From positions 1-25,002 of the IMG/VR virus record IMGVR_UViG_3300045971_000133: 25,002 nucleotides of DNA; one strand, written 5' to 3'. The position numbers were made by a program, and so were the translations under genes. This DNA comes from a virus. Position 1 is the first letter of the stretch. Every line of letters begins with the position of its first letter. Below are positions 1-25,002 of this stretch, piece after piece. Below the pieces are notes generated by a model. The model saw only the letters and a program-made list of their open reading frames with translations, made no database searches and was not told the origin of the DNA.

Positions 1-8
1 ATAGGCAT
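1..8 (-). CDS. Start of a further late gene, cut by window edge
   Basis: Only the first two codons (ATG CCT) and part of a third are inside the window. The ATG follows the TAA stop of the preceding gene directly, and an AGGTG Shine-Dalgarno-like sequence lies six bases before it inside the end of that gene. The spacing matches the other tightly packed late genes. The product cannot be identified from this fragment. Confidence 0.25.
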
Positions 9-392
9 TTAGGGCACCTGAGCCATACGGACCACAGCCACACTAGACGGGTTCACAGCACCAGACTTCGTGAACTTGAAGAACTGGAACTGGGAGTGCA
101 GGCGGTAGGGAAGCACATAGTTCCCAGTAGCCAGAGCACCAGTCGCATGGTCAAGGCCAGTCGAGAGGTCAAAAGGCAGCAAGGTTGCACTGTAATTTAC
201 CCCATCAGTCGATGCGGTAATGGCAATCGTTTCTGCGGTAGCAACAACGCTAACCTTCATGTCACCCACAGCCAGCGGGAGAGGACTGGTAAGCGTCCCA
301 ACCGCAGCAACAGTCGCCACATAGAGGGTCAACTTGGGATCAAAGTTCTTCCGCTGATTAGCGAAAGTGGCCTGCATGTTAGGGACACCCAT
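9..392 (-). CDS. Small virion-associated-type hypothetical protein (127 aa), paralogue of its upstream neighbour
   Basis: I do not recognise a named family. The ATG at 392 has an AAGGAG ribosome binding site six bases upstream, which overlaps the stop codon of the preceding gene. The protein has no signal peptide or membrane segment and is rich in Ala, Val, Thr and Ser, as expected for an all-beta structural protein. Its C-terminal half resembles the C-terminal half of the 404..766 product: both carry an ATGAL stretch, then a G-N/T-Y segment, then F/LKFTKS.AV followed by a V-rich strand. This suggests an old tandem duplication. It lies after the tailspike at the end of the visible late operon, so a virion surface, tail or decoration role is likely. 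That role is inferred from position only. A second in-frame ATG at codon 6 is possible but has no better ribosome binding site. Confidence 0.8.
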   Translation of the reverse strand: MGVPNMQATFANQRKNFDPKLTLYVATVAAVGTLTSPLPLAVGDMKVSVVATAETIAITASTDGVNYSATLLPFDLSTGLDHATGALATGNYVLPYRLHSQFQFFKFTKSGAVNPSSVAVVRMAQVP

Positions 393-403
393 TGCATTTC
401 TCC

Positions 404-766
404 TTAGTTCGCGTTGAGGACGCCGTAGCGGACGGTGCAGCTTTCAACAGCCGCAGACTTGGTGAACTTCAAAGCCCTCCAGGGCGTGTTAACGAACATG
501 TAGGTTCCGTTGCCAAGGGCAGACGAAGCAGTTAGTGCCCCCGTAGCGCAGTCGATAGGACGCATGGGCTGAGCCTCAAAGGTTCCGTTGGCGCTGACTG
601 TGCTCCAATCAAAGGAAGGGACCACACCCACAGTCTCGGCACCCAACCCGCTGATATTGAAGCAGATTCGGTTATATCGCTCCGTATTGGAGACAATGCC
701 AAGGGCAGCAGCAGTAACGGCAGAAGCCAGAACCGCATTCCCATATTCAAACGTTCCAGCCTGCAT
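404..766 (-). CDS. Small virion-associated-type hypothetical protein (120 aa)
   Basis: The start ATG at 766 has a strong AAAGGAGT ribosome binding site. The product is Ala/Thr/Val-rich with no membrane segment and no recognised domain. Its C-terminal portion (CATGAL at about residues 74-79, then GNGTYMFVN and LKFTKSAAV) aligns with the same region of the next gene downstream (9..392), so the two appear to be paralogues. It sits between the tailspike gene and that paralogue with 21 bases before it and 11 after. The position suggests a structural or tail-accessory protein, but no direct functional motif is visible. Confidence 0.8.
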   Translation of the reverse strand: MQAGTFEYGNAVLASAVTAAALGIVSNTERYNRICFNISGLGAETVGVVPSFDWSTVSANGTFEAQPMRPIDCATGALTASSALGNGTYMFVNTPWRALKFTKSAAVESCTVRYGVLNAN

Positions 767-787
767 AGTAACTCCTTTAATAAATGA

Positions 788-3298
788 TTACAGATTACCT
801 TCAGAAGTAAAGGCTACAGAGGTAGTTGCTCGACAGGTAAAGACTGCCCCAGTGGTGATGACATCCTGAACAGTTGTCCCTACCGTATAAGCACCTGGAA
901 CAACAGCAGCGGCACCAGTGGTCCCAGCTTTGGTGCATTCCCACACGGTGATGTTGGTCCCGGTAGGCCATTGAACCCACTGACCCAAGGTGTAAGCCTT
1001 GAGGTTTGCGCGGACTTCAGTGAATGCCCCGCCTGCCGTGGTGCAGGTCCACGCCTTGGGTTGCGTGGTCACGCCTGACGGGTTGACGACACGATCACCA
1101 AGTGCGAACACCCCGGCGGTGGGCAGGGTGTTGGCGACCAGTGCCGTGCTCACCGTCTTACCCGCCTCTGTGATCGAATTGAAGGTCTTCCCAAGAATGG
1201 AGTTGGTTCCCGAAACCGTGGTCAGGGTGTTGTCGGCCAGGAGGATGTTCGGACTGATGATGCCCCAGGCACCATTCGCCATGTTGGTCATGGTGTTCCC
1301 AACAGCTTCCACGCTGCCAGACGCAGTCATGTTCGCCTTGCCCCAATTCGGAGTCGCATTCGTGCAGAGGTAGGTGTTCCGGTTGAACCGGATGCGGATG
1401 GCCCCCGAGGTGATGCACTCAAAGAAGTAGGCATTGGCGGCAGAACTGGTGAAGTTGTTGTCGAGGATGTCAACGTAGGAACTGGTTGCGTTAGCCCCGC
1501 CCCACATCAGGTGGTACCCATTCACCACGTTCATGGTGTTCAGCCGGAACCTCAGGCGAGTGACTGTGATCGGCTGGGCAAGCTGAAGGCCAGCGGTGCC
1601 CGTGGCCCTGGTCGAACTGCAATAGTTGTCCTCAATCATGCAGTCCTTGACCGTTCCGGTTCCCGCTCCAGTGCTGTTCATGTAGAAGAAATATTGTGAG
1701 ACGGTGTTGTTGGCGAAGATTCTGTTTCTACTTAGGGTCAACTGGTCGATGTAGCCAGCCACATTGAGGTAGATCAGGTAGGTCGCGGTTGGGTTGTCAT
1801 TGGCGAAGATGTTGCAGTTCGTGATGGAGAAGTTGCACCCCGAAGCAAAACCCTCTTCTGTGTGGGTTCCCTGGAAGTCACTATTGTAGTTGATGGCTTG
1901 GGTGCGGATGTAGATTGTGCATCCGTCAATCGTGTCGTTCTTGCCGCACAGGGCAAGACCGTTGTTGAGGGTGCAGTTCTGCACCAGCATGTTGTCTGTA
2001 TTGCCGTGTGTATTCAGGCAGGCCGCACCACTCGCCAGGTCGTTGTCGAGGTAGCTGTTCACCAACATGATGTCCCGGCAGGGCTCCATCCAACCCGTAG
2101 TCACGGCGTGACGACCGGACACCAACCTACAGTCGGAGATCGACACTACCTGTGAACTGTTCACGGCGATACCGTAGCCTGCGCCATTCCCAGCGGTCCA
2201 GGCACAGTAGGCATTCAGGGAGCTAACCTTCATGCCCAGGACATAGAAGGGGGCTAGTGCCGAGTCTGAACAACCGTTGATCTCGCCGCCCGATACTTCA
2301 CAGTTCCTTCCGTAGTAGATTTGAAGGCCAACTTGTTCAGTCGGCTCCTGATTGGATGCGTTCAATGTGAACCCAGTGATCTTGGTCTGCACCGGCTGGA
2401 TCCGCATGGCTCCGGCCACATTGGCACCATACGTTCCACGCACTGGATCGCGGAGGTAGACGGTTTGCCCTACAACGCTTCGGACCTCACACAACTCACC
2501 TTTGTAGTAGTAGTTTCGACCCCCATACCACAAGCTGCCATCACCACCCAGTGCAGCCTGTGAACTCAATCTGAGGACATCCCCAGACACTAGAGTAGCC
2601 GCCAGGGTCGCATGGACAGTTACAGATGAGGCACCAGCACTGATGGACGCAACATTGGTGTAGTAGGTGCCCTGGGTTCCTAGAACCTTGAAGATGGTCG
2701 CGCCCGTGAAGGTTGTGGCATCAATAACCGCGCCCTGCTCAAAGGTGAGATCACCGGATACCTGGCGAACCAACTCAGTGCTTCCACTTACCTTGTAGGT
2801 TCCAGCCGGGAATCGAATTTCTGTATTGGCGGGAACATTCGTGAAACAAGCCCGGATTGCAGCGGTGCAGTCTACCCCAAGATCCCGCGCCTGAACGTGG
2901 CCGATCTCATCAGCAGACATGAAGTCGAATATGCTCACACTACGCTGGTTTATCTTTGTCTGGGTAGTACTAACTGCGCTCGTAAATGGTTGGGTAAAAG
3001 ATAGCGAATCGGTTGAAATGGTTGCAGCAGGAGGAGTTTCAAGTTGGATGTCACTATATTTCTTATTATTGCCAGCACCAGAGACACGAACATCATAGGT
3101 CCCATCAGCAGCAGCAAAGGCAAAGGTTCCACTTCCACCAACTGACATTGGGTTGGAAATAGGAGTTACTGGGTTAGCAAGTGGATCGGAAGCATCATAG
3201 ATAACTGCATTCACCCCGTTCTGATCTACCACAAGGACCGAAGATCCATATGGGAACGTAGTAGTTGGATCACTCTGCGAGGAATAATAACGCTGCAT
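788..3298 (-). CDS. Tailspike protein with pectate-lyase-like beta-helix
   Basis: This 836-residue protein is the likely receptor-binding and polysaccharide-degrading tailspike. Residues 1-90 form a small beta-rich domain (DQNG, SNPMSV, GTFAFAAADGTYDVRVSG) that resembles the N-terminus of the short fibre at 13806..14777 and is probably the virion anchor. From about residue 125, the pattern FDFMSADEIG, LGVDCTAAI and EIRFPAGTYKVSG is typical of pectate_lyase_3/beta-helix tailspikes. A long repeat region of beta-helix rungs rich in N, C and V follows to about residue 690. The last 130 residues contain small repeated modules with a W.CT.AG pattern (AWTCTTAG, VWECTKAG), similar to carbohydrate-binding add-ons in other tailspikes. 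The ribosome binding site is AAAGGAG, six bases before the ATG. Catalytic residues cannot be assigned by eye. It is unusual that it lies after the lysis genes. Confidence 0.88.
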   Translation of the reverse strand: MQRYYSSQSDPTTTFPYGSSVLVVDQNGVNAVIYDASDPLANPVTPISNPMSVGGSGTFAFAAADGTYDVRVSGAGNNKKYSDIQLETPPAATISTDSLSFTQPFTSAVSTTQTKINQRSVSIFDFMSADEIGHVQARDLGVDCTAAIRACFTNVPANTEIRFPAGTYKVSGSTELVRQVSGDLTFEQGAVIDATTFTGATIFKVLGTQGTYYTNVASISAGASSVTVHATLAATLVSGDVLRLSSQAALGGDGSLWYGGRNYYYKGELCEVRSVVGQTVYLRDPVRGTYGANVAGAMRIQPVQTKITGFTLNASNQEPTEQVGLQIYYGRNCEVSGGEINGCSDSALAPFYVLGMKVSSLNAYCAWTAGNGAGYGIAVNSSQVVSISDCRLVSGRHAVTTGWMEPCRDIMLVNSYLDNDLASGAACLNTHGNTDNMLVQNCTLNNGLALCGKNDTIDGCTIYIRTQAINYNSDFQGTHTEEGFASGCNFSITNCNIFANDNPTATYLIYLNVAGYIDQLTLSRNRIFANNTVSQYFFYMNSTGAGTGTVKDCMIEDNYCSSTRATGTAGLQLAQPITVTRLRFRLNTMNVVNGYHLMWGGANATSSYVDILDNNFTSSAANAYFFECITSGAIRIRFNRNTYLCTNATPNWGKANMTASGSVEAVGNTMTNMANGAWGIISPNILLADNTLTTVSGTNSILGKTFNSITEAGKTVSTALVANTLPTAGVFALGDRVVNPSGVTTQPKAWTCTTAGGAFTEVRANLKAYTLGQWVQWPTGTNITVWECTKAGTTGAAAVVPGAYTVGTTVQDVITTGAVFTCRATTSVAFTSEGNL

Positions 3299-3310
3299 CT
3301 GCTGCTCCTT

Positions 3311-3688
3311 TTACCACCTAATTCTAGCACTAACCCTAGTGTTATTCCCTACCACCATCAATTCTACGGTAAGTGTCACGGACTGCCACCCAACCCTTGA
3401 TTTGTGATCCATTGAATTGGAAACAACGAAGTGTCCAATACTTGACGCTATGCAGAAAAGGTTGATTGTAGACTGTTTAGGATGACTGCCAAGGAATAGG
3501 TTTTGTTCTCTAGTTTGGAAGGTAGAGCCATCCGGTCTTGTTACAAAGTCCCTGTGAATCTCTGAAGTCTGTTTCCAGTCAACGAATAGGGCGGCTTGAT
3601 AGGCAGATTCAAGAACGATCTCAGTGGTAGTCCAGTCAGACCCCATCGCAGGGAAGGCCAAAAGCAGGGCTATCAGAATGCTTTTCAA
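3311..3688 (-). CDS. Small exported hypothetical protein of the lysis region (125 aa)
   Basis: The N-terminus is a short signal peptide or membrane anchor (MKS followed by a hydrophobic stretch to about residue 16). The mature part carries the spaced pattern E61-x-N63, LG at 66-67, HP at 69-70, N76 and H86. I know this arrangement from small phage proteins of unknown function that often lie near lysis genes. There is no lipobox cysteine, so it is not an obvious outer-membrane spanin lipoprotein. Its ATG overlaps the stop of the upstream one-TM coiled-coil gene (ATGA at 3685-3688), so the two are probably co-translated. A role in lysis or in the cell envelope is inferred from the signal peptide and location. 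The biochemical function is unknown. Confidence 0.75.
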   Translation of the reverse strand: MKSILIALLLAFPAMGSDWTTTEIVLESAYQAALFVDWKQTSEIHRDFVTRPDGSTFQTREQNLFLGSHPKQSTINLFCIASSIGHFVVSNSMDHKSRVGWQSVTLTVELMVVGNNTRVSARIRW

Positions 3689-4005
3689 CGTCTTCGCTCA
3701 ATCAGACGGTCCAGCTTGTCGTCAATGGACTTCAGCCGTTCATCCGTCTTTCGCTCAAGAACATCCACCCGCTTCTCAGTGGATTGGTCGTCTTTGGTGT
3801 GCTGAACCAGGACCGTGTCAATCGAAGTAAAGTGCGAGTTGACCCCGTTAGGCCCCCCCGCCCACAACAGAAGGGATATGATGATCCCTGCAATAAAGAC
3901 CACAATAGAGGTATCGAACTTTCTCCATCCAATAGTAGGGACCACACAGTCCCCTCCAGCCTCTACCGGGCAGTCGGGTTCTGTCGGATGCTTCATCGTG
4001 ACCAT
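3685..4005 (-). CDS. One-TM coiled-coil membrane protein, possible inner-membrane spanin-like lysis protein
   Basis: Counting from the ATG at 4005, the 106-residue product has a hydrophilic N-terminus with two cysteines, one transmembrane helix at about residues 31-49, and a charged heptad-like helix near residues 70-104 (DVLERKTDERLKSIDDKLDRL). One TM plus a coiled coil downstream of a holin is the layout of an i-spanin or a haemolysin-XhlA-like protein. Sequence alone does not prove either. The ATG at 4005 is chosen because GAGGG lies five bases before it. An in-frame GTG at 4017 overlaps the holin stop as GTGA and would add four residues. Its stop overlaps the next gene as ATGA. Confidence 0.75.
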   Translation of the reverse strand: MVTMKHPTEPDCPVEAGGDCVVPTIGWRKFDTSIVVFIAGIIISLLLWAGGPNGVNSHFTSIDTVLVQHTKDDQSTEKRVDVLERKTDERLKSIDDKLDRLIERRR

Positions 4006-4013
4006 TGAAACCC

Positions 4014-4427
4014 TCACTTAGCCGCAACTCCGTTAAGTTTCTCGTAGGTCCGCAGAGCACCCATACCCAACATCCCCATCAATAAGGGTAGCATCTGGGT
4101 AAGGTCTGCCGGGGAAACCTTTACCTCCTTACCAAAAGCAGCGGCAAAGAACAGAACCACCGGAAGTCCAACCCAGTTCCAGGCACAAGCTCCACCACAG
4201 ACCCACCCAATGAAAGGACGCCAGCCAGACACCAAAATACTTGGATTAGCAGCTTCTATCTTATTAATGTCCATCTGGCCTTGGTTCATTGCCATCTGGT
4301 TCTGCATGGTAGTGAGAATCAGGCTCATTTGAGCCTTCTCCTGTTCCGTCTTGTCAGGGAAGAACCTCCCTACCAGATCCTTAGCCAGATCCGCAATAGC
4401 TCCGATACCGAGTGCATCCAAGCCCAT
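4014..4427 (-). CDS. Holin, 3-TM GTA-type family
   Basis: The 137-residue product matches the layout of the 3-TM holin family first described in gene-transfer agents (Pfam GTA_holin_3TM). An amphipathic N-terminal helix and a helical linker (about residues 1-57) lead into the hallmark NPSILVSGWRPFIGWVC segment at about 61-77. Hydrophobic helices continue to about residue 97, and a final one at about 110-127 ends in RTYEK. Such holins form holes in the inner membrane and set lysis timing. The gene lies between the DUF2778-type enzyme (2 bases upstream) and the one-TM coiled-coil protein, forming a compact lysis cassette inside the late operon. Family assignment is by recognition of the conserved central motif. 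Confidence 0.85.
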   Translation of the reverse strand: MGLDALGIGAIADLAKDLVGRFFPDKTEQEKAQMSLILTTMQNQMAMNQGQMDINKIEAANPSILVSGWRPFIGWVCGGACAWNWVGLPVVLFFAAAFGKEVKVSPADLTQMLPLLMGMLGMGALRTYEKLNGVAAK

Positions 4428-4429
4428 AA

Positions 4430-4795
4430 CTACTCCTTGACCGTGATGGTTTTAGGGTCTAGTTCCTTAACGTGAGTCCTACCAGGACGGGGAACGACGA
4501 TGCACCCCATAGATTCCTCCCCATAGTGCTTAGAGGAAGGACCGTGAATGAAGAAGGCAGACCGGCCAAAGGTTTCACCTTGAACCTGAAGGAGTTCAGC
4601 CACCATCGGCCCAAGCCTGGGATGATCCTGCCATTCCCCTACCGTATAAACGCCTTGCGGGAGAGGGCCGGTGCAGACTATATCCTGCATCTGGGGGTTA
4701 TTTTTGCCGGATCCACGCCCAGCCCACCCCAAGGCAACATGACTCCCATCATCTTCAGTGATGAGGCCAGAGACTTGTGAGTAGTTGAGGTTCAT
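4430..4795 (-). CDS. DUF2778/L,D-transpeptidase-like peptidoglycan enzyme, probable endolysin
   Basis: This 121-residue protein carries the features of the DUF2778 family, which includes the type VI effector Tlde1 and is related to L,D-transpeptidases. It has a G-rich NNP segment near residues 27-34, GPLPQGVYTVG at 43-53, GRSAFFIHG at 77-85 with H84, and S95-M-G97-C98-I, the expected catalytic Cys region, followed by R103 and R106. Family members cut or exchange peptidoglycan peptides. Here the neighbouring holin suggests use as the lysis enzyme, because no muramidase, amidase or transglycosylase was recognised elsewhere in the window. It has no signal peptide, so access through the holin is expected. 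The ATG overlaps the preceding stop (ATGA) and has AAGGA upstream. Confidence 0.78.
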   Translation of the reverse strand: MNLNYSQVSGLITEDDGSHVALGWAGRGSGKNNPQMQDIVCTGPLPQGVYTVGEWQDHPRLGPMVAELLQVQGETFGRSAFFIHGPSSKHYGEESMGCIVVPRPGRTHVKELDPKTITVKE

Positions 4796-6873
4796 GGACG
4801 TTCCTTGGGATCATGCCCAAAGTAAGTAGCCTCGCCAGTGCGGATCGCCTCACCAATCGGGCCCTGAGTCTGTGGCTGGCTGAGATACTTGAGGAACGAA
4901 TTGCGCTCAGAAGCAGGAAGGAACTCAAGAAGGCTATCGGCCAACTTGGGATCGAATGAGGCATCTGACAGGATCTTCAAGGTCTTCTGGCTAACCTTGT
5001 TCTCGGCGACATCAAGTGTTTTGTTAGCAATAGCAGCAGTCCGGTTTAGGACTTGAGGAAGCCTATACCAAGGGCGGTGCCTCTGGATTAGATCTGCTAG
5101 AGCTTCAGCGCCTGCGCTTGCCTGCTCTTTAACAGAGGTATTGGCAACGTGCTTCCCAGCCTCATCATTGAGAATACTCATCTGGTGGTCAGCAAGTTCC
5201 TTGGCAATATCATAGTTGCCAGGGCCAAGGATCTTCTCAACCACCTTGGGGTTTTCTCCCTGGACAAGCCTCACGAAGGCGTCACGGTCAGTTTTCCAGA
5301 GATCCAATGCCTTACCAGTTAGTTTCTTCTCTGCGATATCCCTCATCCCAGCGGTATAGGTATTGAGGTAGTCACGCCAGCCGGTTCCACCAGAAGCCTC
5401 GATTGCATCATCAATGAGGGGCTTGACCTCACTCATCACCTTAGCGGCAAGGTTGTTCTGAGTCTTGGCGTCAATCCCAGGGCGAAGTTTAGCGATAGTG
5501 GCATTGACAGAGTTCTGACGAAGCGCATGGAGCGCCTTGGCGTCAATAACCCCACTAGCATTCGTCCACTCAGTAATATCTTTGGCAAGGGAGTTGACCG
5601 CGCCATTAATTAGATCATTACCAGCATAGTTTGGATTGTTTGTGATAGTCCCGAGCCTCTGAACAAGCGGAGCAGTTTCAAGCGGAGCAATGCCAGCTTC
5701 CCTTAGAGAGCCAGCAGCGGCATCAGCGAACCGCTTGCCTTGCCCAAGGTCCAAGGAAGCAGCGGCAGCATCATCAGCCCACTTATCGGCCATCTTCCCA
5801 AGTTCACCCTTATAGGTGTATTTGCTTGCTGCTGTAGGCATACCCTGATTGATAAGGTCGATCTGCGCCCTTGCTTCAGCATAGTTGCCGAGCTTGACCA
5901 TCTTTCTAACCTTAGCCACCTGAGCAGCAGCCTCGGTTCCGAGTTCAGCAGACCGAGCCTCCAGATTCGCCACCAACTGACCCATATTGGCCCGTTCAAG
6001 CGCCTGCTCACGCATGGGAGTAGTGGACTGATTAAGAGCAGACTTCAGTTCGTCCATAGCCGTTCTTGCCCCAGTCTGAGTCTCACCAGGGGTAAGGCGA
6101 CCAAAGTTAGCGAGAGACTGGCCTTCCTGAGCCTTAGTCACTTCAGCGAGGTAAGCGGGATCTCTCCCAGCGCCTCTCGCCATGAGGGCTTGCCAAGTGG
6201 GATTGTTGACACTGGCGGTAGCCTGAGCAGTCGTAGGGTTAGCAACCTTACCCAGTGTCCTCATTGCCCATTGGAGTTCTTCCTGGTTGACAGACTTACC
6301 TGTGTTAGCGGCATCACGAAGGATATTGGCAGCACGAAGTTTAGGAGCGTTCCAGATGTCATTGGCAGCACCAAGCGTCTTACCGATGGCCCGACTAGCC
6401 ACCTGACCACCCAACTCCATCGTCGCGCCAGTGGCAACATCAAGACCCGTCTGCTTCAACTGGTCAGACAGAGGCATGGTGGAAGGTTCATACCCACCAA
6501 GGTAGGTATCCATTCCACGGTTAAGGCTTCTAGCTGAAGCATACCCAAGGCCAGCACCCAAAGCACCAGTGGTGACGGGGTTAGATACTAGACTTGGAGA
6601 GGTCACTACACCCGCACCAGCGCCTGCAACGCCACCAGCAACTCCACCAATCATCTCAGTAGCAGGAGCGAGATAGGGCCGGATCTTGCGGTAGAAGGAT
6701 TCAGTAGCAGTTAGAGGCTTTTGAGGGGCTGGAGGAACAAAGGGAAGTTTCTTCTCACCAAAGGCTGTATCAAAATCACTAGGGGCAGAAACAACCTTAG
6801 CACCAGGCGGGAGATCTGAAAACGAAGGTTCAGATACTACCTGTGCTCCAGGGGGAAGATCATCATAAGGCAT
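4792..6873 (-). CDS. Large internal virion (ejection) protein
   Basis: The 693-residue product has no enzyme motif I recognise. The N-terminus has two copies of a DLPPGA(Q/K)VVS(E/A)PS repeat at residues 5-17 and 20-32, a motif seen at the start of several podovirus ejection proteins. A Gly/Ala-rich hydrophobic stretch follows at about 74-125 (GGVAGGVAGAGAG) and could insert in a membrane. The remainder is highly helical and charged. As the third large protein after the tail-tube genes it occupies the place of T7 gp16-type core proteins, which leave the capsid ahead of DNA and form a channel through the envelope. The ATG at 6873 is preferred over a GTG at 6891, because GGAG lies five bases upstream and the ATG is two bases after the previous stop. 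Confidence 0.78.
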   Translation of the reverse strand: MPYDDLPPGAQVVSEPSFSDLPPGAKVVSAPSDFDTAFGEKKLPFVPPAPQKPLTATESFYRKIRPYLAPATEMIGGVAGGVAGAGAGVVTSPSLVSNPVTTGALGAGLGYASARSLNRGMDTYLGGYEPSTMPLSDQLKQTGLDVATGATMELGGQVASRAIGKTLGAANDIWNAPKLRAANILRDAANTGKSVNQEELQWAMRTLGKVANPTTAQATASVNNPTWQALMARGAGRDPAYLAEVTKAQEGQSLANFGRLTPGETQTGARTAMDELKSALNQSTTPMREQALERANMGQLVANLEARSAELGTEAAAQVAKVRKMVKLGNYAEARAQIDLINQGMPTAASKYTYKGELGKMADKWADDAAAASLDLGQGKRFADAAAGSLREAGIAPLETAPLVQRLGTITNNPNYAGNDLINGAVNSLAKDITEWTNASGVIDAKALHALRQNSVNATIAKLRPGIDAKTQNNLAAKVMSEVKPLIDDAIEASGGTGWRDYLNTYTAGMRDIAEKKLTGKALDLWKTDRDAFVRLVQGENPKVVEKILGPGNYDIAKELADHQMSILNDEAGKHVANTSVKEQASAGAEALADLIQRHRPWYRLPQVLNRTAAIANKTLDVAENKVSQKTLKILSDASFDPKLADSLLEFLPASERNSFLKYLSQPQTQGPIGEAIRTGEATYFGHDPKERP

Positions 6874-6875
6874 GA

Positions 6876-8393
6876 TTACTCCGCTTCCCACTTACCATTG
6901 CGCTTGACCTGGAAGGTATCACCCACCTGGACCCTAGTCCCTTCAGGAGCAGCATTTCCGCTACCTTGCATCTGGACATTCCGAGCACTAGAGATATTAG
7001 AGAGTTTCTGAGTTGCTAGGCCCCGAAGACGGTTGATCTCGTTCCTAACACCAGCGAGAGCATGGGAGAAGTCTTTTTCGGACATATTCATGTTCAGGTT
7101 CTCAATCGAGGTCCGAAGCACTTCGCCTTCCCGTTCACTTAACTGACCAAATCCAGTTGCACCCGTCTGACTAGCGGCCTTCAAAGCGCCCATAACCTCA
7201 ATCATCAACTTTGATTTAAGGCTTTCAATCTTCGCGGCAACACCGTAGGTATCAGTCTTGGGGATACGGGTAGTCAAAACACCCAGCGGAGATAGGGCAG
7301 AACTGAAAGCAGCCTTTTCTTGAGGTGTCTTGCCAATGATTTCGTCGATCTTGTTCTCAAAGGTATTGAGAGAGGAAATGACAGCCTGAGTTGCTTCTGA
7401 TTCCTTCGCTGTTTCCTCAATTTTCTTAGGGAGCGGAGTTGCATTGATGGGCATGGGCTTACCGGGAATACCGGGAGTTCCCTTGCTCTTTTGTGCAGGA
7501 GTTCCAGAAGGCAGGTTTCCAGGATAGGTAGGGGAATGACTAGGTGTAAGGGGTTCTTCGGTTGCCTGTGGCCCCATCGGTCCAGCCACCGGGGCCTGAA
7601 GCCCGAGTTGGCTACGAACCTGATTCGGAGTTGAGCCGGATCCGTTCATGTTCCCAGGCACCAGCCAACCACTAGCCGCTGTAGTTGCCCTAGCGGGGTC
7701 TGTAATGAACATCATCTTGTTCTTCATTGCATAGAAGTCTTCAGGTGTTATTCGGCCTGCGAGGAATGATTCAGTTAGTTTCCCAAGTGGGTCTTGGGGG
7801 CGTTCCCGCTTTGCCTGTTCTATTAGGTTCTTCTGTTGGAGGGTTAGCTGGGCGATCTCCATCTTCTGATCAAGCGCCTTCTGCTTAAAGGCTGCGTCAG
7901 TTCCCCAGTCAGAGAACTTAATTGGCGTCTTGGTAGTTACATCCTGAGTTGAGGTTGCATCATAACCTTCAGGCAGACCGCGACCTTCCATCTGATCTTC
8001 GATAGGTTGCTGAGTCTGGTAGGTTGTTTCTTCAAACTTCCTAGCTGGAACCATGCTCTCAGGCATCCCAGCACTCTGAGCGTATGAAACCATTTCCGGC
8101 CTATTATCACCTACGAGATTGTCACTGATGTATTTCGATACCTGATTGCGAAGTTGTGCCTGATGGAGTTGTGAAGCTTCCCTCATCTGCTGAGCCTGAG
8201 CCTGCTTATATGCCATGTTCATCTCAAGTTGGCTCAAACCCATCTGGTGTTTGTAAGCAGAGTCCTCCCCACCCCTCAAGCCAGCAAGGAACTTATCAGC
8301 GAAGGTAGGCATCTGAGCCATCTGCATGGCATTCTGATTGGCCGTTCCATACCCCTGGCCTACGGTCTGAAGGAGAGAATCATACATTCCCAT
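6876..8393 (-). CDS. Internal virion protein, middle gene of three
   Basis: The 505-residue product has a helical, Gln/Met-rich N-terminal third (about 1-100, with repeated QAQ/QLHQAQ heptad-like sequence). A Pro/Gly-rich linker follows (about 255-330). The C-terminal helical domain (about 330-490) includes a GVAAKIESLKSKL segment and a GATGFGQLSEREGEVL segment, a pattern I associate with structural or injection proteins of podoviruses. The protein ends in a small beta-like unit (TRVQVGDTFQVKRNGKWE). No catalytic motif is visible. It lies between the other two ejection-type genes with gaps of only 2 and 9 bases. GGGAGA precedes the ATG. Function as an ejected core protein is inferred from context. 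Confidence 0.75.
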   Translation of the reverse strand: MGMYDSLLQTVGQGYGTANQNAMQMAQMPTFADKFLAGLRGGEDSAYKHQMGLSQLEMNMAYKQAQAQQMREASQLHQAQLRNQVSKYISDNLVGDNRPEMVSYAQSAGMPESMVPARKFEETTYQTQQPIEDQMEGRGLPEGYDATSTQDVTTKTPIKFSDWGTDAAFKQKALDQKMEIAQLTLQQKNLIEQAKRERPQDPLGKLTESFLAGRITPEDFYAMKNKMMFITDPARATTAASGWLVPGNMNGSGSTPNQVRSQLGLQAPVAGPMGPQATEEPLTPSHSPTYPGNLPSGTPAQKSKGTPGIPGKPMPINATPLPKKIEETAKESEATQAVISSLNTFENKIDEIIGKTPQEKAAFSSALSPLGVLTTRIPKTDTYGVAAKIESLKSKLMIEVMGALKAASQTGATGFGQLSEREGEVLRTSIENLNMNMSEKDFSHALAGVRNEINRLRGLATQKLSNISSARNVQMQGSGNAAPEGTRVQVGDTFQVKRNGKWEAE

Positions 8394-8402
8394 TAGTTCT
8401 CC

Positions 8403-9710
8403 CTAGTCATAAGCCACTCGACCAGCATTCTGAGCCATCCACTGGTTGTAAGCGTCACTAGCGCCACCATTAGGATCTCGCATGTTGTTCTGGTTGTTCA
8501 GCCAGTTCTGCATCATCTGATTGGAGTTGTATTGACCGGCAGCATTCCCAACCGCACCCATTGCAGAGTTGAAGTTGTTCTGGTTCTGCATGTTATTGGC
8601 CTGATTCGCATTGAACCCAGCCATACTCCCCTGGAAGTTAAGCCCTGCCTGAGCAGCATCCTTTGAGGTCTGAGCGTTCGCCATCTGAAGGCCAACATTC
8701 TGACCCTGGCCCATCTGCTGCATGTTCAGTCCACCCCTCATTCCTTCAGCTTGAAGGTCTTGGGCATTTTGCCCCGAGAGGTAATTAAGCATGGTGTTCC
8801 GGTTATTGAAGTTCTGCTGTCCAGCCGCACTCTGAGCACCCTGGATACCAAGGGCAAGGTTCTGAGCATTCGCAGCCCCTCCGATCTCACTCATCGAGGA
8901 ATTTCCCATTCCCCGCGCAGCATTCTGTGCCCGATTCGCAAGTTCAGCGTTCTGGAACTGCTTCTGGACATTCCCCTGGAGGTAATTGAGGTTATCCGGT
9001 CCATGATTCAGGTAGGAAAGGATGGGGTTAGGCTCACCGGCCTGCTGTTTAGCAGCATTCAAGGTATCGAGGTAGTTCTGAGCGTCCAGAGACTGAGCGT
9101 TCTTCGCTTGGTCATTCGACTGAAGCGTTCCGAGCATATTCCGATAGGTCGTGTTATCAGCCTCGTTGCTGCCCATGATTCCGAAAGGAGCCAACTGGGT
9201 TAGACGGTCCTGAGTCAGAGCATCATAGGTTCCTCCAGGCTGAAGCGAGTGGAGGGCACCGGGAACACCGGATCCCTGCCAAGCCCCGCCATTGAATCCC
9301 TGCCCCATGCCGGTAATCATGTTGCCGAAGCTGGAGGTCTGAGTAGGCTGATAGCCACTCAACTTCTGCTGCTGTTGCTTGATGAGTCCATTGATCTGAT
9401 CCTGATTCCCACCGTACCCCATCAACTGAGACTGGAGGTTTTGGTTCAGGAGCGAGGTCTTAGAGAGGTTGCCAGAGGTTCCGCCGTAGTTGACCTGACC
9501 CGTCACGGGGTCGATGTAGGACGACCCATACTGACCAATGACAGACCCAGGGGTTTTGGGATCAGCAATCTTGGGCGGAGGGGGCGGGGCACCCGCAGAA
9601 CTCCCACCACCGAAGAACCCGCCCGCCAGAGCACCAATACCTGCACCCCAAGGGCTGAAGGAAGAACCCGCAGCCGCTCCACTCATTGCGCCTGAAGTGC
9701 TGAAGCCCAT
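8403..9710 (-). CDS. Internal virion protein, Gln/Asn/Gly-rich
   Basis: The 435-residue product starts with a Gly/Ala-rich hydrophobic segment (about residues 7-42) ending in a run of prolines. The rest is strongly enriched in Q, N, G, A and M, with repeated patterns such as LSGQNAQDLQ, NMQQMGQGQN and NNMQNQNNFN. This bias and the membrane-inserting N-terminus are typical of ejection proteins encoded directly after the tail-tube genes. No enzymatic motif is seen. The ATG at 9710 has only a weak GGGGT sequence upstream and lies three bases after the previous stop, so translation may depend on coupling. Low-complexity composition limits homology-based assignment. Confidence 0.75.
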   Translation of the reverse strand: MGFSTSGAMSGAAAGSSFSPWGAGIGALAGGFFGGGSSAGAPPPPPKIADPKTPGSVIGQYGSSYIDPVTGQVNYGGTSGNLSKTSLLNQNLQSQLMGYGGNQDQINGLIKQQQQKLSGYQPTQTSSFGNMITGMGQGFNGGAWQGSGVPGALHSLQPGGTYDALTQDRLTQLAPFGIMGSNEADNTTYRNMLGTLQSNDQAKNAQSLDAQNYLDTLNAAKQQAGEPNPILSYLNHGPDNLNYLQGNVQKQFQNAELANRAQNAARGMGNSSMSEIGGAANAQNLALGIQGAQSAAGQQNFNNRNTMLNYLSGQNAQDLQAEGMRGGLNMQQMGQGQNVGLQMANAQTSKDAAQAGLNFQGSMAGFNANQANNMQNQNNFNSAMGAVGNAAGQYNSNQMMQNWLNNQNNMRDPNGGASDAYNQWMAQNAGRVAYD

Positions 9711-9713
9711 AAG

Positions 9714-10250
9714 TTACCCCGCTTGTGAAAGTGTATTATCTTGTTCAGTTTCAATCAAGTTTATAGCACTTTTTACTGGATCAGTGGGTAAAAGACCCAT
9801 TATGGCGACACTTTCTAAATGAGTCCCATACACAACGCAGTCCCTTACTCCCCAAGGTAGAGTCTCCATTCGGAAGCCCATTGACTTCAAAGTCCTGATA
9901 GTCTGAGTCCGAGCCACAGGGATATGGACCCCGACCCTCAATAGGCCCAGTTCCTCAAACCACCGCTTCCGGAGCACCTTGGACGCTTCAGCTAGAAAGT
10001 CCCGCTTCTGGTGGAGTCTGGAAACCTCATTCACCCAAATCAGTTCAACTGACTTGTCTGAAGGGTAAGTCTCGATGATGACTGCCAGAACCCTGTCACC
10101 TTCATGGAGGAAGCCAATTTTTGCAGAATTAGCTAACGAAATACAGGCCATAGGCTCTTCCAAAGAGTTTGGAAGCAGCCTGTGCTTGCTCAACAATTCA
10201 TATAGTTCCACGCCTTCCATGCTTCTCGGAATGTATGTAACGTCGATCAC
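9714..10250 (-). CDS. GNAT-fold-like protein in the virion operon
   Basis: The 178-residue product looks like a divergent GCN5-related N-acetyltransferase fold. It has a central strand with GDRVLAVIIE, a helix with RDFLAEASKVLRKRWFEE, and a C-terminal VARTQTIRTLKSMGFRMETLPWG stretch resembling the usual N-x-x-x-x-x-x-x-x-x-GF end of GNAT domains. The acetyl-CoA pyrophosphate loop (Q/R-x-x-G-x-G/A) is not clear, so it may be non-catalytic. GNAT-like proteins are common between tail-tube and internal-core genes of podoviruses. The GTG start at 10250 is supported by an AAAGGTG ribosome binding site. This gene became separated from tail-tube B by the inserted HNH gene. Confidence 0.7.
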   Translation of the reverse strand: MIDVTYIPRSMEGVELYELLSKHRLLPNSLEEPMACISLANSAKIGFLHEGDRVLAVIIETYPSDKSVELIWVNEVSRLHQKRDFLAEASKVLRKRWFEELGLLRVGVHIPVARTQTIRTLKSMGFRMETLPWGVRDCVVYGTHLESVAIMGLLPTDPVKSAINLIETEQDNTLSQAG

Positions 10251-10274
10251 GGCGACACCTTTGAACTATGGGTA

Positions 10275-10303
10275 TTGACACCACAAGTGGCGTTGCTTAC
10301 ACT
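10275..10303 (+). promoter_or_regulatory. Promoter-like sequence before the HNH gene
   Basis: A perfect -35 hexamer TTGACA (10275-10280) and TACACT (10298-10303, four of six to consensus) are separated by 17 bases. Transcription would begin near 10310, almost at the AAAGGAG ribosome binding site (10309-10315) of the HNH gene. This would let the inserted gene be expressed independently of the opposing late operon. The very short leader is a reason for caution. Confidence 0.5.
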
Positions 10304-10321
10304 GTATGAAAGGAGTTCCAC

Positions 10322-10831
10322 ATGGAAGAGGTTAAATGCCATCCGATAGACAACAGATACGGCGCTACTCCAGATGGAAGGATTTGGAGTAGGAATAATA
10401 ACCGGTGGGGAATTAATGAAGAATGGCGAGAAATGAAGCCTGAAAAAATCCCTAATGGTTACTTCCAGTTTACTACGAGAATTGATGGGAAAAGAAAGCG
10501 TTGGTTTGTCCATAGGTTTGTTTGGGAATGTCTTTGTGGTCCTATACCCAAAAAACTTGTTATCAACCATAAGGATAAGAACCCCGCTAATAACTGCCTT
10601 AGCAACATCGAGGTAATGACCCAAGGCGAGAATATTAGACATTCTGGGCATTCCAGGGGGGAAAAGAACGCTATGGCCAAATACAATCAACTTACCGCCG
10701 ATGCCATGAGATTCCTCCATGTGAATGGATGGAGCCTCTCCGACATTGCTAGGGCTTTCGGCGCTGGGTTGGGTTATACTCATCAGGTCCTTCATCGTAA
10801 AATCTGGAACTACACTACCTTAAACCCTTGA
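10322..10831 (+). CDS. HNH homing endonuclease with C-terminal helix-turn-helix
   Basis: The 169-residue product is a free-standing HNH endonuclease. Residues 7-60 form a NUMOD4-like DNA-contacting segment (YGATPDGRIWS, then KPEKIPNGYFQF). Residues 62-104 contain the HNH_3-type core VHRFVWECLCG...INHKDKNPANNCLSNIEVMT, with H64, H83, N90/N91 and N95 as likely active-site or metal-site residues. Residues 123-162 form a helix-turn-helix (GWSLSDIARAFG...VLHRKIW) that probably recognises the target. It is the only plus-strand gene within 22 kb of minus-strand late genes and has its own AAAGGAG ribosome binding site. It is richer in A+T than its neighbours. Its stop overlaps the 3' end of tail-tube B by 17 bases. 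Such genes spread by cutting phages that lack them. Confidence 0.9.
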   Translation: MEEVKCHPIDNRYGATPDGRIWSRNNNRWGINEEWREMKPEKIPNGYFQFTTRIDGKRKRWFVHRFVWECLCGPIPKKLVINHKDKNPANNCLSNIEVMTQGENIRHSGHSRGEKNAMAKYNQLTADAMRFLHVNGWSLSDIARAFGAGLGYTHQVLHRKIWNYTTLNP

Positions 10832-12638
10832 TCCGGCTTTCTGGACGCCAAGCAATGATCTTGCAAGGGTTTGACGAAGTGAAGACGAATTGGAAGTGCT
10901 TTCCATCACCCTGGGTATACAACCTATGCTGGTTATAGTCTCCTAGAGTCTCTACCGTGTATCCATCTGTCATAGAGTTAGAAACCGAATGGTTCTGCGT
11001 CATCCCAACCCGGTTGAACTCCCAAGCGGTCTGAACATTCACGTTGTAGGTATAGGAAGCGTCCATGACCAGATCCAGCCAGAGCATCCTTTTCTTGAGC
11101 CATGTTCTCAGGTCATACCACGCAGACTTGTAGGTCGAGTTAATCCCCGCCACCCCGTCTAGACTCCCAACATGAAGTTGGACAATATCCCCACCATTCA
11201 AAACCCCGTAGATGTCAGAGGTAGTGCTTGAGGTAATGGCATTGATAACCTGCCAGGAGTCATACTTCATCCAAGCGCCCTTGGTCCCATCAGCCTGTGG
11301 GATGGTGTAGCTCCATAGCAGGACATTGGTGTTTCCAAGTGCTCCAACAGCAGGATAGGCCCAGCATACCCTCTGGTTCTTCAGATCGTGCCAACCGGCA
11401 ATCTTGTTCCAGATGGATCGGTTAGTCTGCTCGTAGATAAGGGGAGTCACCTTGATCCCCATGGCCGTAGTCTGGACGTCTGCACCCTGAAGGATTCTCG
11501 ACAAGGTGGTGGGACCGAACTGTGACCAGAGGTAGATGTCATCGCCAACCGGAACGATTGAGTAAGGCGCTTCGCAGCCGGTATGGAGGATCTTGCTCTG
11601 GAGCAAGGTTGAAGCACTGGACCCGATGTAGACAAAGGCGTTAGTCGCGGAGAAAAAGACAGTGAAGTCGTAAAGCGTGACAACCGCCTTGATGGAGTTA
11701 TCTTCCCCGCCCTGGACTACAAAAGAAAAGGCATCTCCAGAGGTAAACCAATCCAGTGCTGTTCCGTAGGCAGCGGCCCAGACGTTGTTCTTCCTCCAGG
11801 CGATCAGGTGCTGTTCTCTGCCCCTAGCCAGAACCGCAAACCCCTCTGGAGCACCATTCAGGTTCCAGTCATTGGGAGTATTATAGGCTGTGTTCGACGT
11901 TGGAAGGGTCTGGGCGGTTGCCGTTAGGCCGGTATCCGAGAAGGTAAAGGCGATGGTGGACCCGATCAAAACGTAGGAGAGTCCATCATAACGATAGACA
12001 TTGTAGGCTTGGGAACCCACTACTGGAACCCAACTGATCTGAACATAGTCAGTATTCGTAAGGGTTGCAGAGCAAAGAACCGCCGTAGTGGTAGAAGATC
12101 CAGTAGACTCCCCACGCGAGGTAACTGAAGTAACTCGATAGTTGTAAGAGGTCAGACCAGCAGTCCCAACATAGACATTTGAAATGTCAGAAGGTGCCTG
12201 GATCAGCGAAGAAGTCTCAAGATACTTGATGTTAGACCCAAGGATTGAAACGATGGGCTGATCTACTCCATTTCCGATGACAAATGAATCTGCGATGTAG
12301 GTCCCGATCCAGTTGGTTCCAGTCAAAATGATCGAACCAGTCCTGTCGGTGAAGGGACCAGAGATCGAAGTTGCCTCATAGAACTTGTGGTTGGCGATGA
12401 CTACAAAGACTTCTACTCCAGTGGAAGTGAAGTAATTATTGAAGTATTCGACCGGTCCTAGGATTGAAGTCAAAACCACATAACCCATGCGCGTAGTTAA
12501 TGCGCCTGAAATATCCACATCGAAGTTAGTTACCTCCTGAGCTTCACCATCCTTGAGGTTCAGCGCAGAAGCCTTTAGATTCAGTCCACCAAAGTTGAAA
12601 GTCTCTGGTTCCTGGGTGGTACGACCGTAGTAGGCCAT
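10815..12638 (-). CDS. Tail tubular protein B-like / DNA stabilisation protein
   Basis: The roughly 607-residue product begins with FNFGGLNLKAS, LKDGEAQEVTNFDVDISGALTTRMGY, the signature opening of podovirus tail nozzle or packaged-DNA-stabilising proteins (T7 gp12 and P22 gp10 types). A long repetitive all-beta region with W, Y and aromatic strands follows, as expected for a beta-propeller. It would form the distal tail tube and close the head after packaging. The ATG at 12638 is chosen because it overlaps the preceding stop as TAATG, arguing for coupled translation. An in-frame GTG at 12644 would add two residues. Neither start has a clear Shine-Dalgarno sequence. The 3' end lies against the inserted HNH gene. 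Confidence 0.82.
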   Translation of the reverse strand: MAYYGRTTQEPETFNFGGLNLKASALNLKDGEAQEVTNFDVDISGALTTRMGYVVLTSILGPVEYFNNYFTSTGVEVFVVIANHKFYEATSISGPFTDRTGSIILTGTNWIGTYIADSFVIGNGVDQPIVSILGSNIKYLETSSLIQAPSDISNVYVGTAGLTSYNYRVTSVTSRGESTGSSTTTAVLCSATLTNTDYVQISWVPVVGSQAYNVYRYDGLSYVLIGSTIAFTFSDTGLTATAQTLPTSNTAYNTPNDWNLNGAPEGFAVLARGREQHLIAWRKNNVWAAAYGTALDWFTSGDAFSFVVQGGEDNSIKAVVTLYDFTVFFSATNAFVYIGSSASTLLQSKILHTGCEAPYSIVPVGDDIYLWSQFGPTTLSRILQGADVQTTAMGIKVTPLIYEQTNRSIWNKIAGWHDLKNQRVCWAYPAVGALGNTNVLLWSYTIPQADGTKGAWMKYDSWQVINAITSSTTSDIYGVLNGGDIVQLHVGSLDGVAGINSTYKSAWYDLRTWLKKRMLWLDLVMDASYTYNVNVQTAWEFNRVGMTQNHSVSNSMTDGYTVETLGDYNQHRLYTQGDGKHFQFVFTSSNPCKIIAWRPESRIKGLR

Positions 12639-13357
12639 TACCACACCGAATTGGAAGGATAGGTCATCCGAAGTCTAGGTGCTCTGCGTCCTGCGTTCCC
12701 TGCGTTCATCTGGACCCGTAGCGCCTGCTCATACCTTGCTTGTTCTGCTTGCCAGTCGGGATATTCAAGGAACAACTTCATCTTCCACTTCCCGAAGGCT
12801 GCAATGACCTCTACGAAGGAGGGAGGAACGTCGATGACTAGAAGCTGGTCACTCACTCCCAAGGGACGTTCTGGGGCCTTAAAGTAGGTAAACATCATCT
12901 GAGGCCACTGGTTCACGAAGTTGGTGTCCGGAGCAGGCCAGAGGTTGATCGTGTTCCCGTCCACCATGTAGAGGTAAGGCGTTCCAGGGTTGGAGGTCTG
13001 GATACTGGGGATCATCTGCCAGTATTCGTCAGGCGTCTGTTCCTGGAGGGAACGGGCAACCGTAGTCCCGTCCCAAGGGGTCATGGGATGAGCCATACGC
13101 CCGAAGTTGGCAGGGACTGGGTAAGAGAGTGTCCCAGGAACCAGATCCAGAACCACCGTTTCCTTGAGCCATTCCCACCGATTGCGGTACTTGATGTCAT
13201 TGATTGCATCGTTCACAGCATTAACAGCGGTAATGGTTCCAAGGAAGTTGGAGGTAGCCAGATCAGCCTGTGAAGCAATCCCACACTCATTGAGAATCCG
13301 ATTCACCATATCCAAGAGGGTAGGTGACTGGTTTGGAGTATATGAAACCGTAGTCAT
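12638..13357 (-). CDS. Tail tubular protein A-like head-tail adaptor
   Basis: The 239-residue product has the N-terminal helical segment LLDMVNRILNECGIA followed by AVNDAINDIKYRNRWEWLKET. Strands such as TLSYPVPANFGRM and INLWPAPD follow, and the C-terminus is helical and Arg-rich. This is the pattern of T7 gp11-like gatekeeper/adaptor proteins that join the portal to the nozzle. It directly precedes the tail-tube B gene and overlaps it by one base (TAATG). AGGGGAGA lies just before the ATG. The order adaptor then nozzle is the usual podovirus order. Confidence 0.82.
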   Translation of the reverse strand: MTTVSYTPNQSPTLLDMVNRILNECGIASQADLATSNFLGTITAVNAVNDAINDIKYRNRWEWLKETVVLDLVPGTLSYPVPANFGRMAHPMTPWDGTTVARSLQEQTPDEYWQMIPSIQTSNPGTPYLYMVDGNTINLWPAPDTNFVNQWPQMMFTYFKAPERPLGVSDQLLVIDVPPSFVEVIAAFGKWKMKLFLEYPDWQAEQARYEQALRVQMNAGNAGRRAPRLRMTYPSNSVW

Positions 13358-13365
13358 CTTCTCCC

Positions 13366-13806
13366 CTATTGGATATAGAGATCGTAAAGTCTTGTGTCAG
13401 ATGCCCCTAGATTGCTCCAGGTAGTGAACCTAGCCTTGCAGTTATTCAGCACTACCCCAAGTGGGATCACAATCCCATAATTTCCAGCCTCTGAGAATGG
13501 ATAGGTAGCGCCTGCATCACATGACAACTCAAGGCTTAGTGCCCCCGTTGTATCAGTATTTGGTTTCATCCAGAGGGTTTTTCCACCAACTACCGTTAAC
13601 CCACTAAATGTATATACAGAGTAAGGATATGGAGTCGCATAAGGGCTTGATGTATGCCAAACACCATAATTGGTTATATCAGTGTCGTATACTAGCGCAG
13701 AGTTGGTTATTGTGTTTAAAACATTGCCAGGGGTATCAACTACAGACACAGGGCGATAGATCGGAAGAACCGATGTTGACCCCATGAGCAACGCACTGGT
13801 AAACAT
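13366..13806 (-). CDS. Small structural-type hypothetical protein (146 aa)
   Basis: I do not recognise a family. The protein is Thr/Ser/Tyr-rich and predicted all-beta with no signal peptide. Segments such as YSVYTFSGLTVVGGKTLWM and LELSCDAGATYPF suggest a jelly-roll or carbohydrate-binding-like fold. The ATG overlaps the stop of the short tail fibre gene as TAATG, so it is likely made in step with that fibre. It could be a fibre-associated or chaperone-like protein. This is inferred only from coupling and composition. Its stop is eight bases before the adaptor gene's start codon. Confidence 0.7.
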   Translation of the reverse strand: MFTSALLMGSTSVLPIYRPVSVVDTPGNVLNTITNSALVYDTDITNYGVWHTSSPYATPYPYSVYTFSGLTVVGGKTLWMKPNTDTTGALSLELSCDAGATYPFSEAGNYGIVIPLGVVLNNCKARFTTWSNLGASDTRLYDLYIQ

Positions 13807-14777
13807 TAGGCATACGCTTTATTGAGATTACAGAGCAAGTTGGTCCCATCGTAGTAGGCGACAAGAACGTCAACCGAGTTGGCGGGTGTTGAAAGCGTGG
13901 GAACGATACCACCAGGGAACTTGAACATGGTCCCAAAGCTGGTGATCAACTTGGAACCAGCGGCATTCTGCTGAATCCTCCAGATATAAGTCCCACCACT
14001 CACCAAGCCAGTCGGATTCTGGAAGACGAAGTTACTCGTCGCGGTAGTGTGGAAAGCGTTCCCCTGAGTCGCATCTGTAACCAGCGGATCTCCGAAGGAG
14101 AGTGCAACTGAGGCGACATTCTGAGCTTTCGTCCAAGTTCCCTGCGCAGACAGAAGAGGAATCGTAGTCGAAGTATTGGAAGTAGTAGTGACCCGGCCAT
14201 AAGCATCCACTGTGAAAGTGGTCAGGACAAGCGCACCGGACCCTATATTGAGAGACTGGTAAGCGGCAGGCGCTACACCGGATGCCGGGAAATCAGCAGC
14301 AACCAAGGCCCTGAAAGCTGGCGTAACCGCACCGCCGCTAGTTGGTCCCGCGAATACCTTATTGGCAGTCTGGGTAGTCCAGGTTCCGGTCAGGGTTCCG
14401 GTATTTACAATAGGGCCTCCGGTAACTGTAAACTCACCCGGAAGGGCTAACGCCACGCTCGATACGCCACCTGCCCCTGGGAGATATGCAGCAACAAGGT
14501 TCCGATATACCCGATAGGAAGGAAAGTTTGAGCCTGAAATGTCGATGGCATAAAACCCGTCAGGTGCTCCAAAAGAGAAGCGCCCAAGGGCGTCTGTGGT
14601 CATGGGGTTGGCTTGTGCTACAGGTGTAGCACCAATCGAGGATGAGGCCGTATAGATCGTAGCAAGCGGGTTAGCGACTACCGCCCCACCCGCTACGCTC
14701 CGAACCACAACAGAGGCATTGGCAACGGCATTCCCAAACTGATCTTGTGCTACATCGGAATGAATGCCATATGCCAT
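13806..14777 (-). CDS. Short tail fibre-like protein with virion-anchor domain
   Basis: The 323-residue product starts with a beta domain (residues 1-95: DQFGNAVANASVVV, NPMTTDALGRFSFGAPDGFYAIDISG). It resembles the N-terminal domain of the tailspike at 788..3298. Then comes a typical fibre segment: VSSVALALPGEFTVTGGP...GTLTGTW, followed by ANKVFAGPTSGGAVTPAFRALVAADFP, a phrase widely repeated in phage tail fibres. The C-terminal third is a beta-rich head with no recognised enzyme motif. GAGGTGA precedes the ATG. It probably attaches to the tail by the same kind of dock as the tailspike and contacts a receptor or supports the tail. Confidence 0.78.
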   Translation of the reverse strand: MAYGIHSDVAQDQFGNAVANASVVVRSVAGGAVVANPLATIYTASSSIGATPVAQANPMTTDALGRFSFGAPDGFYAIDISGSNFPSYRVYRNLVAAYLPGAGGVSSVALALPGEFTVTGGPIVNTGTLTGTWTTQTANKVFAGPTSGGAVTPAFRALVAADFPASGVAPAAYQSLNIGSGALVLTTFTVDAYGRVTTTSNTSTTIPLLSAQGTWTKAQNVASVALSFGDPLVTDATQGNAFHTTATSNFVFQNPTGLVSGGTYIWRIQQNAAGSKLITSFGTMFKFPGGIVPTLSTPANSVDVLVAYYDGTNLLCNLNKAYA

Positions 14778-14796
14778 ACTTCACCTCGTTATAAGT

Positions 14797-15273
14797 CTAC
14801 CGTTTCTTTGCCTTATTCGGATGTTCTTTCTTGGCGTTATCAGCCTTGAACTTCATATACTCATCCCAGGTCGCTTCTCCCATATCCTGATAGGGGTAGT
14901 CGGTCCTGTATTCGGTGTAGTATTCAGGATCCCGGTGGGGGTCGCTCATGTCGCACATCAGGCACTCCCGCCCTGCCGATTTGAACGCCTCAAAGTACTC
15001 TTCTGGCATGACAACTTCCTTGCCACGCTGGATATGGACCGGGGTCAGGGTTCCAGGGCCTGCAAACGCCCAATCAGAGCAGTTAGGAACCTTATGGATG
15101 ATGAATCTACGGCACTTGCCAGAGTAGCGCCCATCGGCAACTGCGCGGGGAGCTTCAGCTACAATCTGATGTTCCTCTTTGGGAGTCTCATCAAAGAACT
15201 TAGGCTTGGCCGGGATATTTTCCTTAGACTTCAAGGCTTTACCTGCTTTCGTTCGCATATCAACTTCGCTCAT
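14797..15273 (-). CDS. Hypothetical protein with CxxC motif (158 aa)
   Basis: I do not recognise this protein. It is charged and soluble, with a Lys-rich N-terminus (1-30) and C-terminus (141-158). It has four cysteines, including C104-L-M-C107 in GRECLMCDMSDPH plus C54 and C65, so a small metal site is possible. A Tyr/Asp-rich segment (DPEYYTEYRTDYPYQDMG) follows. AAGGAGT lies four bases before the ATG. The gene follows the terminator-like hairpin after the capsid-associated gene and precedes the short fibre, so a role in head completion or tail assembly is possible. Nothing in the sequence proves this. Confidence 0.75.
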   Translation of the reverse strand: MSEVDMRTKAGKALKSKENIPAKPKFFDETPKEEHQIVAEAPRAVADGRYSGKCRRFIIHKVPNCSDWAFAGPGTLTPVHIQRGKEVVMPEEYFEAFKSAGRECLMCDMSDPHRDPEYYTEYRTDYPYQDMGEATWDEYMKFKADNAKKEHPNKAKKR

Positions 15274-15300
15274 GGCGACTCCTTAGCGAGTAAACGCTTT

Positions 15301-15336
15301 AAGAAAGAAGGGGAGAGGTCACGATAACCCCTCCCC
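15301..15336 (-). terminator. Rho-independent terminator or attenuator after capsid-associated gene
   Basis: Read on the minus strand, an 11-bp stem (15336-15326 with 15320-15310, including two G-U pairs) encloses a five-base loop and is followed by TTCTTTCTT (15309-15301). It starts 13 bases after the stop of the 15350..15739 gene and ends 28 bases before the next start. Because late genes continue downstream on the same strand, it probably terminates only part of the transcripts and lowers tail-gene expression relative to head genes. Confidence 0.75.
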
Positions 15337-15349
15337 CTATTCATCTTGA

Positions 15350-15739
15350 CTACTTGAAAGCCTTAACGCTGTAGACGATGCTTGCAGTCTGAACGCCAGT
15401 GCCAATCGTGAAACCGGCACCAGAAGCCTGACCATTGGTGGCGATGGCGGCAGGAGCAGCCTCGGAACCCGTCAGAATGACGAAACCGTTGGAAGCGGCC
15501 ACAACCGAAGGAACGGAAGTAGCGTTCCAGAGGCAAGCGGTGCCAGCGGTCATGCCATCGTGCCACTCAGAGGTATTGAGGGCCGCAGGAGCGCCAGCAA
15601 CCTGGACCATGCGGATGAAGCGGGGAACGAAACCGCAACGGACAGCGGAAGCCGTAGGAGCAGCATCAGCCGTGTAAATGGCACTGAAGCAGCCATTAGT
15701 CGGATCGTAAGCCTGGGAAGTGAGAACACCAACTGCCAT
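15350..15739 (-). CDS. Capsid-associated small beta protein, possible head decoration protein
   Basis: The 129-residue product is Ala/Thr/Val-rich with no membrane segment. It shows a pattern I know from small genes directly downstream of N4-gp56-type capsid genes: GFVPRFIRMVQV, then EWHDGM, an ASNGFVIL strand, GFTIGTGVQ and a closing YSVKAF. Such proteins are plausible decoration or cement proteins, although the function is generally unproven. The gene lies between two strong hairpins (15775-15792 upstream and 15301-15336 downstream), so it belongs to the highly expressed head segment. AAGGAG lies eight bases before the ATG. Confidence 0.75.
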   Translation of the reverse strand: MAVGVLTSQAYDPTNGCFSAIYTADAAPTASAVRCGFVPRFIRMVQVAGAPAALNTSEWHDGMTAGTACLWNATSVPSVVAASNGFVILTGSEAAPAAIATNGQASGAGFTIGTGVQTASIVYSVKAFK

Positions 15740-15774
15740 GTGAGAATCTCCTTAGAATGTTTGGAAAGAGAGCT

Positions 15775-15792
15775 GGGGGGCCGGAGCCCCCC
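15775..15792 (-). terminator. Very stable GC hairpin after the capsid gene
   Basis: Seven G-C pairs (GGGGGGC with GCCCCCC) close a UCCG loop when read on the minus strand. C(UNCG)G is an exceptionally stable tetraloop class. It starts nine bases after the capsid stop codon. The following AGCTCTCTTTCC is only moderately T-rich, so it may act as a weak terminator or as a 3' block that protects the capsid message from exonucleases. Confidence 0.6.
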
Positions 15793-15800
15793 TTCTCCTA

Positions 15801-16823
15801 TTAGGCCGAAGCGACGGTTTCAAGACGGTAGATCCAGGCATCGTTGAGGATGACCGAACCGCACATGGCCTTCCAGCCCAGGCTGAACCACTGACCCAGG
15901 GGATTCGCGTGATCCTGGCTAGAAGCAGGCGTGTAGAAGATGTTGGCAGCAGAGGCCAGATCGACCACGGTGTAGGCTTCCTTGCCGAAGATCAGGGCGG
16001 GGTAACGGTCAGAGTTGACGCCCGTGGTGGACTTGGTGCCAGCAACGGCAGCACCAGAGTCAGGGAAGATCTTGGCGAGGGTGCTGGTGACGAAACGGAT
16101 GTTGCGGTAGGAACCGACTTCACCCTTCATCAGACCGGCATTGCTGCTGTAGTTAGCCGCAGGCACATAGTCAGGCACACTCTCAAGGTCAAACTCAACG
16201 TCAGGGTGAATGACAGCGATGTAGGCTTTACGGACAGCCTGGGTCGCAATCTTCGTGGTCGCGTCGATCTGTTCCTGGTAGAACTTGGCGTCAGCACCCT
16301 TGAGGATACGGGCAACCTTATCAAGCGCCACGGCATTGATCTTGCCAGCCACAGTAGCGATACCACCCGCGCCGATGGTGCCGATGGAGTCAGTCAAACG
16401 GCCAAAGTTCGTGCCGCCCATGATGCCGTCACGATACACGGTTTCGATGGTCTGAGCCATGTTCTCGGAATTGCGGCTCATCAGTTCGGTGTCAACGCTC
16501 ACTTCATTGATCCACTCGGCCTGATCCGACACGCGGAAGAGGTTGCCGTACTGCGCCAGGGTCAAAGTGACCGTGGTGATGGTGGGCTGGGTATCAGTGG
16601 GGATGGTGCCTTCAACCAGGGTCTTGATGGTCGCGGCGTCCTTGCCAGTGGTAGGAGCGATACGCTCATAGCGCCGGAAGGCCATGGTCTTGCTGTTCTT
16701 CTGGGGGATGCTGTTCTTCAGCCCATACTCGCCAATGACGATGTTGGGTTCAGCAACCGAGAGGCCCTTGCGCTGAATGTACTGGGTAAGGGCGGTAAGC
16801 GTAGCGGAGGTGGTGATTGCCAT
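15801..16823 (-). CDS. Major capsid protein, N4-gp56 family
   Basis: The 340-residue protein is recognised as the N4-gp56 family of HK97-fold major capsid proteins. Typical elements are the early KNSKTMAFRRYERI segment at about 43-56, LVEGTIPTDTQPTITTVTLTLAQYGNLFRVSDQAEW at about 68-103, YRDGIMGGTNFGRL at about 129-142, AYIAVIHPDVEFDL at about 199-212, and the C-terminal FGKEAYTVVDL and DHANPLGQWFSLGWKAMCGSVILNDAWIYRLETVA. It assembles the procapsid around the scaffold encoded just upstream. AAAGGA precedes the ATG. The codon pattern is G+C-richer than neighbours, as is common for highly expressed phage genes. A stable hairpin follows the gene. Confidence 0.95.
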   Translation of the reverse strand: MAITTSATLTALTQYIQRKGLSVAEPNIVIGEYGLKNSIPQKNSKTMAFRRYERIAPTTGKDAATIKTLVEGTIPTDTQPTITTVTLTLAQYGNLFRVSDQAEWINEVSVDTELMSRNSENMAQTIETVYRDGIMGGTNFGRLTDSIGTIGAGGIATVAGKINAVALDKVARILKGADAKFYQEQIDATTKIATQAVRKAYIAVIHPDVEFDLESVPDYVPAANYSSNAGLMKGEVGSYRNIRFVTSTLAKIFPDSGAAVAGTKSTTGVNSDRYPALIFGKEAYTVVDLASAANIFYTPASSQDHANPLGQWFSLGWKAMCGSVILNDAWIYRLETVASA

Positions 16824-16835
16824 TTCCTTGTTCCT

Positions 16836-17498
16836 TTAGCGTTTGCGCCGGGCCATTTCGACCTTTGCTTCATGGGCTGCGAACTCTGCGTCCGTAAGAT
16901 TGCCCCAGTCGACATTGCCTAGCGCACTGGTGTTTTTGGAGGGAGACGTTCCAGTAGAACTCTCCGTGAAAGTGCGACTACGAGTTTCCTGTTTGGAGGA
17001 TTTGCCCCGTTCAGAGTTCAATCCTTTTGCCAGGCGAACCATGAGGGTTGGAGAACTAAGAATCAAATCCTGCTCAGCCTTGGGCATCGACTCAATCTCC
17101 CGAGCCAAGTCCTGCCGGATGTCATCAAAGTTAGGGATGTTCCGCTCGATGTAGTCAATGTTGGCTTGCACCCTTGCCTGTTCCGCGAGTCCAGTAAGCT
17201 GACTCTTCAGTTGGGCGTTCTCATCTACGAGAGGCTGCATGGCCTTACGGACTACAGGAGCAATAACACGCTCCACATCAGGGTCAACCGGCGTTTCCGG
17301 GGCTTTCTGCTGCTGATATTGCTGCATCTGCCAAAGTTTGTGCTGATGCAACTCTTCAGCTTGCCGACGAAGCGTTTCCCGCATCTCTTTCAGTTCATCA
17401 GGATCAACCTCGACTCGCCTAGGCTTCTCGGGTTCTACCGGTTGAACTTCAGTTTCTGTGGTTTCAACTTCCCCGCCTTCAACTTCTTCTGGGCTCAT
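16836..17498 (-). CDS. Scaffold protein
   Basis: The 220-residue product has an acidic, Glu/Pro/Val-rich N-terminus (about 1-35). A helical coiled-coil-like segment follows (about 35-75, KEMRETLRRQAEELHQHK). The central helical region is about 85-165. A Ser/Thr-rich linker leads to a short basic C-terminus (EFAAHEAKVEMARRKR), the usual capsid-binding helix of scaffolds. Its place immediately before the major capsid gene supports assignment as the procapsid scaffold. GGAGGG lies just before the ATG at 17498. No protease motif is seen. Confidence 0.82.
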   Translation of the reverse strand: MSPEEVEGGEVETTETEVQPVEPEKPRRVEVDPDELKEMRETLRRQAEELHQHKLWQMQQYQQQKAPETPVDPDVERVIAPVVRKAMQPLVDENAQLKSQLTGLAEQARVQANIDYIERNIPNFDDIRQDLAREIESMPKAEQDLILSSPTLMVRLAKGLNSERGKSSKQETRSRTFTESSTGTSPSKNTSALGNVDWGNLTDAEFAAHEAKVEMARRKR

Positions 17499-17546
17499 AG
17501 TCCCTCCAAAAATTGATGTTTAACGTCATCGCTGACATAACGTGGA

Positions 17547-17744
17547 TTATTGCAGGTTATCAAAGAGTTTGGCAATACGGAATGTTAGGTCTTTAAACCC
17601 TTCCCTCTTACCGACGAGAGCCAGCAAGTTGCTGTGGGTCAGGTCCAGCGGTTGGTGCGCCATGCTGTTCTGCCATTCCAGCCAGCGAAGAAACGCCTGA
17701 AGGTCCGGGTTGACTGCCAGACGCATTAGCGCCTCCCGGTCCAC
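17547..17744 (-). CDS. Small protein overlapping the 3' end of the portal gene out of frame
   Basis: The reading frame differs from that of the portal, yet it encodes a well-balanced helical protein: REALMRLAVNPDLQAFLRWLEWQ, then SNLLALVGKREGFKDLTFRIAKLFDNLQ. Small phage proteins of similar pattern occur downstream of portal genes, so it is probably real. Three starts are possible. GTG at 17744 (65 aa) has AAGGA upstream and keeps the conserved-looking VDREAL start. ATG at 17726 (59 aa) has GGGAGG five bases upstream. TTG at 17810 (87 aa) has AGGAG seven bases upstream but adds a low-complexity N-terminus. I use the GTG with low certainty. The overlap with the portal is 137 bases. Function is unknown. 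Confidence 0.6.
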   Translation of the reverse strand: MDREALMRLAVNPDLQAFLRWLEWQNSMAHQPLDLTHSNLLALVGKREGFKDLTFRIAKLFDNLQ

Positions 17745-19575
17745 CTGATCCTTGGTTGGATCCGGCCTGCTGCATTGCAAGTTGCTGAGCGAACTGTTGC
17801 TGTTGTTCAAGTTGAATCTCCTGGTCCGTCTTGATGTACTTCCAAGCGTTGTGAAGTCTTGCGAGACTAAACAAGTCCTTCGTCAACTCATTCCACTTAA
17901 TTACAGCAGCCCCCGGCGACTGAGCAATAACGCTCATTAACTGAATGGTCTGCCCCATCTGCTGTTGGGAGTTTGCGACATTGGCCGCGCCGACTGCATA
18001 GCAATCGAAATTTCCCTCAATGTCAGATGGGGAGACTTTCAGTTGCACCGGGGCCTGCTGGGTGACAGGCATCCCAGTCATAGGATCAAACACTGTTTGG
18101 GTCATGGGATCTCCCACAACCCGAATCCAGACCTCTTCGTCCATCAATTGCTGGTTCAACTGCATCTGCATACGCAAAATAGGCGTCAGAATGCTGTATT
18201 CGATGTGCTTAATCGTCTCTGCGTTGCGGCTCTGGGTCATTCCGGCACTCGCAGCGACCTCAGTGGCACTCTTTTGGTACGCTTCTGAGGTAAAAGAAGC
18301 CTGAGCACCCGTCGATTGGTTGTGCTGAGCCAACATGAAGCCAATTTCCTGGAATCCTAGCGCAGCCTGCGGAATTTGCTGAACTGGCTGGATATTCCCC
18401 TGCTGAGCTACGAAATTGACTGCTCCGGGGGCACTTAGCCACTCATTGGCATCAAAAACACCGTCCTGGACGACTGAATAGGAGGGGTTGATGATGAGGG
18501 TATTGGCTTCAATGACCTGATTCATCCTTACATTGATGACATCCTGAAGGCCAAGGGCGGGTTCGATGATGCCTCGACCATAAACCTCGCCGGGTTCAGG
18601 GTAAAGGACGGCCATATTCCAGGAACACTTGCCATGAGCAAACGGACTAGGCTCAAAACGGATTACTTTTGAACGGTTCGCAATAACCAGGATGTGATTT
18701 TTGAAGATAACCGTTCCTTCAGGCGTAGGTAGCTCAAGATCACCCTCAAACTGTAGAAGTTCCACCTGCCCCTTAGGTTGCTCAATGAATCCCTCAAGGC
18801 GATATACCTCTCTTTTAAGTCCGTCCGAAGGTTCGTTCTGCCCGTCATTAGACTGCACATCTTCCACCCCCTCATAGATTGAGTAACCGTCTGTGTTCTG
18901 CATATCCAAGAGGTAGGCTTTGCTTTTGAAGGTTCGCATACAGCGGGGTGCGTGATCGGGATTATTTGGGTGTCTTTCGATCACAAAGTCGAAAATATTC
19001 CCGATCTCGACTACCGGACCATCATAAGTCCGCTGTTCCTTCATCGGCATGGCTTCCATTGGCGGGGGTTCTACCGAAGCGCCTACCAACTGGGCCTGAA
19101 GCGAGGACTGAGCCAACTGACTGATGAAAGCGCCCTCATCGGGAACGATCTGCTTCCGTTCCTCCCAGTTAACGCAATACGGCACATTCCCAAAGATCGT
19201 CAGATACTTGACCAACTGATGGAACTTGGTGCGAAAGCCGGTCTGCTGGTGCTGCCACATCAAAAGGCCCTGATTCGCCTTCGACTTGGCATCATCATCA
19301 GGAGTCCGGCCCATCACTTCAAACCACTCATCATAGGGCATCACGCCCTGGGTCAGATGGGCAGCTACTGCCTCAACCGACTGCTGAGTGACGGGAATAT
19401 AGCGTTTGGAGCGAAAGTCCTGTAGGTTATCCCAGGTCTTACCGAACTTAGAGACAGAAGCCAGCCAGCATTCCTGCCAGATCCGTTCCTTTTCCAGACG
19501 CTCGTTCTTCCGTTCCCGCCACCAGGTATTGGCCCAGGTTACGAATCCAGAGGTATCAACGTCTTTGCGGATCAT
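17608..19575 (-). CDS. Portal protein (head-to-tail connector)
   Basis: The 655-residue protein is a podovirus head-to-tail connecting protein of the T7-portal type. Features include the N-terminal helical segment WRERKNERLEKERIWQECWLA, LQDFRSKRYIPVTQQSVEAVAAHLTQGVMPYDEWFEV, and the middle region EPGEVYGRGIIEPALGLQDVINVRMNQVIEANTLIINPSY. Later come RNAETIKHIEYSILTPILRMQMQLNQQLMDEEVWIRVVGDP and VGAANVANSQQQMGQTIQLM. Twelve copies form the ring through which DNA is packaged. The C-terminal 75 residues are Gln-, Gly-, Ser- and Pro-rich and lie over another gene in a different frame. The ATG has only a weak GGTGG upstream. Confidence 0.9.
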   Translation of the reverse strand: MIRKDVDTSGFVTWANTWWRERKNERLEKERIWQECWLASVSKFGKTWDNLQDFRSKRYIPVTQQSVEAVAAHLTQGVMPYDEWFEVMGRTPDDDAKSKANQGLLMWQHQQTGFRTKFHQLVKYLTIFGNVPYCVNWEERKQIVPDEGAFISQLAQSSLQAQLVGASVEPPPMEAMPMKEQRTYDGPVVEIGNIFDFVIERHPNNPDHAPRCMRTFKSKAYLLDMQNTDGYSIYEGVEDVQSNDGQNEPSDGLKREVYRLEGFIEQPKGQVELLQFEGDLELPTPEGTVIFKNHILVIANRSKVIRFEPSPFAHGKCSWNMAVLYPEPGEVYGRGIIEPALGLQDVINVRMNQVIEANTLIINPSYSVVQDGVFDANEWLSAPGAVNFVAQQGNIQPVQQIPQAALGFQEIGFMLAQHNQSTGAQASFTSEAYQKSATEVAASAGMTQSRNAETIKHIEYSILTPILRMQMQLNQQLMDEEVWIRVVGDPMTQTVFDPMTGMPVTQQAPVQLKVSPSDIEGNFDCYAVGAANVANSQQQMGQTIQLMSVIAQSPGAAVIKWNELTKDLFSLARLHNAWKYIKTDQEIQLEQQQQFAQQLAMQQAGSNQGSGGPGGANASGSQPGPSGVSSLAGMAEQHGAPTAGPDPQQLAGSRR

Positions 19576-19578
19576 AAA

Positions 19579-19860
19579 CTACCACCCATAGGGGTTAAAC
19601 TGGCGCTGAGTCTGCATCTTGGGCGGCTGGTAGCCCTGCATAGGATTCTGCTGGGGCTGCTGGTACATAGGATGCTGTTGCTGGGGTTCCTGGAAGGCAT
19701 GGGGCCGTTCCTGGAAATCCCACGGTCCCTGTTTCGGTGCAGGAGGCGCAACCCCAGTATTCTGAGGCACAAAAGGCGTCTGAGGCTGCTGGAAGGTGCC
19801 ATTTGGATCACCCTGCCTCGTAGAAAGGCCAAGCCGGTTCCTCATATAGTCCTGGAACAT
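19579..19860 (-). CDS. Pro/Gln-rich small protein between terminase and portal genes (93 aa)
   Basis: The product is dominated by P and Q (for example QQPQTPFVPQ, QEPQQQHPMYQQPQQNPM) and is probably disordered. A more normal start (MFQDYMRNRLGLSTRQGDP) and an aromatic end (RQFNPYGW) flank this. Its ATG overlaps the stop of the preceding small gene as ATGA, and its stop lies three bases before the portal ATG. This supports real translation within the operon. I do not recognise a family. Small disordered proteins at this position are common and may assist portal or procapsid assembly, which is only inference. Confidence 0.7.
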   Translation of the reverse strand: MFQDYMRNRLGLSTRQGDPNGTFQQPQTPFVPQNTGVAPPAPKQGPWDFQERPHAFQEPQQQHPMYQQPQQNPMQGYQPPKMQTQRQFNPYGW

Positions 19861-20012
19861 CAGCCAATCTCTTTCTTTTCGTACTTGGCGAGTTCATCAG
19901 CCGAGAAGCCCTTTTCCATCTTTTCCTGCTTCTTAGGCTCAGCGGATTCCTTCGGGGCCTTCTTCTTCTTACTCTTTCCGCCCTTCAGGAAAGCCAGCAT
20001 AGGATTCGACAT
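19860..20012 (-). CDS. Lys-rich small protein downstream of terminase (50 aa)
   Basis: From the ATG at 20012 the product is 50 residues long, with a short hydrophobic start (MSNPMLAFLKGG), a basic run (KSKKKKAPK) and a charged helical C-terminus (EKMEKGFSADELAKYEKKEIG). The start is chosen because GGAGG lies five bases upstream. Upstream in-frame ATGs at 20060 and 20024 lack a ribosome binding site and would bring the frame up to or over the terminase end. Its stop overlaps the next ATG. The function is unknown. A short basic protein could bind DNA or act during packaging. Confidence 0.68.
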   Translation of the reverse strand: MSNPMLAFLKGGKSKKKKAPKESAEPKKQEKMEKGFSADELAKYEKKEIG

Positions 20013-20037
20013 AAGAGCCTCCATTAAAATGATAGTA

Positions 20038-21486
20038 TCACTGACAACCAAATGATCCAAACTGCTGTAAAAGTTTTTTATTACGCATTGTCACACTATG
20101 ATCTGCCTTCTGGTCTTCAAAGGTCTTGATATTGCGTCTCAGTAGGTAGCATAGACAATCGCAGGCATGATCTTCACCGTCCGTATCGTATTGCTCAAGG
20201 TTCGTGCTGTCCGTCTGCAAGGAAGGCAAGGTGCGAATCAAATTTCGAGCGACATCCATCACTTTGAGTCTCGCACTCCCATTGACAACCTTTAGGTAGT
20301 CTCTCAAGAGGGAGATAGAACCAGCCTTGTTCTTCTTCTGGGATTTCTGGAAGTGCAGTGACCCACCTTGCGGGGAAGCAAATTGGGCTGAGATAGTGGT
20401 CCCCAGGCCCAGGTCGTCCCAGCACGAAGCATCCAGATAGCGTTCCGTGATCCATTCGTCAGCCTCCAGTTCTATCGACCGAATCAACTGCCCGACTTCA
20501 TACGCGCCCTTCCTATTGCCAACATTCGGCTTACCATCCGAACCATACAACTCACGGTAGATATAAACATCGCCATTAGGACTAACAGCGCCCCAAAGGA
20601 AGCAATAAGGCTTGCTGCTACCCCAGTCACCAGCCATCCAGCGTTTCCAGTCCTTTGGCGGATTAAAGCCCTTGACCACATGAACACTTGGGTTCCATTC
20701 CTCAAAGAACGCTCCTTCCACCACATCCCATCTTCCGTCCAGCAACATCCTCTTCTGGGCATCCGGAAGGGACAGCAACCTAGCTCGATACTCTCCGTCA
20801 TTATCCAAGAAGGCGTTATCAGCCAACCGACCAGGGATGAAGATACGGGTCCGGCGTTTGATGTTCTCAGGGAGGTCAGAGTCCTTGACCTTATCCAGGG
20901 AAGGATCCTCAAAGGCCCTATTCTCAATTATGTCAAGGTAGGTATGGTGAGGACGCATCCCAGAGGGGTTAGAGTCCACAAAGAAGCGTTTCATCACCCA
21001 CACATGGCCTGGACCACCTGGGTTTGTTGTCGCAATGATCCTAGTTGGAACACCTGCGGCACTTCTCATGCGGGACTGAATAAAAATATACTCGTCGTCA
21101 GTAGGCCAAAGCGTTAATTCATCCCAAGAAGCGTGTGAATACTGGAATCCTCGGTGCTGAAGGGCATCTTCATAGGATTCAATATATGCAAGACGCTGTG
21201 TTGCCCCGTTAGGAAAGGTCCAACTCTTACTCTTGTCCTTGTAGGTTGCTCCGATAGCCCCATAAATCTCATGGGATCGCCTCAGAACTTCCTCAAATTC
21301 GGGGAATGACTTACGGAAAAGGACACCTACCGCAGCTTTACCGTATAGGTTGGCATGATTTAGGAAGTCTCCAAGCAAACCGTCTGTCTTCCCGCCCCCC
21401 GCTGCACCACCATAAAGGATTTCGCTGTACGGGCAACTGATAAAGATACGCTGACGCTCCTGGGGTTGCCACGCAATGACCGTCAT
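20038..21486 (-). CDS. terL: Terminase large subunit (packaging ATPase and nuclease)
   Basis: The 482-residue protein carries all expected parts. The ATPase Walker A is GGAAGGGKT at residues 26-34, Walker B is in SHASWDEL with D122-E123, and the coupling motif ATTNPGG is at 152-158. The RNase-H-like nuclease domain begins around residue 280 with AGDWGS (D287), a second acidic strand lies near 346-358 (ERYLDASCWDD), and a third acidic cluster lies at DGEDHACD (436-443). It drives DNA into the procapsid through the portal and cuts concatemers. Its ATG overlaps the stop of the small-subunit gene as ATGA with no strong Shine-Dalgarno, so its translation is likely coupled. Confidence 0.95.
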   Translation of the reverse strand: MTVIAWQPQERQRIFISCPYSEILYGGAAGGGKTDGLLGDFLNHANLYGKAAVGVLFRKSFPEFEEVLRRSHEIYGAIGATYKDKSKSWTFPNGATQRLAYIESYEDALQHRGFQYSHASWDELTLWPTDDEYIFIQSRMRSAAGVPTRIIATTNPGGPGHVWVMKRFFVDSNPSGMRPHHTYLDIIENRAFEDPSLDKVKDSDLPENIKRRTRIFIPGRLADNAFLDNDGEYRARLLSLPDAQKRMLLDGRWDVVEGAFFEEWNPSVHVVKGFNPPKDWKRWMAGDWGSSKPYCFLWGAVSPNGDVYIYRELYGSDGKPNVGNRKGAYEVGQLIRSIELEADEWITERYLDASCWDDLGLGTTISAQFASPQGGSLHFQKSQKKNKAGSISLLRDYLKVVNGSARLKVMDVARNLIRTLPSLQTDSTNLEQYDTDGEDHACDCLCYLLRRNIKTFEDQKADHSVTMRNKKLLQQFGSFGCQ

Positions 21487-21917
21487 ACGATCTTTTCTTC
21501 AAGCCAAGGGATAACTTCAGCGTCCTCAACCTGATTGTTCTGGTCCAACCACTCCTGGGAGGTCATGGAAGGGGGCAGAATGACAATGTTGTGCTGAGTC
21601 GTCTGCTCGATGTGGATTTCCTTGGGAATCTGGGTAGCCATCAACTTAGCTGCCTCACCGGGGTTCTTCAAGGCCCAGTCCACGAACCGAATCCGATACT
21701 CAGGTTGCATCATAAGACTAACCATAGCCTCTGAAGCCAGCTTCTGCTTAGCCCGAGAGGTCATCGAATGATCCCCACCGAACTTAACCAACTGCTTCAA
21801 CTGGGAGGAAAGCCCCTCAACTAAGTTCTTCTGAACCCCATAGGCATCAGGATCAATCTCTTCAACCTCTGAATCATATAACTTGGGGCGACCCCCTCTA
21901 TCTTTAGGCACCTTCAC
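21483..21917 (-). CDS. terS: Putative terminase small subunit
   Basis: The 144-residue product is the first gene of the late operon and overlaps terL by four bases, the classical place of the small terminase. It starts with a basic RGGRPKLYD segment. The central helices (GVQKNLVEGLSSQLKQLVKFGG, SRAKQKLASEAMVSLMMQPEYRIRFVDWAL) suit an oligomerising core, and the C-terminus is acidic (EWLDQNNQVEDAEVIPWLEEK), as is common for the TerL-binding tail. No clear helix-turn-helix is visible, so the assignment rests mainly on position and general layout. The GTG start has AGGAGG close upstream. Confidence 0.72.
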   Translation of the reverse strand: MKVPKDRGGRPKLYDSEVEEIDPDAYGVQKNLVEGLSSQLKQLVKFGGDHSMTSRAKQKLASEAMVSLMMQPEYRIRFVDWALKNPGEAAKLMATQIPKEIHIEQTTQHNIVILPPSMTSQEWLDQNNQVEDAEVIPWLEEKIV

Positions 21918-21938
21918 GGTCCCTCCTTATATTAATAG

Positions 21939-21966
21939 ATGATACGCACCCATCCCACTACGTCAA
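21939..21966 (-). promoter_or_regulatory. Probable promoter of the late operon
   Basis: On the minus strand TTGACG (21966-21961) and TATCAT (21944-21939) are spaced by 16 bases; each matches five of six consensus positions. The transcript would begin near 21932, giving a leader of about 15 bases that contains the AGGAGG ribosome binding site of the first gene. This sigma-70-like site implies host RNA polymerase can read the late genes, unless a phage factor is required. Confidence 0.6.
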
Positions 21967-22199
21967 TATATACCGAGATCACCCCTCCCCACCCACTCCC
22001 CGGCACTTATGATAGTTGGACCACCACTTATTAGAGTAGCGATAATCTATGACGATATAATCTGAAACGGGTTGTCTCACCCCCGAGAAAAAGGAGACAC
22101 TCTCTAAACTTCACTATAAATACAACACTATATAAATGCAGTCTGAGGGTTAACTGTCACTAGTGGGCTAAGCGAGTGGTAGGGTGTCGCTTCATTTCA

Positions 22200-22241
22200 G
22201 CCCCGCCTTCCTGGGGCAAGGTAACCCCTCCCGACCCCAGG
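22200..22241 (+). promoter_or_regulatory. Overlapping alternative hairpins
   Basis: GCCCC (22200-22204) can pair with GGGGC (22213-22217). The same G run, as CCTGGGG (22210-22216), can pair instead with CCCCAGG (22235-22241). The two structures exclude each other, as in attenuators. There is no T-run directly after either stem. The direction of transcription across the site is assumed, not proven. Confidence 0.35.
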
Positions 22242-22281
22242 TGGCCTGATGGCTCAGTGGTCTGACCATTAGACGTCATAC

Positions 22282-22318
22282 CGTATCTTATTGAATCCAA
22301 TGTGGATATGAGATAACG
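22282..22318 (+). other. 15-bp imperfect stem-loop in the control region
   Basis: Bases 22282-22291 pair with 22308-22318 (ten pairs, one G-T, one bulged A at 22316). After a three-base bulge (22292-22294), ATCCA (22295-22299) pairs with TGGAT (22303-22307) across a three-base loop. The near-continuous arm could be an RNA structure on either strand or a protein-binding site. It is not a tRNA, since no T-arm or acceptor stem can be completed. Confidence 0.45.
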
Positions 22319-22547
22319 CGAGGCAGACAGAGGTAAACATGACAGATGCAGGCGTGGGGGGATGGAGGTCTTCTATTGGGAGGGATTGAGTACCATCTAT
22401 TAGTGTCTGACTGTGAACCCTGGATCCTAGTCTCTTGGTTGTTCTCTTATTAGGTAGATGAACGACAGATGGACAGGGACTTGCCGGACTTGACCGGCCA
22501 GGCGTTCGTCTGCTTTCGATTTCAGCCTACTCTGTGATCTTCGTCAC

Positions 22548-22575
22548 TGGACAAAGACCTGGCAGAGCGTATTCT
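22548..22575 (+). promoter_or_regulatory. Candidate promoter of the plus-strand early genes
   Basis: TGGACA (22548-22553, five of six to consensus) and TATTCT (22570-22575, four of six) are spaced by 16 bases. The predicted start near 22582 coincides with a hairpin and lies just before the first early gene with a good ribosome binding site. A perfect TATAAT further upstream at 22056 is an alternative source of early transcripts. Confidence 0.4.
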
Positions 22576-22581
22576 TGTCTT

Positions 22582-22595
22582 GTGGGATGTCCCAC
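22582..22595 (+). promoter_or_regulatory. Hairpin in the leader of the first early gene
   Basis: GTGGG and CCCAC form a perfect five-pair stem with an ATGT loop, ending six bases before the GGAG ribosome binding site of the 22611 gene. If transcription starts near 22582, the hairpin would be at the extreme 5' end of the message, a position known to shield mRNAs from RNase E. Confidence 0.4.
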
Positions 22596-22610
22596 TACTT
22601 GGAGCAGACA

Positions 22611-22802
22611 ATGAAGCCTACTATTACACTCCTCCTGATTGACGGATGCTGGATGGCGAAGTGCAGCGAACCACAGATACTTGACATCTTTGGGACTGAC
22701 ACTATCCCCACTCCTTTCACTTCGGCCTATCCGATGTCTGCTGTCCTGGCGAACATCTCAGCACTCAATCCTCATGCTGTCGTCGGCATCGGTTCCTTCT
22801 AA
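22611..22802 (+). CDS. Small early hypothetical protein (63 aa)
   Basis: From the ATG at 22611 the product is 63 residues. GGAG six bases upstream decides this start over an in-frame ATG at 22575 that has none. A pattern of FGTDTIPTPFTSAYPMSAVLANISALNPHAVV in the second half resembles a small protein often found among early genes of phages of Gram-negative hosts. No function is known to me. It has one Cys-Trp-Met pair near the start (DGCWMA) and no membrane segment. Its stop overlaps the next start as TAATG. Confidence 0.72.
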   Translation: MKPTITLLLIDGCWMAKCSEPQILDIFGTDTIPTPFTSAYPMSAVLANISALNPHAVVGIGSF

Positions 22803-22900
22803 TGATCCTCCTTACCTTGAATCCTCATAACCCTAGTGGCCCACTCTGGATGGTGTTCCAGACTTCTACTTACTCTCTTTTCCTTGCTGAAGTCCTTTAA
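22802..22900 (+). CDS. Very small protein coupled to the previous gene (32 aa)
   Basis: The ATG overlaps the preceding stop codon as TAATG, an arrangement seen several times in this phage, and the frame runs 32 codons (MILLTLNPHNPSGPLWMVF...LFLAEVL). The composition is hydrophobic but broken by a Pro/Gly centre, so it is not a clear membrane helix. It lacks its own Shine-Dalgarno sequence and would be made by translational coupling. Without it this stretch would be a 140-base gap, unusual here. No family is recognised. Confidence 0.4.
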   Translation: MILLTLNPHNPSGPLWMVFQTSTYSLFLAEVL

Positions 22901-22936
22901 TTGGACAGTCCTCCGGCTAACGCCTAACCACTAGGG
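22831..22936 (+). promoter_or_regulatory. Inverted repeat that can mask a ribosome binding site
   Basis: CCCTAGTGG (22831-22839) is the exact reverse complement of CCACTAGGG (22928-22936). The right arm contains the AGGGG ribosome binding site of the gene starting at 22943. Pairing over the 88-base interval would hide that site. The left arm is inside the 32-codon frame, so ribosomes reading that frame would open the pairing. Confidence 0.4.
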
Positions 22937-22942
22937 GCCAAT

Positions 22943-23263
22943 ATGAGAACCAAAGAACAGAAGCTTGAGGATCTTTACCGAAGGTCAACCAAGTATGAAT
23001 TAGTAGCGTGTTACCCAGATGGACAGATTGTTCTAGCTGGGTACTGTTCCCACGGGAAAAACAACATCCTCTCTATGCTCCGTAAAAATGGCGAACAATG
23101 GGCTAACAGAATCAAGGCTGATGATATGGTCACATTCGCCAAGGATGGACAGTCAGCCCAACTGGGAAAATATAAAGTCTACTTCAGCGGTCGTACACAG
23201 CGCAAAGCTATCATTCTGGGCGAGTTACCTTGGTTTATTGACGCTCTTCCTTCACAGAATTAA
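22943..23263 (+). CDS. Early hypothetical protein (106 aa)
   Basis: The product is soluble and basic, with a helical start (MRTKEQKLEDLYRRS), a beta segment (YELVACYPDGQIVLAGYCSHGKNNILSML) and an end rich in Lys and aromatic residues (KYKVYFSGRTQRKAIILGELPWF). I recognise no family or catalytic motif. The ATG has AGGGG five bases upstream within an inverted repeat that may control it. It lies in the run of small early genes, where host-takeover and anti-defence proteins are common. A role of that kind is guesswork. Confidence 0.75.
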   Translation: MRTKEQKLEDLYRRSTKYELVACYPDGQIVLAGYCSHGKNNILSMLRKNGEQWANRIKADDMVTFAKDGQSAQLGKYKVYFSGRTQRKAIILGELPWFIDALPSQN

Positions 23264-23303
23264 AACCGTGGAGAAATCCATTCAACAAACATCGTCATAG
23301 GTG

Positions 23304-23337
23304 AGCCCATTCGTGGGCTGACTCCTGCCGATGCAGG
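23304..23337 (+). promoter_or_regulatory. Two tandem perfect hairpins in the leader of the 23355 gene
   Basis: AGCCCA and TGGGCT (23304-23309, 23314-23319) form a six-pair stem closing a TTCG loop. Four bases later CCTGC and GCAGG (23324-23328, 23333-23337) form a five-pair stem closing a CGAT loop. They end just before the AGAGGT ribosome binding site at 23343-23348. There is no T-run, so a terminator is unlikely. mRNA processing, stability or translational control is more likely. Confidence 0.5.
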
Positions 23338-23354
23338 TATTTAGAGGTAACATC

Positions 23355-23699
23355 ATGAAACCATCTTTTGACATCTACAATCATCCTGCGGTGAAGCGTG
23401 TTTCAGTCTATGCTCTCATGCTGGAAGGGGATTTAGTGGGTCGGGTAATCGTAGCCTATCCCAATGACGGAGCAGGGATTGTACGAGCGTCTGTAGCTGC
23501 GTGGAAGGGTAGCTTGGCTGGATTCGATAGGATGAATGGATCTGCCGGTGGCTACGGATACGACAAACGAACCACAGCAGTCCATGACGCTCTGTACCGC
23601 GCCAAGGTTCCCGGACTGGTAGCCTTTGATGGACGGGGCGAAACATGCATGGAAGATGCGTTCAAGGGGATGGGCTATCAACTGGTCAGTGTCCTATGA
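23355..23699 (+). CDS. Early hypothetical protein (114 aa), Gly-rich
   Basis: The ATG at 23355 has AGAGGT six bases upstream. An in-frame ATG at 23331 lies inside the leader hairpin and has no such site. The product has a core of VGRVIVAYPNDGAGIVRASVAAW, then GSAGGYGYDKRTTAVHDAL, and a C-terminal GMGYQLVSVL. The middle G-G-Y-G-Y-D-K segment is familiar from small phage proteins of unknown function. No active-site motif is evident. Its stop overlaps the start of a 37-codon membrane peptide gene as ATGA, so the two are probably co-translated. Confidence 0.75.
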   Translation: MKPSFDIYNHPAVKRVSVYALMLEGDLVGRVIVAYPNDGAGIVRASVAAWKGSLAGFDRMNGSAGGYGYDKRTTAVHDALYRAKVPGLVAFDGRGETCMEDAFKGMGYQLVSVL

Positions 23700-23809
23700 C
23701 TAATAGAGATCGTTGGATCTTATACCCTGTCCTCCTTTCTATCTTGCTTTTGATCCTGTTTTGGGGAGTCGATTCCCTTCGGGCATTAGCTGATGTCTTT
23801 GGTGTTTAA
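23696..23809 (+). CDS. Single-TM micro-protein (37 aa)
   Basis: The frame starts in an ATGA overlap with the preceding gene and encodes a charged N-terminus (MTNRDR), one strongly hydrophobic helix (about residues 7-24, ILYPVLLSILLLILFWGV) and a short amphipathic tail (DSLRALADVFGV). The positive-inside rule predicts the N-terminus in the cytoplasm. A single clean TM helix in so short a frame is unlikely by chance. Phages use such peptides as holin helpers, lysis inhibitors or superinfection-exclusion factors, but no specific family is recognised. Confidence 0.62.
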   Translation: MTNRDRWILYPVLLSILLLILFWGVDSLRALADVFGV

Positions 23810-23853
23810 CCCTTATCTATAACAAACAAAACAATTATCTCTAAAGGTGACAC

Positions 23854-24033
23854 ATGAGTTACAAACGTAAAACATATGATACATGGCAGTTATGGTCGAA
23901 CTACGGACAAGGTTGGGAACATGAAACAACTGAACTATCTAGAAAGGATGGCAAGGAACAACTCAAAACCTACCGCGAGAACTGCCCACAGTATTCTTTT
24001 AAACTCATCAAACATAGGGAAAAGGTGGACTAG
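23854..24033 (+). CDS. Small early protein, YRENCPQY type (59 aa)
   Basis: The ATG has AAAGGTGA just upstream, and the frame encodes 59 residues: MSYKRKTYDTWQLWSNYGQGWEHETTE, then a charged helix, and YRENCPQYSFKLIKHREK. The combination of W.L..NYGQGWEHE.TE with a later YREN.PQY is a pattern I recognise in many small phage proteins of unknown function. The many aromatic and charged residues suggest a small folded domain. Its stop TAG shares one base with the next start (TAGTG), so translation is coupled. Confidence 0.75.
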   Translation: MSYKRKTYDTWQLWSNYGQGWEHETTELSRKDGKEQLKTYRENCPQYSFKLIKHREKVD

Positions 24034-24248
24034 TGAGAACATGGAGAACTGACCCACAATGCCAGAAGGAAGCTCTTCAGTGCCTCTACACTGACCGGCA
24101 GAGGCTACAGGCTATGGTCTGTGCCCTTCATGCCTCAGAGACTGCGTTGGATGCCTCTAAACGGGCTGATATTCGGTCTGAGTTAATCCAGCAGGATAGA
24201 AGGATGCTGGCGCATTGTCTGACCATTAACGAACCCTGGGAGGGTTGA
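24033..24248 (+). CDS. Early hypothetical protein, helical (71 aa)
   Basis: The GTG start overlaps the previous stop as TAGTG, with AGGTGG four bases upstream. The product is almost entirely helical and polar (QKEALQCLYTDRQRLQAMVCALHASETALDASKRADIRSELIQQDRRMLAHCL) with four cysteines. It could form a helical hairpin or a coiled coil. I recognise no family. Its end is one base before the next ATG. Confidence 0.7.
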   Translation: MRTWRTDPQCQKEALQCLYTDRQRLQAMVCALHASETALDASKRADIRSELIQQDRRMLAHCLTINEPWEG

Positions 24249-24249
24249 C

Positions 24250-24486
24250 ATGCTTTCCACTGAGTACGCATGTCTAGTGGTCAATGTGTCCAGAGTCTGC
24301 GATCTACCAGGTCCGGAAGCTTGTCATGTAGCCGATCAATTGATCTATCATCAGCGACGATTGAGAATGGTAGGTGATGACAAAGGGTTAGATAAAATCA
24401 TCTTAAAGGTTAGGAACATTACAGGTTTAGTGTGGAACATTGGAACTGATGGAATGCTGGCAGGTCCATTCAAGGTTCCAATCTAG
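24250..24486 (+). CDS. Early hypothetical protein (78 aa)
   Basis: GGGAGGG lies five bases before the ATG. The product has an N-terminal beta-helix unit (ACLVVNVSRVCDLPGPEACHVADQLIYHQRRL) and a C-terminal beta segment (LDKIILKVRNITGLVWNIGTDG). No membrane helix and no recognised family. It belongs to the chain of tightly spaced small early genes. After its stop come 72 bases before the next supported start. Confidence 0.68.
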   Translation: MLSTEYACLVVNVSRVCDLPGPEACHVADQLIYHQRRLRMVGDDKGLDKIILKVRNITGLVWNIGTDGMLAGPFKVPI

Positions 24487-24558
24487 TTGAATAGTGTGAC
24501 GCAAGACACAGGAAGTTTGCCCATAATAATACCGTCCGAGTGGACACAGGAGAACCAA

Positions 24559-24891
24559 ATGAAACCACATTTCAACATCCAGCATCGGGGCGGAAGCTTC
24601 TCATTCATTCCCCCATCCGATGATCGCAACAATTGTCAGTTTGGCATCCGGACAGAGAATGATGGCGGATCCGCTACCATCCTGACCCATTTCCATCCTT
24701 CCTGCCGACCTGAGGATCTTGTGGCCTTGTGCCTACTCCATCGGGCCATCGGCAGCATTATCGACCACTACCAGCCCGGTATCGTCTCTCCCCTTCCTGA
24801 TGGCGATAGCTCCGAAGTGGATGCCATGAAAGTCTTGTTTGAAGTGGACCGTCTGTGGCGCGAAGGGAATGCCGAGGTGGTCAATGTCTAA
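24559..24891 (+). CDS. Early hypothetical protein (110 aa)
   Basis: The ATG at 24559 is chosen because AGGAG lies six bases upstream. The open frame continues upstream to a TTG at 24487 without a ribosome binding site. The product has a beta-rich N-terminus (HFNIQHRGGSFSFIPPSDDRNNCQFGIRTENDGGSATILTHFH) and a helical C-terminus (RPEDLVALCLLHRAIGSIIDHY and SEVDAMKVLFEVDRLWREG). No family or catalytic motif is recognised. It overlaps the next gene by eight bases. Confidence 0.72.
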   Translation: MKPHFNIQHRGGSFSFIPPSDDRNNCQFGIRTENDGGSATILTHFHPSCRPEDLVALCLLHRAIGSIIDHYQPGIVSPLPDGDSSEVDAMKVLFEVDRLWREGNAEVVNV

Positions 24892-25002
24892 CCCGATCAT
24901 CAAAGAAGCTCTTAGACTTGGCATCCTGTGCAGGCCAGTCCATTCCAGTAGGGTAGGACATGGAGAAGCTCTGGAAGTCTCAGAGGACCTTTTCTGGCTC
25001 CG
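24884..25002 (+). CDS. Early gene, 3' part outside the window
   Basis: The ATG at 24884 overlaps the end of the previous gene by eight bases and has AGGTGG just upstream. Thirty-nine codons without a stop are visible (MSNPIIKEALRLGILCRPVHSSRVGHGEALEV...DLFWL), and the frame is open at the window edge. The close overlap and the ribosome binding site match the pattern of the preceding genes. The product cannot be identified from this part. Confidence 0.55.
   Translation, partial: MSNPIIKEALRLGILCRPVHSSRVGHGEALEVSEDLFWL

Follow-up and report, generated by a model that had tools for sequence, protein, structure and literature searches.

In the phages SU10 and phiEco32, the portal gene is followed, in the slot between portal and scaffold, by a small gene for a protein of 78 amino acids (SU10 gp7, phiEco32 gp9; phrog_12967). 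The SU10 proteomic study reports the detection by mass spectrometry of 34 of 125 proteins, including gp6, gp8 and gp9 but not gp7 (PMC4281155), which is weak evidence for a protein so small, and gp7 is not mentioned in the main text of the SU10 structure paper (PMC9509320). Two small genes follow the portal gene in Bordetella phage BPP-1, and Bbp19 (phrog_528) of this phage is encoded between the portal gene and a gene annotated as protease, ahead of the major head gene. In Zobellviridae, the phrog_8956 proteins (CW02 gp50, PA11 ORF046) occupy the same slot, and several of their genes touch or overlap the portal end, by 1, 4 or 35 nt. In PhiGT1, three small genes of unknown function are described as congruent with the portal, scaffold and capsid genes (PMC10386132). 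Among 27 phage records matched by the portal, 11 were fetched and the 10 annotated ones compared, the unannotated CHP58 being left out. A small gene directly follows the portal in six of the ten (MaAM05, MEP401, MEP402, ctOsX528, CW02 and T5S1) and is absent from this place in the cyanophages PP, A-4L, TR020 and LPP-1. Seven further records, chosen from 69 matching the T5S1 protein, also have a small gene after the portal.

The window analyzed here is a stretch of 25,002 bases, positions 1 to 25,002 of the uncultured virus record IMGVR_UViG_3300045971_000133. Its minus strand carries, in order, an ORF at 21483-21917, which is a putative small terminase by expected position only, the terminase large subunit gene (20038-21486), two small ORFs, the gene of the 655-residue portal protein (17608-19575; SU10_portal match, PF23899), the small frame studied here (17547-17810), a putative scaffold gene next downstream (16836-17498), and the major capsid gene (15801-16823). 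The scaffold assignment is based on position and on a weak match to its counterpart in the distant relative L147 (E 0.010). The ORF at 12638-13357 matches SU10_adaptor (PF24175), so that the window matches the two Pfam families named after the portal and the adaptor of the SU10/phiEco32 group. The interval that separates the small gene from the scaffold gene has a conserved stretch with the short hairpin GTCA-GCGA-TGAC (17525-17536, minus strand). It reads GACA-GCGA-TGTC in the relatives L002 and L003, where both sides have changed, probably in one inherited event, and the 22-base stretch containing it occurs once in the window. On the plus strand, an ORF of 337 codons (15909-16922) lies antisense to the major capsid gene; it is apparently a side effect of codon usage, since all four relatives tested carry two or three stops in that frame.

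Read from the TTG at 17810, the small ORF encodes 87 amino acids in the +1 frame relative to the portal, shares 203 nt with the portal gene and extends 61 nt past the end of that gene. A preliminary description made from the sequence had noticed this second minus-strand frame, and both ORFs are indeed present; its overlap of at least 137 bases holds for a start at GTG 17744, whereas 203 nt were measured from TTG 17810. The low complexity that it ascribed to the portal tail was also found: the portal codons lying over the small ORF (17608-17811, minus strand; residues 589-655 and the stop) form a Gln/Gly/Ser/Pro/Ala-rich tail in which these five amino acids account for 50 of 67 residues. AlphaFold2 models are consistent with its view of the small protein as balanced and helical in that they consist of helices throughout, though their confidence is low (mean pLDDT 52.5 for the entire protein and 63.2 for the core).

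Selection in the two reading frames

A portal scan of a viral collection recovered five contigs (L002 to L006) with portals 78-82% identical to that of the window, and a scan with the alignment of the relatives' portals returned the same five. Scans with the small protein found three contigs from the single sequence and five from the alignment, all among these five, while the terminase found four of them. The major capsid protein recovered the five contigs plus L147 (IMGVR_UViG_3300005259_000019), the portal of which is 37% identical over residues 1-610. Scans of genome contigs with the portal and with the terminase found no relatives. As L002/L003 and L004/L005 are near-duplicates at this locus, the close relatives and the window amount to four lineages. 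Apart from the portal region, the terminase large-subunit gene of L147 (252-2582 in that contig) is interrupted by an insert resembling an intein; its Intein_splicing match (E 3.3e-7) scores 30.7 bits, short of the curated cut-off of 35.8. Within this insert, a 205-codon ORF in the +1 frame (1828-2445) matches an HNH_3 endonuclease (E 7.8e-13) and is possibly a homing endonuclease overprinted on the intein.

The small frame is open at the same place in all six contigs found with a portal relative, over 86 codons from the aligned NTG in L002 and L003, 88 in L004, L005 and L006, and 84 in L147. Openness alone is weak evidence. When the portal protein was held and its codons were mutated at the rate of the portal body, 46-83% of the simulated tails were free of stops in the small frame (tails with a stop, out of 3000 each: 800 for L002, 916 for L003, 497 for L004, 530 for L005 and 1627 for L006). 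The conservation of the encoded protein was not reproduced in this way, as none of the 3000 portal-only simulations reached the observed small-frame identity for any of the five relatives. The same was true of the core alone (residues 26-87; 17550-17735, minus strand), with none of 2000 simulations in each of the five pairs.

Substitutions at individual codon positions separate the two frames. Across the four lineages, 27 of 207 comparisons at fourfold sites of the portal differ within the overlap (0.13), against a mean of 0.61 and a minimum of 0.475 in the portal body, where all 521 equal-length windows, which overlap one another, exceed the overlap value. In the core overlap, the divergence of portal base 3, the second base of the small frame, is 0.128 versus 0.489 in the body, whereas portal base 1, the wobble base of the small frame, is at 0.182 versus 0.159 and portal base 2 at 0.085 versus 0.101. 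A second coding frame would be expected to cause a drop limited to portal base 3, whereas a general RNA constraint would not. The part of the small ORF past the portal stop (17547-17607, minus strand) has a gene-like substitution pattern as well: its 18 codons lying wholly past the stop give pS 0.69 and pN 0.17. A 21-codon version, the first two codons and part of the third of which lie over the portal, gives 0.66 and 0.15, and the contrast is lost when this stretch is shifted by one or two bases (0.16/0.28 and 0.24/0.23).

Taken together, these results show purifying selection on the small frame, both in the core overlap and downstream of the portal stop. Within the overlap, the portal frame appears to be kept too, because portal base 1 changes little in comparison with the codons downstream of that stop, where pS is about 0.7. 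The comparison of synonymous and non-synonymous change in both frames thus strongly supports the earlier proposal of a real second gene overprinted on the portal end; homologues of the small frame are present in the relatives and free of frame-breaking changes, and the portal is not the only frame conserved. From the sequence evidence, we consider it probable that the frame at 17547-17810 is a genuine protein-coding gene which overlaps the portal 3' end by 203 nt and specifies a separate protein.

Relative age of the two frames

The preliminary description had suggested that the small frame is the older one and that the portal tail was extended over it. Comparison of the window with L147 adds support to this suggestion, and in several other phage groups a small gene that is separate from the portal gene or overlaps it little stands directly behind it. 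The small core can be aligned between the two (z 5.0, 0/2000 shuffles), whereas the portal tail after its Gln run cannot be aligned beyond composition (z 0.5, 584/2000), and inclusion of the Gln run gives z 2.9 (18/2000). For the whole small protein, 3 of 2000 shuffles reached the score of the window-L147 pair in a second run, and the whole L147 protein compared with the four lineages gave 0, 0, 81 and 65 of 2000. A profile built without L147 ranked the right segment first, although weakly, among 248 L147 segments (E 0.024) and again placed it at the top of 3074 segments from 22 loci (E 0.3). The homology with L147 rests on this similarity together with agreement in position, frame, start column and length. 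In codon preference, the two frames cannot be told apart (0.010 vs 0.025).

The small core may thus be the older and dominant coding sequence, an assignment made with less certainty than the existence of the gene. The low-complexity tail of the portal would have been tolerant enough to run over it. It is somewhat unlikely that, conversely, the portal tail is ancestral and that the small gene was born within the tail and the adjoining spacer. Such an origin would agree with the long Gln/Pro/Ala-rich tails of four cyanophage portals of the Saffermanviridae type, which have no such gene, and with the lack of a detectable homologue of the small protein outside the group in the collections searched. 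The former fact, along with the lack of detectable homology to the slot genes found elsewhere, counts against any firm polarity. At the longest distance, however, it is the small core that is conserved and not the portal tail beyond the Gln run. A search for a hidden second frame in the four cyanophage portals found none shared among them.

Start site and onset of constraint

The likeliest start of the small protein is, from the comparative evidence, the TTG at 17810 (17808-17810, minus strand). An NTG is aligned at this place in five lineages (TTG in the window, L002 and L147, GTG in L004 and ATG in L006), although the portal residue above it differs (L, I, S, N or F). The chance of a shared NTG, given the portal residues and codon usage, is about 0.009, a figure computed after the site had been seen. 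AGGAG or AGAGG stands 6-7 nt upstream in all five; in the window it is the AGGAG at 17818-17822, 7 nt before the TTG. The pairing energies with an E. coli-like anti-Shine-Dalgarno sequence are -7.4, -7.4, -6.5, -6.5 and -9.4 kcal/mol in the window, L002, L004, L006 and L147. In L006, a TAA directly precedes the ATG start. Three candidate starts, the number given in the preliminary description, show such pairing in the window: TTG 17810 (-7.4 kcal/mol), GTG 17744 (-5.2) and ATG 17726 (-10.3). A fourth candidate, the next TTG, stands at 17780 in the window (+0.9) and is present in the four near lineages, where no pairing was found (0.3 to 1.2). GTG 17744 and ATG 17726 are not common to the relatives, so that the notion of a new start having arisen within the portal fits ATG 17726, restricted to the window, and does not fit the shared NTG at 17810. 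This ATG behind GGGAGG (17724-17737, minus strand) may yield a second product of 59 amino acids.

The first residues of the small ORF evolve differently from the core. Residues 1-25 (17736-17810, minus strand; the tests split after residue 24) form a Ser/Asn-rich leader under little or no constraint in the small frame. Over portal columns 589-614, which correspond to small residues 1-24 in the window, identity is near that expected in the absence of a second frame (12/22 vs 11.4, 12/22 vs 10.1, 7/22 vs 6.7 and 12/22 vs 11.4). The fifth pair is marginal (15/25 vs 11.0), the observed value being reached by 86 of 2000 simulations. Gln codons of the leader change as they do in the body (0.42 vs 0.41). 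The leader fourfold sites change at 14 of 45 (0.31), under the 0.61 of the body, so that the leader may be weakly constrained. The third base of the portal codons is variable through column 615 and mostly invariant from column 616, which corresponds to E26 (17735), and the core from column 615 on is kept in all five pairs. With constraint in the small frame clear only near residue 26, the residues before it may be a leader that tolerates change, or else the core begins in some other way. The weakly constrained leader does not favour translation from 17810.

In the reading that we prefer, ribosomes would start within the portal reading frame and on the same mRNA, at a weak NTG (TTG in the window) preceded by a Shine-Dalgarno sequence. 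They would make a protein of about 10 kDa, in which a core of some 62 residues, probably helical, follows the tolerant leader rich in Ser and Asn. Since the leader is tolerant and the onset of constraint abrupt, about 25 codons into the ORF, internal initiation at the GGAGG near this onset and +1 frameshifting are kept as rival readings. A separate protein started near residues 26-31 behind this GGAGG, mostly from CTG and from ATG in the window, is quite unlikely. The coincidence of the onset with GGAGG would be accounted for, as would the strong pairing of ATG 17726 (-10.3 kcal/mol); a strong GGAGG is also present in L147, and an aligned CTG in all five lineages. On the other hand, L002 to L006 have ACT or ACC in place of ATG 17726, the CTG is some 11 nt away from GGAGG, and bacterial ribosomes initiate poorly at CTG. 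We regard as very unlikely that the core is an alternative C-terminus of some portal subunits, reached when ribosomes shift to the +1 frame within the portal tail. This would explain the sudden onset of constraint near residue 26, with little or none ahead of it, and the GGAGG at the core onset could act as a stimulator by analogy with prfB; but inspection revealed no shared slippery site, the four portal codons preceding the core varying at their third base (3, 3, 2 and 3 states), and the upstream NTG with its Shine-Dalgarno sequence is kept in five lineages. It is unlikely overall that the core is carried on a minority of portal subunits by frameshifting or is made from a non-standard start behind GGAGG. 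If it were, the portal ring would carry, or the phage would time, an alternative helical C-terminus or a short form. It is hardly credible that the portal alone is translated and that an RNA structure or packaging signal keeps synonymous change low: such constraint could by itself lower synonymous divergence, but the suppression is frame-specific, with portal base 1 as variable as in the body, the frame continues past the portal stop (pS 0.69, pN 0.17), and the covariation term is just -1.02 kcal/mol, no predicted pair in core columns 131-259 having changed on both sides, among pairs so nearly invariant that they give little power.

Possible role and comparison with known genes

Gene overlaps are already known, and the small protein is without a match to described families in the libraries searched. 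Searches of Pfam and PHROGs gave nothing above noise (phrog_34448 at E 0.3, 0.13 and 0.082). With tblastn, no homologue of the small protein was found in a phage collection, one run giving 18-residue chance matches at E 7-10, and a structure search of BFVD returned 16 matches at E up to 10, none at E 0.001. A limited search of the open-access literature found no paper describing a small gene that overlaps the gene of a portal and, among the general papers on overprinting listed, none concerning portals by title. Homology tests against proteins of the same slot covered phrog_8956 members, Bbp19, the 85-residue MaAM05 protein and SU10 gp7, none of which is a demonstrable homologue. By eye, homology to all four had seemed plausible. 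For phrog_8956 there was no profile match and an hhalign probability of 0.1, and the MaAM05 protein failed profile or shuffle tests. Bbp19 gave an hhalign P of 0.37, 109-269 of 1000 shuffles and no Pfam match at E 1 or 5. For SU10 gp7, the best of ten tests, obtained with L147 only, gave 18 of 1000 shuffles, and no match to phrog_12967 was seen.

The slot between portal and scaffold, the small and probably helical core and the weak start codon suggest an accessory of head assembly. Tentatively, and from its place between portal and scaffold, the small protein could be such an accessory of low abundance. As a conjecture from position, it might work with the portal or the scaffold during procapsid formation.

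In size, strand and slot, the small frame is like the phrog_8956 genes (61-87 amino acids among 12 aligned), which overlap the portal only shortly or not at all, against 203 nt here. SU10 gp7 and phiEco32 gp9 share its slot between portal and scaffold and, unlike our gene, do not overlap the portal. Bbp19 is small too, yet differs in its 115 amino acids and in that its gene overlaps the downstream gene and not the portal. A protein without family match is thereby added to the poorly understood portal-scaffold slot, where several phage groups carry small genes, and proteins of this kind could escape gene callers that do not permit long overlaps. One survey found overlaps of more than 50 nt, one or more per genome, in 61% of dsDNA virus genomes (PMC7017920). 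Compared with viral overlapping genes generally, the locus described here is a clear case of separable selection on two frames, resolved base by base. The wobble base of the portal is set by the small frame, the tail of the portal itself is poorly conserved at long distances, and the more deeply conserved frame is the small one.
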